This document shows positions 1-64,000 of a stretch of 64,000 bases of DNA, in pieces; the first letter of the stretch is position 1; every line of letters begins with the position of its first letter. Position numbers and translations under genes: made by a program. Below the pieces are notes generated by a model that saw only the letters and a list, made by a program, of their open reading frames with translations, was not told where the DNA came from and searched no databases. The stretch is from Agrococcus carbonis (lineage in GTDB: Bacteria; Actinomycetota; Actinomycetes; Actinomycetales; Microbacteriaceae), in the NCBI RefSeq assembly GCF_900104705.1, contig NZ_LT629734.1:1488001-1552000 (forward strand), given 5' to 3'.

Positions 1-587
1 CCGGGCGCGGTCGGGAAGTCGACGAGGTCGAGGATGTCGGTCGCCTTGCCGTCGAGCCCGAGGCGCTTGAGCCCCGCGAGCGCGAGCACGACCGCGTCGA
101 GGTCTGCGCCCTCGCCCGTCTCCGCGTCGCCGAGGGCGCGCGCGATGCGCGTCGGCACGTTGCCGCGGATGTCGACGACCTCGAGGTCGGGTCGGGCCAG
201 CCGCAGCTGCGCGGCGCGGCGCGGCGATCCCGTGCCCACCTTCGCGCCCTCGGGCAGCTCGGCGAAGCGCAGGCCGTCGCGAGCGACGAGCGCGTCGCGG
301 GCGTCCTCCCGCTTCGAGACCGCGGCGAGCTCGATCCCGTCGGCCGGCGCCGTCGGCAGATCCTTGAGCGAGTGCACCGCGACGTCGACCGTGCCGTCGA
401 GCAGCGCATCCCGCAGCGCCGAGACGAACACGCCCGTGCCGCCGAGCTGCTGCAGCGAGGAGCGGTCGGTGTCGCCCTTCGTCGTGATCGGCACGAGCTC
501 GACCTCGCCCGCGAAGCGCTCGGCGAGCGCCGCGCACTGCGCCATCGCGAGCGCCGAGCCGCGCGTGCCGACCCTGAGGGTGCTCAC
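1..587 (-). CDS. hemC: Hydroxymethylbilane synthase (porphobilinogen deaminase), partial
   Basis: Polymerises four porphobilinogens into hydroxymethylbilane in the cytosolic tetrapyrrole pathway. Reading from a GTG at 587, the protein starts MSTLRVGTRGSALAMAQ and has the family blocks VHSLKDLP and GTGSPRR with DIRGNVPTR. About 195 residues are visible; the C-terminal part, including the dipyrromethane-cofactor cysteine, lies beyond the window. The GTG overlaps the hemH stop codon (GTGA), so it is translationally coupled as the last visible gene of the minus-strand haem operon. The identification is firm; the gene is cut only by the window edge. Confidence 0.95.
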   Translation of the reverse strand, partial: MSTLRVGTRGSALAMAQCAALAERFAGEVELVPITTKGDTDRSSLQQLGGTGVFVSALRDALLDGTVDVAVHSLKDLPTAPADGIELAAVSKREDARDALVARDGLRFAELPEGAKVGTGSPRRAAQLRLARPDLEVVDIRGNVPTRIARALGDAETGEGADLDAVVLALAGLKRLGLDGKATDILDLVDFPTAP

Positions 588-1906
588 GGCTGCAGCCCGG
601 CGATCGCGGGCCGGAAGCCCAGGCGCGGGTTCTCGCAGCAGCCCGGTCGGCACACGTCGTACCAGGCGGGGATCGACGTGACGGCCTTGCGCTCGGCGGT
701 CGGCCGGCCCTCGAGCCGCTCCTGCACGAGGTCGACGAGCGCGCCCACGTACTGCGGGTCGACGCCCGGCGTGGGTGCGCGACGCACCCACAGCCCTGCC
801 TCGGTCGCCGTCTCGACGGCCTCCTCGTCGAGGTCCCACATGACCTCCATGTGGTCGCTCACGAAGCCGAGCGGCACGATGACGACGGCCTTCCGCGCCT
901 CGAGCGCCTCGATCGCGTCGTTGATGTCGGGCTCGAGCCACGGCTGGGACGCGGGCCCAGAGCGCGACTGGTAGACGAGCTGCCACGCGACGCCCGGCGC
1001 CGCCTCCCCCATGACCCACTCGGCCGCGGCGAGGTGCTGCGCCTCGTAGCCGCCGCCCGGGCCCCACTCGTGGAGGTCGGGCGCGCCCGAGCGCTCCGCG
1101 TCGGCGGTGGGGATGCTGTGCGTCGCGAAGAGCACCTCGATCTCGCCGTCGGCGAAGCCCGCCTCGCGCGCCTCGGCGACCGTCGCGCGGACGCCGTCGA
1201 CGAACGGCGCGAGGAAGCCGGGGTGGTTGAAGAACTGGCGCACCTTGTCGATCTGCATCGTGCCCTGCAGGCCCGTGGCCTCGAGCGCATCCGCCCAGTC
1301 CTCGCGGTACTGGCGGCACGACGAGTACGACGAGTACGCCGAGGTGGGGATCGCGATGAGCGAGCGGGCGCCCGCGTCGGCCGCCTCCTGCAGCGCCTCG
1401 TCGAGGTAGGGCGCCCAGTTGCGGTTGCCCCAGTAGACGGGCAGGTCGACGCCCGCGGCGGCGAGCGCCGCCTCGAGCGCGGCCTTCAGCTCGCGGTTCT
1501 GGTCGTTGATGGGGCTCACGCCGCCGAAGTGGCGGTAGTGGGTCGCGACCTCCTCGAGGCGCTCGTCGGGGATGCCGCGGCCGCGCGTGACGTTGCGGAG
1601 GAACGGCAGCACGTCGTCCTGCCCCTCCGGGCCGCCGAAGCCCGACAGCAGGATGCCGTCGTAGGCGACCGGCTCCTCGACGTGCTCGGGGCCGGCCTGC
1701 GCCGCGGGCGTCGCGCTCGGCACCGCGGCGCCGGGCTCGAGGTGCACGCCGGTCGCCGCCGGCGCCTTGGTCTCCCGGCGCTGCTCGGCCTGCGCCTGCG
1801 CCTGCTGCTCGGTCTGCTGCTGCATGCCGCCGCAGCATCCGCCGCCGCAGCATCCGCCCGCCTGGGGCTCGGTCATCTGGGGCTCGGTCATCTGGGTCTC
1901 GCTCAC
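584..1906 (-). CDS. hemH: Coproporphyrin III ferrochelatase with Cys-rich N-terminal tail
   Basis: Inserts Fe2+ into coproporphyrin III in the coproporphyrin-dependent pathway (also called cpfC). The protein is 440 aa from a GTG at 1906 that overlaps the hemQ stop. The catalytic domain starts near residue 80 (YDGILLSGFGG); catalytic candidates are His263 (FATHSIPT) and Glu354. Cys197 (YSSCRQYRED) together with Cys419, Cys423 and Cys424 (VCRPGCC) match the arrangement of [2Fe-2S] ligands known in actinobacterial ferrochelatases. The odd part is residues 1-79: a duplicated MTEPQ, then CCGGGCCGG and a Gln-rich stretch, none of which belongs to the family core. A start further downstream would remove the tail, but the GTGA overlap supports this one. 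Confidence 0.95.
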   Translation of the reverse strand: MSETQMTEPQMTEPQAGGCCGGGCCGGMQQQTEQQAQAQAEQRRETKAPAATGVHLEPGAAVPSATPAAQAGPEHVEEPVAYDGILLSGFGGPEGQDDVLPFLRNVTRGRGIPDERLEEVATHYRHFGGVSPINDQNRELKAALEAALAAAGVDLPVYWGNRNWAPYLDEALQEAADAGARSLIAIPTSAYSSYSSCRQYREDWADALEATGLQGTMQIDKVRQFFNHPGFLAPFVDGVRATVAEAREAGFADGEIEVLFATHSIPTADAERSGAPDLHEWGPGGGYEAQHLAAAEWVMGEAAPGVAWQLVYQSRSGPASQPWLEPDINDAIEALEARKAVVIVPLGFVSDHMEVMWDLDEEAVETATEAGLWVRRAPTPGVDPQYVGALVDLVQERLEGRPTAERKAVTSIPAWYDVCRPGCCENPRLGFRPAIAGLQP

Positions 1907-2646
1907 GCGAGCACCTCCTCGATCTCGTCGGCGCCGATGCGGCGCCCGGTGAAGAAGGGGATCTCCTCGCGCACGTGCAGCCGCGCGTCGACCGCCCGCA
2001 GGTCGCGCATCATGTCGACGAGGTCGACGAGGTCGTCGGCCTCGAGCGGCAGGATCCACTCGTAGTCGCCGAGCGCGAACGCGGCGACGGTGTTGGCGAC
2101 GACGCCGCGGTAGACGGCGCCCGCCCTGCCGTGCTCGGCGAGCATGCGGCTGCGCTCGTCGGCCGGCAGCAGGTACCACTCGTACGAGCGGTTGAACGGG
2201 TAGACCGTCACCCATCGCTTCGGGTCGACCCCGCGCAGGAATCCGGGCACGTGGCGCTTGTTGAACTCGGCGTCGCGGTGCACGCCCATCGCGCCCCACA
2301 CCTGCGTCGTGCCGGCGAGCTCGCGCGAGCGGCGCACGCGTCGCACCGCCGCCTGCAGCGCCTCGGGCGCGGTGCGGGCGCCGGCGGCGCCGTGGAGCCA
2401 CACGAGGATGTCGGCGTCGGCGCGCATGCCCGACACGTCGTAGATGCCGCGCGCGACGACGCCCTCGGCCTCGAGCGCCGCGAGCTCGTCGGCGAGCGGC
2501 GCGCCGCCCTCGGCGGGGCCCTGGCCCCGCTGGAAGACGGCCCAGATCGTGTAGCCGTCGCCCAGGTCGTCGGCGGTCGGGCCGTCGGTGCCGTGCCCGT
2601 GCGGTGCTGCGTCGTGCGGTGCTGCGTCGTGCGTCTGCTCGCTCAT
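1903..2646 (-). CDS. hemQ: Coproheme decarboxylase
   Basis: Oxidatively decarboxylates coproheme to haem b with H2O2, the last step of the coproporphyrin pathway (also called chdC). It is 247 aa from an ATG at 2646 that overlaps the cgoX stop (ATGA). The chlorite-dismutase-like fold is recognisable from the block RWVTVYPFNRSYEWYLLP, with the Tyr and Trp conserved in decarboxylating family members, followed by MLAEHGRAG and GDYEWILPLEADDL. The first 25 residues are a His/Ala/Asp-rich leader (AAPHDAAPHGHG) of unknown role. Lying between hemH and cgoX, it identifies the Gram-positive coproporphyrin branch rather than the protoporphyrin branch. Confidence 0.95.
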   Translation of the reverse strand: MSEQTHDAAPHDAAPHGHGTDGPTADDLGDGYTIWAVFQRGQGPAEGGAPLADELAALEAEGVVARGIYDVSGMRADADILVWLHGAAGARTAPEALQAAVRRVRRSRELAGTTQVWGAMGVHRDAEFNKRHVPGFLRGVDPKRWVTVYPFNRSYEWYLLPADERSRMLAEHGRAGAVYRGVVANTVAAFALGDYEWILPLEADDLVDLVDMMRDLRAVDARLHVREEIPFFTGRRIGADEIEEVLA

Positions 2647-4394
2647 GCGTCTCCTCGTGCTGCGTCGTCGGTGGGGGCGGATGCGTCGCGCCGCCCGGTC
2701 GCGGAGGCCCCGTCGGCCTCCAGGTCGGTGCCGCTGTCGTGCTCCAGGTCGTCCGTCCAGGGCGTGCCGCGCACGGCGAACCGCTCGCGGCGGATCTCGA
2801 GCGCCGCCCGCCGGGCGTCGGGCACGACCTGCGCGAGGCCCGTGCCGGCGACCGCGGCGCCGACGACGACCAGGCCGTCGTGCGCGGCAGCGGCATCGCG
2901 CAGCTGCTGCTGGCGGTCGCGCGCGCCGAGCACGCTCGAGGGCTGTCCCTGCTGCCAGCGCACGCGCGCGGTCGCGACCGGCTGCGGCAGCGCGGTGCCG
3001 AAGATCGCCTGCGCGTCCTCGAGCGCGAGCGCGGCGGCGGCCTCGTCGTCGAGGCCCTCGGTCGCGGGAGCGGCGCCGCCGGCGCTGCCGTACGAGAGGC
3101 GCACGATCTCGCGGCCGGCGGCCGCCTCGCGCAGCCACGGCCACTTGGCGGTCGCGTGGGTCATCGCCTTCGCGCGGATGCCCGTGGCGTCGGCGGCGAC
3201 GAGCACCCCCGTGCCGCGCGGGTCGCCGGAGACGGCGCCGGCGGGCAGGACGAGGGTGACGAGCTCGACGGTGGCGCCGGGGTCGACGGTGTGGTCTCGT
3301 GACGCGAGCGCCTCCGGCGCGCGCTCCTCGACCGGCGGAGTGGAGGCGAGCGCCTCCATCGCGCGCTCCTCCACCGGCGGAGTGGAGGCGAGCGCCTCCG
3401 GCGCGCGCTCCTCGACCGGCGGAGTGGACGCGAGCGGCAGGAGGAGGCGGCGGGCCTCGGGCTCGGGGAGCGCGACGACCACGGACGACGCGGCGAGCGC
3501 GCCCGCATCCGTCTCGACGCTCCAGCCGGTGTCGGTCGGCGCGATCGCGGCGACGCGGACGCCCGTGCGGATCTCGGCGCGGTGCTCTCGCGCGCGCTCG
3601 GCGAGCGCATCGACGAGGCGGTGGATGCCGCCGCGCACGCCCTGCACGGCGCTGCCGGGCTTCGCGTCGGCACCGGCGGCGCCCGCTGCTGCGCGCTCCT
3701 CGAGCACGAAGGCGACGCCGCCCGAGAGCGAGCCCGTGCGCGTGATGCCGTTGTTGAGGCCCGGGGCGACGACGGCGATGTCGAGCAGCTCGGGATCGGC
3801 CGAGTAGACGCCGCCCGCGAGCGGCGCGACGAGCCGGTCGAGCACCTTCTGGCCCATCCGGCGTCGCACGAGCGGGCCGAGCGCGTCGTCCTTGCCGATG
3901 CGCAGCACCGGCATGAGCCGGTCGAGGTAGGCGCGGAGCGCCCCGCCCCAGCCGAGCGCGTCGATGACGTCCTGCGCGAGCGGGGTCGACGGGATGCCGA
4001 GCAGCGTGCGCTTCGGCAGCGGCACGGCCCGATCCTCGAGCTGCAGCCAGGCGCCTGCCGGGTTCGGATCGACGATGTCGTCGGCGAGGCCCAGCTCGCC
4101 GAGCAGCTCGGCGACGGCTCCGCCGCGCACCGCGAACGACTCCGCGCCCGCGTCGAGCCGCAGGCCGTCGAGCTCGAGCGCGGCAGCGGTGCCGCCCACG
4201 CGGTCGGTCGCCTCGAGCACGAGCACGCGGTAGCCGCGGCCCGCGAGCTCGTGCGCGACCGTGAGCCCCGCGATGCCCGCGCCGGCCACGATCGTGTCGT
4301 ACTGCGGGGCGGGGCCAGGCGCATCCGCCGCCGGCGACGCGGCTCGCGCGTCGGCGACCGCGCCGGTGCGCTCGGCGCCGCTGTGGTCGGTCAC
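2643..4394 (-). CDS. hemY: Coproporphyrinogen III oxidase (HemY/CgoX, FAD-dependent)
   Basis: Oxidises coproporphyrinogen III to coproporphyrin III; a soluble or membrane-associated flavoprotein of the PPO/amine-oxidase fold. It is 583 aa from a GTG at 4394 that overlaps the hemE stop. The first 35 residues are a low-complexity leader. The dinucleotide motif GAGIAGLTVAHELAGRG and EATDRVGG mark FAD binding; GIHRLVDALAE and GTGLAQVVPDARRAA are conserved later blocks. Usual family length is about 450-480 aa. The excess comes from the leader and from a tandem insertion at about residues 321-365, three copies of a 14-aa unit (ASTPPVEERAPEAL) that interrupts a conserved region. Confidence 0.93.
   Translation of the reverse strand: MTDHSGAERTGAVADARAASPAADAPGPAPQYDTIVAGAGIAGLTVAHELAGRGYRVLVLEATDRVGGTAAALELDGLRLDAGAESFAVRGGAVAELLGELGLADDIVDPNPAGAWLQLEDRAVPLPKRTLLGIPSTPLAQDVIDALGWGGALRAYLDRLMPVLRIGKDDALGPLVRRRMGQKVLDRLVAPLAGGVYSADPELLDIAVVAPGLNNGITRTGSLSGGVAFVLEERAAAGAAGADAKPGSAVQGVRGGIHRLVDALAERAREHRAEIRTGVRVAAIAPTDTGWSVETDAGALAASSVVVALPEPEARRLLLPLASTPPVEERAPEALASTPPVEERAMEALASTPPVEERAPEALASRDHTVDPGATVELVTLVLPAGAVSGDPRGTGVLVAADATGIRAKAMTHATAKWPWLREAAAGREIVRLSYGSAGGAAPATEGLDDEAAAALALEDAQAIFGTALPQPVATARVRWQQGQPSSVLGARDRQQQLRDAAAAHDGLVVVGAAVAGTGLAQVVPDARRAALEIRRERFAVRGTPWTDDLEHDSGTDLEADGASATGRRDASAPTDDAARGDA
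3292..3429. repeat. REP-like element captured and triplicated inside hemY
   Basis: Three direct 42-bp copies start at 3304, 3346 and 3388, with a fourth partial copy beginning at 3430. The first copy with its left flank (3292-3338) has the same architecture as the intergenic REP-like sequence at 32243-32288: a shared 15-base block (TGGTCTCGTGACGCG), a 14-base variable palindromic part and a shared 13-base block (GCGCTCCTCGACC). In frame this encodes a Pro/Glu/Ala-rich 14-aa repeat. Because 42 is divisible by 3, copy-number change keeps the frame open. Confidence 0.85.
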
Positions 4395-5512
4395 CGCGCG
4401 TGCACCGCCTCGACGATGCGCGTGAGCACCGCGGGGTCGGTCGTCGGGGGCACGCCGTGGCCGAGGTTGAACACGTGCGCGCGCGCGACGGAGCCCGCGA
4501 GCATCACGTGGTCGATCGCCGCCTCGACGATCTCCCACGGCGCGCCGAGCACCGCAGGGTCGAGGTTGCCCTGCACGGTCACGTCGCTGTCGATGCGCTC
4601 GAGCGCGACGTCGAGCGAGACGCGCCAGTCGACGCCGATCGCGTCGACGTCGAGGTCCATCGCGCTGTAGAGCTCGCCCGCTCCGACGCCGAAGTGCACG
4701 AGCGGGACGCGCGCGCCCGACGCATCCGTCAGCTCCCGCACCCCGTCGAGCGCCGCGCGCGAGGCGGGCGCGACGTGCTCCTGGTACTGGTCGAGCGGCA
4801 GCGAGCCGGCCCACGAGTCGAACAGCTGGGCGGCGCTCGCGCCCTCCTCGACCTGCGCGCGGAGGAAGCGGGAGGTGACGTCGGCGGCCCAGCGCGTCAG
4901 CCGGTCCCACGCCTCGGGGTGCGCGCGCATGAGGCTGCGCGCCTCGAGGTGGTCCTTCGAGGGGCGGCCGGCGACGAGGTAGGCGGCGAGCGTGAAGGGG
5001 GCGCCGGCGAAGCCGATGAGCGGGGTCGAGCCGTCACCGATCTCGGCGAGGCCCGCGACCGTGCGCCGCACGCCCTCGCGCACGGGCTCGAGCGTCTCCT
5101 CGAGCGCGGCGGGGTCGAGCGCGACGAGCCGCTCGACGTCCTCGGGGCTCCGCACCGCCTCGGCCATCACGGGGCCCACGCCCGGCTCGATCGTGACGTC
5201 GACGCCCGCGAGCTTGAGCGGCACCATGATGTCGCTGAAGAAGATGGCGGCGTCGACGCCGTGGCGCCGCACCGGCTGCAGCGTGATCTCGCTCGCGAGC
5301 GCCGGGTCGAGGCACGTGTCGAGCATGCCGCGGCCCGCGGCGCTCTCGGCAGCGCGCAGCTCGCGGTACTCCGGCAGGGAGCGCCCGGCCTGCCGCATGA
5401 ACCACACGGGGGTCACCTCGGGGCGGTCGCCGCGGTACGCGCGCACGAGCCGGGAGGCGCCGGTGCGGGTGTTGAGCGGATGGTCTTCACGGAGCGCAGG
5501 CATCCCCGCCAT
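4391..5512 (-). CDS. hemE: Uroporphyrinogen decarboxylase
   Basis: Decarboxylates the four acetate side chains of uroporphyrinogen III to give coproporphyrinogen III. It is 373 aa, the normal length. The signature near the N terminus, TPVWFMRQAGRSLPEYR, and the second block GFAGAPFTLAAYLV are intact, as is the C-terminal FNLGHGVPP. The ATG at 5512 has GGAAG seven bases upstream; an ATG at 5503 is the alternative. It is the first gene of the minus-strand haem operon and is divergent from hemA across 89 bp, so the two arms of the pathway can share one control region. Confidence 0.95.
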   Translation of the reverse strand: MAGMPALREDHPLNTRTGASRLVRAYRGDRPEVTPVWFMRQAGRSLPEYRELRAAESAAGRGMLDTCLDPALASEITLQPVRRHGVDAAIFFSDIMVPLKLAGVDVTIEPGVGPVMAEAVRSPEDVERLVALDPAALEETLEPVREGVRRTVAGLAEIGDGSTPLIGFAGAPFTLAAYLVAGRPSKDHLEARSLMRAHPEAWDRLTRWAADVTSRFLRAQVEEGASAAQLFDSWAGSLPLDQYQEHVAPASRAALDGVRELTDASGARVPLVHFGVGAGELYSAMDLDVDAIGVDWRVSLDVALERIDSDVTVQGNLDPAVLGAPWEIVEAAIDHVMLAGSVARAHVFNLGHGVPPTTDPAVLTRIVEAVHAR

Positions 5513-5589
5513 TCTCCCACTTCCGGGGGACTCGCGGGGCCGGGCTCGAGGCCGACCGGCTTGGAGTCTGATATGGATGCGGATCGGGG

Positions 5590-5595
5590 TACGAT
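5590..5595 (+). promoter_or_regulatory. Putative minus-10 of hemA (leaderless)
   Basis: TACGAT lies exactly six bases before the hemA ATG, which would place the transcript start at or next to the start codon. No convincing Shine-Dalgarno sequence is present and the minus-35 is not clear. Confidence 0.45.
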
Positions 5596-5601
5596 GGACC
5601 G

Positions 5602-7038
5602 ATGCTGATCTGCCTCACGGCGAGTCACAAGAACGCCGACTTCACCGCGCTCGAGGCGCTGTCGTCGGCAGACGCCGCGCAGCTGCCCACCGCCTTCGCC
5701 TCCCACCCCGCCGTCGACGGGGCGGTCGTCGTCTCCACCTGCAACCGCTTCGAGGTCTACCTCGACGTCGACGCCGACGCCGACGCGGCGGCCGGCATCG
5801 CCCAGACGGCGGCGGCGGATGCGCTCGGGTTCCACCACCCGGAGACCCTCGAGCCGCTCGCCGACGCGCGCGCCGCCGAGCACCTGTTCGCCGTCGCCGC
5901 GGGCCTCGAGTCGGTCGTGATCGGCGAGGGCGAGATCGCCGGCCAGGTGCGCCGCGCGCTCAGCTCGGCGCAGGAGGCCGGCACCACGAGCCCCCACCTC
6001 GAGCGCCTGTTCCAGCGCGCCGCCGAGACGCAGCGCGGCATCAAGAACCGCACGGGGCTCGGCGAGGCCGGCCGCTCGATCGTTCGCCTCGCCCTCGACC
6101 TCGCGAGCGCGCGCGTCGACCTCGCCGACGCGCGCGTGCTGCTCGTCGGCACCGGCCGCTTCGCGGGCGTCTCGCTCGCCGAGCTGCGCCGCCGCGGCGC
6201 CAAGCACATCGAGGTCTGGAGCCCCTCGGGCCGCGGCGACGGCTTCGCCCGCAGCCACGCCGTCGCCCACGTCGACGGCCGCGACGCCGCGCTCGCCGCC
6301 GCGAGCGCCGACGTGATCGTCACCTGCACGAGCGCCGAGCACCACGTCGTCGATGCCGAGCTGCTGCTGCGCGGGCGCTCGATGCTCGCGGCGACCCACG
6401 CGTTCCCGGGCTCCGCGGCCGAGGCCGCTGACGCATCCGGATGCCCCGTGCACGTGGGCGCAGAGCCGCAGCCCGCGCTCGTCGGCGCGGCCGCGGGCGC
6501 CCCCGAGCCCGGTCGCGCGGCGGCCGCCGGATGCCCCGTGCACGCCGCCGTGACCGCCGAGCCGCGCTGCCCCGTGGAGCACGGCCGCTCGGCGCAGCTC
6601 ATCGTCGACATGGGCATGCCCCGCAACGTCGACCCCGACGTGCAGAGCGTGCACGGCGTCGAGGTGCTCGACCTCGAGACCATCCGCCTGCACGCGCCGC
6701 TCGAGCACCTCACCGCGACCGAGGACGCCCGCGACCTCGTGCGCAAGGCCGCGCGACGCTTCGAGCGCGGCACCGCCGAGCGGCAGATCGGCCCCGCGAT
6801 CGCGGCCCTGCGCGAGCACGTGCAGGAGGCGATGGAGGCCGAGCTCGAGCGCATCGCCAAGCGCGGGACCGAGGACGAGCGACGGCTCGCCGAGCAGGCG
6901 CTGCGCCACTTCGCGGGCGTGCTGCTGCACAAGCCCACCGTGCGCGCGCGCCAGCTCGCGGCCGAGGGCCGCCAGGACGACTTCCTCGCCGCGATCGACG
7001 CGCTCTACGGCATCGACGCCGCCGCCGACGCGGCGTGA
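5602..7038 (+). CDS. hemA: Glutamyl-tRNA reductase with Cys-Pro-motif insertion
   Basis: NADPH-dependent reduction of glutamyl-tRNA to glutamate-1-semialdehyde, the committed step of haem synthesis. It is 478 aa. Visible are the catalytic Cys47 (STCNRFEVYL), the block GLESVVIGEGEIAGQVR, the nucleotide-binding region VLLVGTGRFAGVSLAELRRRG and the C-terminal dimerisation helices. Between MLA (262) and LIVDMGMPRNVDP (333) there is an insertion of about 65 residues, where the family usually has about 10-15 residues. It contains GCPVH (Cys281), GCPVH (Cys311) and RCPVEH (Cys323), resembling haem regulatory motifs. The two GCPVH codings share a 15-base direct repeat. The insertion is a candidate haem sensor; that role is inferred. 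Confidence 0.95.
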   Translation: MLICLTASHKNADFTALEALSSADAAQLPTAFASHPAVDGAVVVSTCNRFEVYLDVDADADAAAGIAQTAAADALGFHHPETLEPLADARAAEHLFAVAAGLESVVIGEGEIAGQVRRALSSAQEAGTTSPHLERLFQRAAETQRGIKNRTGLGEAGRSIVRLALDLASARVDLADARVLLVGTGRFAGVSLAELRRRGAKHIEVWSPSGRGDGFARSHAVAHVDGRDAALAAASADVIVTCTSAEHHVVDAELLLRGRSMLAATHAFPGSAAEAADASGCPVHVGAEPQPALVGAAAGAPEPGRAAAAGCPVHAAVTAEPRCPVEHGRSAQLIVDMGMPRNVDPDVQSVHGVEVLDLETIRLHAPLEHLTATEDARDLVRKAARRFERGTAERQIGPAIAALREHVQEAMEAELERIAKRGTEDERRLAEQALRHFAGVLLHKPTVRARQLAAEGRQDDFLAAIDALYGIDAAADAA

Positions 7039-8492
7039 CCGAGCCGCAGCCGCCGCTCGAAACCGGCGCCGAGCCCTCGACCGGCGCGCACGGCATCCTG
7101 CCTGCCGCGCCGCTCACCGGCCCGATCGAGACCGTCGAGCCCGCCGCGCCGACCGAGCCCGGCGCCCCGGCGCGCAAGCGCCGCTTCGTCGACCTCGCGC
7201 CGCTGAAGGCCTCGCCCGCGTTCGCGCGCCTCTGGATCGGCAGCGCCATCAGCGGCATCGGCGCGCAGATGACGATCGTCGCCGTCGGGCTGCAGATCTT
7301 CGACATGACCGGCAGCACGATGATGGTCGCGCTCGTCGGCGGCGTCGCGCTGCTGCCGATGGTCGTCGCAGGGCTCTGGGGCGGCATGCTCGCCGACGCC
7401 TTCGACCGCCGGCTCGTGCTCATGCTCTCGAGCCTCACCGGCTGGGCGGCGGTGCTCGGCCTCGTCGCCCTCTCGGCGTGGGACGCCGCGCTCGTCGCCG
7501 ACGGCGGGCGCGCGGCCGTGTGGCCCTTCTACGTGCTCACGACGCTCAACACCGTCGCCGCGACCATCTCGGGCGCGACGCGCAGCGCCGTGACCCCGCG
7601 CATCCTGCCCGCCCACCTCATCTCGCGCGCCGCCGCTCTCAACGGCATCGCGATCGGCATCATGCTCACCGCGGGCCCCGCAGCCGCGGGCGTGCTCGTC
7701 GCGACGGTCGGGCTGCCCGTCACGTTCGCGGTCGACGCGGTGCTCTTCACCGCCGGGTTCCTCGGCATCGTCGGGCTGCCGAAGCTGCCGCCGCTCGGCG
7801 AGGCGGTGCGGCCCGGTCTCGCGTCGCTGCGCGACGGCGTGCGGTTCATGCGGCAGGCGCCCAACATCCGCATGTCGTTCGTCGTCGACATCATCGCGAT
7901 GACCTTCGGGCGGCCGTTCGCGCTGCTGCCGGCGGTCGGCGCGGTCGCGATCGGCGGCGGCCCGATCACCGTGGGCGTGCTCACCGCCGCCGCGGCCGTC
8001 GGCACCCTGCTGGCGAGCCTGCTCTCGGGGCCCGTGGCGCACGTGCACCGCCACGGCGTCGCGGTCGCGCGCGCGATCACCGCGTACGGCGGCTGCGTCG
8101 CGCTGCTCGGCCTCGTGATCCTCGGTGCGATGAGCGGATGGTTCGGCCCGGTCGGCGCCGACTGGTCGCGGGTGTCGTGGCCGGCCCTCGCGCTCGCCGC
8201 GCTCGCGCTCGCCGGCATGGGCGCGAGCGACGAGATCAGCGCGATCTTCCGCTCGACGATGCTGCTGACGGCGGCGCCCGACGACATGCGCGGCCGCACG
8301 CAGGGCCTGTTCACCGTCGTCGTCGCGGGCGGTCCGCGCATCGGCGACCTCTACGCCGGCGCCGCCGCGAGCCTCGTCGCGCTCTGGGCACCGCCGCTGT
8401 TCGGCGGGTTCGTGATCATCGTGCTCATCGCGGTCGTCACCCGAGCGCAGCGCACGTTCCTCGCCTACGACGCGCGGCACCCGACGCCCTAG
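7035..8492 (+). CDS. MFS exporter (EntS-like)
   Basis: A 485-aa major facilitator protein starting with a GTG that overlaps the hemA stop (GTGA), so translation is coupled to hemA. About 45 disordered Pro/Glu/Thr-rich residues precede a 12-helix domain of the enterobactin-exporter-like group (WIGSAISGIGAQMTIVAVG, GGMLADAFDRRLVLML, PDDMRGRTQGLF). Substrate is unknown. The coupling to the first enzyme of haem synthesis suggests export of a porphyrin, haem or related metabolite, but this is inference from position only. The disordered N terminus carries TEPQ, also seen in the hemH tail. Confidence 0.85.
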   Translation: MTEPQPPLETGAEPSTGAHGILPAAPLTGPIETVEPAAPTEPGAPARKRRFVDLAPLKASPAFARLWIGSAISGIGAQMTIVAVGLQIFDMTGSTMMVALVGGVALLPMVVAGLWGGMLADAFDRRLVLMLSSLTGWAAVLGLVALSAWDAALVADGGRAAVWPFYVLTTLNTVAATISGATRSAVTPRILPAHLISRAAALNGIAIGIMLTAGPAAAGVLVATVGLPVTFAVDAVLFTAGFLGIVGLPKLPPLGEAVRPGLASLRDGVRFMRQAPNIRMSFVVDIIAMTFGRPFALLPAVGAVAIGGGPITVGVLTAAAAVGTLLASLLSGPVAHVHRHGVAVARAITAYGGCVALLGLVILGAMSGWFGPVGADWSRVSWPALALAALALAGMGASDEISAIFRSTMLLTAAPDDMRGRTQGLFTVVVAGGPRIGDLYAGAAASLVALWAPPLFGGFVIIVLIAVVTRAQRTFLAYDARHPTP

Positions 8493-8630
8493 TCGACCTG
8501 ACGGGGCCGTCAGGGCCGACCTGCCGACCACTGAGCGTCTCGACAGGCAAGCCTGAGTCGCCCCTGCGCGCCGTGCCGGGGTACGCGGATTACCGTTCAG
8601 GCGTCAGCCGGACGAGGAACGGAACCCACG

Positions 8631-10628
8631 ATGTGCGCCGCACGACCGCCACTGCTCCACCAGGAGCTCGTCGCGCTCGCCGCGCCCACGCAGGTCTGGT
8701 CGGCGCACGACGGCACGGTCGGCTCGAGCGAGGCGCACGGGGTGTACCACGGCGACTGGCGCTACGTGCGGGCGATGGGGCTGCTGGTCGACGGCGTGCC
8801 GGTCGAGCCGATCGCGAGCGCCGAGGAGCAGGGCCGCACCATCTTCCACGCCGTCGCGTGCGCGGCGGGCTCGAACCTGCCCATCCCCCGCGTCTCGGTC
8901 GAGCGGATGCGCGAGGTGCGGCCCGGCGCGCTCGTCGAGCGGGTGACCCTCGTCAACGGCCGCGACGAGGCGGTCGACGCGGTCGTCGAGCTCGTGTGCG
9001 AGATCGAGCTCGCGCCGATCGAGAGCGTGCGCGCAGGGCAGCCGGCGCCCGAGGCCATCGAGCTCGTGCCGCTCGTCGACGGCGAGCACGTCGTGATGCG
9101 CGACGGCACCCGCACGGTGCGGATCTCCGGCCGCGGCGGCGCCCTGCGCATCGACGGCAGCCGCGTCGTGCTCGCCCAGGAGGCGCACGTCCTGCCCGAC
9201 GACTGGTCGGGCATGACGCTCGAGCTCGAGATCGACGACCCGACGCTCGCGGTGCACGGCGCGCGCTGCGACGCGGCGCTCGACCAGCTCGAGCCGACCG
9301 GCCGGCCCGCGCTCGACCGCTGGGCCGAGCGGGCGATGGCCGATCTCGAGAGCCTGCTGCTCGACGCGGGCCACGGGGCCTTCCCCGCCGCCGGCGCCCC
9401 GTGGCACATGACGATGGTCGCCCGCGACGCGCTCATCGCGTGCCGGCTGCTGCTGCCCCTCGGCGGCGCGCTCGCCGAGGGCACGCTGCGCACGCTCGCC
9501 GCCCGCCAGGGCGTGCAGGTCGACGCGGCGACCGGCGAGCAGCCGGGCCGCATCCTGCACGAGATGCGCCAGAGCGACCCGGTGCGGCCGGGCGTCGAGC
9601 CGCCGCCGGTCTACACGGGCTCCCTCGACGCGACGCCCCTGTGGATCGTGCTGCTGCACGACGCCTGGCAGGCGGGGCTGCCGCTCGAGACCGTGCGCGA
9701 GCTGCGCACGGCGCTGCACGCGGCACTCCACTGGATGGAGTCGCACTGCGGCGACGGATTCTTCACGGCCGCCGACGAGGCGGGCTACGGGCACTCGGGC
9801 AAGGGCTGGGAGGGCGGCGCCGAGCGGCGCATCGCCCCCGCCGCGGATGGCGCGGCCCCCCTCGCGACCGCGCAGGCGCAAGGACTCGCGTGCCGCGCGG
9901 CGGTGGGCGGGGCAGCGCTGCTCGACGCGCTCGGCGACGACGGCGAGCCGTGGCGCGCGTGGGCCGAGCGGCTGCGCGCGCGGTTCCGCGACGCCTTCTG
10001 GGTGCGGCACGAGGATGCGCGCTTCCCCGCGATGGCGCTCGACGCCGACGGCCAGCCGATCGAGGTGCTCGTGAGCGACATCGGCCAGCTCATCGGCACG
10101 ACGCTCCTGAGCCGCGTCGAGGAGGCCGAGGTCGCGCGGCTGCTGCTCGACGACCGCCTCTCCTCCGGGTTCGGCCTGCGCACCATGGCGACCGATGCCG
10201 AGCACTACTGGCCGCTCGCGCCCTACTCGGGTGCGATCTGGCCGCACGACACCGCGATCGCCGTCGAGGGGCTGCTGCGCTCGGGCTTCGTCGGCGAGGC
10301 GGGGCAGCTCGCGGCGCAGCTCGAGCGGGCGGCGGATGCGTTCGACGGCCGGATGCCCGAGGTGTACGCGGGCTACGGGGTCGACGACGCCCCCGACCCG
10401 ATCCCCTACCCCGGCGCGTGCTCGCCGCAGGCGTGGAGCGCCGCGGCCGTCGTGCCGGTGCACCGGGCGCTGCTCGCGGTGCCCAGCCGACGGCACACGG
10501 ATCGCGGCCACCGGCACCTCATCGCGCTCGAGCCCGACGCATCCGCCGACCCCGAGCCGCTGCAGATCAACGCGGGCACTGCGCAGGCGCCGAGGCCGCG
10601 CCTGCGGCTCGTGCCGCCCACCGCCTGA
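8631..10628 (+). CDS. Amylo-alpha-1,6-glucosidase / glycogen debranching-type enzyme
   Basis: A 665-aa protein with an N-terminal beta-sandwich domain of the glycogen-debranching N-terminal type (about residues 10-210; GVYHGDWRYV, LVERVTLVNG) and a C-terminal alpha/alpha barrel (about 230-610; WHMTMVARDALIACRLLLPLG, GFGLRTMATD, YSGAIWPHDTAIAVEGLLRSGF). It is expected to act on alpha-1,6 branches of glycogen-like glucans. The ATG at 8631 follows GAGGAACGG. It stands alone, converges with the sugar ABC operon and is separated from it by a strong hairpin; the context (alpha-glucoside importer, trehalose synthase) supports an alpha-glucan role. Exact specificity cannot be told. Confidence 0.85.
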   Translation: MCAARPPLLHQELVALAAPTQVWSAHDGTVGSSEAHGVYHGDWRYVRAMGLLVDGVPVEPIASAEEQGRTIFHAVACAAGSNLPIPRVSVERMREVRPGALVERVTLVNGRDEAVDAVVELVCEIELAPIESVRAGQPAPEAIELVPLVDGEHVVMRDGTRTVRISGRGGALRIDGSRVVLAQEAHVLPDDWSGMTLELEIDDPTLAVHGARCDAALDQLEPTGRPALDRWAERAMADLESLLLDAGHGAFPAAGAPWHMTMVARDALIACRLLLPLGGALAEGTLRTLAARQGVQVDAATGEQPGRILHEMRQSDPVRPGVEPPPVYTGSLDATPLWIVLLHDAWQAGLPLETVRELRTALHAALHWMESHCGDGFFTAADEAGYGHSGKGWEGGAERRIAPAADGAAPLATAQAQGLACRAAVGGAALLDALGDDGEPWRAWAERLRARFRDAFWVRHEDARFPAMALDADGQPIEVLVSDIGQLIGTTLLSRVEEAEVARLLLDDRLSSGFGLRTMATDAEHYWPLAPYSGAIWPHDTAIAVEGLLRSGFVGEAGQLAAQLERAADAFDGRMPEVYAGYGVDDAPDPIPYPGACSPQAWSAAAVVPVHRALLAVPSRRHTDRGHRHLIALEPDASADPEPLQINAGTAQAPRPRLRLVPPTA

Positions 10629-10691
10629 CCGGCGCGCCGCCGGGGCCCAGCCGACGAGGGAGCCGCGGGCGGAGCGCCCGCCTTGCCGATC

Positions 10692-10725
10692 CTCGGGACG
10701 AGGCGCTCAGGCGCCTCGTCCCGAG
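10692..10725. terminator. Bidirectional hairpin terminator
   Basis: Perfect 15-bp stem with a 4-base loop (TCAG) between two convergent genes, the debranching enzyme and the ABC permease. It lacks a clear T-tract, as is common in GC-rich actinobacteria. Confidence 0.8.
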
Positions 10726-10730
10726 CCCGC

Positions 10731-11711
10731 TCAGCCCTTCGCCGAGCCGGCGAGCAGCCCTCGCACGAAGTAGCGCTGCAGGCCGAAGAAGACGATGAGC
10801 GGCACGACGAGCGAGACGAAGGCGCCGGCGGTGAGCCGCTCCCAGTTCTCGCCGCGAGACCCCGCGAGCTCTGCCAGCCGCTGCATGAGCGGCGCGGTAT
10901 CCGGTGTGCCGGAGGAGAACACGAGCGCGACGAGCAGGTCGTTCCACACCCACAGGAACTGGAAGATCGCGAACGACGCGATCGCCGGCGTTGCGAGCGG
11001 CAGGATGATGCGCAGGAAGATCTGCCCGTGGCCCGCGCCGTCGACGCGGGCCGCCTCGATGACGTCGGCCGGGATGGCCGAGATGAAGTTGTGCAGCAGG
11101 AAGATCGCGAGCGGCAGGCCGAAGATCGCGTGGGCGATCCACACGGGCAGGAACTGCCGGTCGCTGATGAACGGCACCGCGTCGTGCAGCGCGTTCTGGA
11201 AGGGCTGCAGGAACGTCACGAACAGCTGCAGCAGCGGGATGAGCGCCATCTGCAGCGGCACGATCTGGAGCGCGAAGACGATCACGAAGAGCGTCGACGA
11301 GCCGCGGAACTTCACCCACGCGAACGCGTAGGCGGCGAGCGAGGCGAGCACGAGCGGGATGAGCGTGCCGGGGATCGCGATCGCGAGCGAGTTCACGAAG
11401 TACTCGCCGAGCTGCGGCGACGACTGGGAGCCCGAGAAGAGCACCTCGCCGTAGTTGGCGAGCGTGAGCTGCGGGTCGCTGAAGAACGTCCACCATCCCG
11501 AGGTGGCGATCTGGTCGGCGGGACGGAACGACGACAGCAGCAGCCCGAACGTCGGGATGGTCCACAGGACCGCGATGACGAGCGCGGCGATCGTCGCCCA
11601 CGGGCTCGTGAGCCGGCGCTTCACGCGGTCGGCGCGCGTCGTCCCGCCGAGCGACGCGTCCGCGGCGGCCGGCGTGATCTCGGGGTCGGGGGTGATTGCC
11701 ACGGAGCTCAT
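10731..11711 (-). CDS. Sugar ABC transporter permease (MalG/AglG-like)
   Basis: A 326-aa inner-membrane permease, with six predicted membrane segments and the EAA loop seen as VIEAARVDGAGHGQIFLRIILP. The ATG at 11711 overlaps the stop of the upstream permease (ATGA). It pairs with the 518-aa permease and the 453-aa binding protein as an alpha-glucoside-type importer (CUT1 class). The closest named group is AglG/MalG; the substrate is inferred as an alpha-glucoside from the adjacent trehalose synthase. No ATPase gene is present, so a shared MsiK-like ATPase encoded elsewhere is expected. Confidence 0.88.
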   Translation of the reverse strand: MSSVAITPDPEITPAAADASLGGTTRADRVKRRLTSPWATIAALVIAVLWTIPTFGLLLSSFRPADQIATSGWWTFFSDPQLTLANYGEVLFSGSQSSPQLGEYFVNSLAIAIPGTLIPLVLASLAAYAFAWVKFRGSSTLFVIVFALQIVPLQMALIPLLQLFVTFLQPFQNALHDAVPFISDRQFLPVWIAHAIFGLPLAIFLLHNFISAIPADVIEAARVDGAGHGQIFLRIILPLATPAIASFAIFQFLWVWNDLLVALVFSSGTPDTAPLMQRLAELAGSRGENWERLTAGAFVSLVVPLIVFFGLQRYFVRGLLAGSAKG

Positions 11712-13264
11712 CGGATCGCCTTCTGCTGGTTCAGGACGCGGATGTTGTAGGCGACGATCGGCAGCACCATGATGAACAGGATCAGCGCGAGCGCCGCACC
11801 TCTGCCGGGCTCGCCGGAGCGGAACGCCTGGGTGTACATCTCGTTCGCCACGACCGACGTGCTGAAGTTGCCCGCCGTCATCGTGCGCACGATGTCGAAG
11901 ACCTTGAGGGTCGCGATCGAGATGGTCGTGATGACCACGACGAGCGAGGTGCGGATGCCGGGCAGCGTGACGTTCGAGAAGCGCTGCCACGGGTTCGCGC
12001 CGTCGATCTGGGCGGCCTCGAGCTGCTCGGTCGGCACGCCCTTGATCGCCGCCGAGAGCACGACCATCGCGAAGCCGGTCTGGATCCAGATCATGACCGC
12101 GATGAGCGCGAGCGTGTTCCAGGGGCTGTTCTGCAGGATCTGCTGCGGCGCGCCGCCGAACCACACGATGATCTGGTTGACGAAGCCGATCTGATCCTGC
12201 TCGGGCCCGCGGTAGGCGTACATGAACTTCCAGATGATGGAGGCGCCCACCATCGAGATCGCCATCGGCATGAACACGAGCATCTTGTACACGCGCTCGC
12301 CGCGGCTCTTGTCGATGAACACCGCGTAGGCGAGGCCGATCGCGGTCGAGAGCGTCGGCACGAGGATGACCCACACGACCGTGTTGGCGAGGGTGACGAG
12401 GGCCTCCGGCTGGGTGAACATCCACACGAAGTTGTCGACGCCGTTGAACGTGCCCGTGCGGTCGGTGAACGCGAGCACGGTCGTGCGGATCGCCGGGTAG
12501 ACGAGGCCGACCGTGAGCAGCAGCGCCGCGGGCGCGAGGAAGACGAGCATCGGCCGCGAGTCCTCGTCCTCGTCGGCGAAGTAGCCGAGGAGCCCGATGA
12601 TGCTGAGCCCCGCGGCGGCGGCCCACGGCCAGACGCCGATCGGCTGCTCGCGGCCCTGCTCCAGGACGAGCGCGACCACCACGACCGCGACAGCGGCGGC
12701 GAGCCAGGCGATGAGCCGCACCCCGCGGCGGATGCGCGGGGGCAGGAAGGCGATCGCGGCCGTCGCGAGCAGCGCGGCCGCGAGCGGCCAGCCGACGATC
12801 GTCGCGGCGAGCACGAGGGCGGGGGTGACCCAGTCGAGCGCCGGGATGCGCTCTGCCGACATCGCGACCACCACGAGCGCGATGACGAGCACCGCGCCGA
12901 GCGCGCGCATGACGGCGCTGCGCACCGCGGCGGGCGCCGGCTGCAGCAGGCGGTCGAGCAGCCACTGCAGCACGACCGCGACGATGCCGGCGACGCCGAT
13001 CATGATCGCGGCGTTCGTGAGCGCCTGCGTCATCCACGGCACGGCGCCGTAGAGCACCCGGGCGAGGATCGCGATGAGGGCGAAGGCCGCGATGAGGATC
13101 ACGCGGGGCCGCAGCCCCTGGCGGATCGCAGCGCCCCAGCTCGCGGCCCGCGGCTTGTCCTCCGGTCGGTCGAGGAACGTCAGCAGCAGCGCCATCACGA
13201 CGCCGAAGGCCGCGAGGCCGACGACGGCCTGCAGCACCTTGCCGACCAGATCCATCGTGGTCAT
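11708..13264 (-). CDS. Sugar ABC transporter permease (MalF/AglF-like) with extended N-terminal membrane region
   Basis: 518 aa, versus about 300 for most CUT1 permeases. Residues from about 230 onward are the permease domain (MLVFLAPAALLLTVGLVYPA, then the EAA-type loop QLEAAQIDGANPWQRFSNVT). Residues 1-230 add about six to seven hydrophobic segments with no recognisable motif (for example LVLAATIVGWPLAAALLATA), a region seen in some AglF-like proteins. The ATG at 13264 is used; one at 13255 is possible. Its end overlaps the next permease, and an 80-bp gap with a hairpin separates it from the binding-protein gene. Confidence 0.87.
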   Translation of the reverse strand: MTTMDLVGKVLQAVVGLAAFGVVMALLLTFLDRPEDKPRAASWGAAIRQGLRPRVILIAAFALIAILARVLYGAVPWMTQALTNAAIMIGVAGIVAVVLQWLLDRLLQPAPAAVRSAVMRALGAVLVIALVVVAMSAERIPALDWVTPALVLAATIVGWPLAAALLATAAIAFLPPRIRRGVRLIAWLAAAVAVVVVALVLEQGREQPIGVWPWAAAAGLSIIGLLGYFADEDEDSRPMLVFLAPAALLLTVGLVYPAIRTTVLAFTDRTGTFNGVDNFVWMFTQPEALVTLANTVVWVILVPTLSTAIGLAYAVFIDKSRGERVYKMLVFMPMAISMVGASIIWKFMYAYRGPEQDQIGFVNQIIVWFGGAPQQILQNSPWNTLALIAVMIWIQTGFAMVVLSAAIKGVPTEQLEAAQIDGANPWQRFSNVTLPGIRTSLVVVITTISIATLKVFDIVRTMTAGNFSTSVVANEMYTQAFRSGEPGRGAALALILFIMVLPIVAYNIRVLNQQKAIR

Positions 13265-13297
13265 GCACTCCCCCTGACGTTCCGGGGCCGCGTCGGC

Positions 13298-13338
13298 GAG
13301 GCCGGTGCGGGAGCCGTGACAGCCCCCGCACCGGCCTC
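13298..13338. terminator. Intra-operon hairpin after the binding-protein gene
   Basis: Perfect 14-bp stem with a 13-base loop located between the binding protein and the first permease. In sugar ABC operons such a structure typically lowers readthrough or stabilises the upstream message, so the binding protein outnumbers the permeases. Confidence 0.75.
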
Positions 13339-13344
13339 AGCCCA

Positions 13345-14706
13345 CTACTGCGGCCAGCTGTCCTCGACCGTGGCCAGCATGGTCTCCGAGTCGGTGCCGG
13401 AGATCCAGTCGACCATGCCCCGCCACAGCGTGCCGGAGCCCACCGCGCCGGGCATCAGGTCGGATCCGTCGAACCGGAACGTGGTGTTCGGGTCCTGGAG
13501 GATGTCGTACGCCTGGCGCAGCAGGTCGCTCGAGGCGTTCGCCGGGTCGAGGCCCGAGTTCGCCGAGAGCACGCCGCCGAGCGAGACGCGCGAGTTCGCC
13601 CACTCGGGGCTCGAGAGGTACGTCTGCGTCGCCACGACCTCCTCGGCGTCGCTGAACGCGCCGACGAGCTCGCCGCCGCCGGTCACGTCGGCGGCGCCCG
13701 CCTCCTGACCGGGGAGGATGAAGGCCCAGACGTCGCCGTCCTCGGCCACGGTCACGCCGTCGCCCCAGAAGCCCTCGTAGAACGAGGCCTGGTGGTGCAT
13801 CGCGCACTCGCCGTCGAGCACCGGCAGGCCGGCCTCGCCGAAGTCGGTGGTCGCGATCGTCGTGACGTCGCCGATGCCACCGTTGACGTTGGCGTCATCC
13901 TTGATGAGCGCGCCGACCCGGTCGAGCGCCGCGACGATCTCCGGGCTGTCGAACGGGATCTCGTGCGCGACCCACTGGTCGTAGACGTCGGCGCCCGCGG
14001 TGCGGATGACGTAGTCCTCGAGCCAGTCGGTGCCCGGCCAGCCCGTCGCCTCACCCGAGCCGAAGCCGACGCACCAGGGCTTCATGACGCCCGACTCGGC
14101 GATCGCGGCGGTGACCTCGTCGACCTCGTCGAGGGTCGTCGGGACCTCCCAGCCGTTCTCCTCCCAGACCGACGGCGAGTACCAGACGAAGCCCTTGACG
14201 CTCGCCATCAGCGGAGCGGCGTACACCGTGCCGTCGACCGTGCCGAAGCCCTGCCAGGTCTCGTTCCAGTACTCCTGCGCGTTCGCCTGCACCGCCTCGG
14301 GCGCCTCGAGCACGGAGCCCGTGCCGACGACCGACTGCAGCAGGCCGGGCTGCGGGAAGATGGCGAGGTCGGGCGGGTTGCCGCCCTGGATGCGCACGTT
14401 GATCTGCGCCTCGAACTCCGCGGAGCCCTCGTAGACGACGTCGATGCCGGTGCACTCCTCGAACTCGGCCCACGACTCGTTGAGGCGCTCCTGCTCCTCG
14501 TTGAGGATCGTGCCGTAGACGTTGACCTCGGCGCCGTCGAACGTGCCGTAGTCGGCGTAGGCCTCGCAGCCGGCGGCACCCGGTGCCGCCGAGCCGCCGG
14601 GCTCCTCGGAGGCGCCCGGCTCCGCATCGCCGACGCAGCCCGTGAGGGCGAGCGCGACGACGCCAGCGATGCCGAGCGGCACCGCGATCCTGCGTGCGTG
14701 CTTCAC
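13345..14706 (-). CDS. Alpha-glucoside ABC transporter substrate-binding lipoprotein
   Basis: A 453-aa extracellular solute-binding protein (family 1, MalE/AglE-like). It has a lipoprotein signal peptide (KHARRIAVPLGIAGVVALAL) with lipobox LTGC, a Gly/Ser/Pro linker, then the binding fold with INVRIQGGNPPDLAIFPQPG and conserved Trp/Tyr residues near the ligand cleft (LWRGMVDWISG at the end). It is the first gene of the minus-strand importer operon, directly downstream of a palindromic operator, so it is probably repressed by the divergent LacI protein. Confidence 0.92.
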   Translation of the reverse strand: MKHARRIAVPLGIAGVVALALTGCVGDAEPGASEEPGGSAAPGAAGCEAYADYGTFDGAEVNVYGTILNEEQERLNESWAEFEECTGIDVVYEGSAEFEAQINVRIQGGNPPDLAIFPQPGLLQSVVGTGSVLEAPEAVQANAQEYWNETWQGFGTVDGTVYAAPLMASVKGFVWYSPSVWEENGWEVPTTLDEVDEVTAAIAESGVMKPWCVGFGSGEATGWPGTDWLEDYVIRTAGADVYDQWVAHEIPFDSPEIVAALDRVGALIKDDANVNGGIGDVTTIATTDFGEAGLPVLDGECAMHHQASFYEGFWGDGVTVAEDGDVWAFILPGQEAGAADVTGGGELVGAFSDAEEVVATQTYLSSPEWANSRVSLGGVLSANSGLDPANASSDLLRQAYDILQDPNTTFRFDGSDLMPGAVGSGTLWRGMVDWISGTDSETMLATVEDSWPQ

Positions 14707-14780
14707 GTGAACTCCTTCGCTCAGTGCGTGGCACGCGCCGCAGCGGGGAATCGCACGGCGACGTGCCCAGGACTGGAACC

Positions 14781-14792
14781 GGAACCGGTTCC
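14781..14792. promoter_or_regulatory. LacI-type operator, binding-protein side
   Basis: Perfect palindrome GGAACCGGTTCC, with an extra upstream GGAACC half (CTGGAACCGGAACCGGTTCCAG overall spans 14774-14795 when read in two parts). It lies about 75 bp before the binding-protein start. Confidence 0.75.
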
Positions 14793-14905
14793 AGTGCCGA
14801 TGACGCTAGCGCACCATCCTGCGGCGGGCGCCGGATCGCATGTTGCGATTCTGCAACGATCGAAGCGGCGCCCCTCTCCGCCGGCGTGGACGACGGCCTA
14901 CGCTC

Positions 14906-14917
14906 GGAACCGGTTCC
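14906..14917. promoter_or_regulatory. LacI-type operator, regulator side
   Basis: Second copy of the same 12-base palindrome, extended to CGGAACCGGTTCCG at 14905-14918, 45 bp before the lacI ATG. This suggests autoregulation, and possible looping with the first copy 125 bp away. Confidence 0.75.
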
Positions 14918-14962
14918 GGTCCACTCCGGCGGCGACGGCGCCGCCCCGAGCGAGGGAGGCGC

Positions 14963-15973
14963 ATGCCACTGCTCTCCGACGTCGCCCGTGCCGCCGGCGT
15001 CTCGAAGGCCACCGCATCCCGCGCCCTCTCCGGCGCCGAGGGCGTCTCGCCCGCCACTCGCGAGCGGGTCGAGCGCATCGCCGCCGAGCTCGGGTTCCGG
15101 GCCTCGGGCGCCGCGCGCCGGCTCGCCACCGGCAAGACCCGCACGATCGGGGTGCTCACGCCGTCGGTCGACCGCTGGTACTTCGGCAGCGTGCTGCACG
15201 GCATCGCGCACGCCGCCGACATCCACGAGCACGACGTGCTGCTCTACGACCTCGGCGCCTTCGGCCACGGCGGCCACGAGAAGTTCGAGCGCTTCATGCG
15301 CCGCGGCGAGGTCGACGGCCTCATCACGATCACGTGGAGCCTCGTCGGCGGCGACCTCTCGCGGCTCGCCGAGCTCGGCATCCCCGTCGCGACCGTCGGC
15401 GAGCCGACCCCGCACACGCGATCCTTCAGCCTCGACGACGACGCGGCCGGCACGCAGGCGGCCGAGCACCTCGTCGCGCTGGGGCACACCGACCTGCTGC
15501 ACATCGCGAGCGAGACCGAGGTGCAGCCCTTCGACGCCTCCTCCTCCGACCGCCGCAAGCGCGCCTTCGAGGCGGTGTCGGCGCGGCACGGCCTGCGGAT
15601 GCGTCCCGTGCGCACCGTGCCGACGTCGCTCGAGGGTGCGCACGCCGTCGCGCGCGAGCTGCTCGACCGTCCCGACCGGCCGACGGGGATCGTCGCGGGC
15701 ACCGACGAGGTCGCGCTCGGGGTCGTGCTCGCCGCGCACCAGCTGCGCATCCGGGTGCCGGAGGAGCTCAGCGTCATCGGCGTCGACGACGTGCCGGCCG
15801 CGACCGCCTTCGGGCTCACGACCATCCGCCAGGATCCGGCGCAGCACGGCGAGGACGTCGTCGACTGGATCATGGCCGCGCTCGCCGAGCCGCGCGGCGC
15901 CGAGCCCGACCGCAGCCACACCGCGTACGCCCCCGAGCTCGTCGTGCGCTCGTCCACCGCCCCGCCCGCCTGA
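14963..15973 (+). CDS. LacI-family transcriptional regulator
   Basis: 336 aa from the ATG at 14963 with a strong site (GAGGGAGG) upstream. The N-terminal helix-turn-helix and hinge are clear (LSDVARAAGVSKATASRALSG), followed by a periplasmic-binding-like sensor domain (GVLTPSVDRWYFGSVLHGI to SVIGVDDVPAATAFGLTTIR). It is divergent from the importer operon and just upstream of trehalose synthase. It is expected to repress the importer, and possibly itself and treS, releasing on an alpha-glucoside ligand. The two GGAACCGGTTCC palindromes in the divergent gap are the likely operators. Confidence 0.92.
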   Translation: MPLLSDVARAAGVSKATASRALSGAEGVSPATRERVERIAAELGFRASGAARRLATGKTRTIGVLTPSVDRWYFGSVLHGIAHAADIHEHDVLLYDLGAFGHGGHEKFERFMRRGEVDGLITITWSLVGGDLSRLAELGIPVATVGEPTPHTRSFSLDDDAAGTQAAEHLVALGHTDLLHIASETEVQPFDASSSDRRKRAFEAVSARHGLRMRPVRTVPTSLEGAHAVARELLDRPDRPTGIVAGTDEVALGVVLAAHQLRIRVPEELSVIGVDDVPAATAFGLTTIRQDPAQHGEDVVDWIMAALAEPRGAEPDRSHTAYAPELVVRSSTAPPA

Positions 15974-16058
15974 GGTTGCGCGCTCGGGCGACCCGACTAG
16001 CGTGGGTGAGCGACCCGCGTGACCGCACCACCGCATCCGCCCCCGTCAAGGAGCGCCC

Positions 16059-17777
16059 GTGAGCTTCACCTCGCCGATCCCCATCCAGTCCGCGACCGTG
16101 CCGGGCCTCGCGCTCGACCGCGACTGGCACCGCAAGAGCGTCTTCTACGAGGTGATGGTGCGCTCGTTCGTCGACTCGAACGGCGACGGGTTCGGCGACT
16201 TCACGGGGCTCACCTCCAAGCTCGACTACCTGCAGTGGCTCGGCATCGACGGCATCTGGGTGCCGCCGTTCTACCAGTCGCCGCTGCGCGACGGCGGCTA
16301 CGACGTGAGCGACTTCGAGGCGGTGCTGCCCGAGTACGGCACGATCGACGACTTCCGGCACTTCGTCGCCGAGGCGCACTCGCGCAACATGCGCGTGATG
16401 ATCGACCTGCCGATCAACCACACGTCCGATCAGCATCCGTGGTTCCTCGCCTCCCGCGAGGACCCCGACGGGCCCTACGGCGACTTCTACGTGTGGCGCG
16501 ACACCGACGAGGGCTACCCGAACGTGCGCATCATCTTCGTCGACACGGAGGAGTCGAACTGGGCGTTCGACTCGGTTCGGCGGCAGTTCTACTGGCACCG
16601 CTTCTTCTCGCACCAGCCCGACCTCAACTACGAGAACCCGGCGGTGCACGAGGCGATCGAGGGCGTCATGCGCTTCTGGCTCGACATGGGCGTCGACGGC
16701 ATCCGGCTCGACGCGATCCCCTACCTCTACGAGTCGGAGGACGGCAACGGCGAGTCCGAGCCCGCGACGCACGCCTACATCCAGAAGCTGCGCCGCATCG
16801 TCGACGACGAGTACCCGGGCCGCGTGCTCATCGCCGAGGCCAACCAGTGGCCCGCCGAGACCGCCGCCTACTTCGGCACCGCCGAGGCGCCCGAGTGCCA
16901 CATGGCGTTCGACTTCCCGACGATGCCCCGCATCTTCTACTCGCTGCGCGCCCAGAACGCGCTCGAGCTCAAGCGCATCCTCGCCGAGCAGGTCGAGGTG
17001 CCGCCGGGCGCCGCGTGGGGCGTGTTCCTGCGCAACCACGACGAGCTCACGCTCGAGATGGTGAGCGAGGAGTACCGGCAGGCGATGTACGGCTGGTACG
17101 CCTACGACCCCCGGATGCGGTCGAACGTCGGCATCCGCCGTCGCCTCGCGTCGCTGCTCGACAACTCGCGCGCCGAGCTCGAGCTCGCGAACGCCCTGCT
17201 GCTGTCACTGCCCGGCAGCCCGTTCCTCTACTACGGGGACGAGATCGGCATGGGCGACAACATCTGGCTCGACGACCGCGACGCATCCCGCACGCCCATG
17301 CAGTGGACGCCGGATCGGAACGCCGGCTTCTCGTCGGCAGACCCCGGCAAGCTCTACCTGCCCGTCGTGCAGTCGCTCGTCTACCACTACGCCGCCGTCA
17401 ACGTGGAGTCGCAGATGGCGCAGGCCTCGAGCCTGCTCAACTGGATGCGGTCGGTGCTGCACGTGCGCCGCGCCCACCCGGTCTTCGGGCTCGGCGACAT
17501 CACCGTGCTCGACACCGACAACGAGGCGGTGCTCGCCTTCGTGCGCTCGTACGAGGGCGACGGCACCTACGCGGGCGCACGCGCCGAGACGGTGCTGTGC
17601 GTGTTCTCGTTCAGCCACAACCCCGTGCACGTCTCGATCGACGCGCCGCAGTTCGCGGGCTCGCGGCTGCACGACCTCTTCGGCGGCGGCGAGTTCCCGA
17701 CCATCGCGGAGGACGGTCGCTTCTCGCTCACCTTCGGCACCCAGTCGTTCTACTGGCTGGGCGTGCAGGGCGGGTAG
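16059..17777 (+). CDS. treS: Trehalose synthase (maltose alpha-D-glucosyltransferase), GH13
   Basis: Interconverts maltose and trehalose. It is 572 aa from a GTG preceded by AAGGAG. The (beta/alpha)8 barrel has the nucleophile Asp218 (GVDGIRLDAIPYL), acid/base Glu260 (VLIAEANQWP) and the transition-state Asp328 in LRNHDELTLEMV, a block typical of TreS rather than amylases. ASRTPMQWTPDRNAGF is another family marker. There is no fused maltokinase domain. Its position after the LacI gene and an alpha-glucoside importer suggests imported maltose or trehalose feeds this enzyme. Confidence 0.93.
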   Translation: MSFTSPIPIQSATVPGLALDRDWHRKSVFYEVMVRSFVDSNGDGFGDFTGLTSKLDYLQWLGIDGIWVPPFYQSPLRDGGYDVSDFEAVLPEYGTIDDFRHFVAEAHSRNMRVMIDLPINHTSDQHPWFLASREDPDGPYGDFYVWRDTDEGYPNVRIIFVDTEESNWAFDSVRRQFYWHRFFSHQPDLNYENPAVHEAIEGVMRFWLDMGVDGIRLDAIPYLYESEDGNGESEPATHAYIQKLRRIVDDEYPGRVLIAEANQWPAETAAYFGTAEAPECHMAFDFPTMPRIFYSLRAQNALELKRILAEQVEVPPGAAWGVFLRNHDELTLEMVSEEYRQAMYGWYAYDPRMRSNVGIRRRLASLLDNSRAELELANALLLSLPGSPFLYYGDEIGMGDNIWLDDRDASRTPMQWTPDRNAGFSSADPGKLYLPVVQSLVYHYAAVNVESQMAQASSLLNWMRSVLHVRRAHPVFGLGDITVLDTDNEAVLAFVRSYEGDGTYAGARAETVLCVFSFSHNPVHVSIDAPQFAGSRLHDLFGGGEFPTIAEDGRFSLTFGTQSFYWLGVQGG

Positions 17778-17810
17778 CCGGGCTCCCGCACCGGGTGCGC
17801 GCGGGGGTGG

Positions 17811-17816
17811 CAGACT
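17811..17816 (+). promoter_or_regulatory. Putative minus-10 of the pit gene
   Basis: CAGACT, six bases before the GTG start; the same hexamer and spacing precede mgtE at 40616. Confidence 0.35.
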
Positions 17817-17822
17817 GGCGCG

Positions 17823-19069
<1,247 letters not shown>

Positions 19070-19070
<1 letters not shown>

Positions 19071-19291
19071 TGTTCGACCTCGGAAGCCTCGCCGTCGCGG
19101 TGGCGTCGGTGCTGGGCGTTGGCCTGCTGCTGGGCGCGGGGATCCCGCTGATCTACGCGATCGCGGTGCGCGCGAAGGAGAGCCGCCGCCCCGGCTCGGA
19201 CGCGCTGGCCGCGTCGCTCATGGTGCTGTGCGTGCTCCTGGCACTGGCCGGCATCGTGATCATCGTCTTCGGCGACCAGCTGCTGGGCTGA
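19070..19291 (+). CDS. Small two-helix membrane protein downstream of pit
   Basis: 73 aa with an ATG sharing one base with the pit stop (TGATG), so almost certainly co-translated. Two hydrophobic segments flank a short basic loop (RAKESRRPGSDA). Proteins of this size often follow actinobacterial pit genes; an accessory role to the phosphate transporter is plausible but not shown by any motif. Confidence 0.75.
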
Positions 19292-19303
19292 CGCGCCCCA
19301 CGC

Positions 19304-20062
19304 TCAGCGGGAGCGGACCACCACGGTGCGGCCGGCCTTGTCGTGGATGGCCTGCTTCTGCGCATCCCACACCGGCCAGAGGTGGTCGACGATCGAGAAG
19401 ATGCCGGCGAGGAAGCCGATCACCGGCACGCCGCTGATGAGGTTGGGGCCGAACTGCACGAGCCAGCGCACGCCGGCGGCGCGCAGGTCGGGGTTGCGGT
19501 CCTCGTCGGCCATCCGCACGCGGATGCCGACGATCATCTTGCCCGGCGTCGCGCCGCGGCTCACGTGGAAGCCGATGTTGTAGACGGCGACGAACAGCAG
19601 GTTGACGGCCGTGATCGCGAGGCCCGCGGGGTGGCCAGTCGCCATCATGGCCATCGCGGCGTCGACGGCCGCCTCGTCGCCCGACTCGATCGCGGCGTTG
19701 ACCGCGTCGTACACGCCCGTCATCCAGAGCATGACCATCGTGACGACGATCACGGGCACGATGTCGATGAGGTAGGCGCCGACGCGGGCGCCCCAGCTCG
19801 CGAGCTCGCCGCTGCGGTCGGGGCGCGACCACGGCATGCCCTCCGGGTGGCCGCCGGGCCGGCCGGGCTGGCCGCCGGCGGGCTGCGCGGGGACGCCCCA
19901 GCCTCGCGCGTCGTGGCCGTGACCCGATGCACCCGGTGAGGGCTGCGCGTACGGCAGCGGCGACTGCACCTGCGTCGTCCACCGCTCGCCGTCCCAGAAC
20001 CGGCTCGCGCCGGGCTCGGCCGCGAAGGGGTCGGGGTACCAACCGGCAGGCTGCTCGCTCAC
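19304..20062 (-). CDS. DUF2510 and RDD domain membrane protein
   Basis: 252 aa. An N-terminal DUF2510 domain (AGWYPDPFAAEPGASRFWDG) is followed by a Gly/Pro/His-rich linker and a C-terminal RDD domain with three membrane segments (WGARVGAYLIDIVPVIVV, then RGATPGKMIVGIRV). RDD proteins are poorly defined membrane proteins, some linked to transport. The GTG start at 20062 has TACCAT six bases upstream and no ribosome-binding site. Confidence 0.88.
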   Translation of the reverse strand: MSEQPAGWYPDPFAAEPGASRFWDGERWTTQVQSPLPYAQPSPGASGHGHDARGWGVPAQPAGGQPGRPGGHPEGMPWSRPDRSGELASWGARVGAYLIDIVPVIVVTMVMLWMTGVYDAVNAAIESGDEAAVDAAMAMMATGHPAGLAITAVNLLFVAVYNIGFHVSRGATPGKMIVGIRVRMADEDRNPDLRAAGVRWLVQFGPNLISGVPVIGFLAGIFSIVDHLWPVWDAQKQAIHDKAGRTVVVRSR

Positions 20063-20068
20063 CCCTCG

Positions 20069-20074
20069 ATGGTA
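20069..20074 (-). promoter_or_regulatory. Putative minus-10 of the RDD gene
   Basis: TACCAT on the minus strand, followed by six bases and the GTG start. Confidence 0.4.
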
Positions 20075-20120
20075 CGCGGCGGGCCCATGGCCGCGCCGAG
20101 CGCGCTCGCCGCCGAAGGGC

Positions 20121-20126
20121 TAGCGT
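20121..20126 (+). promoter_or_regulatory. Putative minus-10 of the pirin gene
   Basis: TAGCGT followed by six bases and the ATG at 20133. Confidence 0.45.
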
Positions 20127-20132
20127 CGGAGC

Positions 20133-21137
20133 ATGAGCAACGACGAGGCCACGATCGTCGAGACGAGCGAGCAGGCGTGCGCCGAGCAGGCGGTGGCGGC
20201 CGGCCTCGAGCTGCTGCTGCCGCGCGAGGTGCCGCTCGGCGGCCCCCGGGCGATGCCCGTGCTGCGCGTGCTGCCCAACAAGCACCGCCACTTCATCGGC
20301 GCGTGGTGCTTCGCGGATGCGTTCGGCCCCACCCCCATGGCCGAGCGGCCGGGCATGGATGTGCCCCCGCATCCGCACACCGGCCTGCAGACGTGGAGCT
20401 GGCTCGTCGACGGCGCGATCGAGCACCGCGACTCGGTCGGCTTCACGCACACGGTGCGCCCCGGCGGGCTCAACATCATGACGGCGGGCCGCGGCATCGC
20501 CCACAGCGAGTACTCGACGCCCGACGCCGAGGTGCTGCACGGCGTGCAGCTGTGGACGGTGCTGCCGGCCCACGAGCGCGGCCGCGAGCCGTGGTTCGAC
20601 GGGCTCGACGCGGTGCCGGCGGTGGCGCTCGCCGAGGGCGTGACGGGCAGCGTCTTCGTCGGCGCGTACGCCGGCGCCGAGAGCACGGTGGGCGCCTACA
20701 CGCCCCTGCTCGGCGTGGAGCTGCGGCTGGTCGGCGGCAGCGAGGCGCGGCTCGACCTGCGCGGCGACTTCGAGCACGGCGTGCTCGCGCTCACCGACGG
20801 CGTGACGGTCGACGACGTGCCGGTGCCGCGCGGGGCGATCGCCTACGCGGCGCCCGGCCGCGAGGCACTGCTCGTCTCCGCCTCGCGCGACGCGGTCGCG
20901 ATCCTCCTCGGCGGCGAGCCCTTCGCCGAGGAGATCGTGATGTTCTGGAACTTCATCGGCACCGACCACGACGAGGTGCAGGCGGCGCGGGACGAGTGGA
21001 TGCGCGAGCGCGACGCGGGCGAGAGCGCCCGGCCGCGCTTCGGCACGGTCGTCGACGACGCGGCCCTGCCGCTCGCGGCGCCTCGCCTGCCGACGGCGCA
21101 GCTGCTGCCGCGCGGGCGGGCGAAGCGGCGCGGCTGA
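20133..21137 (+). CDS. Pirin-family protein
   Basis: 334-aa bicupin. The metal-binding set is visible: MDVPPHPHTGLQTWSWLVDG with the two His, and GRGIAHSEYS with a further His and Glu. A second cupin follows, with MFWNFIGTDHDEVQAARDEW, the usual pirin C-terminal block. Bacterial pirins range from quercetinase-like enzymes to metabolic regulators; the sequence does not decide between these. Transcription appears leaderless. The last 15 residues are basic (LLPRGRAKRRG). Confidence 0.93.
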   Translation: MSNDEATIVETSEQACAEQAVAAGLELLLPREVPLGGPRAMPVLRVLPNKHRHFIGAWCFADAFGPTPMAERPGMDVPPHPHTGLQTWSWLVDGAIEHRDSVGFTHTVRPGGLNIMTAGRGIAHSEYSTPDAEVLHGVQLWTVLPAHERGREPWFDGLDAVPAVALAEGVTGSVFVGAYAGAESTVGAYTPLLGVELRLVGGSEARLDLRGDFEHGVLALTDGVTVDDVPVPRGAIAYAAPGREALLVSASRDAVAILLGGEPFAEEIVMFWNFIGTDHDEVQAARDEWMRERDAGESARPRFGTVVDDAALPLAAPRLPTAQLLPRGRAKRRG

Positions 21138-21151
21138 CTGGGGCCTCGCCT

Positions 21152-21178
21152 CGCTCGTCGAGCAGGCCGCGCAGCGTC
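21152..21178. repeat. Partial REP-like element
   Basis: CGCTCGTCGAGCAGGCCGC followed by GCAGCGTC, a decayed copy of the genome's REP-like palindrome, directly downstream of the pirin gene. Confidence 0.6.
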
Positions 21179-21221
21179 AGACGCGTGGGCATGGAAGCGA
21201 CGCGGTTGAGCCGGATGTCCC

Positions 21222-21256
21222 TTCGCTCGTCGAGTAGGCCGCGCAGCGGCCGTATC
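21222..21256. repeat. REP-like element split by the IS110 insertion (left half)
   Basis: The left half ends with GGCCGTATC at 21248-21256. The right half resumes as TCGAGACGACC at 22596-22606. Joined at one TC they restore the same order seen in the uninterrupted copy at 32330-32362 (CGCTCGTCGAGTAGGC, then ATCGAGACG). Confidence 0.8.
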
Positions 21257-21299
21257 TCTCATAGTCATTGGCTGGCCTGGGGCTGGCTGGCAGGCTGGC

Positions 21300-21480
21300 A
21301 GGCTGGCACCAGCTTCCCGCGGATGTGACTCTGGCCGTATCTGTCCCGTTGCGGCGGTGACCTCGTCTCGACCTGTCCGTCCGTGGGGGGCCGGTGCCGG
21401 CCCGTCCGCGCCGGTGGCTTGATAGAAGGTTGTCCAACCTGGCGGTTGTGACTTGTGAGAGATCTGCCTCCGGAGCGACT
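21300..21480 (+). ncRNA. IS110 bridge RNA (boundaries approximate)
   Basis: Four guide segments occur in the order known for IS110 bridge RNAs. Left target guide GGCCGTATCT (21333-21342) is identical to the left flank 21248-21257. Right target guide TCGTCTCGA (21363-21371) is the reverse complement of core plus right flank (22596-22604). Left donor guide ATAGAAGG (21422-21429) is identical to the element's right end (22587-22594). Right donor guide TGAGAGAT (21456-21463) is the reverse complement of core plus left end (21254-21261). The donor loop is closed by CCGGTGG (21411-21417) with CCTCCGG (21467-21473) and holds an inner GGTT/AACC hairpin. The ends of the RNA are estimates. Confidence 0.85.
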
Positions 21481-21527
21481 TCCCAGGGCCGGCACCGTAA
21501 CGGTCCCGATCCTGAGGAGGAACCGCG

Positions 21528-22577
21528 ATGACCATCGTCGCAGACCGATGCACGCATGTCATGGGTGTGGACACACACGCGAAGACCCACACGTACGCGA
21601 TCGTCCAGGCCGCCACCGGCGCCGTGGTCGCCGCGGCGACGTTCCCCGTCACGCCGGCGGGCCTGGACCGTGCGCTGGCCTGGGCGCAGCGTCGCGCGCC
21701 CGGCTACGTGGCCGCGGTCGAGGGCACCGCCTCCTACGGCGCGACCCTCACGGCGCGGCTGCAGCAGGCCGGCACGGTCGTGTTCGAAGCGCGGCCGCCC
21801 AAGCGCGCCTCCCGCGCGGGCCGCGGCAAGTCGGATCAGATCGACGCGGTCGCCGCCGCCCGGTCGGTGCTTAGCGAACCGCTCGAGCGGCTCGCGACGC
21901 CGCGCTCGGGCGAGCTGCGGCGGGCGCTGCAGCTGCTGCTGACCGCTCGCCGGCTGCTCGAGCGGCAACGCGCGCAGGACCACAACGCGCTCACCGCGAT
22001 CGTCCGCCGCATCGAACTGGGCATCGACGCGCGCAAGGCGCTCACCGACAGGCAGGTCGAGCAGATCGCCGCCTGGCGGACGCGGACGACGGACTCGATC
22101 GCGCAGGCGATCGCCCGCGCCGAAGCGACGCGACTCGCCCGCCAGAGCCGGCTGCGCGCCGCCGAGCTGAAGGACAACAAAGCGATGCTGGAGCGGCACG
22201 TGCGAACGCTCGCGCCCGAACTGCTGGAGGAGGTCGGCATCGGCCCGGTCAGCGCCGCCGCCTGCATCGCGGCCTACTCCCACCACGGACGTGTCCGCTC
22301 CGAGGCCGCGTTCGCGTCGCTCGCCGGAGTCGCACCGATCCCCGCCTCCAGCGGCAACACGCAGCGGCACCGCCTCAACCGGCACGGCGACCGGCGCCTG
22401 AACGCCGCGCTCGACACCATCGTCCGCACCCGACTGCGCTCCGACCCCACCACCCGCGCATACCGCGACCAGCACCTCGCCGAAGGCAAGACCAACGCCG
22501 ACATCCGCCGCCTGCTCAAGCGCTACACCGCCCGCAGCACCTACCGGACCCTGAAGAAGATCCTCAACAACACTTGA
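21528..22577 (+). CDS. IS110-family transposase (bridge-RNA-guided recombinase)
   Basis: 349 aa, intact, with GAGGAGG before the ATG. The N-terminal RuvC-like DEDD domain has Asp15 (MGVDTHAKTH), Glu65 (AVEGTASYG), Asp103 and Asp106 (KSDQIDAVAAARS). A coiled-coil region (about 130-225) leads to the C-terminal Tnp domain with IGPVSAAACIAAYSHHG and the catalytic serine region PIPASSGNTQRHR (Ser274 or Ser275). No frameshift or stop is seen, so the element may be active. The gene is on the same strand as its bridge RNA. Confidence 0.95.
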   Translation: MTIVADRCTHVMGVDTHAKTHTYAIVQAATGAVVAAATFPVTPAGLDRALAWAQRRAPGYVAAVEGTASYGATLTARLQQAGTVVFEARPPKRASRAGRGKSDQIDAVAAARSVLSEPLERLATPRSGELRRALQLLLTARRLLERQRAQDHNALTAIVRRIELGIDARKALTDRQVEQIAAWRTRTTDSIAQAIARAEATRLARQSRLRAAELKDNKAMLERHVRTLAPELLEEVGIGPVSAAACIAAYSHHGRVRSEAAFASLAGVAPIPASSGNTQRHRLNRHGDRRLNAALDTIVRTRLRSDPTTRAYRDQHLAEGKTNADIRRLLKRYTARSTYRTLKKILNNT

Positions 22578-22624
22578 CACCGACACATAGAAGGGTCGAG
22601 ACGACCCCACCGCGCCCCTCGGCA

Positions 22625-23437
22625 TCAGTCTCGCGCGACCGCCGCGATCGCATCCGCCATCGGTCCTGGCTCCCAGTCGTGCATCGCGCCGGGCAGCACC
22701 CGGAAGCCGGCCGTCGGGATCGCCGCCTGCAGCGCCTCGGCGGTCTCGGTCATGCCGGGGAAGGTGTGCTCGCCGACCGCGACGACGACGGGCACCGTGA
22801 TCGCCGCGAGCCGCTCGGCGAGCGGCAGCTCCTCCGCCCAGGCGAGGGCACGCGCGTCGGCCCGGTAGGTGCGGCTCCCGAGCACGATGTGCGGCCATGC
22901 GGGGTCGCGCGTCGCCTGCTCGAGGAACTCGGGCGGCATGTCGCGCATGTACTCCCGCTGCGCCGCCTCGAGGTCGCCGGCGTCGAGGTGCCGGAGGAAG
23001 TCCCGCTCGAAGCCCGCGGCCCCGCCGTCGAACTGGCCGATCGGCGCCTCCCAGAGCACGAGGCCCGTCACCGGCAGCCCGGCATCGGCGGCGGCGAGCG
23101 CGATGGCGCACCCGGACGAGTGGCCGACGAGCACCGCCGCGCCGCCGACCGCGTCGATCGCGGCCGCCATCGCGGCGAGCTCGCGCTCGAGCGTCAGGTC
23201 GCCCTCGGCGGGGCTGTCGCCGCGGCCCAGCCGGTCGTAGACCAGCGCCTGCACCCCCTGCTCGGCCGCGAGCCGGGCGGTCTCCGTGGTCGTGGGGTCG
23301 ATCGCCCGGAACGGGCCGGCACCTGCGACGAACACCGCGCCCGGGCGCGCGGACGGCTCGCCGTGGAGCTCGAAGGCGATCCGATCGCCGGCACTCGTCT
23401 GCGCGAAGCGGGTCGGCTGCTGCTGCGCGACGGTCAC
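22625..23437 (-). CDS. Alpha/beta hydrolase
   Basis: 270-aa serine hydrolase fold. The nucleophile is Ser107 in GHSSG, the oxyanion region is FVAGAGPFRA, and the late acid and base are probably the Asp/Glu of VAVGEHTFPG and His in GAMHDWEPG. The substrate cannot be told. The start (GTG at 23437) overlaps the stop of the upstream DUF1905 gene, and both lie divergent from a TetR regulator with paired operators, so the two genes are probably a TetR-controlled pair. Confidence 0.85.
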   Translation of the reverse strand: MTVAQQQPTRFAQTSAGDRIAFELHGEPSARPGAVFVAGAGPFRAIDPTTTETARLAAEQGVQALVYDRLGRGDSPAEGDLTLERELAAMAAAIDAVGGAAVLVGHSSGCAIALAAADAGLPVTGLVLWEAPIGQFDGGAAGFERDFLRHLDAGDLEAAQREYMRDMPPEFLEQATRDPAWPHIVLGSRTYRADARALAWAEELPLAERLAAITVPVVVAVGEHTFPGMTETAEALQAAIPTAGFRVLPGAMHDWEPGPMADAIAAVARD

Positions 23438-23721
23438 CGAGCATCCTTCCCGCGCGGCGAGATGCGCACCGCGACCGTCTCGCCGTGACCCTTTCCGAGG
23501 GCCGCCATGACCGACTGCTTGAGCGGCAGCATGTGCGTGCCGCCGCCGAACGGCATGAGCGTCGCCTCGACCGCGACATGGTCCACGGCGCCGGCCACCC
23601 GCACCGGCTTGCCGGTGCCGAGCGCCTCCTTCGAGCCGGGCAGGAGCACGTACGTCCAGCCGCCCTTGTGCGCGTCGCGCACGATGGCCGCCTCCAGCTC
23701 GATCGTGGTGTCGTCGGTCAT
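23434..23721 (-). CDS. DUF1905-domain protein
   Basis: 95 aa, a complete single DUF1905 beta-barrel domain (GGWTYVLLPGSKEALGTGKPVRVAG, then GTHMLPLKQSVMAALGKGHGETV). Related domains occur alone or fused to YdeI-like proteins; the biochemical role is not established. The ATG at 23721 follows GGAGGGG. It is the first gene of the minus-strand pair with the hydrolase, read out from the TetR operator region. Confidence 0.85.
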   Translation of the reverse strand: MTDDTTIELEAAIVRDAHKGGWTYVLLPGSKEALGTGKPVRVAGAVDHVAVEATLMPFGGGTHMLPLKQSVMAALGKGHGETVAVRISPRGKDAR

Positions 23722-23736
23722 CGCCGCCCCTCCGCG

Positions 23737-23753
23737 AACTGGACTGTCCAGTT
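23737..23753. promoter_or_regulatory. TetR operator 1
   Basis: Perfect 17-base palindrome AACTGGACTGTCCAGTT in the divergent gap, 16 bp before the DUF1905 start. Confidence 0.75.
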
Positions 23754-23767
23754 CACTCCCCGGCTCA

Positions 23768-23784
23768 AACTAGACGGTACAGTT
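23768..23784. promoter_or_regulatory. TetR operator 2
   Basis: AACTAGACGGTACAGTT, a 17-base imperfect version of operator 1. The centre-to-centre distance is 31 bp (three helical turns), placing both sites on one face. It ends five bases before the tetR ATG. Confidence 0.65.
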
Positions 23785-23789
23785 CTGCC

Positions 23790-24452
23790 ATGTCAACGGT
23801 CGATCCTCCAGCCCTGCCTGCGCCCGACCTCGCGCCGCCGCAGGGCCGCAGCGCGCGCATCCACGCCGCCGTGCTCGCCGCGGCGGAGGAGGTCTTCCTG
23901 CGCGACGGCTACGTCGGCGCGAGCATGGACGAGGTGGCGCGGCTCGCCGGCGCCTCGAAGCAGACCGTCTACAAGCACTTCGGCAGCAAGGAGCGCCTCT
24001 TCGTCGACCTGGTCGGCAGCATGACCACCGCGACCGGCGACCCCGTCGGCCATGAGACCACGGATGCGTCGGCCGATCCGGGCGAGGCCCTCACGGCCCT
24101 CGGCGTGGCGATGCTCGATGCCGTGCTCACGCCGCGCATCCTGCGGCTCCGGCGCCTCGTGATCGGCGAGGCGAACCGGTTCCCGGATCTCGGGCGGGCG
24201 CTGTTCGAGCACGGGCCGGCGCGAGCGGTCGCCGGGCTCGAGCGTCGGCTGGACGCTTGGGTCGCCGCAGGGAAGCTGCCCGCGCACGACACGGCGGCCG
24301 CGGCGCAGCGCTTCAACTGGCTCGTGATGGGCGCGCCGCTCAATGCCGCGATGCTGCTCGGTGACGACGCGATCCCTCGCTCGGCGGAGCGGCGCGCGCA
24401 CGCGACCGAGGCGGTCGCGGCGTTCCTCCGCTCCATCGGCGCCCCCGCGTAG
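23790..24452 (+). CDS. TetR-family transcriptional regulator
   Basis: 220 aa. The N-terminal helix-turn-helix is typical (AAEEVFLRDGYVGASMDEVARLAG, then SKQTVYKHFGSKERLF), followed by a ligand-binding region of the TetR C-terminal type (LRRLVIGEANRFPDLGRAL). The ligand is unknown. It is divergent from DUF1905-hydrolase and is expected to repress both directions through the two 17-base sites, one of which abuts its own start codon. Confidence 0.92.
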   Translation: MSTVDPPALPAPDLAPPQGRSARIHAAVLAAAEEVFLRDGYVGASMDEVARLAGASKQTVYKHFGSKERLFVDLVGSMTTATGDPVGHETTDASADPGEALTALGVAMLDAVLTPRILRLRRLVIGEANRFPDLGRALFEHGPARAVAGLERRLDAWVAAGKLPAHDTAAAAQRFNWLVMGAPLNAAMLLGDDAIPRSAERRAHATEAVAAFLRSIGAPA

Positions 24453-24474
24453 GGGTCCGCAGGACCGACCTGGG

Positions 24475-25398
24475 TCAGGACGGCGTCGTTCCGCGTCTCG
24501 CGCTGATCAGCAGTGCGGCCGCGGTCGCCGCGAGGAGCGTGACGATGAGCACGAGGGCGGGGTATCCCGACGACATGCCGCCTTGCGACGCGACGGTGTC
24601 GCTCACGCCCATGCCGATCGAGAACTCGGCGAGCGGCAGCGCGAGCAGTGCGACCACCGGCACGGCGAGCAGCATGCCGAGGGCCGCTCGCCCGCCACGC
24701 CGACTGCGCAGCAGACCGAGCGACAGCAGCACGATGGCGAGCAGCCAGAGCCCCGCCCACGCGAGCGGCACCCAGACGCCGCCGTCCTCGCGCGCGGCGC
24801 CGAGCGCGGCGTAGATCTCGCCGAGCGCCATGCCGGGCGCGAGCGTCAGCGGCAGGAGCACGAGCGCGTCGATCACGCCCCACAGGAGCATCGCGACCGC
24901 GCCTGCCGCGCCGACGAGCACCGCGCCGACGGGCCGCCGCACGCCCGGGCGCATCCGCGGGTCGAGCGCGAGCAGAGCGATCGCGAACCCCATGGCGCCG
25001 AGAGGCGCGAGCACGTGCAGCATGCCGGCCGCGATCATCAGGAAGCCCGAGAGGGGCGCGAGCAGCGCGCCGAACGCGGCGAGCGTCCCGATGGTCGCCG
25101 CGACGGGAGCGCGCCCGCGATCGGCGCGCACCAGCAGCACGAGCTGCGCGGCGCCGGCCCCGAGCATGGCGAGCGAGACGAGCACGGCGATCGCTGCCCA
25201 TGGCCAGGCCGCGCCGCCCGCGGTTCCCGGCAGTGCCGCGAGCGCCGCGAGCGCCGTGTGCTGCGCCGCGAGCACCGCCGCGATGAGCCAGGCGATGCTG
25301 CTGGCCTGCCGGTCGCGCTGCATCGCCGCGAAGGCGACGGGATCCGCGGGCGCGACCCTCGGGGTGAGCGGTTCGAGCAGGCGGGCGACGGCGGTCAT
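24475..25398 (-). CDS. Multi-pass membrane protein of unknown function
   Basis: 307 aa with about eight hydrophobic segments and no recognised motif. The N-terminal 35 residues are cytosolic (DPVAFAAMQRDRQASS). It converges with tetR with 22 bp between stops. TAGCGT occurs six bases before its ATG on the minus strand. I do not recognise a family; a general actinobacterial integral membrane protein is all that can be said. Confidence 0.7.
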   Translation of the reverse strand: MTAVARLLEPLTPRVAPADPVAFAAMQRDRQASSIAWLIAAVLAAQHTALAALAALPGTAGGAAWPWAAIAVLVSLAMLGAGAAQLVLLVRADRGRAPVAATIGTLAAFGALLAPLSGFLMIAAGMLHVLAPLGAMGFAIALLALDPRMRPGVRRPVGAVLVGAAGAVAMLLWGVIDALVLLPLTLAPGMALGEIYAALGAAREDGGVWVPLAWAGLWLLAIVLLSLGLLRSRRGGRAALGMLLAVPVVALLALPLAEFSIGMGVSDTVASQGGMSSGYPALVLIVTLLAATAAALLISARRGTTPS

Positions 25399-25404
25399 GC
25401 CGCC

Positions 25405-25410
25405 ACGCTA
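25405..25410 (-). promoter_or_regulatory. Putative minus-10 of the membrane protein gene
   Basis: TAGCGT on the minus strand, then six bases (GGCGGC) and ATG at 25398. Confidence 0.45.
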
Positions 25411-25516
25411 GGCGCCGGGCGACGGTGTCGCGTCAGCCGCCAGGATGATGTGCCGAGGCTTCGAGGCGCGGCCCGCGCGCGGGTCCGCTACGCGCGGCGC
25501 GGCGACCGGTGCGCCT

Positions 25517-25554
25517 TCGCCCGAGCGGTGCTGCCGTGCCCGCACCGCTCGGGC
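25517..25554. terminator. Hairpin terminator after the esterase gene
   Basis: Perfect 14-bp stem with a 10-base loop, starting 22 bases past the stop of the minus-strand esterase. Confidence 0.75.
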
Positions 25555-25575
25555 GGAGGTGCACTCGTCGGCGGC

Positions 25576-26910
25576 TCAGCAGGTCGGCACGAGCTGCCAG
25601 GCGCCCGCGGCATCCTCCTCGAGGCTCGTCACCGTCGCGTCGCCCTGGCCGAGGTAGTCGGCCGAGCCCGTCGCGTAGTACGGGTTGTAGGGGTTGACGC
25701 CGTAGCTGTACGCGCGGCCCGCCGCCTGGTGCTCGGCGTTCGACGCGGTCGCGCAGGCCTCCGGCTCCTCGGGCGGGTCCGTCGGCTCGGGCGTCGGCTC
25801 CGGCTCCTCCGTCGGCTCCGGCTCCTCCGTGGGCTCCGGCTCGCCGGTGCGGTCGACGCGCCGGTTGTTGTCGAAGAAGAAGTCGGTGACGTACGCCGGG
25901 TAGTCGATGCTGCTCGTCGAGATGTAGCGCCCGCCCGGACCGCCGCCCGCGGGCCAGTTGTGGCCGAGCCCCGTGTTCTGGATCACCGAGACGCGCGGTC
26001 CGTCGGCGTCGGCGTGCAGGGTGCCGGAGCCTGCCGTGTTCGCGCCCTCGAGGCCGTCGAGCGCGAACGTCGACGTCGCATCCGCCCCGTAGATGCCCGC
26101 CATGATCTTGCCGTTGAGGGTGTTGTAGCCGGGCGCGACCGTGGTGTCGTCGCTGCCGTAGACGATCGAGGTGAGCTGCGTGTCGAAGTCGCCCGCGGCG
26201 GACCCCGCGAACTGGCGGCACGTCGCCGCGCCCTGCGCCTCGGTCACGGCGACGTAGCCGATCTGGCCCGCGGTGGTGCCGACGGTCGGACCCGCGTTGA
26301 TGCCGATGCCCGCGAAGACGTCGGGCGCGAGGCAACCCATCACCATGGTCTGGCCGCCGCCGGAGGAGAGGCCGGAGAGGTAGACCTGGTCGGCGTCGAT
26401 GCCGAGCTCGCCGCGCGCCGTGAGCGCGCCGACGAGGTCGAGCAGGTTGTCGTCGTGGCGGCTCGGCGCCGTGCGGGAGTGGTTCGCGTCGTAGTAGTCC
26501 CAGCAGCCCAGCAGCACGCCGCCGTTCGGCGCCGCGGGCACGGCGACGACCATGCCGTGCTCCTCGGCCTGGCGCACCCAGTTGCCGCCGGTGCGGAGGT
26601 CGTCGGCGGTCTGCACGCAGCCGTGCAGCGTGACCATGAGCGCGCGCCCGGCCGCGAGCGCCGGTGCCGCCTCGGGCGTGTAGAGGTGCACGCGCATGCC
26701 GGCGATCGTCTCGGTGCTCCAGTCGCCCGGCGTCACCTCGGCGACGGCGTCGACGGGCGCATCGCAGCCCGGCAGCGATTCGAAGCCCGGTGGGCACGTG
26801 ACCGCTTGCGCGGGTGGGACGGCGGCGAGGCCGGCGCCGGCGAGCACGGCCGAGACGGCGAGCGCGAGCAGCGCGGCGGGCGTGCGACGGATGCGTGCAG
26901 GACGAGTCAT
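25576..26910 (-). CDS. Secreted PHB depolymerase-family esterase with C-terminal repeat linker and domain
   Basis: 444 aa. A signal peptide (to about residue 36, PPAQA) is followed by a catalytic alpha/beta domain of the poly(3-hydroxybutyrate) depolymerase/feruloyl esterase type: oxyanion block LMVTLHGCVQTADDL and nucleophile Ser182 in SGLSSGGGQTM, with GLGHNWP as the likely His region. A Pro/Glu/Thr linker built from EPTEEP repeats (about 355-380) joins a roughly 60-residue C-terminal domain with a Cys at each end (CATASNAEHQAAGRAYSYG to LVPTC), possibly a substrate-binding module. The substrate may be a polyester or a plant ester; undecided. Confidence 0.87.
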   Translation of the reverse strand: MTRPARIRRTPAALLALAVSAVLAGAGLAAVPPAQAVTCPPGFESLPGCDAPVDAVAEVTPGDWSTETIAGMRVHLYTPEAAPALAAGRALMVTLHGCVQTADDLRTGGNWVRQAEEHGMVVAVPAAPNGGVLLGCWDYYDANHSRTAPSRHDDNLLDLVGALTARGELGIDADQVYLSGLSSGGGQTMVMGCLAPDVFAGIGINAGPTVGTTAGQIGYVAVTEAQGAATCRQFAGSAAGDFDTQLTSIVYGSDDTTVAPGYNTLNGKIMAGIYGADATSTFALDGLEGANTAGSGTLHADADGPRVSVIQNTGLGHNWPAGGGPGGRYISTSSIDYPAYVTDFFFDNNRRVDRTGEPEPTEEPEPTEEPEPTPEPTDPPEEPEACATASNAEHQAAGRAYSYGVNPYNPYYATGSADYLGQGDATVTSLEEDAAGAWQLVPTC

Positions 26911-27137
26911 GCGGATCTCCAGTCCCCCCGCCGCCGCCCCGGGCGTCGTCGACCGGCGTCCGGCGATGAGGTGGCGGCGACGCTACCTGACGGGTGATTC
27001 AGGTTCCAGGTGGAGTTCTGCCCATGGACTTCCATCGGATGGGTCGTCCCGGCCAGTGCGGCAGGTGGCCACCGCGCTCGACGCCGGTGCGCTCGTGCAT
27101 CGCGACGTCGTCGCGATCCTCCCGGCGCAGTCGGGCG

Positions 27138-28094
27138 CTACGGCAGATCGAGCACGAGCTTGCCCCGCGTCTCCCCGGCGGCGAGCAGCGCGAGCGCCGC
27201 CGGGGCTTCTTCGAACGGCAGCACCCGATCGATCGTGCGCTCGACGTCGGCGGGCGCGAGCATCGCGGCGGCCTCCTCGAGCAGCGCACCCGACTGCGGC
27301 ACGGCGAGCACGCGCACGACCTTGCCCGTCGCGCGCCCGATGGCCGGGCCCAGCAGCGCGGTGGCGAGCAGCACGCGCGTGCACCCACCGACCAGCAGGT
27401 ACTGCCCGCCGGGACGCAGCGACCGGTGCACGCGGCGCGGCGGCCGCTGCCCCACGAGGTCGACGATGCGGTCGTAGCGGTCGCGGTCGTCGGCCCAGTC
27501 GCGCGCGCCGATGTCGATCGCCTCGTCGGCGCCGGAGCGCAGCAGGTGCTCGGCCTTGTCGCCGCGGTCGGCGGCGGTCACGGACGCGCCCAGCCGTCGC
27601 GCGAGCGCCAGCAGGAAGGTGCCGCCGGAGCCGCCAGCGCCGTTGACCAGCAGCCGGTCGCCGATGCGCAGCCCTGCGGTGGCGCGGTGCGCGATCGACG
27701 CCGCCTGCGGCATGGCGGCCGCTTGCGCGAAGGTGAGGTCGGCGGGCTTCCGCGCGAGCAGCCGCTCGGGCGTCACGGCGTACTCGGCGAGCGCGCCGCG
27801 GTAGCCCGGCAGCTCGCCGTGCACCTCATCGCCGGGCGCGAAGCGCGTGACGCCGTCGCCCACGGCCGTCACGACGCCCGCGACGTCGGAGCCCGGCACG
27901 GGATGCCGTGGCCGAGCGAGGCCGCCGAGCCGGGCGTAGAACGGGGTGCCGGCGAGGTTCTCGCGATCCGAGCCGTTCAGTCCGGCGGCTCGCACTCGCA
28001 CGAGCACCTGCCCGTCGCCCGGCTCCGGCACGTCGAGGTCGCCGAAGCGCAGCACATCGGACGAGCCGTAGCGGTCCTGGATGAGCGCGCGCAT
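27138..28094 (-). CDS. Quinone oxidoreductase-like MDR dehydrogenase
   Basis: 318-aa medium-chain reductase without the zinc-ligand pattern, hence closer to NADPH:quinone oxidoreductases. Visible: VRVRAAGLNGSDREN, GSDVAGVVTAVGDGVTRFAPGDEV, and the nucleotide motif LVNGAGGSGGTFLLALARRLGA. The substrate is unknown. The ATG at 28094 follows AAGGGG. It is monocistronic, with 191 bp to the next upstream gene and 227 bp to the esterase start. Confidence 0.88.
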   Translation of the reverse strand: MRALIQDRYGSSDVLRFGDLDVPEPGDGQVLVRVRAAGLNGSDRENLAGTPFYARLGGLARPRHPVPGSDVAGVVTAVGDGVTRFAPGDEVHGELPGYRGALAEYAVTPERLLARKPADLTFAQAAAMPQAASIAHRATAGLRIGDRLLVNGAGGSGGTFLLALARRLGASVTAADRGDKAEHLLRSGADEAIDIGARDWADDRDRYDRIVDLVGQRPPRRVHRSLRPGGQYLLVGGCTRVLLATALLGPAIGRATGKVVRVLAVPQSGALLEEAAAMLAPADVERTIDRVLPFEEAPAALALLAAGETRGKLVLDLP

Positions 28095-28285
28095 GGCGAT
28101 CCCCTTCTGCAACGCACCGCGCGGGTCGTTCGCCGCCGCGGCGCCGCTGGTCACCGTCACGGTACTCGAGCCGCTGCCGACCATCGTTCGAGGCGGCGCG
28201 AGCGTCGAGGACGCGGCACCCGTGACGGCTAACGTTCTAAGCCAGGTGCTCGCGGCGTCCCGACCCGTCGGCGGGTCCCGGCGGC

Positions 28286-28867
28286 TCAGCCCTTCGCGGC
28301 CTTCGCGGCGGCCTTCGCCGCCTGCTTCGTCGCCCGCACCTCGGCGAGCGATGCGGCATCGACGATGTCGGCCACCGAGCGCTTCGCGCCGGCCTCGCCG
28401 TACGGGCCCGCCGCATCCGCCCACCCGGCGCCGTCGAAGCCGCACTGCTTGCCCAGGAGCGCGAGGAAGATCTTGGCCTTCTGCTCGCCGAAGCCGGGCA
28501 GCGCCTGCAGGCGGCGCAGCACCTCGGCGCCGTCGGGGTCGCCCTGCCGCCAGATGGCGCCGGCGTCGCCGCCCCAGTCGTCAACCACGGCCGCCGCGAG
28601 CGCCTGCACGCGGCCGGCCATCGAGCCGGGGAATCGGTGCACCGCGGGCTTCTCGGCGAACGCCGCCTTGAACTGCTCCGGGTCCATGCGGGCGACCGCG
28701 GATGCGTCGAGGCCGCCGAGGCGGTCGCGCAGCTTCGCGGGCCCCGCGAAGGCGGTCTCCATCGGCACCTGCTGGTCGAGCAGCATGCCGGTGAGGAGCG
28801 CGAAGTCGTCGTCGGAGAGCAGGCGATCGGCCGCGTCGTCGCCGGTGATGTGCAGGTCTCGGGTCAT
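28286..28867 (-). CDS. HhH-GPD-family DNA glycosylase-like protein
   Basis: 193 aa. The helix-hairpin-helix with Gly/Pro loop is seen as LQALPGFGEQKAKIFLALLG; the N-terminal part has DFALLTGMLLDQQVPMETAF, typical of the uncharacterised short HhH-GPD base-excision group. The catalytic Lys/Asp pair of classic glycosylases is not certain. The C-terminal 15 residues are an Ala/Lys tail (KQAAKAAAKAAKG). Damage specificity is unknown. Confidence 0.87.
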   Translation of the reverse strand: MTRDLHITGDDAADRLLSDDDFALLTGMLLDQQVPMETAFAGPAKLRDRLGGLDASAVARMDPEQFKAAFAEKPAVHRFPGSMAGRVQALAAAVVDDWGGDAGAIWRQGDPDGAEVLRRLQALPGFGEQKAKIFLALLGKQCGFDGAGWADAAGPYGEAGAKRSVADIVDAASLAEVRATKQAAKAAAKAAKG

Positions 28868-28918
28868 GGCTCCAGCGTGCCACGAGCCCGGCCGTCCGCG
28901 GAGGCCCCGACACGAGGG

Positions 28919-28951
28919 GCGCCCCCACCTGGTCACGACAGGTGGGGGCGC
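28919..28951. terminator. Strong hairpin in the 5' region of divergent genes
   Basis: Perfect 13-bp GC-rich stem (GCGCCCCCACCTG with its complement) and a 7-base loop. It lies upstream of both neighbouring genes rather than after either, so it may be an attenuator, or the end of a small transcript running rightward or leftward through 28950-29000. Confidence 0.6.
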
Positions 28952-28960
28952 TGGACTCTT

Positions 28961-28971
28961 AGTGTGACACT
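28961..28971. promoter_or_regulatory. Palindrome in divergent promoter region
   Basis: AGTGTGACACT, a perfect 5-1-5 palindrome next to AT-richer sequence. On the minus strand TTGACA (28984-28989) lies about 12 bases before it, which resembles a minus-35. The regulator is unknown. Confidence 0.4.
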
Positions 28972-29059
28972 GTTACGCAACTTGTCAAGGACATTCGCCG
29001 ACGATCTCCGGAAGGGGGCTCACGGCCCCTTCTGAGGGGACGCGCGAGAGGATGGGCGC

Positions 29060-29320
29060 ATGCAGATGAAGCGCTCGAATCCGACCGCGTGGTGGGCGTT
29101 CTGGATCGGCCTGCTGGGCCTCATCCTCATGCCCATACCGCTCTTCATCGGGTTCTTCCTCGGCGGCGGGCTCGGGGCCTTCGCCGGCGTCCTCACGATC
29201 ATCGCGCTGCTGAAGTCGCGCCACTCGGGCGGTCGCGGCATCGCGCCCGCCGTCTTCGCGGGCATCTTCGTGGTGCTCACCTTCGTCGGCATCTCCAACG
29301 GCGGCGGCATCATCTGGTGA
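29060..29320 (+). CDS. Small membrane protein (two to three helices)
   Basis: 86 aa, hydrophobic almost throughout (WIGLLGLILMPIPLFIGFFL; AVFAGIFVVLTFVGISNGGG), of the DUF4190-like size class but not assigned. Its 3' end overlaps the convergent gene by 11 bp. GAGGAT occurs six bases before the ATG. Function unknown. Confidence 0.65.
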   Translation: MQMKRSNPTAWWAFWIGLLGLILMPIPLFIGFFLGGGLGAFAGVLTIIALLKSRHSGGRGIAPAVFAGIFVVLTFVGISNGGGIIW

Positions 29321-29780
29321 CGGGGGACGCCTGATCCGCGACGGGTCGCTCGCCCAGCAGCGCCCGTGCCGCGAGCGCAAGGAGCGCGACGAGCCCCACG
29401 ATGAGCGCGCCGTCGGCGGCGATGTAGAGCACGTGCATGCCCGAGCCGCCCGCGCTCTCGCCGGCGACCACCGCATCCGTCGTGCCCTGCATCATCGGGC
29501 GGATCACGAGCGCCTTGACGGCGAGCACCACGGCGAGCACGAGGGCGACGATGCGCTCGGGCCGCGGAGCGCGCGAGGCCAGCACCGCGACCAGCAGCAG
29601 CGCGACGAGGACCGCCTCGACGATGTTCATGGCGGCGAAGACCAGCCGCCCGATGCCCAGGCCGAGCGGCACGGTGATGCCGGGGGCCTGGAACTTGAGC
29701 GGCGTCTCGATGAGCGAGATGCCGATGATGAGGCCCAGCCAGATCGCGGGCAGGACGAGGCGCGACGCACGGGCGAGCAT
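29310..29780 (-). CDS. Four-helix membrane protein of unknown function
   Basis: 156 aa with four hydrophobic segments; conserved-looking blocks are IWLGLIIGISLIETPLKFQAPG and MNIVEAVLVALL. Similar integral membrane proteins are widespread in actinobacteria but uncharacterised. TAGATT lies six bases before its ATG on the minus strand (29787-29792). It is divergent from zwf across 68 bp. Confidence 0.75.
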   Translation of the reverse strand: MLARASRLVLPAIWLGLIIGISLIETPLKFQAPGITVPLGLGIGRLVFAAMNIVEAVLVALLLVAVLASRAPRPERIVALVLAVVLAVKALVIRPMMQGTTDAVVAGESAGGSGMHVLYIAADGALIVGLVALLALAARALLGERPVADQASPVTR

Positions 29781-29786
29781 GCTGCC

Positions 29787-29792
29787 AATCTA
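29787..29792 (-). promoter_or_regulatory. Putative minus-10 of the four-helix membrane protein gene
   Basis: TAGATT on the minus strand, then six bases and the ATG at 29780. Confidence 0.4.
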
Positions 29793-29836
29793 CGCTCGGC
29801 GGCGGATGCGCCGGGCCGCGCGCAGGCGCGCAGTGC

Positions 29837-29842
29837 CAGGAT
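29837..29842 (+). promoter_or_regulatory. Putative minus-10 of the G6PDH gene
   Basis: CAGGAT, then six bases and the ATG at 29849. Confidence 0.35.
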
Positions 29843-29848
29843 CGGTGC

Positions 29849-31228
29849 ATGGCATCGCAGCCCTCGACGACCCTCCTCATCCTCGGCGCATCCGGCGACC
29901 TGACCAGCCGCCTGCTGCTGCCCGGCATCGCGACGCTGCTGCGCGCCGAGCCCGACCGCCGGGTCGACGTCGTCGGCGCCGACCTGCGCGAGCTCACCGC
30001 CGACGACTGGCACGATCGCGTGCACACGGCGCTCCAGCTCGACGGCGTCGTCGGGCCGGGCGCGAAGGCCGTGCTGCGCTCGACCCGCTACGTCGCCGGC
30101 GACGCGACCGACCCCGCGTCGCTGCGGGCGCTGCTCGAGAGCATCGACTGCGACCGCCTCGTCATCTACTTCGCGCTGCCGCCGCAGGTGACCGAGCCCG
30201 TGTGCCGCGCGCTCGAGCAGACAGGCGTGCCCGAGGGCACGATCCTCGCGATCGAGAAGCCCTTCGGCGCGAGCCTCGAGTCGGCGCGCGAGCTCAACGC
30301 CCTCGTGACGCGCATCGTGCCCGAGGATCGCGTCTTCCGCATCGACCACTTCCTCGGCCTCCACACCGTGCTCAACCTGCTCGGCCTCCGCTTCGCGAAC
30401 CGGCTGCTCGAGCCGGTCTGGGATCGCGACAGCATCGCGAAGGTCGAGGTGCTCTACGACGAGACGGTCACGCTCGAGGGCCGCGCCGGCTACTACGACC
30501 GCAACGGGGCGCTGCGCGACATGATCCAGTCGCACCTCCTGCAGATCATGGCGCTCATCGCGATCGAGCCGATCGCGAGCGTCGCCGCGCGCGACCTGCG
30601 CGACGCCGTGGGGCAGGTGCTGCGCGCCGCCCGCGTCGCCGACCCGGTCGCGCACTCGCGGCGCGCGCGCTACACCGCGGGCAGCATCGACGGCCGCGAG
30701 GTGCCCGACTACGTCGCCGAGGAGGGCGTCGACGCGTCGCTCGGCACCGAGACGCTCGCCGAGGTACAGGTCGAGGTCGCGACCGCGCGCTGGGCGGGGG
30801 TGCCCTTCATCCTGCGCTCGGGCAAGTCGCTCGCGGGCGTGCGCAAGCGCGCCATCATCCACTGGCGGCCGCCGGCGCTCGTGCCCGAGGGCTTCGCCGG
30901 GCGCGACACCCCCGACCGGCTCGTGATCGACTTCAAGCCCGACGGCTTCGAGCTCCACATCACGACGAACGGCTCCGGTGACCCCTTCACCCTCGAGCAG
31001 ACGGTGCTGCGGGGCGAGCTCGGCGGGGGCGCCCTGCTGCCGTACGGCGAGGTGCTCGCCTCGATCCTCGACGGCGATCCGCGGCTCGCGGTGCGCGGCG
31101 ACGCCGCCGAGGAGTGCTGGCGCATCATCGAGCCCGTGCTCGAGGCGTGGCGGGCGGATGCGGTGCCCATGCAGGAGTACGCGGCGGGCTCCCTGGGGCC
31201 CGGCTGGGACACCGACGGCGATATCTGA
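29849..31228 (+). CDS. zwf: Glucose-6-phosphate dehydrogenase
   Basis: Oxidises glucose 6-phosphate to 6-phosphogluconolactone with NADP+ or NAD+. It is 459 aa, about 30-50 residues shorter than common actinobacterial Zwf. The Rossmann motif is LILGASGDLTSRLLLPG and the active-site block FRIDHFLGLHTVLNLLGLR contains the catalytic His (about residue 167). It stands alone with no gnd, pgl, opcA or tal beside it, so it may be a second Zwf or an F420-independent variant; the main oxidative pentose-phosphate operon would be elsewhere. Confidence 0.92.
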   Translation: MASQPSTTLLILGASGDLTSRLLLPGIATLLRAEPDRRVDVVGADLRELTADDWHDRVHTALQLDGVVGPGAKAVLRSTRYVAGDATDPASLRALLESIDCDRLVIYFALPPQVTEPVCRALEQTGVPEGTILAIEKPFGASLESARELNALVTRIVPEDRVFRIDHFLGLHTVLNLLGLRFANRLLEPVWDRDSIAKVEVLYDETVTLEGRAGYYDRNGALRDMIQSHLLQIMALIAIEPIASVAARDLRDAVGQVLRAARVADPVAHSRRARYTAGSIDGREVPDYVAEEGVDASLGTETLAEVQVEVATARWAGVPFILRSGKSLAGVRKRAIIHWRPPALVPEGFAGRDTPDRLVIDFKPDGFELHITTNGSGDPFTLEQTVLRGELGGGALLPYGEVLASILDGDPRLAVRGDAAEECWRIIEPVLEAWRADAVPMQEYAAGSLGPGWDTDGDI

Positions 31229-31339
31229 TCGCCCGCGGCGGAACCGCTGGCGGGCCGCGGTCGCGCCGAATACCCTGGAAGCCGTGACCGCATCCCTCGC
31301 TCTCGCCGCGCGCCCGCGCCGCGCGATCGACGGTTCGCG

Positions 31340-32080
31340 ATGAAGCACGGCACGCACACCGGCGCCGTCCCGCAGCCCGACGAGTCCGCCGACCTCGCAC
31401 CCGCGGCGTTCGAGCCGCGACGCTTCGACGCCGACGGCGACCCCACGCGCGAGGAGTCGCTCGCGCGGCTGCTCGGCGGCGGCAAGGCCGCGATCGAGGG
31501 CAGCGTGCCGCCGATCGCCTTCCTGATCGCCTGGCTCGCGAGCGGCGGCGAGCTCCTCACCGCCGTCGTGTGGTCGCTCGCCGCGAGCGCCGCGACCCTC
31601 GTCTACGCGCTCGTCGAGCGCCGCCGGCCGAAGGCCGTCCTGATCGGCATGCTCATGACGGTGATCGCGGCGATCGTCGCCTACTACACGGGCGAGGCGC
31701 GCAACTTCTTCCTCATCCAGCTGCTCTCGAACGCCGCGAGCGCGCTCGCGTGGATCGTCTCCATCGCGATCGGCTGGCCGTTCCTCGGCATCATCGTCGG
31801 CGGCCTCATCGGCACGAAGACGCGATGGCGCAAGGACCCGGTGCTCCTGCGCGCCTACCAGCGCGCCTCGTGGATCTGGGTGATGCAGTACGTCATCCGC
31901 GTCGTCGTGTTCTCGGTGCTCTGGTGGCTCGACGAGACGACGTGGCTCGCGATCATGCGCGCGGCGCTCACCTACCCGCTCATCATCGCGTGCATCGCGG
32001 TGTCGGGTTGGGTGCTGTTCGCGTCGATCCCGAAGTCGCACCCGGGCATCCGCAAGCCGCGCGTGCCCTCGCTCGACTAG
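31340..32080 (+). CDS. DUF3159 membrane protein
   Basis: 246 aa. A cytosolic N terminus of about 55 residues (ESLARLLGGGKAAIEGSVPP) precedes five to six membrane helices. The conserved DUF3159 blocks ARNFFLIQLLSNAASALAWI and IGWPFLGIIVGGLIGTKTRWRKDP are present. Family function is unknown; in actinobacteria it usually neighbours DNA-metabolism or potassium-transport genes, which is not the case here. Confidence 0.88.
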   Translation: MKHGTHTGAVPQPDESADLAPAAFEPRRFDADGDPTREESLARLLGGGKAAIEGSVPPIAFLIAWLASGGELLTAVVWSLAASAATLVYALVERRRPKAVLIGMLMTVIAAIVAYYTGEARNFFLIQLLSNAASALAWIVSIAIGWPFLGIIVGGLIGTKTRWRKDPVLLRAYQRASWIWVMQYVIRVVVFSVLWWLDETTWLAIMRAALTYPLIIACIAVSGWVLFASIPKSHPGIRKPRVPSLD

Positions 32081-32154
32081 CCGCTCGCGGTTCTCCACAG
32101 ACGCGCCGCGATCCGTTGCGGATGCGGTGGGCCGGGCGTACAGTGCGGGGCAAG

Positions 32155-32233
32155 GAAGCGATGCGGACCGACCAGGCGCCTTCACCACTCCTTGCGAATG
32201 AGCAAGCGCCATTGAGCCAGTCCGCATCGCTTC
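32155..32233. repeat. 79-bp structured inverted-repeat element
   Basis: Perfect 14-bp arms GAAGCGATGCGGAC (32155-32168) and its complement (32220-32233) enclose 51 bp that fold further: GGCG/CGCC and a CTTGC/GCAAG hairpin (32191-32206). It lies between DUF3159 and the REP cluster. It may be a miniature repeat or a small structured RNA; no coding potential is seen. Confidence 0.55.
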
Positions 32234-32242
32234 TCTGTGCGC

Positions 32243-32412
32243 TGGTCTCGTGACGCGTGCACCTTCGGTGCGCGCTCCTCGACCAACGGCTGCTCGCTTC
32301 CGGCGACGCGTAGGCGCAGCCCCCGCCCGCTCGTCGAGTAGGCCCGCAGGGCCGCATCGAGACGGGACGGCCGGGTCTCGATACGCCGGCTGCGCCGGCT
32401 ACTCGACCAGCG
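32243..32412. repeat. Cluster of REP-like palindromes (REPIN-like pair)
   Basis: Three units occur: 32243-32288 (the form also captured in hemY), 32330-32362 (the form interrupted by IS110) and 32375-32412 (GTCTCGATACGCC, a small palindrome, then GGCTACTCGACC). The last two are in inverted orientation to each other, as in paired REP elements. The gene-free stretch 32081-32614 consists of this cluster, the structured element before it, the tandem array after it and the gntR promoter. Confidence 0.75.
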
Positions 32413-32540
32413 AGGGAGCGGCCCCGCCCGCGCCGGCTACTCGACCAGCGAGGGAGCGGCCCCGCCCGCGCCGGCTACTCGACCAGCGAGGGAGCGGCCC
32501 CGCCCGCGCCGGTCACTCGACCAGCGAGGGAGCGGCCCCG
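32395..32540. repeat. Tandem array, 38-bp unit, about four copies
   Basis: Units start at 32395, 32433, 32471 and 32509. Each begins CCGGCTACTCGACCAGCGAG and ends in a GC-rich tail; the fourth has TC for TA in the CTAC core and a diverged end. The array is an expansion of the last REP half. Confidence 0.9.
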
Positions 32541-32549
32541 TCGGTCCGC

Positions 32550-32594
32550 TTGCGCTCGATGCTCCGCAATCGTATTGTGTTACTGAACTAATAC
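32550..32594 (+). promoter_or_regulatory. gntR promoter and operator
   Basis: Minus-35-like TTGCGC (32550-32555), 17 bases, minus-10 TATTGT (32573-32578). Overlapping the minus-10 and the start point is the imperfect palindrome GTGTTACTGAACTAATAC (32577-32594; 12 of 18 positions symmetric), the likely GntR binding site for autoregulation. This is the most AT-rich stretch nearby. Confidence 0.6.
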
Positions 32595-32614
32595 AGTCAG
32601 ACAGACGGGGAGCC

Positions 32615-33013
32615 ATGGAGTTCGACAGCGCGCAGCCGATCTGGCTCCAGCTCGTCGGCGAGTTCGCCCGCCGGATCGCCGCGGGCGAGTGGCAGCCCGG
32701 CGCGCGCATCACTGCGGTGCGCGAGCTCGCGGCCGACCTGCAGGTCAACCCCAACACCATCCAGCGCGCGTTCGGCGAGCTCGAGCGGCAGGAGCTCGTG
32801 CGCGCCGAGCGCACCGCCGGCCGCTTCGTCACGGACGACGACGCGCGCATCACCGCCCTCCGGCGACGGCTCGTCGCCGATGCGGCCGAGGACTTCTCGC
32901 GCCGCGCCATCGGGGTCGGGCTCAGCCTGACCGACGCACAGCACCTCCTCGCCGAGAGATGGGACGACCATGACCGTGACCGACGACCGACCGACGACCG
33001 GGCAGCGAGGTGA
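32615..33013 (+). CDS. GntR-family regulator, YtrA subfamily
   Basis: 132 aa: a winged helix (PIWLQLVGEFARRIAAGEWQPG, then ITAVRELAADLQVNPNTIQRAF) with only a short helical C-terminal extension, as in YtrA-type repressors of ABC operons. GGGGAG precedes the ATG. It leads the operon with an ABC ATPase and permease, overlapping the ATPase start by 44 bp. It is expected to repress the operon until a cell-envelope or drug signal is present. Confidence 0.93.
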   Translation: MEFDSAQPIWLQLVGEFARRIAAGEWQPGARITAVRELAADLQVNPNTIQRAFGELERQELVRAERTAGRFVTDDDARITALRRRLVADAAEDFSRRAIGVGLSLTDAQHLLAERWDDHDRDRRPTDDRAAR

Positions 33014-33716
33014 CGACGTGACCGCGCCCGCGATCGAGATCCACGGCCTCGTGAAGGCCTACGGGGCGAAGCGCGCCCTCGACGGCCTCGACCTCACCCT
33101 CCCCTACGGCCGCATCGTGGGCCTCCTCGGCGAGAACGGCTGCGGCAAGACGACGCTCCTCAAGGTGCTCGCGGGCGTGCTCGCCGACTACGAGGGCGAC
33201 GTGCGCATCGCCGGCCACGAGCCCGGTCCGCGCTCGAAGGCGCACGTCTCGTTCCTGCCCGACGTCTCGTTCCTGAGCGACGCCGCCCGCGTGCGCGACT
33301 GCATCCGCCTCTACGACGACTGCTTCGACGACTTCGACGCCGCGAAGGCGCACGAGCTCATCGGCTTCTTCGGCCTCGACGAGTCGACGCGGCTGCGCGA
33401 GATGTCGAAGGGCATGCGCGAGAAGGTGCAGATCTCGCTCGCGATGGCGCGCAGGGCGCGCGTCTACCTGCTCGACGAGCCCATCTCGGGCGTCGACCCG
33501 GCCGCGCGCGACCTGATCCTGCAGGGCGTGCTCCGCAGCCTGTCCGAGGACTCGCTGCTCGTCATCTCCACCCACCTCATCCACGACCTCGAGCCCATCC
33601 TCGACGGCGTCGTGATGATGCGGCACGGCCGCGTGGTGCTCGCCGGCGAGGTCGACGACCTGCGCGCCGAGCACGGCAAGTCCATCGACCAGCTCTTCCG
33701 GGAGGTCTACCGATGA
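32970..33716 (+). CDS. ABC transporter ATP-binding protein
   Basis: 248 aa. Walker A GENGCGKTTLLK, Walker B VYLLDEP, Q-loop region FLPDVSFLSD and switch His in STHLIHDLEP are visible; the signature is degenerate (MSKGMREKVQ in place of LSGGQ). This is the YtrB-like class. The ATG at 32970 lies inside the gntR reading frame end; a GTG at 33018 with GAGG upstream would give a 232-aa protein starting closer to the usual domain. The stop overlaps the permease ATG. Confidence 0.92.
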   Translation: MTVTDDRPTTGQRGDDVTAPAIEIHGLVKAYGAKRALDGLDLTLPYGRIVGLLGENGCGKTTLLKVLAGVLADYEGDVRIAGHEPGPRSKAHVSFLPDVSFLSDAARVRDCIRLYDDCFDDFDAAKAHELIGFFGLDESTRLREMSKGMREKVQISLAMARRARVYLLDEPISGVDPAARDLILQGVLRSLSEDSLLVISTHLIHDLEPILDGVVMMRHGRVVLAGEVDDLRAEHGKSIDQLFREVYR

Positions 33717-34540
33717 TCGGCACGCTCATGAAGCACGAGGCCCTCCGCACCCGCGGGTTCGTGCTCACCATCGCGGGCGCCGGGGTCGGCCTCGCCGTCG
33801 TCGGCTCGCTCATGGCCCTCACGGGCTGGCCCGTGCTCTCGCAGTTCGGCGTCGTGCTCGGGTTCATCGGCGCGTTCGGGATGCTGCCGGCGCTGCAGCT
33901 CGCGCTCGGCATCGACTACTGGCGCAGCAGCTACGGCCGCATCGGCTACTTCACCCAGACGCTGCCGGTGCGCGGCTCGCGCATCTACCGCGCCAAGCTC
34001 CTGTGGGCGCTGCTCGTCATGCTCGCGGGGCTCGTCGCGACCGTGGGCCTCTGGTGGGTCGTGATGCTCGGCGCCGCGCCCACCATGCTGGGCCTCACGG
34101 CAGGCGAGTTCGCGCAGCAGGCGGGCGAGATCCTCGCGGATGCCTTCGCGGCGGCGCCGTGGCTCGTCGCGCTCGGCGCGCCCGCCCTGCTCGTGCTGCT
34201 CTACAGCCTCTCGACGGTGATGTACGCGTGCGCGGCCTCGATCGGCTCGGAGCGATGGCTCCAGCGGCTCGGCTGGGGCGGCCCCGTCGTGGTGTGGTTC
34301 GGCCTCTACACCGTGCTCCAGATCGCCATGTTCGTCGCGATCCTCGCGATCCCCTTCGGCCTCGGCGTCGACGAGGCCGGCGACTTCGGCGTCGTCTCCG
34401 CCGACCTGCTCGGCGCGCTCGTCACCGACACCGACCTGCAGCTCATGCCCATCGGCTTCGTACCGGTGCTCGTCGTCGCGATCGTCGCGATGGTGTGGGC
34501 GACGGTGCGCTCGTGGGACCACCGGGTGTCGCTCGCCTGA
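33713..34540 (+). CDS. ABC transporter permease of the GntR/YtrA-type operon
   Basis: 275 aa with six hydrophobic segments, for example GFVLTIAGAGVGLAVVGSLM and LWALLVMLAGLVATVGLWWV, and an extracytoplasmic-free compact topology. The central block YGRIGYFTQTLPVRGSRIYRAKLLWA is typical of the permeases paired with YtrA-type ATPases. The start overlaps the ATPase stop (ATGA). The exported substrate is unknown; similar operons respond to wall-active peptides. Confidence 0.85.
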   Translation: MIGTLMKHEALRTRGFVLTIAGAGVGLAVVGSLMALTGWPVLSQFGVVLGFIGAFGMLPALQLALGIDYWRSSYGRIGYFTQTLPVRGSRIYRAKLLWALLVMLAGLVATVGLWWVVMLGAAPTMLGLTAGEFAQQAGEILADAFAAAPWLVALGAPALLVLLYSLSTVMYACAASIGSERWLQRLGWGGPVVVWFGLYTVLQIAMFVAILAIPFGLGVDEAGDFGVVSADLLGALVTDTDLQLMPIGFVPVLVVAIVAMVWATVRSWDHRVSLA

Positions 34541-34591
34541 CGCACCCTCCGCATCCGCCGAGACCGCGCCGCGCGCAAGCGCCCGCTCGAC

Positions 34592-34626
34592 CGCCGCGCG
34601 CCCTCGACCGACGAGGGCGCGCGGCG
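34592..34626. terminator. Hairpin terminator of the ABC operon
   Basis: Perfect 15-bp stem with a 5-base loop (ACCGA). It ends exactly where the minus-10 of the next gene begins. Confidence 0.8.
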
Positions 34627-34632
34627 TAGCGT
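34627..34632 (+). promoter_or_regulatory. Putative minus-10 of the PCMT gene
   Basis: TAGCGT followed by seven bases and the ATG at 34640. Confidence 0.4.
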
Positions 34633-34639
34633 GCGGGGC

Positions 34640-35236
34640 ATGAGGGAGCTGCCCGTCGACGCCGAGACCGTGCGGCGCGTGCACGAGGCGATGCGCGCGG
34701 CCGACCGCCGCACCTTCCTGCCGCCGAGCGTGCGGCACCTCGCCGGCGTCGACCGGCCGATCGGGATCGGCTGGGACGCGACGAACTCGCAGCCGTCGAC
34801 CGTCGCGCGCATGCTCGAGCTGCTCGACGCGCGGCCCGGGCACCGCGTGCTCGACGTCGGCGCGGGCTCGGGCTGGACGACCGCGATCCTCGCGGAGCTC
34901 GGCGCCGACGTCACCGGGGTCGAGCTCGTGCCGCAGCTCGTCGAGCAGGGCAGGGCCAACCTCGCCGCGCACGGCGCAGCGCGCGGCCGGAGCGCGCCGC
35001 GCATCGAGCTCGCGACGAAAGGCGCGCTCGGGCTCCCGGACGAGGCGCCGTGGGACCGCATCCTCGTCTCGGCCGACTTCGGCCGCATGCCGCACGCGCT
35101 CGTCGCCCAGCTCGCCGAGGGCGGCCGCATGGTCGCGCCGATCGCGGGCGCGATGCAGGTCGTCGACGTGCACGGCGGTCGGCCCCGCACGCGCACCGAC
35201 GGCATCGGCTACGCCTTCGTGCCGCTCATCGAGTAG
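34640..35236 (+). CDS. Protein-L-isoaspartate O-methyltransferase family protein
   Basis: 198 aa. The SAM-binding motif is VLDVGAGSGWTTAILAELGADVTGVELV; the PCMT hallmark follows the leading TFLPPSVRHLAGVDRPIGIG with NSQPSTVARMLELL. It repairs isoaspartyl residues by methylating them, or is a related methyltransferase. An in-frame GTG at 34631 is possible, but the minus-10-like hexamer supports the ATG. Confidence 0.88.
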   Translation: MRELPVDAETVRRVHEAMRAADRRTFLPPSVRHLAGVDRPIGIGWDATNSQPSTVARMLELLDARPGHRVLDVGAGSGWTTAILAELGADVTGVELVPQLVEQGRANLAAHGAARGRSAPRIELATKGALGLPDEAPWDRILVSADFGRMPHALVAQLAEGGRMVAPIAGAMQVVDVHGGRPRTRTDGIGYAFVPLIE

Positions 35237-35318
35237 CGCGCGCCGCGCCGCCCGCCCGCCGTCCCCGGCCAGCATGGGCGGGCGCACTAGGGTGGCGGCA
35301 CGACGTGAGGAGGCGCGG

Positions 35319-36497
35319 TTGCAGCCCAGCCCCGATGAGCTGGCCGAACGGCTCGCGCGCACGCGCGCACGCATGACCCGCTCGGGCCTCGACGGGCTCG
35401 TCGTCGTCGATCCGGCCAACCTGCACTACCTCACCGGCTACGACGCGTGGTCGTTCTACATGCCGCAGCTGCTGTTCGTGCCGCTCGAGGGCGAGCCGCT
35501 GCTCATCATGCGGGCGATGGATGCGGGGGGCGCCCACCGCACCGCCGTCGCGACGCCGCCCGAGCGCATCCTCGGCTACCCCGAGTCGCTCGTGCACCAG
35601 CGCAACGTGCACCCCTTCGACTGGGCCGCCGAGCAGCTGCGCGCGCACGGCTTCGCGCGACGCGGCCGCGTCGGGTACGAGGGCGAGGCCCACTTCTTCT
35701 CGGTGCGCTCGTTCCTCGCGCTGCAGCGCGGCCTGCCCGAGTGGCAGCTCGTCGACGGCCACGACCTCGTCAACTGGGTGCGGCTCGTGAAGAGCCCGGC
35801 CGAGCTCGAGCTCATGCGCGCCGCCGGCCGGGTCGCGAGCGCCGCCATGCGCGCCGGCATCGACGCGATCGCCGAGGGCGCGCGCCTCAACGACATCGCC
35901 GCCGCGATCCAGTTCGCGCAGGCCACCGGCGTCGAAGGCGCCGAGGGCGACTACCCCGCGATCGTGCCGATGCTCCCGACGGGCGAGAGCGCCGACACCC
36001 CGCACATGACCTTCAGCGCGCGCCGCCTCGACGCGGGCGAGGCGGTCTCGATCGAGCTCGCCGGAGCGCACCGCCGGTACCACGCCCCGCTCGCGCGCAC
36101 GCTCTCGCTCGGCCGGCCCGACGCGCGCCTCGCCCGCGTCGCCGCCGTCGCGGCCGAGGGCCTGCAGCTCGTGCTCGACGGCCTGCGGCCCGGCCTCACG
36201 GTCGCCGAGGTGCACGGCATCTGGCAGTCGCACATCGCCCGCGAGGGCATCGAGAAGCCCTCGCGCCTCGGCTACTCGATCGGCATCGGCTACCCGCCCG
36301 ACTGGGGCGAGCGCACCGTCTCGATCCGCGGCGACGACCAGACGATCGTCGAGGCGGGCATGTGCCTGCACATCATCGCCGGCATGTGGATGGACGGCTA
36401 CGGGTGCGAGATCAGCGAGGCCGTCGCGGTCGCGGAGCGCGGCGTCGAGATCCTCACCGACGCGCCGCGCGAGCTCATCGTGCTGGAGGACGCATGA
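35319..36497 (+). CDS. M24-family hydrolase, ectoine hydrolase-like (DoeA)
   Basis: 392 aa from a TTG at 35319 that sits behind GAGGAGG; a longer reading from 35274 lacks such a site. It has an N-terminal creatinase-like domain and a C-terminal pita-bread domain. Blocks remembered from ectoine hydrolases are present: GYDAWSFYMPQLL, EGDYPAIVPMLPTGESADTPH and IGIGYPPDWGERTVSIR. It would open the ectoine ring to N-acetyl-diaminobutyrate. The stop overlaps the M20 gene (ATGA). A generic Xaa-Pro peptidase is the alternative, but the shared blocks favour DoeA. Confidence 0.75.
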   Translation: MQPSPDELAERLARTRARMTRSGLDGLVVVDPANLHYLTGYDAWSFYMPQLLFVPLEGEPLLIMRAMDAGGAHRTAVATPPERILGYPESLVHQRNVHPFDWAAEQLRAHGFARRGRVGYEGEAHFFSVRSFLALQRGLPEWQLVDGHDLVNWVRLVKSPAELELMRAAGRVASAAMRAGIDAIAEGARLNDIAAAIQFAQATGVEGAEGDYPAIVPMLPTGESADTPHMTFSARRLDAGEAVSIELAGAHRRYHAPLARTLSLGRPDARLARVAAVAAEGLQLVLDGLRPGLTVAEVHGIWQSHIAREGIEKPSRLGYSIGIGYPPDWGERTVSIRGDDQTIVEAGMCLHIIAGMWMDGYGCEISEAVAVAERGVEILTDAPRELIVLEDA

Positions 36498-37735
36498 CGG
36501 ATGCGGCGGCGCGCGACGCGTGCGCCAGGCGCGCGCTCGACCTCGTCGACGAGGCGACGATCGTCGCGGACGCCTCGTCGCTCATCCTCGCCGCGAGCGA
36601 GAACCCGGGCGGCACCGAGCTCGTCGCCGTGCGCGTGCTCGAGGCGATCGCGTCGCGGCTCGGCGCACGCACGCGCCGCACGATGGCCGCGCCCGACCGG
36701 CCGAACCTCTCGATCCGCTTCGGCCCCGAGCCCACCCGCGAGCGCCCCGGCGTGCTCATGCTCGGCCACAGCGACGTCGTGCCCGCCGGCAGCGGGTGGA
36801 GCGCCGACCCCTTCAACCCCCGCGTCGAGGGCGGCTGGCTCACCGGGCGCGGGGCGGTCGACATGAAGGGCGGCATCGCCGCGGCCCTGCAGGCGATGGG
36901 CGCCGTGAGCGCCGTGTGCCCCGAGCTGCCGCTCGAGCTGCTCGTGACCGCCGACGAGGAGGACCTCGCGACCGGCATCCAGGCGCACCTCGCTGCCGAC
37001 GACGAGGATCCGCACCGCTACCTCGCGTGCATCGTCGCCGAGCCCACCGACCTCGCCGTCGTGGTCGCGTGCCGCGGCGCCGCCAACCTCGAGGTCGAGG
37101 TCGCCGGCCGCGCCGCGCATGCGGGCCGCCCCGAGGACGGCGCGAGCGCCATCACGACGGCGGCGCATGTCGCCGCGTGGATCGCCGACGACCACCGGCG
37201 GATGCGCGAGGGCGCCTCGGGGCTGCTGGGCTCGGCCACCTGGAGCGTCGGCAGGATCGAGGGCGGCCACGGCACGTCGATCGTGCCGGACCGCTGCACG
37301 CTGCTCGTCGACCGCCGGCTCATGCCGGACGAGACCGGCGCCGACGCGCTCGCGCAGCTCGATGCCGGGATCGCGCACGTGCTCGACGACGAGTCGCGCC
37401 AGGCCGCGCCCGGCGCCGCGTGCTGCACCGCGCGCACCCGCCTGCTCATGGAGATGCCAGGCTTCGAGACCGACCCGACGCATCCGCTCGTCACCTCCGC
37501 GGTGGGGGCGCTCGCCGCCGAGGGCGTCGCGGCGCCGGTCGAGGCGTGGACGGCCGCGTGCGAGGGCGGCTTCGTCGCGCGCCACCACGGCTGCCCCACG
37601 ATCATCCTCGGTCCCGGCGACATCACCGGCCAGGCCCACCAGCCCGACGAGCGCGTGCTCGTCTCCCACCTCTCCACAGCGGCCCGCGCGTACACTCGCA
37701 TGCTCGTGGGCCTCCAGCACGAGCCCGCGCACTGA
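36494..37735 (+). CDS. M20-family deacylase, candidate N-acetyl-diaminobutyrate deacetylase
   Basis: 413 aa of the ArgE/DapE/M20 class: metal site VLMLGHSDVVPAG, GRGAVDMKGGIAAALQAMG, catalytic Glu pair in TADEEDLATG, and a later metal Glu in AEPTDLAVVVACRG. The lid domain contains AAHAGRPEDGASAI. The ATG overlaps the preceding M24 stop, so the two act in sequence. In ectoine degradation an M20 enzyme (DoeB2-like) can remove the acetyl group; substrate assignment rests on this context. Confidence 0.8.
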   Translation: MTDAAARDACARRALDLVDEATIVADASSLILAASENPGGTELVAVRVLEAIASRLGARTRRTMAAPDRPNLSIRFGPEPTRERPGVLMLGHSDVVPAGSGWSADPFNPRVEGGWLTGRGAVDMKGGIAAALQAMGAVSAVCPELPLELLVTADEEDLATGIQAHLAADDEDPHRYLACIVAEPTDLAVVVACRGAANLEVEVAGRAAHAGRPEDGASAITTAAHVAAWIADDHRRMREGASGLLGSATWSVGRIEGGHGTSIVPDRCTLLVDRRLMPDETGADALAQLDAGIAHVLDDESRQAAPGAACCTARTRLLMEMPGFETDPTHPLVTSAVGALAAEGVAAPVEAWTAACEGGFVARHHGCPTIILGPGDITGQAHQPDERVLVSHLSTAARAYTRMLVGLQHEPAH

Positions 37736-37787
37736 CGCAAGACCGGAAGCACGACCCCCCAAGGCACCATCCAGAAGGGACACGGCC

Positions 37788-39263
37788 ATGACCGAGCACG
37801 CAGCAGCGCACCCCGCGCACGAGCCACCGCCCATCACGAGAGAGCTCGACCTCTCCCCCATCCAGCGCAAGACCGTGAAGAAGTCGGTCATGGGCGCGAT
37901 GGCCGGGAACGCGATCGAGTGGTTCGACTACGGCATCTACGGCTACCTCGTGGTGCACCTCTCGAGCCAGATCTTCGGCGGCAGCGAGGACTCCACGCTG
38001 TGGGCGCTGTTCGGCTTCGCCGTCTCGTTCCTCATCCGCCCCATCGGGGGCGCCATCCTCGGGCCGCTCGGCGACCGCATCGGGCGCCAGAAGGTGCTCG
38101 TGTTCACCATCCTGATGATCTCGCTCGCGACCGCGGCGATCGGCATCCTGCCGACCTTCGAGCAGGTCGGCTGGCTCGCGCCGCTGCTGCTGTTCAGCCT
38201 GCGCATCATCCAGGGCTTCTCGGCCGGCGGCGAGTACGCCGGGGCCGCCGTCTACATGGCCGAGCACGCGCCCGACGACCGCCGCGGCTTCTGGGGCTCG
38301 TTCCTCGAGTTCGGCACCCTGCTGGGCTTCTCGATGGCCGCCATCCTCGTCACGGGCCTCGAGCTCATCGTCGGCCCCGAGGGCATGGAGGCCGGCTGGT
38401 GGCGCCTGCCGTTCCTGCTGACCCTGCCGCTCGGCATCGTCGCGCTCATCATGCGCAAGAACCTGCACGACTCGGAGACCTTCACCGAGGCGAAGGAGCA
38501 GGACACCCGCACGAGCGCCTGGCAGACGCTGCGCGACCTCGTCACGCAGCAGCCGAAGCAGCTGCTGAAGATCATGGGCATCACGGTGCTCATCAACACG
38601 GCGTTCTACCTCGTGCTCACCTACATGCCGACCTACCTCACGACGTCGCTCGACATGGACGCGACCCAGGCGGGCATGATGCTCGTCGGGGTGCAGCTCG
38701 TGATGATGGTCGTGATCATCCCGCTCGGGGCGCTCACCGACCGCGTCGGCAGGCGGCCCATCCTGCTCACCGCCGCGCTCGGCTTCACGCTCTTCTCGAT
38801 CCCGGCGATCATGCTGCTCGACACGGGCGTGATCGCGCTGCAGATCCTGGGGCTGGCGATCTTCGGCATCTTCCTCGTGATGCTGCTGTGCAACATCTCG
38901 GCGTCGCTGCCGGCGCTGTTCCCGACGACGGTGCGCTACGCGGGCTTCGCGCTCGGCTACAACGTCGCGACGTCGCTGCTCGGCGGCCCGGCGGGCCTCA
39001 TCAACGAGTCGCTCATCCAGTCGACCGGCTCGACGCTCATCCCGGGCTTCTACATGACGGTCGCGGGCATCATCGGCCTCATCGCCATCTGGACGTTCAA
39101 CGAGACCGCGGGCCGCAGCCTCCGCGGCGACGTCGTGCCGGGCGACGACGACCTCGACCGGGTCGCGATCGGCGAGGAGCTCATCGGCAAGGTGCACGAC
39201 CCCAACGGCGAGCTCGAGCAGGTGCGGGCCGCCGCGAAGGGCGACGGCCCCGGCGCACGCTGA
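37788..39263 (+). CDS. MHS-family MFS transporter, ProP-like osmolyte:H+ symporter
   Basis: 491 aa with 12 membrane segments. Metabolite:H+ symporter features: GNAIEWFDYGIYGYLVVHL, SFLIRPIGGAILGPLGDRIGRQ, IIQGFSAGGEYAGAAVYMAEHAP and TTVRYAGFALGYNVA. ProP imports proline, betaine and ectoine. AGAAGGGA precedes the ATG, 52 bp after the M20 gene and before a strong terminator, so it completes a three-gene unit: uptake plus two hydrolytic steps. Confidence 0.87.
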   Translation: MTEHAAAHPAHEPPPITRELDLSPIQRKTVKKSVMGAMAGNAIEWFDYGIYGYLVVHLSSQIFGGSEDSTLWALFGFAVSFLIRPIGGAILGPLGDRIGRQKVLVFTILMISLATAAIGILPTFEQVGWLAPLLLFSLRIIQGFSAGGEYAGAAVYMAEHAPDDRRGFWGSFLEFGTLLGFSMAAILVTGLELIVGPEGMEAGWWRLPFLLTLPLGIVALIMRKNLHDSETFTEAKEQDTRTSAWQTLRDLVTQQPKQLLKIMGITVLINTAFYLVLTYMPTYLTTSLDMDATQAGMMLVGVQLVMMVVIIPLGALTDRVGRRPILLTAALGFTLFSIPAIMLLDTGVIALQILGLAIFGIFLVMLLCNISASLPALFPTTVRYAGFALGYNVATSLLGGPAGLINESLIQSTGSTLIPGFYMTVAGIIGLIAIWTFNETAGRSLRGDVVPGDDDLDRVAIGEELIGKVHDPNGELEQVRAAAKGDGPGAR

Positions 39264-39272
39264 GCCATGAAA

Positions 39273-39312
39273 GACGGATGCGCTCCGCCCATCAGGGCGG
39301 GGCGCATCCGTC
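39273..39312. terminator. Hairpin terminator
   Basis: 11-bp outer stem (GACGGATGCGC with its complement) stacked on a 6-bp inner stem with loop ATCA, starting ten bases after the ProP-like gene stop. Confidence 0.85.
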
Positions 39313-39382
39313 GTCTGCGAGGTCGCTGGGCATCCGGCCGGAGGGGTCGACTTCTGTACCCCACCCGCGTACCGTCGCGGCC

Positions 39383-40555
39383 ATGCGAGCACTCACCTGG
39401 CAGTCCAAGCGCACCGTGACCGTGGAAGAGGTGCCCGATCCGCGCATCGAGCAGCCCACCGACGTCGTGATCCGCGTCACCTCGACCGCGATCTGCGGCT
39501 CCGACCTCCACCTCTACGAGCTCTTCGCGCCCTTCCTGAAGCGCGGCGACATCCTCGGGCACGAGCCGATGGGCATCGTCGAGGAGGTCGGCGCCGCGGT
39601 GACCCGGCTGCAGGTCGGCGACCGGGTCGTCATCCCCTTCGTGATCGCGTGCGGCGAGTGCTTCATGTGCGAGAAGGGGCTCACGACCCAGTGCGAGACG
39701 ACCCAGAACCGCCACTCCGGCACGGGTGCGTCCCTCTACGGCTACACGTCGCTCTACGGCTCGGTGCCGGGCGGCCAGGCCGAGCGGCTCCGCGTCCCCT
39801 ATGCCGACTTCAACGCGACGAAGGTCGGCACGGAGCTCGCCGACGACCGCTACCTCTTCCTCAGCGACGTCCTCCCCACCGCGTGGCAGGGCGTCGCGTA
39901 CGCGGGGCTCGAGCCGGGCGACACGCTCGCCGTCATGGGCCTCGGTCCCGTCGGGCAGTTCGTCGCCCGGATCGGGCGGCACCTCGGCCACCGCGTGCTC
40001 GCCGTCGAGCCGGTGCCCGAGCGCCGGGCGATGGCCGAGCGGTACGGCGTCGAGACGCTCGACATGGACGATGCGACCGATGCGCTGCGCGACCTCACGG
40101 ACGGCCGCGGCCCCGACGCGATCGTCGACGCCGTCGGCATGGAGGCGCACGGCTCGCCCGGCGCGGCGACCGCGCAGCAGCTCGTGGGCGCGCTGCCCGA
40201 CCTGCTCGCGAAGCCGATGATGCGGCACGCGGGCCTCGACCGGCTCTCCGCGCTCCACACCGCCTTCGACGCGGTGCGCCGCGGCGGCACGGTGTCGCTC
40301 TCGGGGGTCTACGTCGGCTCCGCCGACCCGACGCCGATGATGACGCTGTTCGACAAGCAGATCACGCTGCGGATGGGGCAGTGCAACGTGCAGTCGTGGC
40401 GCGACGAGCTGCTGCCCCTCGTCGAGGACCCCGCCGACCCCCTCGGCACGGGCGACCTCACGACGCACCTCGTGCCGCTCGAGGAGGCGCCGGAGTACTA
40501 CGAGACGTTCCAGAAGAAGGAGGACGGCTGCATCAAGGTCGTGCTCCAGCCCTGA
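39383..40555 (+). CDS. Zinc-dependent alcohol dehydrogenase (FdhA-like)
   Basis: 390-aa medium-chain dehydrogenase. Catalytic zinc ligands lie in AICGSDLHLYE and GDILGHEPMGIVEEVG; structural zinc cysteines in CGECFMCEKGLTTQC. The nucleotide motif is VMGLGPVGQFVARIGRHLG. The long central part with QLVGALPDLLAKPMM and the C-terminal QSWRDELLP resemble glutathione-independent formaldehyde dehydrogenase-like proteins. The substrate is not determined. Confidence 0.87.
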   Translation: MRALTWQSKRTVTVEEVPDPRIEQPTDVVIRVTSTAICGSDLHLYELFAPFLKRGDILGHEPMGIVEEVGAAVTRLQVGDRVVIPFVIACGECFMCEKGLTTQCETTQNRHSGTGASLYGYTSLYGSVPGGQAERLRVPYADFNATKVGTELADDRYLFLSDVLPTAWQGVAYAGLEPGDTLAVMGLGPVGQFVARIGRHLGHRVLAVEPVPERRAMAERYGVETLDMDDATDALRDLTDGRGPDAIVDAVGMEAHGSPGAATAQQLVGALPDLLAKPMMRHAGLDRLSALHTAFDAVRRGGTVSLSGVYVGSADPTPMMTLFDKQITLRMGQCNVQSWRDELLPLVEDPADPLGTGDLTTHLVPLEEAPEYYETFQKKEDGCIKVVLQP

Positions 40556-40562
40556 GCCCGGA

Positions 40563-40585
40563 GCGCTCACCCTCGCGGTGAGCGC
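40563..40585. terminator. Hairpin terminator
   Basis: 9-bp stem GCGCTCACC with loop CTCGC, eight bases after the dehydrogenase stop. Confidence 0.75.
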
Positions 40586-40615
40586 GGAGGGCTCAGCGGG
40601 TCGGCACCCATGCGC

Positions 40616-40621
40616 CAGACT
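40616..40621 (+). promoter_or_regulatory. Putative minus-10 of mgtE
   Basis: CAGACT followed by six bases and GTG at 40628; this arrangement decides between the GTG and the upstream ATG at 40610. Confidence 0.35.
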
Positions 40622-40627
40622 CGCAGG

Positions 40628-41980
40628 GTGACCGATCCGCAGCCTCGCAGCGCCGCCCTCGCGCGCGTCGACCGCGCGTTCGAGTCCGACGACCTCGCCG
40701 GCCTCGCCGAGGCGGCCGCCGAGCTGCCCGCCGCCGACCTCGTCGCCGCGCTGGGCCGGCTCTCGGTGAAGCGCGGCGCCGTGCTCTACCGCCTGCTCCC
40801 CCGCCCCGTCGCGCTCGAGGTGTTCGAGGCGCTGCCGCCGAGCCTGCAGCGCGATCTCGTCGCGGGCCTGCAGCGCGAGGAGGTCGCAGCGGTCTTCGCT
40901 GACCTCGATCCCGAGCGGCGCGTGCCGCTGCTCGACGAGCTGCCGGCGACGGTCGCGCAGCGGCTCCTGCGGGGGCTCCCCGACGACGAGCGCGAGCGCA
41001 CCGCCGTCGTGCTCGGCTACCCGAAGGGCTCGGTCGGACGGCGGATGAGCGGCGGGCTCGTCACCCTGCGCGGCGGGATGCGCGCGGCAGAGGCGCTCGA
41101 TCGCGCCCGCGCGCTCCCGGCCGAGGTCGAGCTCGCCGCCGCCCTGCCCGTCGTCGACGACGAGCGCCGCGTGCTCGGGGTCGTGCGGCTCGGCGACCTG
41201 CTGCGGGCCGACGCCGACGAGCCCGTCAGCGCCCTCATGCGGGGGACGACCACCGCGCGCACGACGGACGACGCCGAGGAGGTCGCGCGCCGCTGCACCG
41301 ATCGCGGGCGGCGGGCGATGCCGATCGTCGACGCCGAGCGGCGGCTCGTCGGCATCCTCCCCCTCGAGGCCGCCGTGCGCATCCTCGCCGAGGAGGAGAG
41401 CGAGGACGCCGCGCGCCAGGGCGGCGCCGAGCCGCTCCGCCGCCCCTACCTCTCGACCCCCGTCCGCAGCCTCGTGCGCTCCCGGGTCGTCTGGCTGCTC
41501 GTGCTCGCGATCGGCGCGACGCTCACCGTGCAGGTGCTCGAGGTCTTCGAGACGACGATCGAGCAGGTGACGGTGCTCGCGCTCTTCGTGCCGCTGCTCA
41601 TCGGCACGGGCGGCAACACGGGCAACCAGGCGGCGACGACCGTCACCAGAGCCCTCGCCCTCGACGAGGTGCAGCCCCGCGACGTGCTGCGCGTGCTCGC
41701 CCGCGAGCTGCGCGTCGGCGCGCTGCTGGGCCTCCTGCTCGGCGCCATCGGCTGGGCGGTCACGAGCCTCGTCTACGACCCGTCGGTCGGCCTCGTCATC
41801 GGGCTGACGCTCCTGGCGGTCTGCACGCTCGCGGCGAGCATCGGCGGCGTCATGCCGATCGTGGCGCGCGCCGTGCGCGTCGACCCGGCGGTGTTCTCGA
41901 ACCCGTTCATCACGACGTTCGTGGATGCGGCGGGCCTCGTCGTCTACTTCCTGATCGCACGCGCGGTGCTGCAGCTCTGA
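40628..41980 (+). CDS. mgtE: Magnesium transporter MgtE
   Basis: 450 aa. The order of domains is as in the family: helical N domain (about 1-130; LDPERRVPLLDELPATVAQRLL), two CBS domains (about 135-255; YPKGSVGRRMSG, VSALMR, RRAMPIVDAERRLVGILPL) and five membrane helices with the signature GTGGNTGNQAATTVTRALAL lining the pore. It imports Mg2+ (and Co2+), gated by Mg2+ binding to the cytosolic domains. An ATG at 40610 would add six residues. No Mg2+ riboswitch is visible; the space upstream is only 40 bp after a terminator. Confidence 0.93.
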   Translation: MTDPQPRSAALARVDRAFESDDLAGLAEAAAELPAADLVAALGRLSVKRGAVLYRLLPRPVALEVFEALPPSLQRDLVAGLQREEVAAVFADLDPERRVPLLDELPATVAQRLLRGLPDDERERTAVVLGYPKGSVGRRMSGGLVTLRGGMRAAEALDRARALPAEVELAAALPVVDDERRVLGVVRLGDLLRADADEPVSALMRGTTTARTTDDAEEVARRCTDRGRRAMPIVDAERRLVGILPLEAAVRILAEEESEDAARQGGAEPLRRPYLSTPVRSLVRSRVVWLLVLAIGATLTVQVLEVFETTIEQVTVLALFVPLLIGTGGNTGNQAATTVTRALALDEVQPRDVLRVLARELRVGALLGLLLGAIGWAVTSLVYDPSVGLVIGLTLLAVCTLAASIGGVMPIVARAVRVDPAVFSNPFITTFVDAAGLVVYFLIARAVLQL

Positions 41981-42015
41981 ACGGCCGTCGAGCGCGAAGC
42001 GCCGGAGACGAGGAA

Positions 42016-42041
42016 CGGCCCCGGGGTGGAGCCCGGGGCCG
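42016..42041. terminator. Bidirectional hairpin terminator
   Basis: 10-bp stem CGGCCCCGGG with a 6-base loop between convergent mgtE and tRNA-Leu. Confidence 0.8.
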
Positions 42042-42045
42042 ATCG

Positions 42046-42129
42046 TGCGCGAGGGGGGACTTGAACCCCCACGTCCGTACGGACACTGGCACCTGAAGCC
42101 AGCGCGTCTGCCAATTCCGCCACTCGCGC
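42046..42129 (-). tRNA. tRNA-Leu (anticodon CAG)
   Basis: 84 nt on the minus strand with acceptor stem GCGCGAG/CTCGCGC, discriminator A, anticodon loop reading CTTCAGGT, a class II variable arm (TGTCCGTACGGACG) and T-loop GTTCAAGTC. CCA is not encoded. Confidence 0.96.
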
Positions 42130-42223
42130 GACGCCCGGGGCAGCCCGGGCAACCACACGAGAATATCAGGTTCCGAGCCACGGCGGGTACGCTGACGTGG
42201 CTGAAGGGCGGTGAGCACGAGCA

Positions 42224-42901
42224 ATGGGATTCCTGGATTCGATCGAGCGCGGACTCGAGAAGGCGGTCAACGGCGCCTTCGCGAAGACGTTCCGATCCGG
42301 CGTCGAGCCCGTCGAGATCGCCAGCGCACTCAAGCGCGAGCTCGACACCCAGGCGTCGGTCGTCTCGCGCGACCGGATCCTGGTGCCGAACCGCCTCACC
42401 GTGCGGCTCGCCCCCTCCGACTTCCAGCGGCTGCGGCGCCTCGGCGACGCGCTGCTCGACGAGCTCACGAGCACGGTGCAGGCGCACGCCCGCCAGTCGG
42501 GCTACTCCTTCCCCGGCCCGATCGACCTCGGCCTCGAGCCCGACGAGCGGATGACGACGGGGATGCTCGAGATCGCCTCCGACTCGGAGGTCGGCGAGGT
42601 CGTGTGGACCGCGGTCGTCGACATCAAGGGCAAGCGCCACCGGCTGCGGCGCGGCCGCACCGTCATCGGCCGCGGCTCGGACGCCGACATCACGGTCGAC
42701 GACGCGGGCGCCTCGCGCCGACACGCCGAGATCATCTGGGACGGCACGCGCGCACAGGTGACCGATCTCGGCTCCACCAACGGCACGACGCTCAACGGGC
42801 GTGCGCTCAAGAGCGCCCTCCTCGAGCCCGACTCGATCATCGACATCGGCGCGACGCGCATCGTCTATCGCCTGCTGGCCCAGTCGAAGGAGCAGCCGTG
42901 A
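42224..42901 (+). CDS. fhaA: FhaA: DUF3662 and FHA domain protein
   Basis: 225 aa. An N-terminal DUF3662 domain (MGFLDSIERGLEKAVNGAFAK to about 115) and a C-terminal FHA domain (RTVIGRGSDADITVDD, then SRRHAEI, DLGSTNGTTLNG). The FHA domain reads phosphothreonine marks set by PknA/PknB and links to the lipid II flippase MurJ in mycobacteria. The linker between domains is much shorter than in mycobacterial FhaA. It is the first gene of a seven-gene run ending in pknB; its stop overlaps the fhaB start. Confidence 0.94.
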   Translation: MGFLDSIERGLEKAVNGAFAKTFRSGVEPVEIASALKRELDTQASVVSRDRILVPNRLTVRLAPSDFQRLRRLGDALLDELTSTVQAHARQSGYSFPGPIDLGLEPDERMTTGMLEIASDSEVGEVVWTAVVDIKGKRHRLRRGRTVIGRGSDADITVDDAGASRRHAEIIWDGTRAQVTDLGSTNGTTLNGRALKSALLEPDSIIDIGATRIVYRLLAQSKEQP

Positions 42902-43437
42902 GCGAGCTGACCCTCATCATCATCCGGATCGGCTTCCTGGCCCTCCTGTGGCTCTTCATCTTCATCGTGCTGTACTCGCTGCGCAGCGACCTCTTCGGCC
43001 CGAAGCTCACGCCGCTCCAGCGGGTCGCGGTGCAGAACCAGCGCTCCCGCGAGGCGCCGAGCGCGCCGGCGGCCGCACCGCGCGCGACGAGCGACGCCCC
43101 CACGACCGTGACCGAGCGCGCTGGCACCGCCCGCCCCGCATCCGGCGACGCCACGCGCCTCGTCGTGACCTCGGGCCCGCGCGCGGGGCTCGAGATCGAG
43201 CTGCCGAGCACGGGCCTCTCCATCGGGCGCTCGTCGGCGAGCGGCCTGCAGATCAAGGACGACTACACGTCGAACAACCACGCCAAGATCGTGCGCTGGC
43301 GCGACCAGTGGGTCGTGCAGGACCTCGACTCCACCAACGGCACCTTCGTGGAGGGCAAGCGCATCAGCCAGTCGACGCCGGTGCCGGTCGGCACCACCGT
43401 GCGGATCGGCACGACGTCGTTCGAGCTGAGGCGCTAG
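42898..43437 (+). CDS. fhaB: FhaB/FipA-type FHA domain membrane protein
   Basis: 179 aa from a GTG overlapping the fhaA stop. It has one N-terminal membrane helix (LIIIRIGFLALLWLFIFIVL), a disordered Ala/Pro/Thr linker, and a C-terminal FHA domain (LSIGRSSASGLQIKDDYTSNNHAKI, LDSTNGTFVEGKRI). In mycobacteria the equivalent protein joins FtsZ and FtsQ and is phosphorylated by PknA. A phosphothreonine in the linker is possible (TTVTERAGT). Confidence 0.93.
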   Translation: MSELTLIIIRIGFLALLWLFIFIVLYSLRSDLFGPKLTPLQRVAVQNQRSREAPSAPAAAPRATSDAPTTVTERAGTARPASGDATRLVVTSGPRAGLEIELPSTGLSIGRSSASGLQIKDDYTSNNHAKIVRWRDQWVVQDLDSTNGTFVEGKRISQSTPVPVGTTVRIGTTSFELRR

Positions 43438-43438
43438 C

Positions 43439-44680
43439 TTGAGCACACCCCTCGCCGCAGCGATCAGCCACGTCGGCCGGATCCGCACCGAGAACCAGGA
43501 CTCCGGCTACGCCGGCGCGCACCTGTGCTTCGTCGCCGACGGCATGGGCGGCCACGCGGGCGGCGACGTCGCGAGCGCGATCGTCACCCGCCGCGCGCGA
43601 GAGGCCGACCGCGAGTACGCGAGCGCGAAGGAGGCGGCGGACGCACTCGCCCAGGCGCTCCGCGAGGGGAACGACGCCCTGCAGCAGGCGATGCTCGAGC
43701 ACCCCGAGCTCTCGGGCATGGGCACGACCGGCTCCGGCATCATCCGCGTGGGCGACACGATGGGCATCGCCCACATCGGCGACAGCCGCATCTACCGCTA
43801 CCGCGTCGGGGCGCTCGAGCAGATCTCGACCGACCACACGTTCGTGCAGAAGCTCGTCGACGCCGGCCGCATCACGCGCGAGGAGGCCGAGCACCACCCG
43901 CGTCGCAACGTCGTCATGCGCGTGCTCGGCAACGTCGAGACCAACCCGGAGATCGACACGCTGGTCGCCGACGCCCTGCCGGGCGACCGCTGGCTCGTGT
44001 GCTCCGACGGCCTCTCGAGCTACGTCGACGAGGAGCGCATCCGCACCATCCTCGCGCAGGGGCTCGACACCCCCTCGACCGTGCAGCGGCTCGTCAACGA
44101 GTCGCTCTCGCGCGGCGCGCCCGACAACGTCACGGTCGTGCTGTGCGACATCGACGAGCGGCACTCCTCGTCGATCGAGCCCACGACCGTCGGCTCGGCC
44201 GCCGCGCCCATCAGCTACGAGGCCGTCGAGCCCGAGCGCACCTCGGTCTCGCTCGGCCAGCTGCTGCTGCACCCGCGGCAGTCGCGCATGCAGCCGGCGT
44301 TCGAGCACTTCGAGCCCGAGAGCGAGGAGTTCCTGCAGGAGCTGCTCGCCGAGCAGCGCGCCATGCGCAGGAAGCGCCGCATCACGTGGAGCGTCGGCGC
44401 GCTGCTCATGATCGCCGCGGTGGTCGTCGTCTCGACGATGTTCTACAGCTGGACCCAGGATCGCTACTTCGTCGGCGTCGACGACGCCGGGCAGGTCGTG
44501 ATCTACCAGGGCATCCAGCAGCAGATCGGGCCGTTCGTGCTCGCGACCGAGGTCGAGCAGACCGGCATCGCCGTCGACGACCTCTCCCCCTTCAACCAGC
44601 GCAACGTCGAGCAGACGATCTCGGCGCCGTCGCTGGAGGCCGCGCAGGCCGTGATCGAGCGATTGGAGCGTTCGCCGTGA
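43439..44680 (+). CDS. pstP: PP2C-family Ser/Thr phosphatase PstP
   Basis: 413 aa; starts at a TTG one base after the fhaB stop (MSTPLAAAISHVGRIRTENQD). Metal-binding motifs: RTENQDSGY, CFVADGMGGHAGGDVAS, GDSRIYRYR and GAPDNVTVVL. A membrane helix follows (WSVGALLMIAAVVVVSTMFY, about 320-340) with an extracellular tail of about 70 residues. It reverses PknA/PknB phosphorylation. The stop overlaps rodA (GTGA). The TTG start is unusual but the reading frame and spacing leave no better one. Confidence 0.94.
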   Translation: MSTPLAAAISHVGRIRTENQDSGYAGAHLCFVADGMGGHAGGDVASAIVTRRAREADREYASAKEAADALAQALREGNDALQQAMLEHPELSGMGTTGSGIIRVGDTMGIAHIGDSRIYRYRVGALEQISTDHTFVQKLVDAGRITREEAEHHPRRNVVMRVLGNVETNPEIDTLVADALPGDRWLVCSDGLSSYVDEERIRTILAQGLDTPSTVQRLVNESLSRGAPDNVTVVLCDIDERHSSSIEPTTVGSAAAPISYEAVEPERTSVSLGQLLLHPRQSRMQPAFEHFEPESEEFLQELLAEQRAMRRKRRITWSVGALLMIAAVVVVSTMFYSWTQDRYFVGVDDAGQVVIYQGIQQQIGPFVLATEVEQTGIAVDDLSPFNQRNVEQTISAPSLEAAQAVIERLERSP

Positions 44681-46089
44681 GCAACCCCTCCGCTCCCACC
44701 CAGCAGAACGCGCTGCAGACCGGCATCGTGCAGCTGCGCGACGCCACCGAGGCGATCAAGGTGCGCATCCGCAACCCCGCGAAGCTGCGCAACCTCGAGC
44801 TCTTCCTGCTGATCCTCGCGTGGGTCATCGGCGGCGGCGCGATGGTGCTCGTGCAGCTCGGCGCGCTGCAGCGCGTCGACACGTTCCCGCTGCAGCTCGC
44901 GGCGATGCTCGGCCTGCTCACGCTCGCGCTCCACATCACGCTGCGCGTCGTCGCGCGCGAGGCCGACGCGATCATCCTCCCCGTCGCGACGGCGCTCAAC
45001 GGCCTCGGCATCGCGATGATCTACCGCATCGACATCGCCGACGGCTTCACCGGCTGGGATGCCGCATCGGTGCGCCAGATGGCCTGGACCGCGATGGCGC
45101 TGCTCGTCGCGATCGTCGCGATCGTCGCCGTGCGCAACCACCGCGTGCTCGCGCGCTACCGCTACCTCGCGATGGCGGTCGCCTTCATCCTGCTGGTGCT
45201 GCCGCTCATCCCGGGCATCGGCCGCACCATCAACGGCGCGACCGTGTGGATCAGCCTCGGGCCGCTCTCGTTCCAGCCGGGCGAGCTCGCCAAGATCGCC
45301 CTCGCAATCTTCTTCGCCGGCTACCTCATGACGGCGCGCGACTCCCTCTCGGTCGTCGGCCGCAAGGTGCTCGGCATCCGCTTCCCGCGCGTGCGCGACC
45401 TCGGCCCGATCCTCATCGTGTGGGCGATGTGCATGCTCGTGCTCGTCTTCCAGCGCGACCTCGGCACCTCGATGCTCTACTTCGGCCTCTTCCTCGTGAT
45501 GATCTACGTCGCGACCGGGCGCCGGTCGTGGATGGTCATCGGGCTCGGGCTCGTCGCTGTCGGCGGCGTCGTCGCCTACTTCGCGCTCGGCTACGTGCAG
45601 CGCCGCATCCACGCGTGGATCCACGCATTCGACCAGAGCGTCTACGAGGCGCAGGGCGGCTCGTACCAGATCGTGCAGGGCGTGTTCGGGATGGCGCACG
45701 GCGGCCTGCTCGGCACCGGGCTCGGGCTCGGCCGCCCCGACATCACGCCCTACGCCAACAGCGACTACATCATCCCGTCGCTCGGCGAGGAGCTCGGCCT
45801 CGCCGGCATCTTCGCGATCCTGGGCCTCTACCTCGTGCTCGTCTCGCGCGGCATGCGCATCGGCTTCCAGGGCCCCGACGACTTCACGAAGCTGCTCGGC
45901 GTCGGCCTCGCGTTCGTCATCGGGCTGCAGGTGTTCATCGTCGTCGGCGGCGTCACGCGGCTCATCCCGCTGACGGGCCTCACGACGCCGTTCCTGGCCG
46001 CCGGCGGATCGTCGCTGCTGGCCAACTGGCTGATCGTCGCGCTGCTGCTGCGACTGAGCGACTCCGTGCGCGGAAGGGGGATCGTATGA
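44677..46089 (+). CDS. rodA: SEDS peptidoglycan polymerase RodA/FtsW
   Basis: 470 aa with about ten membrane helices. SEDS family landmarks: RTINGATVWISLGPLSFQPGE with the catalytic Asp region downstream in FQRDLGTSMLYFGLF, YQIVQGVFGMAHGGLLGTGLG, and SDYIIPSLGEELGLAG. It polymerises lipid II glycans with its partner PbpA, encoded next with a 4-bp overlap. Its position between pstP and pbpA identifies it as the RodA of this locus rather than FtsW of the dcw cluster. Confidence 0.94.
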   Translation: MSNPSAPTQQNALQTGIVQLRDATEAIKVRIRNPAKLRNLELFLLILAWVIGGGAMVLVQLGALQRVDTFPLQLAAMLGLLTLALHITLRVVAREADAIILPVATALNGLGIAMIYRIDIADGFTGWDAASVRQMAWTAMALLVAIVAIVAVRNHRVLARYRYLAMAVAFILLVLPLIPGIGRTINGATVWISLGPLSFQPGELAKIALAIFFAGYLMTARDSLSVVGRKVLGIRFPRVRDLGPILIVWAMCMLVLVFQRDLGTSMLYFGLFLVMIYVATGRRSWMVIGLGLVAVGGVVAYFALGYVQRRIHAWIHAFDQSVYEAQGGSYQIVQGVFGMAHGGLLGTGLGLGRPDITPYANSDYIIPSLGEELGLAGIFAILGLYLVLVSRGMRIGFQGPDDFTKLLGVGLAFVIGLQVFIVVGGVTRLIPLTGLTTPFLAAGGSSLLANWLIVALLLRLSDSVRGRGIV

Positions 46090-47567
46090 CCGGCACCGAG
46101 AGGGAGGCGAGCATGCGCCGCCCGATCCGGCGCGTGAGCACGCTGCTGCTCGTGATGTTCATCGGGCTCTTCGGCTCGTCGACGATGATCCAGGCCGTGC
46201 AGACCGACGCGCTGCACGCCGACGCGCGCAACACCCGCACGCTCTACGACTCGTTCGCGGTCGAGCGCGGCTCGATCGTCGTCGACGGCGTGCAGGTCGC
46301 GCTCTCGTCGCCCTCCGACGACGAGTACGAGTGGCAGCGCGAGTACCCGATGGGGCCGCTCTACGCCCACATCACCGGCTACAACACCCTCGGCCAGGGC
46401 AACACCGGCATCGAGGGCGCGATGAACGAGGAGCTCACGGGCACGGCCAACAGCCAGTTCCTCGACCAGGTCCTCGCGACGATCACCGGGCAGGACCCTG
46501 CGGGCTCGTCGGTCGAGCTCACGATCGACCACGACGTGCAGCAGGCGGCGTCGGATGCGCTCGGCGACCGGGAGGGCGCGGTCATCGCGCTCGATCCCGA
46601 CACGGGCGACGTGCTCGCGATGGTCTCGAGCCCGACGTTCGACCCCAATCCGTTCGCGAGCCACAACACCGCGGCGGTCACCGAGGTCTACAACCAGCTG
46701 CTGAGCGACCCGGACGACCCGCTCTTCAACCGCACGATCGCCGGCGACCTCTACTTCCCGGGCTCGGTGTTCAAGGTGCTCGTGCTCGCGGCCGCGCTCG
46801 AGTCGGGCGAGTACGACCTCGAGTCGGAGTTCGAGAACCCCGCAGAGCTGCAGCTGCCGCAGTCCTCCGCGGTCGTGCGCAACGCATCCCGCGACACGTG
46901 CGGCCCCGGCGAGACGGTCACGCTCGAGACGGCGTTCATCCTCTCGTGCAACATCCCCTTCGCCCAGCTCGCGCTCGACCTCGGCCAGGATGCGATCGCG
47001 CAGCAGGCCGCGGCCTTCGGCTACGGCCAGGGCTTCGACATCCCGCTCCCGGTGACGCCGAGCCGCTACCCGACGAACCTCGACGACGCGCAGACGATGC
47101 TCACGGGCTTCGGCCAGTGGGACGTGCGGGTCACGCCGCTGCAGATCGCGATGACGACCGCGGCGATCGCGAACGACGGCACGATGATGCGGCCCAACAT
47201 GGTCGACCGCGTGCTGGCCCCCAACCTCGACGTCACCTCCGACCCGGAGCCGACCATCATGGGCAACCCGATCTCGGCGAGCATGGCCGCAGAGATGCGC
47301 GGCGCGATGGAGCTCGCGGTGACCGACGGCCTCGCGACGAACGCGCAGATCCCGGGCGTCACCGTCGGCGGCAAGACGGGGACGGCGGAGACGGGCGAGA
47401 ACAACGAGCCCTTCAACCTGTGGTTCACGGGCTACGGGGAGCGGGACGACCGGAGCGTGGCAGTCGCCGTCGTGGTCGTGCCGGATGAGAACATCGTCGG
47501 TGATACTTCTAACGTGATCGCCGCACCAATCGGGAGAGCAGTGATCGAGGCGGTGCTGAACTCATGA
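46086..47567 (+). CDS. pbpA: Penicillin-binding protein PbpA (class B transpeptidase)
   Basis: 493 aa. N-terminal membrane anchor (STLLLVMFIGLFGSSTM), pedestal domain, then transpeptidase with Ser227-x-x-Lys230 in PGSVFK (the usual residue after Ser is Thr), SCN in FILSCNIPFAQ, and KTGT in VGGKTGTAETG. It cross-links peptidoglycan with RodA. The ATG overlaps the rodA stop; an internal ATG at 46113 has a stronger site (GGGAGG) and gives a nine-residue shorter protein. The stop overlaps the pknA ATG. Confidence 0.94.
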   Translation: MTGTEREASMRRPIRRVSTLLLVMFIGLFGSSTMIQAVQTDALHADARNTRTLYDSFAVERGSIVVDGVQVALSSPSDDEYEWQREYPMGPLYAHITGYNTLGQGNTGIEGAMNEELTGTANSQFLDQVLATITGQDPAGSSVELTIDHDVQQAASDALGDREGAVIALDPDTGDVLAMVSSPTFDPNPFASHNTAAVTEVYNQLLSDPDDPLFNRTIAGDLYFPGSVFKVLVLAAALESGEYDLESEFENPAELQLPQSSAVVRNASRDTCGPGETVTLETAFILSCNIPFAQLALDLGQDAIAQQAAAFGYGQGFDIPLPVTPSRYPTNLDDAQTMLTGFGQWDVRVTPLQIAMTTAAIANDGTMMRPNMVDRVLAPNLDVTSDPEPTIMGNPISASMAAEMRGAMELAVTDGLATNAQIPGVTVGGKTGTAETGENNEPFNLWFTGYGERDDRSVAVAVVVVPDENIVGDTSNVIAAPIGRAVIEAVLNS

Positions 47568-49291
47568 GACCATCCAGCGGACTCACCTTCGGTGGGCGAT
47601 ACCAGCTGACCAGCCGGATCGCCATCGGCGGCATGGGCGAGGTCTGGCAGGCGACCGATCAGGTGATCGGGCGCACCGTCGCGCTCAAGATCCTCAAGGA
47701 CGAGTACATGGGCGACCCGGGCTTCCTCGAGCGCTTCCGCGCCGAGGCCCGCCACGCCGCGCTCGTCAACCACGAGGGCATCGCCAACGTCTTCGACTAC
47801 GGCGAGGAGGAGGGCAGCGCCTTCCTCGTGATGGAGCTCGTGCCCGGCGAGCCGCTCAGCGCGATCCTCGACCGCGACCGCACGCTCTCGGCCGACAAGG
47901 TGCTCGACATCGTCGCGCAGACCTCGGCCGCGCTGCACGCCGCCCACCAGGCCGGCCTCGTGCACCGCGACATCAAGCCCGGCAACCTGCTCATCACGCC
48001 CGAGGGCCGGGTGAAGATCACCGACTTCGGCATCGCGCGCATCGCCGACCAGGTGCCGCTCACCGCGACCGGCCAGGTCATGGGCACGGTGCAGTACCTC
48101 TCCCCCGAGCAGGCCTCGGGGCAGCAGGCGGCCCCGTCGACCGACATCTACTCGCTCGGCATCGTGGCCTACGAGGCCCTCGCCGGCCGCCGCCCGTTCA
48201 CGGGCGAGTCGCAGGTCGCGATCGCGATGGCGCACATCAACGACGCGCCGCCGGACCTCCCGGGCACCGTGCCGGAGCCCGTCCGCAACCTCGTGCTCTC
48301 GTGCATCGCGAAGACGCCGGCCGACCGCCCGACGTCGGCCGCGCACCTCTCGCGAGCCGCGACCATGCTGCGCCGCGGCGACATCGCCGGCGCGGCAGCG
48401 ATCGTGCCGGGCATCGCATCCACCGACTCGTTCGCGACGATCGACTCGCCGACGCAGGCCGCCACGCGCGTCATCACGACGCAGTCGAGCCCCGCGACGG
48501 CTGCGCTGCCGGTCGCGGCGACGACTGCGCAGCGCACGCAGGAGCGGCGCCGCACCAACCCGTGGATCTGGCCCGTCGTCATCCTCGCCGTGCTGCTCGT
48601 GGCCGCGGGCGTCGCGATCGCGATGATGCTCATCAACGGCCAGCAGAGCCCGCCCGCGGCGACCGAGACCTCGCAGGCTCCGGAGGAGACGCCGACGGTC
48701 ACGGTCGACGCATCCGACTTCATCGGCATGACCGAAGCCGAGTTCCGCAGCGCGATCGAGGACCTCGGGCTCGTCGCGAGCGTGCAGACCGGCGACCCCG
48801 CCACGAGCACGGGCGACGTCGCGCGCATCTACGCGGTCGACCCCACCGGCCCCATCGCCGAGGGCTCGACCGTGACCGGCACGATCCACGCGCCCGTCAC
48901 CGCGATCCAGGATCCGACCACGCCGCCGCGGATGGCGGACGGCGCGGACGAGACCGACCTCCGCACCGGGCAGCCGTACACGGTCGAGTGGGATGCCGCG
49001 ACGTGCCCGGCGGGCTACACCCTCGCCGGCTACGACGTGACGATCATGTGGGCGAACGGCGAGGAGGAGACGCTGCAGGTCAACGGCGCCCGCCTCAACA
49101 TCACGCAGATGCCCACCGGCGACAACCTCATCTCCTACGCGTACCGCTGCGGGATCGACGGCGGCGAGACGCTCACGAGCGGCGCGTCGCCGGCGCTGAC
49201 GATGCAGGCGTCGCCCGAGGAGACGCCCACGCCGGAGCCCACGCCCGAGCCCACGGTCACCCTGCCCGTCGAGCCCTCGGACGGGCCGTGA
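47564..49291 (+). CDS. pknA: Ser/Thr protein kinase PknA with extracellular PASTA-like region
   Basis: 575 aa. Kinase domain at 1-275: IGGMGEVWQATD, VALKIL, LVHRDIKPGNLLI, TDFGIAR, GTVQYLSPEQ. A membrane helix (IWPVVILAVLLVAAGVAIAM, about 345-365) is followed by an extracellular part with one PASTA-like repeat (FIGMTEAEFRSAIEDLGLVA, about 385-445) and a second beta-rich domain with a Cys pair (CPAGYTLAGYDVTIMW ... YRCGIDGG), then a Pro/Glu/Thr tail. Mycobacterial PknA lacks such an ectodomain. It controls cell-wall growth and division. Confidence 0.93.
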   Translation: MRPSSGLTFGGRYQLTSRIAIGGMGEVWQATDQVIGRTVALKILKDEYMGDPGFLERFRAEARHAALVNHEGIANVFDYGEEEGSAFLVMELVPGEPLSAILDRDRTLSADKVLDIVAQTSAALHAAHQAGLVHRDIKPGNLLITPEGRVKITDFGIARIADQVPLTATGQVMGTVQYLSPEQASGQQAAPSTDIYSLGIVAYEALAGRRPFTGESQVAIAMAHINDAPPDLPGTVPEPVRNLVLSCIAKTPADRPTSAAHLSRAATMLRRGDIAGAAAIVPGIASTDSFATIDSPTQAATRVITTQSSPATAALPVAATTAQRTQERRRTNPWIWPVVILAVLLVAAGVAIAMMLINGQQSPPAATETSQAPEETPTVTVDASDFIGMTEAEFRSAIEDLGLVASVQTGDPATSTGDVARIYAVDPTGPIAEGSTVTGTIHAPVTAIQDPTTPPRMADGADETDLRTGQPYTVEWDAATCPAGYTLAGYDVTIMWANGEEETLQVNGARLNITQMPTGDNLISYAYRCGIDGGETLTSGASPALTMQASPEETPTPEPTPEPTVTLPVEPSDGP

Positions 49292-49374
49292 TCGGCGCGT
49301 GACGTAGAATCGACCGATCCCCCTGCCACTGCCGGGGGCCATCGGCACCGGCACGCACGAGGGAAGGAGCTGCG

Positions 49375-51210
49375 ATGACCGACAGCATCATCGCGTCGCT
49401 GCGGACCCTCGGCGACCGGTACGAGATCGGCGAGCTCATCGGCCAGGGCGGCATGGCCCAGGTGCACCTCGCGCGCGACACGCGGCTCGACCGGCAGGTC
49501 GCCGTCAAGCTGCTGAAGCCCGAGCTCTCGAAGGATCCGGAGTTCCGCACGCGCTTCCGGCAGGAGGCGCAGTCGGCGGCCCGCATGTCGCATCCGACCG
49601 TGGTGCGCGTGTTCGACGCCGGCGAGGAGCCGACGACCGATGCCCACGGCGAGCCGGCGGCCGTGCCGTACATCGTCATGGAGTACGTCGACGGCCGGAT
49701 GGTCAAGGACATCATCGCGGAGGGTCCGCTGCCGGAGGCGGAGGCGGTGCGCATCACGAAGGGCATCCTCACCGCCCTCGAGTACTCGCACCGCGCCGGC
49801 ATCGTGCACCGCGACATCAAGCCCGGCAACGTCATGGTGACGCCGGGCGGCCAGATCAAGGTGATGGACTTCGGCATCGCGCGCGCCGTGAGCGAGACGA
49901 GCGCCAACGTCGCCGAGACCGGCACGATCCTCGGCACCGCGGGCTACTTCTCGCCCGAGCAGGCCCGCGGCGAGTCGGTCGACGCTCGCACCGACCTCTA
50001 CTCGACCGGCGTCGTGCTCTTCGAGCTGCTGACGGGCCAGCCGCCGTTCCAGTCGGACACCCCGGTCGGCATCGCGTACCAGCACGTCGCCGAGGAGCCG
50101 CCGACCACCTCGTCGATCACGCCGGGCATCACGCCCGAGATGGACTCGGTGGTCGCGAAGGCGCTGCAGAAGCCGCGCGAGGACCGCTTCCAGACCGCGA
50201 CCGAGTTCAAGCAGGCGCTCGACGACGCCCTCGCCGGCGTGCTCGTGCCGCTCGACCGGCCGACGACCGCGCCGATCGAGATCGGCGCGGCGACGACGAT
50301 GTTCGCGGCCCTCCACGTCGACGAGCCCGAGACCGAGGCGCAGGCCGAAGCCGCGCAGGAGCGCCGCCGACGACCGCACCTCGTGTGGCTGTGGGCCGCC
50401 GCGGTGCTCATCGGCGTGCTCGTCGTCGGCGCGGGCGTCTGGGCCTTCAGCCTCGGCAACCTGCCGATCGCCGGCCTGTCGACCCCCGTGCCCGACGTCG
50501 TCGGCGCCCAGGAGGACGAGGCGATCGCGACGATCGACGCCGAGGGCCTCAGGGCCGAGGTGCGCCGCACGATCGACGACGCGCCCGCCGGGACGGTGCT
50601 GCGCACCGAGCCGGAGGCAGGCGTGAGCATCGCCCCGGGGTCGACGGTGCAGCTCGTGGTCTCGAACGGTCCACCGCCCGAACCGCTCATGAGCGTCGCG
50701 AACCTCACCGAGGCGCAGGCGCGGCAGGCGCTCGAGTCGGCCGGCTACACGGTCGGCGAGATCACGAGGGACTCCTCGCCGACGGTGCAGGCCGACCACG
50801 TCATCAGCACCGACCCGAGCGCCGGCACGAGCGTGTCGCAGGGCGCGATCATCAACCTCGTGCTCTCGAACGGCCGCGTCGAGGTGCCCGACGTCGTGGG
50901 CAGCCCCATCGCCGCTGCGGTCGAGGAGCTGCAGGCGGCTGGCCTCACCGTCGAGCGGCGCTTCACGCTCAGCTGCCTCTCGGACGGCACGGTGCGCGAG
51001 CAGTCGCTCATCGGTGAGCAGCCCCAGGGCAGCACCATCACGATCCTCTACTGCAACGGCTCGCCGCAGCCCGCCCCGCAACCGGCACCGCAGCCCGACC
51101 CCGAGCCCTCGCCGAGCAACTCGGGCGGCGGCAACGGCAACGGCGGCGGCAACAACGGGGGCGGCAACGGCCCCGGCAACGGCGGCGGCGGGGGCGGCGA
51201 CGACGGCTGA
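49375..51210 (+). CDS. pknB: Ser/Thr protein kinase PknB with three PASTA repeats
   Basis: 611 aa. Kinase domain at 1-280 (GQGGMAQVHLARD, VAVKLL, IVHRDIKPGNVMV, DFGIARA, GTAGYFSPEQ), a membrane helix near 340-362, then three PASTA repeats (VPDVVGAQEDEAI..., SVANLTEAQARQAL..., VPDVVGSPIAAAV...) and a Gly/Asn-rich C-terminal tail. The last PASTA has two Cys. It senses muropeptides or lipid II. AGGAG precedes the ATG. An internal promoter is possible: TAGAAT at 49305-49310 in the 83-bp gap after pknA. Confidence 0.95.
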   Translation: MTDSIIASLRTLGDRYEIGELIGQGGMAQVHLARDTRLDRQVAVKLLKPELSKDPEFRTRFRQEAQSAARMSHPTVVRVFDAGEEPTTDAHGEPAAVPYIVMEYVDGRMVKDIIAEGPLPEAEAVRITKGILTALEYSHRAGIVHRDIKPGNVMVTPGGQIKVMDFGIARAVSETSANVAETGTILGTAGYFSPEQARGESVDARTDLYSTGVVLFELLTGQPPFQSDTPVGIAYQHVAEEPPTTSSITPGITPEMDSVVAKALQKPREDRFQTATEFKQALDDALAGVLVPLDRPTTAPIEIGAATTMFAALHVDEPETEAQAEAAQERRRRPHLVWLWAAAVLIGVLVVGAGVWAFSLGNLPIAGLSTPVPDVVGAQEDEAIATIDAEGLRAEVRRTIDDAPAGTVLRTEPEAGVSIAPGSTVQLVVSNGPPPEPLMSVANLTEAQARQALESAGYTVGEITRDSSPTVQADHVISTDPSAGTSVSQGAIINLVLSNGRVEVPDVVGSPIAAAVEELQAAGLTVERRFTLSCLSDGTVREQSLIGEQPQGSTITILYCNGSPQPAPQPAPQPDPEPSPSNSGGGNGNGGGNNGGGNGPGNGGGGGGDDG

Positions 51211-51300
51211 CGTCGCATCACCGGTCCCACGCGTGCCGTGATGACCATGCGCGTGCCGTGACGGCCGGGCGCTCCGCGAGCCGTCCGAGGCCCGGTGCGC

Positions 51301-51966
51301 TCAGCGGGCGTGGTCGGGCGGCGGCGCGAGCGTCATGAGCGGCGCCCGGCCGGCCGCGAGCTCGGCCGCGCCCGCGAGGCCGGCGGCCTCGAGCCAGTTG
51401 CCGAGCATGCGGTAGCCGCCCTCGGTCAGCACCGACTCGGGGTGGAACTGCACGCCCCACACCGGCGCCTCGCGGTGCTCGACCGCCATGATGACGCCGT
51501 CGGCATCCGGCGCATCCGGGACCGTGCGCGCGGTCACGCGCAGCGCATCCGGCACTGTGCCGTCGACGATCGCGAGCGAGTGGTAGCGCGTCGCCGTCAC
51601 CGGGCTCGGGAGGCCCTCGAAGACGGTCGTGCCGTCGTGCTCGACCTGGCTCGTCTTGCCGTGCATGAGCTCGGGCGCGTGCGTCACGACGCCGCCGAGC
51701 GCCTCGGCGATCGCCTGGTGGCCGAGGCAGACGCCGAGCAGCGGGGTGCCGGTCTCGATCGCGGCGTGCACCATCGGGATGGAGACCCCCGCATCCGCCG
51801 GGGCGCCGGGCCCGGGCGAGAGCAGCACGGCATCCCACTCGCCGATGGCGGATGCGTCGACCTCGTCGTTGCGCACGACCGTCACCTCGGCGCCGAGCTC
51901 CTGCAGGTAGCCGGCGAGCGTGTAGACGAAGGAGTCGAAGTTGTCGACGACGAGGATGCGGGTCAT
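51301..51966 (-). CDS. trpG: Glutamine amidotransferase, anthranilate/aminodeoxychorismate synthase component II
   Basis: 221-aa class I glutamine amidotransferase. Triad: Cys in LLGVCLGHQAIAEALGG, His and Glu in WGVQFHPESVLTEGG. LLSPGPGAP is the oxyanion loop. It supplies ammonia to a TrpE or PabB partner encoded elsewhere; in actinobacteria this copy beside pknB is usually called TrpG/PabA. It is read convergent to pknB and its ATG overlaps the stop of a small upstream membrane protein gene. Confidence 0.93.
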   Translation of the reverse strand: MTRILVVDNFDSFVYTLAGYLQELGAEVTVVRNDEVDASAIGEWDAVLLSPGPGAPADAGVSIPMVHAAIETGTPLLGVCLGHQAIAEALGGVVTHAPELMHGKTSQVEHDGTTVFEGLPSPVTATRYHSLAIVDGTVPDALRVTARTVPDAPDADGVIMAVEHREAPVWGVQFHPESVLTEGGYRMLGNWLEAAGLAGAAELAAGRAPLMTLAPPPDHAR

Positions 51967-52154
51967 GCGGGCCCTCCTGGGAGTGCGGAGCGGTGCGCGT
52001 CGAGCACCGGGTCGGGCGTGGGGAAGAACTCCTGCATCACCCACGGGTACACGTGGAAGACGAGCAGGTAGGCGACGGCGGCGAGCAGCACGAGCACGAT
52101 GAGCAGGCGCACCGGCCACGGGCCGGGGAGGGCGCGCCACAGCGCGGCGTACAT
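51963..52154 (-). CDS. Small single-helix membrane protein between sortase and trpG
   Basis: 63 aa: an N-terminal cytosolic stretch, one hydrophobic helix (VRLLIVLVLLAAVAYLLVFH) and a short C-terminal tail. The ATG shares one base with the sortase stop (TGATG) and its stop overlaps the trpG ATG, so the three genes form one coupled unit. No family is recognised for certain; similar short genes sit at this spot in related genomes. It is easily missed by gene finders. Confidence 0.8.
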   Translation of the reverse strand: MYAALWRALPGPWPVRLLIVLVLLAAVAYLLVFHVYPWVMQEFFPTPDPVLDAHRSALPGGPA

Positions 52155-52921
52155 CAGGCCCGCCCCAGGGACTCGGCGAGCGCGAGCGGCATGCCGTCCT
52201 CGAGGGGCTGCCAGCCGACGAACGTCGCGTAGGCGATGAGCCGGCCGGCGGACGACCACTCGGGGTTGCAGGTCGTGAGCGTGAGGTAGCGCCCGTCGGC
52301 GGGGGTCTGCGGCTGCTGCGGCACGGGCTCGACCACCCCGACGCCCGTGGGCGCGACGTACTCGTGGTTGCGGAACTCGTAGACGTACCAGGCCTCGGCG
52401 GTCTTGACGTAGATGCGGTCGCCGATGCGCATCTCGTCGAGGTGGGTGAACGGGCCGCCCTGCCCGTTGCGGTGCCCCGCGACGGCGAAGTTGCCGAGCT
52501 GCCCGGGCATCGCGGAGGCGCTGTAGTGCGCGAGGCCTTGCTCGAGCGAGTCGAGCACCGCGCGGCTCGTGCCCTCGCCGACCACGCGCTCGAACTGCCC
52601 GAGCCTCGGGATGTACATGACGGCGAAGGAGGCGCGATCGGCCACCGCCGCCTCCGCGGGCATCTCCGGCTCCGGCTCGGCGCTCGCTGCGGGCCGCAGC
52701 GCCGTGTCGGGCGCGGCGATCGCGTCGGGCCCGAGCTCGGCGGCGAACGACTGCCCGGCCGCCTGCTGCTGCGCGCCGAGCACGGCGTCGGAGAGCCACA
52801 GCTGCCAGCCCGCGTAGCCGAGCGCGAGGACCCCTGCCGTCAGCAGCAGCTCGCCGAGCACGCTCGCGACGGTCGCGCGGCGCCGGGGTCGGCGCCGCCG
52901 CTCCCCCTGGTGCCCGGCCAC
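52154..52921 (-). CDS. Class E sortase
   Basis: 255 aa from a GTG at 52921. A basic N terminus (RRRRPRRRATVAS) precedes one membrane helix, then the sortase barrel: catalytic His in FAVAGHRNGQGG, Cys in LTLTTCNPEW, and an Arg (SSAGRLIAY). Class E enzymes anchor proteins with LAXTG motifs. No candidate substrate with a sorting signal is seen in this window. A start at 52954 is possible but would override the minus-10-like TAGGAT seven bases before the GTG. Confidence 0.9.
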   Translation of the reverse strand: MAGHQGERRRRPRRRATVASVLGELLLTAGVLALGYAGWQLWLSDAVLGAQQQAAGQSFAAELGPDAIAAPDTALRPAASAEPEPEMPAEAAVADRASFAVMYIPRLGQFERVVGEGTSRAVLDSLEQGLAHYSASAMPGQLGNFAVAGHRNGQGGPFTHLDEMRIGDRIYVKTAEAWYVYEFRNHEYVAPTGVGVVEPVPQQPQTPADGRYLTLTTCNPEWSSAGRLIAYATFVGWQPLEDGMPLALAESLGRA

Positions 52922-52928
52922 AGCGACA

Positions 52929-52934
52929 ATCCTA
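52929..52934 (-). promoter_or_regulatory. Putative minus-10 of the sortase gene
   Basis: TAGGAT on the minus strand, seven bases before the GTG at 52921. Confidence 0.4.
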
Positions 52935-52948
52935 GGCGGTGCCTGCAT

Positions 52949-52954
52949 TAGCAT
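52949..52954 (+). promoter_or_regulatory. Putative minus-10 of crgA
   Basis: TAGCAT, eight bases before the crgA ATG. It is divergent from, and 15 bp apart from, the sortase hexamer. Confidence 0.4.
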
Positions 52955-52962
52955 GGGGTGCT

Positions 52963-53235
52963 ATGAGCCCCAGCGAGAAGTCGGTCGACAAGGCGTCCGC
53001 CGCGAGCAAGAAGGCGGCGGCGAAGGGCCGCGAGCGCAACCCGCACGACGAGCAGCGCAACCCCGCCTGGTTCAAGCCGGTCATGTTCGGCTTCATGATC
53101 GTCGGCTTCCTGTGGGTGATCGTCTACTACATCTCGAACACGACGCTGCCGGTGCCCGCGCTCGGCTCGTGGAACATCGTGATCGGCTTCGCCGTGATGT
53201 TCATCGGCTTCATCATGACCACCCGGTGGAAGTAG
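52963..53235 (+). CDS. crgA: Cell division protein CrgA
   Basis: 90 aa. A Lys/Ala-rich cytosolic N terminus (SKKAAAKGRERNP) is followed by the family block NPAWFKPVMFGFMIVGFLWVIVYYIS and a second helix ending TTRWK. It is a two-helix membrane protein that recruits wall-synthesis and FtsZ-associated partners at the septum in Streptomyces and mycobacteria. Here it is divergent from the sortase, which is inserted between crgA and trpG. Confidence 0.95.
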   Translation: MSPSEKSVDKASAASKKAAAKGRERNPHDEQRNPAWFKPVMFGFMIVGFLWVIVYYISNTTLPVPALGSWNIVIGFAVMFIGFIMTTRWK

Positions 53236-53295
53236 CGCCGAGTTACACCGGTGTAGTTCTCCCCAGCTGTGGATGAAACTGTGGAGAGCTGACGC

Positions 53296-54162
53296 TCAGA
53301 GGATGAGCGCGACGCGCAGGGCGAAGAGCCCGGCGAGCGCGAGCGCGACGACCCCGATGACGAGCCACGCGGCCTTCGCCGCCTGATCTCCGCGCATCCG
53401 CTGGTGCACGAGCCCGATGCCGAAGCCGAGCGCGAGCCCGATGACGAGCCCGCCGACGTGCGCGGGCCACGAGATGCTGCTGAACAGGAACGTGATCACG
53501 AGGTTGATGCCCACGATCAGCAGCAGCGCCGGCTGCACGCGGCCGAGCATGCGCTGCATGCCGATCGCCATGCCGAAGAGGGCGTAGATCGCGCCCGAGG
53601 CGCCGACGACCGCCGACATCGGCGTGAACCACGCGACCGCGACCGCGGCGCCGGCGGCGCTCACGAGGTAGGCGGCGAGGAACGGGAGCCTGCCGATGCG
53701 CTGCTCGATCGAGGGCCCCACCATGAACAGCACGAGCATGTTGAACGCGAGGTGCAGCACGCTCGCGTGCACGAAGGCGTACGTGAGGAAGCGCCAGGGC
53801 TCGACGAGCGAGTAGCCCAGGAAGTACATGAGGTGCACCGAGAGGTCGCCCGGCAGCACCTGCAGCACGCCGACGAGCGTCGTGACGGCGACCAGCGCGA
53901 GCGTGACGGGCGACGGCTGCGCGAGCCACTGCCGCAGCAGCTGGCCGCCGCGCGTGCGCGGCGCACCGCTGGCGACGCGCGTCCGCTGGTGCAGCGCGCG
54001 CTGCTCCTCGGCGAGCTCGCGCACGCACTCCGGGCAGCGGACGCCGACCGGCGCCTGCTGCTGGCACTCCCCGCAGACGGTGCGCCCGCAGCGCGAGCAC
54101 AGCACCCAGCTGATGCGATCAGGGTGCCGGTAGCACCGATCTGCGGGCGGTGAGGCGGCCAC
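53296..54162 (-). CDS. Rhomboid-family intramembrane serine protease with zinc-binding N terminus
   Basis: 288 aa. Residues 1-50 form a B-box-like zinc module (CYRHPDRISWVLCSRCGRTVCGECQ, then VGVRCPEC). The six-helix rhomboid core has FVHASVLHLAFNMLVL, catalytic Ser in VGASGAIYALFG and His in ISWPAHVGGLVIGLALG. It cleaves membrane proteins within the bilayer. The GTG start at 54162 lies seven bases after the ppiA stop, so the two are co-transcribed. Confidence 0.93.
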   Translation of the reverse strand: MAASPPADRCYRHPDRISWVLCSRCGRTVCGECQQQAPVGVRCPECVRELAEEQRALHQRTRVASGAPRTRGGQLLRQWLAQPSPVTLALVAVTTLVGVLQVLPGDLSVHLMYFLGYSLVEPWRFLTYAFVHASVLHLAFNMLVLFMVGPSIEQRIGRLPFLAAYLVSAAGAAVAVAWFTPMSAVVGASGAIYALFGMAIGMQRMLGRVQPALLLIVGINLVITFLFSSISWPAHVGGLVIGLALGFGIGLVHQRMRGDQAAKAAWLVIGVVALALAGLFALRVALIL

Positions 54163-54169
54163 CGTGCGC

Positions 54170-54709
54170 TCAGGCCTGCTGGATCTCGATGGTCTCGATC
54201 ACGACGTCCTCGAGGGGCTTGTCGCGGCCGTCGGTCGGCACGGCCTGGATCGCGTCGACGACGCGCTGCGACGCCTCGTCCTCGACGAGGCCGAAGATCG
54301 TGTGCTTGCCCTGCAGCCAGGGGGTCGCGACCGTCGTGATGAAGAACTGCGAGCCGTTCGTGCCGCGGCCGCCGACCTTGCCGGCGTTCGCCATGGCGAG
54401 CACGTAGGGCGCGTTGAAGGTGAGGTCGGGGTGGATCTCGTCGTCGAACTGGTAGCCGGGGCCGCCGACGCCCTGGCCGAGCGGGTCGCCGCCCTGGATC
54501 ATGAAGTCGGGGATGATGCGGTGGAAGACGACGCCGTCGTAGAGCGGCGCGGTCGACGTCTCGCCCGTGCCCGGGTGCGTCCACTCGCGAGCGCCCGTGG
54601 CGAGCTCGACGAAGTTCTTCACGGTGGCGGGGGCGTGGTCGCCGAGGAGGTTGACCTTGATCTCGCCGTGGTTGGTGCGGATCGTCGCGACAGCGGTGTG
54701 GTGAGCCAT
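54170..54709 (-). CDS. ppiA: Cyclophilin-type peptidyl-prolyl isomerase
   Basis: 179-aa cytosolic cyclophilin: VVFHRIIPDFMIQGGDPLGQG, GTNGSQFFITTVATPWLQGKHTIFG and the C-terminal DVVIETIEI. The catalytic Arg (FHRIIP), Phe/Met and Trp (TPWLQGKH) are present. No signal peptide. It leads the two-gene unit with the rhomboid protease in the conserved order of this locus. Confidence 0.95.
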   Translation of the reverse strand: MAHHTAVATIRTNHGEIKVNLLGDHAPATVKNFVELATGAREWTHPGTGETSTAPLYDGVVFHRIIPDFMIQGGDPLGQGVGGPGYQFDDEIHPDLTFNAPYVLAMANAGKVGGRGTNGSQFFITTVATPWLQGKHTIFGLVEDEASQRVVDAIQAVPTDGRDKPLEDVVIETIEIQQA

Positions 54710-54853
54710 GGCTCGATCCTCCCACAGGGCGGCCCGCGCGGGGCCGGCGGGAGGGGCCGGTTCGACGACAGCGAAACCGCGCCGGGCACTGGGTGACGCA
54801 TCCAGGAGAACGTGCAAGGATGACGCGCAGGCTTCGACCACGGAAGGACTGAC

Positions 54854-55453
54854 ATGTCGCTCGAACTCACGCGCAAGCGCGCGAAGGAGATCAAGAAGCT
54901 CCGCAAGAAGGCCGACAAGATCTGGGCCGAGCAGCGCGTGGTGAGCCATCACGCCGCCGAGCTCGCCCGCGAGGCGCGCGATCAGGCGCGCGCCTACGGC
55001 AACGAGTCGCTGCTGCCCGCCGCCGAGCACGCGCTGCACCGCGGCGTCGACGCCTCGCGCAACGGGCTCGCGAGCGCGACGCGCGGCTGGAACAAGCAGG
55101 TCGTGCCGGCGATCGCATCGGGGCTCGGCTCCTTCGCCGCCATGGCGCAGATCGCGAAGGACGACCGCGTGAAGAGCGCGATCGACAGCGTGCGCCGCTA
55201 CGCGACCGTTCCCGAGGTCGCGCCCGCGCGATCCGCGAAGTCGGGTCCCAACGCGTTCCAGTGGGTGCTCATCGGTGTCGGGGCTGTCGCCGTGGTCAGC
55301 GCCGCGTACGCCGCTTGGCAGACCCTGCGCGCCGACGACGACCTGTGGATCCCGGACGCGGAGGACACCGCGATCGACGCGCCGCCGCGCCCGGCCGACC
55401 AGCCCTCCGGCGGTCTCGCCGACGGCCCGGAGGCCGGCTCGCCGCAGGCTTGA
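54854..55453 (+). CDS. Coiled-coil single-pass membrane protein of unknown function
   Basis: 199 aa. The N-terminal 60 residues are a basic helix rich in Lys/Arg/Glu (LTRKRAKEIKKLRKKADKIW), then an Ala-rich helical section, a membrane helix (FQWVLIGVGAVAVVSAAYAA, about 137-157) and an acidic Pro-rich tail. GGAAGGA precedes the ATG. Similar proteins occur near the origin of related actinobacteria, but no function is known. It is followed by a strong terminator. Confidence 0.8.
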   Translation: MSLELTRKRAKEIKKLRKKADKIWAEQRVVSHHAAELAREARDQARAYGNESLLPAAEHALHRGVDASRNGLASATRGWNKQVVPAIASGLGSFAAMAQIAKDDRVKSAIDSVRRYATVPEVAPARSAKSGPNAFQWVLIGVGAVAVVSAAYAAWQTLRADDDLWIPDAEDTAIDAPPRPADQPSGGLADGPEAGSPQA

Positions 55454-55466
55454 CGCTCGATCCTGG

Positions 55467-55496
55467 GAGGGGCTCCACCGCACGGTGGGGCCCCTC
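55467..55496. terminator. Hairpin terminator
   Basis: 7-bp GAGGGGC stem stacked on a 6-bp CCACCG stem with loop CA, followed by TCTCGTC. It lies between convergent genes. Confidence 0.85.
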
Positions 55497-55502
55497 TCGT
55501 CA

Positions 55503-55688
55503 TCAGCCGGCGGTGAGGCCGATGATGACGAGGATGCCGCCGCCGATGAGGAGGCCCGCGGCCAGCAGGAACGAGCGCATCCGCCGCTCGGGGTCGCGTC
55601 CCTCGCGGATGGTGCGGAAGACGTCGATGCCGCTGACGACGCAGCAGGCGACCATGAGGCAGAAGCCGAGGATGATGAGCGGATGCAT
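55503..55688 (-). CDS. Small two-helix membrane protein
   Basis: 61 aa: helix (PLIILGFCLMVACCVVSGI), a charged loop (RTIREGRDPERRMR) and a second helix (FLLAAGLLIGGGILVIIG). It sits 17 bp downstream of the NUDIX gene on the same strand and is likely co-transcribed. No family assignment. Confidence 0.65.
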   Translation of the reverse strand: MHPLIILGFCLMVACCVVSGIDVFRTIREGRDPERRMRSFLLAAGLLIGGGILVIIGLTAG

Positions 55689-55705
55689 GGTGTCGGATGC
55701 GCGGT

Positions 55706-56140
55706 TCAGCGCAGCGGGGATCCTTCGTCGTCGAGGTGGCTGATCGCCCAGTCGACCGCGTGCACGTGCCGCAGCGCCGGCACGTCGGCGAGGCGGTGCC
55801 AGGCGACGTCGTCGGTCGTGCCGTCGACCTCGACGGCGAGCTCGCCGCCGATGATCTCGGCGCGGTAGAGGATGCGCAGCGCCTGCAGCTCGTCGCCGCG
55901 CGAGGTGGAGGCGAGCACGGCCGAGTCGACGCCGAGGAGGCCCGTGAGGCGCACGTCGTAGCCGGTCTCCTCGCGCACCTCGCGCACCGCGCCGTCGGCG
56001 GGGTGCTCGCCGGGCTCGACGCCGCCGCCCGGGAGCGTCCAGCCGCTCATGTCGCCCTCGCGCCAGTGCGGCAGCAGGATCTCGCGGTCGTCGCCGTCGC
56101 CCCTGGTGATCAGGGCGTAGGCGGCGACTCGCATGCGCAT
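55706..56140 (-). CDS. NUDIX hydrolase
   Basis: 144 aa with a full NUDIX box (GGGVEPGEHPADGAVREV followed by REETG). It hydrolyses a nucleoside-diphosphate-linked substrate; which one cannot be told. The start at 56140 has TAGGAT exactly six bases upstream on the minus strand (56147-56152). Confidence 0.92.
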   Translation of the reverse strand: MRMRVAAYALITRGDGDDREILLPHWREGDMSGWTLPGGGVEPGEHPADGAVREVREETGYDVRLTGLLGVDSAVLASTSRGDELQALRILYRAEIIGGELAVEVDGTTDDVAWHRLADVPALRHVHAVDWAISHLDDEGSPLR

Positions 56141-56146
56141 CTGGCC

Positions 56147-56152
56147 ATCCTA
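56147..56152 (-). promoter_or_regulatory. Putative minus-10 of the NUDIX gene
   Basis: TAGGAT on the minus strand, six bases (GGCCAG) before the ATG at 56140; it falls in the 9-bp gap after the BCCT gene stop. Confidence 0.45.
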
Positions 56153-58117
56153 CGTCGCGGGTCGCGGCGGCTCGCCCGCCCCCGCGGGCGGCTCACCCGC
56201 ATCGTCCTCCGGCGCTCGCGCGAGCGGATCCCGCGCCCCGTGCTCCGCGGCACCCGCCTCCGCGTCCGCATCCGAGCCACCCGACGCATCCGCCGCAGCC
56301 GCGGCACCCGGCGCATCCGCCGCATCCGCCTCGGCGCTCGGGGAGGCTGTCGGATCGACGGCGACCGTCGGCACGAGCTCGCCCACGCCCTCGCCCGGCT
56401 CCGTCTGCTCGACGGTGAGCTGGAAGTCCTCGCCGTGCTCGGTGACGCCCGTGACGACGGCCTGCTCGACCGCGGCGATCGCGTACTTCCGCCGCACGAC
56501 CACGGGGTCCTGCGACAGGTCGCGGGCGACCGCGAAGGCGAGCCCGATCATCACGACGACGAACGGGAGGGCGGCGATGATGGTGATCTGCTGCAGGCCC
56601 GCGAGCGCGTCCTCGCCGCCGAGCAGCAGCATGATGGCGGCGACCGCCCCGGTGGTGATGCCCCAGACGACCACGGTCAGGCGCCTGGGCCGGAGCGAGC
56701 CGCGGTGCGACAGCGTGCCCATGACGATGGATGCGGCGTCGGCGCCCGAGACGAAGAAGATCGACACGAGCACCATCACCACCACCGCCGTGATCTGGCC
56801 CAGCGGCAGCTCGGCGAGCGCGGTGAAGAGCACCGCCTCCTCGGCGCCGTCGGTGCCGAGGTCGACACCGGAGAGCGTCAGGTCGATGCCGAGCCCGCCG
56901 AAGATCGCGAACCACACGAGCGAGACGAGCGTGGGCGCGACGAGCACGCCGGTGACGAACTGCCGCACGGTGCGGCCTCGCGAGATGCGCGCGATGAACA
57001 TGCCCACGAAGGGCGTCCAGCTGATCCACCAGGCCCAGTAGAAGATCGTCCAGCCGGAGAGCCAGGCCGCGACCTCCTCGCCGCCGGCCGCCTCGGTGCG
57101 CGACGACATGACGGCGAGCTGCTCGATGTAGCCCGCGATGGTGGTCGGCAGCAGGTTGAGGATGAAGACGGTGGGGCCGACGACGAAGACGAACAGCGCC
57201 AGCAGTCCCGCGAGCACCATGTTGATGTTGGAGAGCCACTTGATGCCGCGCGCGACGCCCGAGACGGCGGAGGCCACGAAGCCCGCGGTCAGCACCGCGA
57301 TGATGCCGATCAGCAGCCCCTCGGTGACCCGGTCGAGCCCCGCGACGATCTGCAGGCCCGAGCCGATCTGCAGCGCCCCGATGCCGAGCGAGGTGGCCGA
57401 GCCGAACAGGGTGGCGAAGATCGCGAAGATGTCGATGGCTCGACCGATGGGCCCCTCGACCACGCGCTTGCCGACGATCGACGTGAAGGCGGCCGAGATC
57501 AGCAGCGACCGGCGCTTGCGGAAGACGCTGTAGGCGAGCGCGAGGCCGACGACGGAGTAGATGGCCCACGGATGCAGCGACCAGTGGAACATCGTGGTCG
57601 CCATCGCGGTGCGCACCGCCTCGGTGTCGGTGCCGCCCGCGGTGCCCGGCGGGGGCGAGACGAGGTGGCTGACCGGCTCGGTGACGCCGTAGAAGACGAG
57701 GCCGATGCCCATGCCGGCCGAGAACATCATCGCGATCCACGAGACCGTGCTGAACTCCGGATCCTCGCCGTCGTCGCCGAGCGGGATGCGCCCGTACCGG
57801 CTCGCGGCGATCCAGATCGTGAAGATGACGAAGCCCGAGGCGGCGAGCGCGAAGAGCCATCCGGTGTTGTGCACGACCCAGTCGAGGCCCACGCTCGAGG
57901 CTGCGCTGAGCGACTCGGTCGCGAACGCGCCCCACAGCACGAAGGCGAGGGCGACCGCCGCCGCGACGCCGAAGACGACGGTGTCGAGCGGCTTCCGCTC
58001 GCCCGTCGCCACCGTCATCGGCGGGGCGTCGAGCGCCGGGTGCATCGGGCGCTCCGAGCGCTTCAGCCGCCGCAGGGGACGGTCGGCTCGGTCGTCGGGG
58101 GCGTCGTGCTCGGCCAT
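56150..58117 (-). CDS. BCCT-family choline/glycine betaine transporter
   Basis: 655 aa. Twelve-helix core with the Trp-rich substrate region WTIFYWAWWISWTPFVGMFIARISRG, plus GMGIGLVFYGVTEPVSHL and MFHWSLHPWAIYSVVGLALAYS. The cytosolic C terminus (about 545-655) is long and rich in Ala, Asp, Glu and Pro, comparable with the regulatory C-tails of osmosensing BetP-like carriers although acidic rather than basic. It imports betaine or choline coupled to Na+ or H+. With the ProP-like gene it makes two osmolyte importers in the window. Confidence 0.93.
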   Translation of the reverse strand: MAEHDAPDDRADRPLRRLKRSERPMHPALDAPPMTVATGERKPLDTVVFGVAAAVALAFVLWGAFATESLSAASSVGLDWVVHNTGWLFALAASGFVIFTIWIAASRYGRIPLGDDGEDPEFSTVSWIAMMFSAGMGIGLVFYGVTEPVSHLVSPPPGTAGGTDTEAVRTAMATTMFHWSLHPWAIYSVVGLALAYSVFRKRRSLLISAAFTSIVGKRVVEGPIGRAIDIFAIFATLFGSATSLGIGALQIGSGLQIVAGLDRVTEGLLIGIIAVLTAGFVASAVSGVARGIKWLSNINMVLAGLLALFVFVVGPTVFILNLLPTTIAGYIEQLAVMSSRTEAAGGEEVAAWLSGWTIFYWAWWISWTPFVGMFIARISRGRTVRQFVTGVLVAPTLVSLVWFAIFGGLGIDLTLSGVDLGTDGAEEAVLFTALAELPLGQITAVVVMVLVSIFFVSGADAASIVMGTLSHRGSLRPRRLTVVVWGITTGAVAAIMLLLGGEDALAGLQQITIIAALPFVVVMIGLAFAVARDLSQDPVVVRRKYAIAAVEQAVVTGVTEHGEDFQLTVEQTEPGEGVGELVPTVAVDPTASPSAEADAADAPGAAAAADASGGSDADAEAGAAEHGARDPLARAPEDDAGEPPAGAGEPPRPAT

Positions 58118-58230
58118 GGGGTGCTCCCTGCTCGCGCTGCGCGGTCCGCCGGACCGCGGTGTGGGACGACCTCACGGTAGTCGCGCGATCCTGGGTGCGC
58201 GAGGGGAGCGATCAGTGCATGCGACCGCGA

Positions 58231-59643
58231 TCAGCGGATGCGGCCACGGCGTCGCACGACGCTCTCGACGCTGTCGCGCACGGGCGCGCCGAGCACGAGG
58301 CCGAGCGAGGCGCCCGAGGCCAGGGCGAGGCCGATGGCGCCGGCGCCCACGAGGGTCGCGACCCCGAGCACGAGGCTCTCCGCGGTGCCGTCCGACTCGA
58401 CGAGCTCGAGGAGGCCGCGGAAGACCGCCGATCCCGGCACGAGCGGCACGATCGCGGCGGTCGTGACGGCGATCGACGGCACGTGCAGGCGGTGCGCCAC
58501 GAGGATGCCGACGAAGCTCGCGGCGAGCGCCCCGATGCCGCTGCCGACGATCGGATCGAACCCGGCGAGCGTCGCGGCGGTGTAGCCGCTCCACGCGATG
58601 CCCGCGAGCACGGCGCTCACCGCGATCGTGCGCACCCCCGCGCCGTTCCACACCGCGACGGTCACGGCGATCACGGCGACGCCGACGAACTGCAGCGGCA
58701 GTGGGCCGAGCGCGGGGGCGTCGCTCGTGAGCACGAAGCCCATCCCGAGCGCGCGGGCGGCGGAGAGGCCGGCGACGATGCCGAGCACGACGCCGAGCGT
58801 GAGGAGCGCGAGGTCGAGGATGCGGCCGCCCGCCGTGAGCGCGAAGCCGTCGATCGCGTCCTGCGCGGCGCCGACGACCGACATCCCGGCGAGCATGAGG
58901 ACGATGCCGGCGGCGACGATGATGGCGGGCCGCACGTCGTCGAGCAGCGGCACGCCCTGGGACGCGAACCAGCTCGTGATGGCGGCGATCGCGGTGACGA
59001 CGAACGCGCCGGCGATCTGGGCGAAGAAGAAGGGCACGCGCAGCCGCGCCATGAGGCGCTGCGTCATCGCGGCGCTCGTCGCGGCGACGAAGGCCGCTGC
59101 GGCCACGACCCACGACGCGCCGAACAGCAGTGCGACCCCGACGGTCAGCATCCCCTGCGCGACGACGATGAACGCCGGCCGGTACATGAACGGCATGCGG
59201 CGGATGGCGTGGAACTTGGCGCGCGCCTGCTCGAGCTCGAGGCCGCCCTCGATCTCGACGACGAGCGCCTGCAGCCGCTGCAGCTTCGCGTGGTCGGGCA
59301 CGGGGGCGCGCACGACGCGCAGCAGCGTGATCGGCAGGTCGGCGTCGCCGCGGTGGTACGAGACGCCGATCGAGTTGTACGTGACGTCGACGTGCACGGG
59401 GCGGATGCCGAGCGCCCCCGAGACGCGGATGGTCGCGAGCGCGACGTCGTTGGCCGACGCGCCGACCGCGGTGAGGGCCTCGGCGATGCGCATCGCGAGG
59501 TCGATGACCTTGCGCGCGTAGACCTCGTCGATCGTGAGGAGGGCCTCGGTCATGGGCCGCGAGGAGGCGTCGGTGCGGATCGCGCCCACGATCCGCCGTC
59601 GCCAGTCCCTGCGCTGCCTGCTCTCGCCGTCCATCGCGACCAT
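58231..59643 (-). CDS. Threonine/serine exporter family protein (ThrE)
   Basis: 470 aa. A cytosolic N-terminal domain (about 30-160; LAMRIAEALTAVGASANDVALATIRVSGALG) and about ten membrane helices covering both ThrE halves; PAIIVAAGIVLMLAGMSVVGAAQDAIDGF and VPSIAVTTAAIVPLVPGSAVFRGLLEL are the paired family blocks. It is expected to export threonine/serine or a related small metabolite. The ATG at 59643 is used; one at 59634 has GAGAGG nine bases upstream and may be the true start. Confidence 0.88.
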   Translation of the reverse strand: MVAMDGESRQRRDWRRRIVGAIRTDASSRPMTEALLTIDEVYARKVIDLAMRIAEALTAVGASANDVALATIRVSGALGIRPVHVDVTYNSIGVSYHRGDADLPITLLRVVRAPVPDHAKLQRLQALVVEIEGGLELEQARAKFHAIRRMPFMYRPAFIVVAQGMLTVGVALLFGASWVVAAAAFVAATSAAMTQRLMARLRVPFFFAQIAGAFVVTAIAAITSWFASQGVPLLDDVRPAIIVAAGIVLMLAGMSVVGAAQDAIDGFALTAGGRILDLALLTLGVVLGIVAGLSAARALGMGFVLTSDAPALGPLPLQFVGVAVIAVTVAVWNGAGVRTIAVSAVLAGIAWSGYTAATLAGFDPIVGSGIGALAASFVGILVAHRLHVPSIAVTTAAIVPLVPGSAVFRGLLELVESDGTAESLVLGVATLVGAGAIGLALASGASLGLVLGAPVRDSVESVVRRRGRIR

Positions 59644-59661
59644 CCTCTCGCAGACGACGAA

Positions 59662-59682
59662 AGCCCCGCGCGACGCGGGGCT
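59662..59682 (-). terminator. Terminator of the gyr-tRNA transcript
   Basis: 8-bp stem AGCCCCGC with loop GCGAC; on the minus strand it is followed by TTTCGTC, a weak T-tract. It ends five bases past the tRNA-Ala 3' end. Confidence 0.8.
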
Positions 59683-59687
59683 GGGTG

Positions 59688-59760
59688 TGGAGCCTGGGAG
59701 AATCGAACTCCCGACATCCTGCTTGCAAAGCAGGCGCTCTACCAACTGAGCTAAGGCCCC
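59688..59760 (-). tRNA. tRNA-Ala (anticodon TGC)
   Basis: 73 nt on the minus strand: acceptor GGGGCCT/AGGCTCC with discriminator A, anticodon stem CCTGC/GCAGG around TTTGCAA, T-loop GTTCGATTC. CCA is not encoded. It is 31 bp after tRNA-Ile in the conserved gyrA-downstream position. Confidence 0.97.
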
Positions 59761-59791
59761 GTGGCATTCGCATGCCGGGGAGTGTGCGTGG

Positions 59792-59865
59792 TGGGGCTAC
59801 CTGGACTCGAACCAGGGACCTCTTCGTTATCAGCGAAGCGCTCTAACCGCCTGAGCTATAGCCCC
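59792..59865 (-). tRNA. tRNA-Ile (anticodon GAT)
   Basis: 74 nt on the minus strand: acceptor GGGGCTA/TAGCCCC with discriminator A, anticodon stem TTCGC/GCGAA-type pairing around TGATAAC, T-loop GTTCGAGTC. It follows the DUF3566 gene by 49 bp. Confidence 0.97.
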
Positions 59866-59914
59866 GAGCACAAGCATCGACTCTACCATGCCGGTGGAGC
59901 GATGCGGAACTCGG

Positions 59915-60318
59915 CTACTGGTTGGCGAAGCCGACCTGCAGCCCGCCGGTGACGCGCACCGACAGGTTGTAGAGCACCGCGATGACCGCGCCGAGCACCG
60001 TGATGACGACGAAGTTCAGCACCGCGACGAGCAGCGTGAACATCATCACCTGCGGCAGCGACAGGAACGACGTGATCGCGAAGTCGGGCTGCGCCAGGAT
60101 GTCGCGCAGCACCTCGTCGATCTTGCCGAACAGGCCGACGACCTGCAGCAGCGTCCACATCACGAACACGACCACGAGCTGCACGACGCCGAGCACGAGG
60201 CCCAGCACCGCCGAGACCTTCATCGCCGACCAGAAGTCGACGTGCACGAGGCGCAGGCGCACCTGCTTGCTCGATCCGCTGCGTCGAGGCGACTTGCTCT
60301 GCAGCTTCTCGGCAATGC

Positions 60319-60322
<4 letters not shown>
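59915..60322 (-). CDS. DUF3566 membrane protein downstream of gyrA
   Basis: 135 aa. Basic N terminus ([19 protein letters not shown]), two membrane helices and the family block [15 protein letters not shown]. It is the usual third gene after gyrB-gyrA in actinobacteria; its mycobacterial relative is linked to cell division proteins. The start overlaps the gyrA stop (ATGA), so it is translated with gyrA. Confidence 0.92.
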
Positions 60323-62949
<2,627 letters not shown>

Positions 62950-63007
62950 TTCGCTTCGTTCTTCGAGTGCGGATGAGTCTGGTCGCGATGGGCGCGGACG
63001 TCACGGA

Positions 63008-63045
63008 GTCTCGGTACGCCGGCCGGGAGGGCCGGCTACTCGACC
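63008..63045. repeat. REP-like element in the gyrB-gyrA gap
   Basis: GTCTCGGTACGCC, a GC palindrome (GGCCGGGAGGGCCGGC-like), then TACTCGACC; same order as the copy at 32375-32412. It lies within the 126-bp intergenic region. Confidence 0.75.
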
Positions 63046-63054
63046 TGCCCGTGG

Positions 63055-64000
<946 letters not shown>

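What the first reader, a model, noticed from the sequence alone, without database searches (positions are those of the whole stretch)
21255..22606. Complete IS110 bridge RNA with all four guide segments readable against its own insertion site
Seen: four short matches in the 5' non-coding end occur in the order left-target, right-target, left-donor, right-donor guide. GGCCGTATCT (21333) equals the left flank; TCGTCTCGA (21363) complements core plus right flank; ATAGAAGG (21422) equals the right end; TGAGAGAT (21456) complements core plus left end. The implied target is GGCCGTA-TC-GAGACGA with core TC. Known: IS110 elements such as IS621 use a bridge RNA with this layout. The element, its TC core and its guides are, to my knowledge, not described.
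Basis: partly seen in the sequence, partly recalled or inferred. Interest (0 to 1): 0.85.

Follow-up and report, generated by a model that had tools for sequence, protein, structure and literature searches.

The report
IS110 jumping gene with bridge RNA
This is a complete RNA-guided jumping gene of a recently discovered kind, whose guide RNA visibly spells out both its own ends and the repeated DNA sequence it landed in; it is a well-supported new example rather than a new kind of system.

Summary
Confirmed. Window 21255-22597 is one intact IS110-group element in an Agrococcus-like chromosome: a 349-aa DEDD recombinase, a 271-nt left end encoding a bridge RNA, an 18-nt right end and a TC core at both junctions. 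All four claimed guide matches are real and in order; shuffled left ends never held more than two of the four. A covariance model built from 15 relatives without this element finds it at 99.7 bits, the only hit in window and genome. Over 32 loci (this one included), with guides placed by the model and flanks by the conserved ends, guides follow their own flanks far beyond permutation. A two-base handshake guide also matches the donor. A promoter's two boxes (-35 in the right end, -10 in the left end) meet only at the circle junction. The target is a dispersed palindromic repeat: one exact uninterrupted copy remains in this genome, and a sister species' element carries altered guides matching another variant of that repeat. 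Layout and mechanism are those published for IS621. New member of a known kind. Activity is untested; only one copy exists.

The parts
21255..22597 (+). IS110-group element including both TC core copies
   Evidence: single copy in genome
21248..21254 (+). Left target flank GGCCGTA, part of a dispersed palindromic repeat
21255..21256 (+). Left copy of core dinucleotide TC
21257..21262 (+). TCTCAT, -10-like box of the promoter formed at the circle junction (4 of 6 to TATAAT)
21319..21471 (+). Bridge RNA core region (full-length match to covariance model R1, 99.7 bits)
21333..21341 (+). Left target guide GGCCGTATC (7 nt + core)
21363..21371 (+). Right target guide TCGTCTCGA (7 nt + core complement; across the 32 loci the signal covers 5 nt + core)
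21372..21373 (+). Handshake guide CC of the target loop, complementary to donor bases GG beside the core
21422..21429 (+). Left donor guide ATAGAAGG, equal to the right end of the element
21456..21462 (+). Right donor guide TGAGAGA, complementary to core plus left end
21463..21464 (+). Handshake guide TC of the donor loop; first base pairs with target A21254, second does not
21528..22577 (+). IS110 recombinase, 349 aa: D15, E65, D103, D106 and S275
22574..22579 (+). TTGACA, -35 box overlapping the recombinase stop codon; 18 nt from the -10 in the circular form
22578..22595 (+). Right end (18 nt), ending in left donor ATAGAAGGG
22596..22597 (+). Right copy of core dinucleotide TC
22598..22604 (+). 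Right target flank GAGACGA

Best explanation
An intact IS110-group insertion sequence that moves as a circle. Excision joins the right end, TC and the left end; this builds a sigma-70-like promoter (TTGACA, 18 nt, TCTCAT) that reads out the bridge RNA of the left end. The RNA's first loop pairs with a target GGCCGTA-TC-GAGACGA and its second loop with the element's own ends ATAGAAGGG-TC-TCTCA. The recombinase then exchanges strands at TC, helped by handshake bases. Here the target is one copy of a dispersed palindromic repeat of the host genus. Shown by sequence: the ends, core, guide matches, RNA fold, co-variation and repeat target. Inferred by homology to IS621: the circle, RNA expression, protein binding and strand exchange.
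For: Recombinase families; alignment to the IS621 chain with the DEDD and serine positions in register. Four guides each found once; none of 50,000 shuffles held three or more. Fold with guides in two internal loops. Consensus fold of 20 homologous left ends: 39 pairs, 30 of them with at least one both-sided change. Model R1 from 15 relatives hits only this spot in window and genome and, at E up to 0.1, 73 of 79 homologous loci given, 7 of which were training loci. In 32 loci: RTG 149 of 160 bases (permuted 64.4, sd 7.6, max 94), LTG 143 of 224 (73.8, 8.2, max 106), RDG 158 of 160 (131.2, max 146), TBL handshake 57 of 64 (25.5, 3.6, max 43). Exact intact target elsewhere in the genome. Sister element L010 with changed LTG and equally changed left flank, and three exact predicted sites in its genome. 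Junction promoter at 10 or more of 12 consensus bases in 20 of 27 loci against 0.2% of shuffled junctions.
Against: A single copy in the genome, so recent activity is not shown. DBL handshake pairs at only 1 of 2 positions here, and across relatives its position 6 shows no signal (4 of 19, permuted 5.9). No empty orthologous site exists to check. Rfam release 15 had no match here at gathering threshold. Six of 79 homologous loci gave no model hit and two gave only 24-25 bits. Only 36 of 112 loci could be anchored. Permutation tests do not remove all effects of relatedness; collapsed to 19 distinct guide pairs the signal stays (LTG 87 of 133 against 41.0, RTG 90 of 95 against 36.9).
Confidence: 0.95

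Rival explanations
1. The guide matches are chance; the left end is ordinary non-coding DNA or a leader of the transposase gene.
For: A free search for four matches with flexible ends reaches 23-28 of 30 also in loci whose ends I could not anchor, so loose matching alone proves little. The region is G+C-rich.
Against: Exact matches at fixed spacing in the window (29 of 30; none of 50,000 shuffles held three guides), covariance-model hit, co-variation with positions fixed beforehand.
Confidence: 0.01
2. It is a decayed, immobile copy: the anatomy is intact but it no longer moves.
For: Single copy although 20 sites lie within one mismatch of the target pattern. The -10-like box is weaker (4 of 6) and the spacer is 18 nt, where 17 of the 27 loci compared have TCTAAT or TGTAAT at 17 nt.
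Against: Open reading frame intact, catalytic residues present, all guides intact and matching both ends and target. A perfect guide-target match argues against long decay.
Confidence: 0.3
3. An IS1111-type element with its RNA in the right end and long subterminal inverted repeats.
For: Same recombinase family.
Against: Right end is 18 nt, left end 271 nt with the RNA; none of the 9 inverted pairs of 10 nt or more found in the element joins its two ends; target guides precede donor guides and left guide precedes right guide, as in IS621.
Confidence: 0.01

Closest known systems
IS621 (IS110 group), PMC11208160 (passages read) and PMC11208158 (passages and section 11 read)
   Same: DEDD plus Tnp recombinase, bridge RNA in the left end with two internal loops, guide order LTG-RTG-LDG-RDG including the core, handshake guides, circle-junction promoter, insertion into a REP-type repeat
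   Different: Core TC instead of CT, own guides and ends, right target pairing over 7 nt, host an Agrococcus-like actinobacterium, another palindromic repeat; proteins only weakly alike (phmmer 31.9 bits)
seekRNA-guided IS110/IS1111 elements, PMC11187229 (passages read)
   Same: Non-coding-region RNA with matches to both target strands; natural re-direction between relatives (ISEc11 and ISXne4)
   Different: The main text holds no word beginning with 'actino' or 'microbacteri', although the family's founder IS110 comes from Streptomyces; here the re-direction (window against L010) stays within variants of one repeat
Unnamed IS110 elements of Microbacteriaceae, Micrococcaceae and other actinobacteria
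   Same: In the anchored loci, alike ends (TC-TCTn... / ATAGnAGnn-TC) and the same RNA fold
   Different: Different target guides matched to different flanks
REP elements and IS that target them (PMC1525189, search listing only)
   Same: Dispersed palindrome used as landing site
   Different: No Y1 (RAYT-type) transposase found in this genome (PF01797)

Membership tests
IS110 family | DEDD RuvC-like domain plus Transposase_20 domain with catalytic serine | tested here: met
IS110 family | Short core dinucleotide shared by both junctions, no long terminal inverted repeats | tested here: met
   TC at 21255 and 22596; none of the 9 inverted pairs of 10 nt or more joins the two ends
IS110 group (not IS1111) | Left non-coding end longer than right, bridge RNA in the left end | tested here: met
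   271 nt against 18 nt; model hit at 21319-21471
IS110 bridge RNA | Two stem-loops with internal loops, first matching target, second matching donor | tested here: met
IS110 bridge RNA | Guides co-vary with target and donor across relatives | tested here: met
IS110 bridge RNA | Handshake guides pairing with the non-cognate DNA | tested here: inconclusive
   Target-loop handshake clearly met (57 of 64); donor-loop handshake met at position 7 only (13 of 19; position 6 4 of 19)
IS110 family | Promoter reconstituted at the RE-LE circle junction | tested here: met
   Consensus match only; no transcription data
IS110 family | Circular intermediate, RNA-protein complex, recombination | not testable with these tools
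   needs PCR, RNA-seq and a recombination assay
IS1111 group | Long right end carrying the RNA, long subterminal inverted repeats | tested here: not met
   right end 18 nt; no inverted pair of 10 nt or more between the ends

The most novel reading that the evidence does not exclude
One dispersed palindromic repeat family of Agrococcus and its relatives serves as a shared landing ground for several IS110 lineages, and bridge-RNA guides drift to follow the repeat's sequence variants. The window element and its 79%-identical sister L010 differ at two left-guide positions, with the same two changes in their left flanks. A third element (L036) sits in the same repeat on the other strand, and a second lineage (L013, L014) sits in the other half of the repeat.
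Probability: 0.45. Interest if true: 0.5.

Novelty: new member of a known kind. Interest (0 to 1): 0.36.

Why it matters
It adds a fully readable actinobacterial bridge-RNA system with a TC core, perfect 7+2+7 target pairing and a clear target-loop handshake guide, so it is a candidate for testing reprogrammable recombination with a recombinase only distantly related to IS621. It also gives a natural example of guides changing in step with a host repeat. It does not change the understanding of the mechanism.

Tried and rejected
Free four-guide search over the loci: it reaches 23-28 of 30 also in loci whose ends are not anchored, so it was replaced by end-anchored tests. Anchoring worked for 36 of 112 loci (111 homologous loci plus the window; some loci are the same element fetched twice); 76 were not anchored, because of truncated or divergent ends, contig ends, or a left-end motif my pattern did not cover. 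L032 (misplaced right end) and duplicates L082, L125 and L156 were dropped before counting. L091 (chance left anchor) and nine loci of the TCTGTGA type (two of them, L158 and L049, also misplaced) were kept; where the model reads their LTG out of register they count as misses. L010 was left out because its right end lies beyond its contig.

Empty orthologous site: rejected as a test. 22 of 23 other genus genomes have the upstream pirin gene. In 21 of these the 600 bases after it could be read (L171 ends there); the best match to the target has 3 to 7 mismatches. In L162, L164 and L175 the same hydrolase gene follows (motif), in L172 and L180 by eye, without the element.

Phage records: no DNA match. 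Viral contigs: one weak relative. Plasmids: 25 records with relatives, all below 60% identity. Rfam: three tRNAs in the window, nothing at this place. RAYT origin of the repeat: no Y1 transposase found in the genome. Papers: 'bridge RNA' with Microbacteriaceae 0; Agrococcus with insertion sequence and IS110 0; REP with Microbacterium 14, of which the 10 listed titles do not concern IS110. These searches cover only the held open library; ISfinder was not searchable, so 'not described' rests on that alone.

Inferred or recalled: genus Agrococcus for the window is inferred because G004's IS110 locus and a contig of Agrococcus casei LMG 22410 agree in contig length and position (L011, L104); IS621 residue numbers against the 8wt6 chain assume a two-residue offset.

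Full report
What is there. The window lies in a 2.77-Mb single-contig genome. Its genus contains G004, whose IS110 locus agrees in contig length and position with a contig of Agrococcus casei LMG 22410 (L011, L104), so I call the host Agrococcus-like. From 21255 to 22597 there is one insertion sequence: core TC, a 271-nt left end, a 349-aa recombinase gene (21528-22577), an 18-nt right end, and core TC again. It is the only copy in the genome; the other seven DNA matches are pieces of 25-60 bases with E from 3e-6 to 9e-4. None of the nine inverted pairs of 10 nt or more inside it joins its two ends; one perfect 12-nt pair (21392-21403 with 21486-21497) brackets the donor loop.

Protein. Pfam finds DEDD_Tnp_IS110 and Transposase_20. 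NCBIfam names it 'IS110 family RNA-guided transposase' above its cut-off. Among solved structures only ISCro4 and IS621 chains match by sequence with a single query, weakly (37.2 and 31.9 bits); with an eight-sequence profile they lead at E 3.5e-15 and 8.4e-15, ahead of four chance-level matches. In the IS621 alignment D15, E65, D103, D106 and S275 fall on the catalytic positions, and all five are invariant in the eight-sequence alignment.

The observation. The four guide words each occur once in the left end, in the order claimed: GGCCGTATC 21333, TCGTCTCGA 21363, ATAGAAGG 21422, TGAGAGA 21456. In 50,000 Markov shuffles of the left end, 49,084 held none, 910 one, 6 two, and none three or four. 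Folding puts the first pair in the internal loop of one hairpin and the second pair in the internal loop of a second hairpin (folding the whole left end from 21255 on gives a different, end-to-end fold). The stretch 21290-21527 folds better than all 200 dinucleotide shuffles (z -3.6).

Relatives. A consensus fold of 20 left ends gives 39 pairs, 30 with at least one both-sided change. A covariance model built from 15 of these 20 (window, L010, L036, L087 and L111 left out) finds the window at 21319-21471 with 99.7 bits, E 6.4e-23, as its only hit up to E 10. It is also the only hit in the whole genome up to E 1. At E up to 0.1 the model hits 73 of the 79 loci given; 7 of the 79 were training loci, two hits (L013, L016) reach only 24-25 bits, and L011, L014, L015, L018, L043 and L110 gave none.

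Co-variation. I fixed the ends by their conserved sequence alone, which worked for 36 of 112 loci, and fixed guide positions by the covariance model. With 32 loci, window included, observed matches against the mean of 20,000 permutations of flanks among loci are: LTG 143 of 224 against 73.8 (max 106); RTG next to the core 149 of 160 against 64.4 (max 94); LDG 193 of 224 against 164.8 (max 178); RDG 158 of 160 against 131.2 (max 146). The two outer RTG bases show no signal over all loci (7 and 9 of 32 against 6.9 and 8.0), although they match in the window. With one locus per distinct guide pair (19), LTG is 87 of 133 against 41.0 and RTG 90 of 95 against 36.9. An earlier test without the model agrees: 475 against 388, sd 7.9, max 424. 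Permutation does not fully remove shared ancestry. The window pairs perfectly: 7 of 7 left, 7 of 7 right.

Handshake guides. Hiraizumi et al. (PMC11208158, section 11 read) describe bases 3' of RTG and RDG that pair with the other DNA after strand exchange. In the window the two bases after the RTG are CC and the donor bases beside the core are GG. Over 32 loci these match 57 of 64 against 25.5 permuted (max 43); the donor-loop counterpart matches 32 of 64 against 21.2, reached in 11 of 20,000. In a 19-locus subset, target-loop positions 7 and 6 match 19 and 14 of 19 (permuted 15.3 and 5.5), donor-loop position 7 matches 13 of 19 (permuted 7.9) and position 6 only 4 of 19 (permuted 5.9), so the donor-loop signal is partial. 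The last LDG base beside the core mismatches in 31 of 32 loci.

Promoter. If right end and left end are joined as in the circle, TTGACA (overlapping the stop codon, 22574-22579) lies 18 nt from TCTCAT (21257-21262), 10 of 12 consensus bases. Of 27 distinct loci, window included, 20 score 10 or more, against 0.2% of shuffled junctions; the seven others score 8-9. I did not look for other promoters. Durrant et al. report such a junction promoter for IS621 (PMC11208160, passages).

Target. The implied target GGCCGTATCGAGACGA has one exact intact copy in this genome, in a context that is again a palindrome-like repeat: CGTCGAGTAGGCC...GGCCGTATCGAGACGACC. Allowing two mismatches to GSCCGTATCGAGACGA there are 60 sites against 5 for the reversed pattern. 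With one mismatch, 16 of 24 genus genomes have sites, up to 24 in one, while the reversed pattern gives 2 sites in all. The element therefore sits in one copy of a dispersed repeat. No Y1 transposase was found in the genome, so I do not call these RAYT-type REPs.

Sister element. L010 (79% identical recombinase, G010) has LTG CGGCGTATC and left flank CGGCGTA-TC: two positions changed against the window in both guide and flank. Its RTG implies GAGACCA on the right; its right end is off the contig and could not be read. The predicted site CGGCGTATCGAGACCA occurs exactly three times in G010, and 37 times with up to two mismatches against 3 for the reversed pattern. G010 also holds four exact copies of the window's target.

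Empty site. In 21 of the 22 relatives that have the upstream gene the next 600 bases could be read, and none holds the target with two or fewer mismatches, so the orthologous test is not available; the paralogous copy serves instead.

Verdict. The system is IS110/IS621-like in every tested defining feature except the donor-loop handshake, which is partial. Excision, RNA expression and recombination are inferred. It is a new member of a known kind.

Noticed in passing
L112 440-2100 (Enteractinococcus helveticum contig): An IS110 element of this kind sits inside the bridge-RNA gene of a second IS110 (whose own ORF 2007-3122 follows), splitting that RNA's right donor guide at GTGACTCA-TC-ACAGTG; the inserted element's guides (TGACTCGTC, TTACTGTGA) match this site at 6 of 7 and 5 of 5 positions beside the core. 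A bridge RNA addressed to another bridge-RNA gene.
   Followed up: partly
L035, L088, L092, L093, L094, L098, L108, L109, L111, L118, L119: Eleven relatives with near-identical guides (GGGTATATC or close variants, with AAAATGA) sit in alike sites: 7 of 11 read AGCGGGTA on the left, 7 of 11 ATTTTGGG on the right, 4 of 11 both. The reverse strand reads to me like the start of an IS3-type transposase gene (recalled, not searched). The two bases left of the core often mismatch the guide.
   Followed up: partly
L013, L014 upstream of the ORF: A second, more distant IS110 lineage in the genus (39-41% identical) has left flank CTACTCGAC, the other half of the same palindromic repeat, and the same word in its left end; its right junction could not be placed with certainty.
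   Followed up: partly
L036 and L125 (Gulosibacter macacae): An element sits in the same palindrome on the opposite strand (CCTCGTC-TC-GATACGG), but its guides match only 4 of 7 (left) and 4 of 5 (right).
   Followed up: partly
L018 and L166 (G005): A different IS110 element lies directly beside the same pirin gene that flanks the window element.
   Followed up: no
G010 loci L020, L022, L024-L027: Six IS110 fragments lie at contig ends, suggesting a multi-copy element that broke the assembly.
   Followed up: no
L087 4192-4338: A second bridge-RNA-like hit (43.6 bits) and a second IS110 ORF (4303-5676) follow the first element.
   Followed up: no
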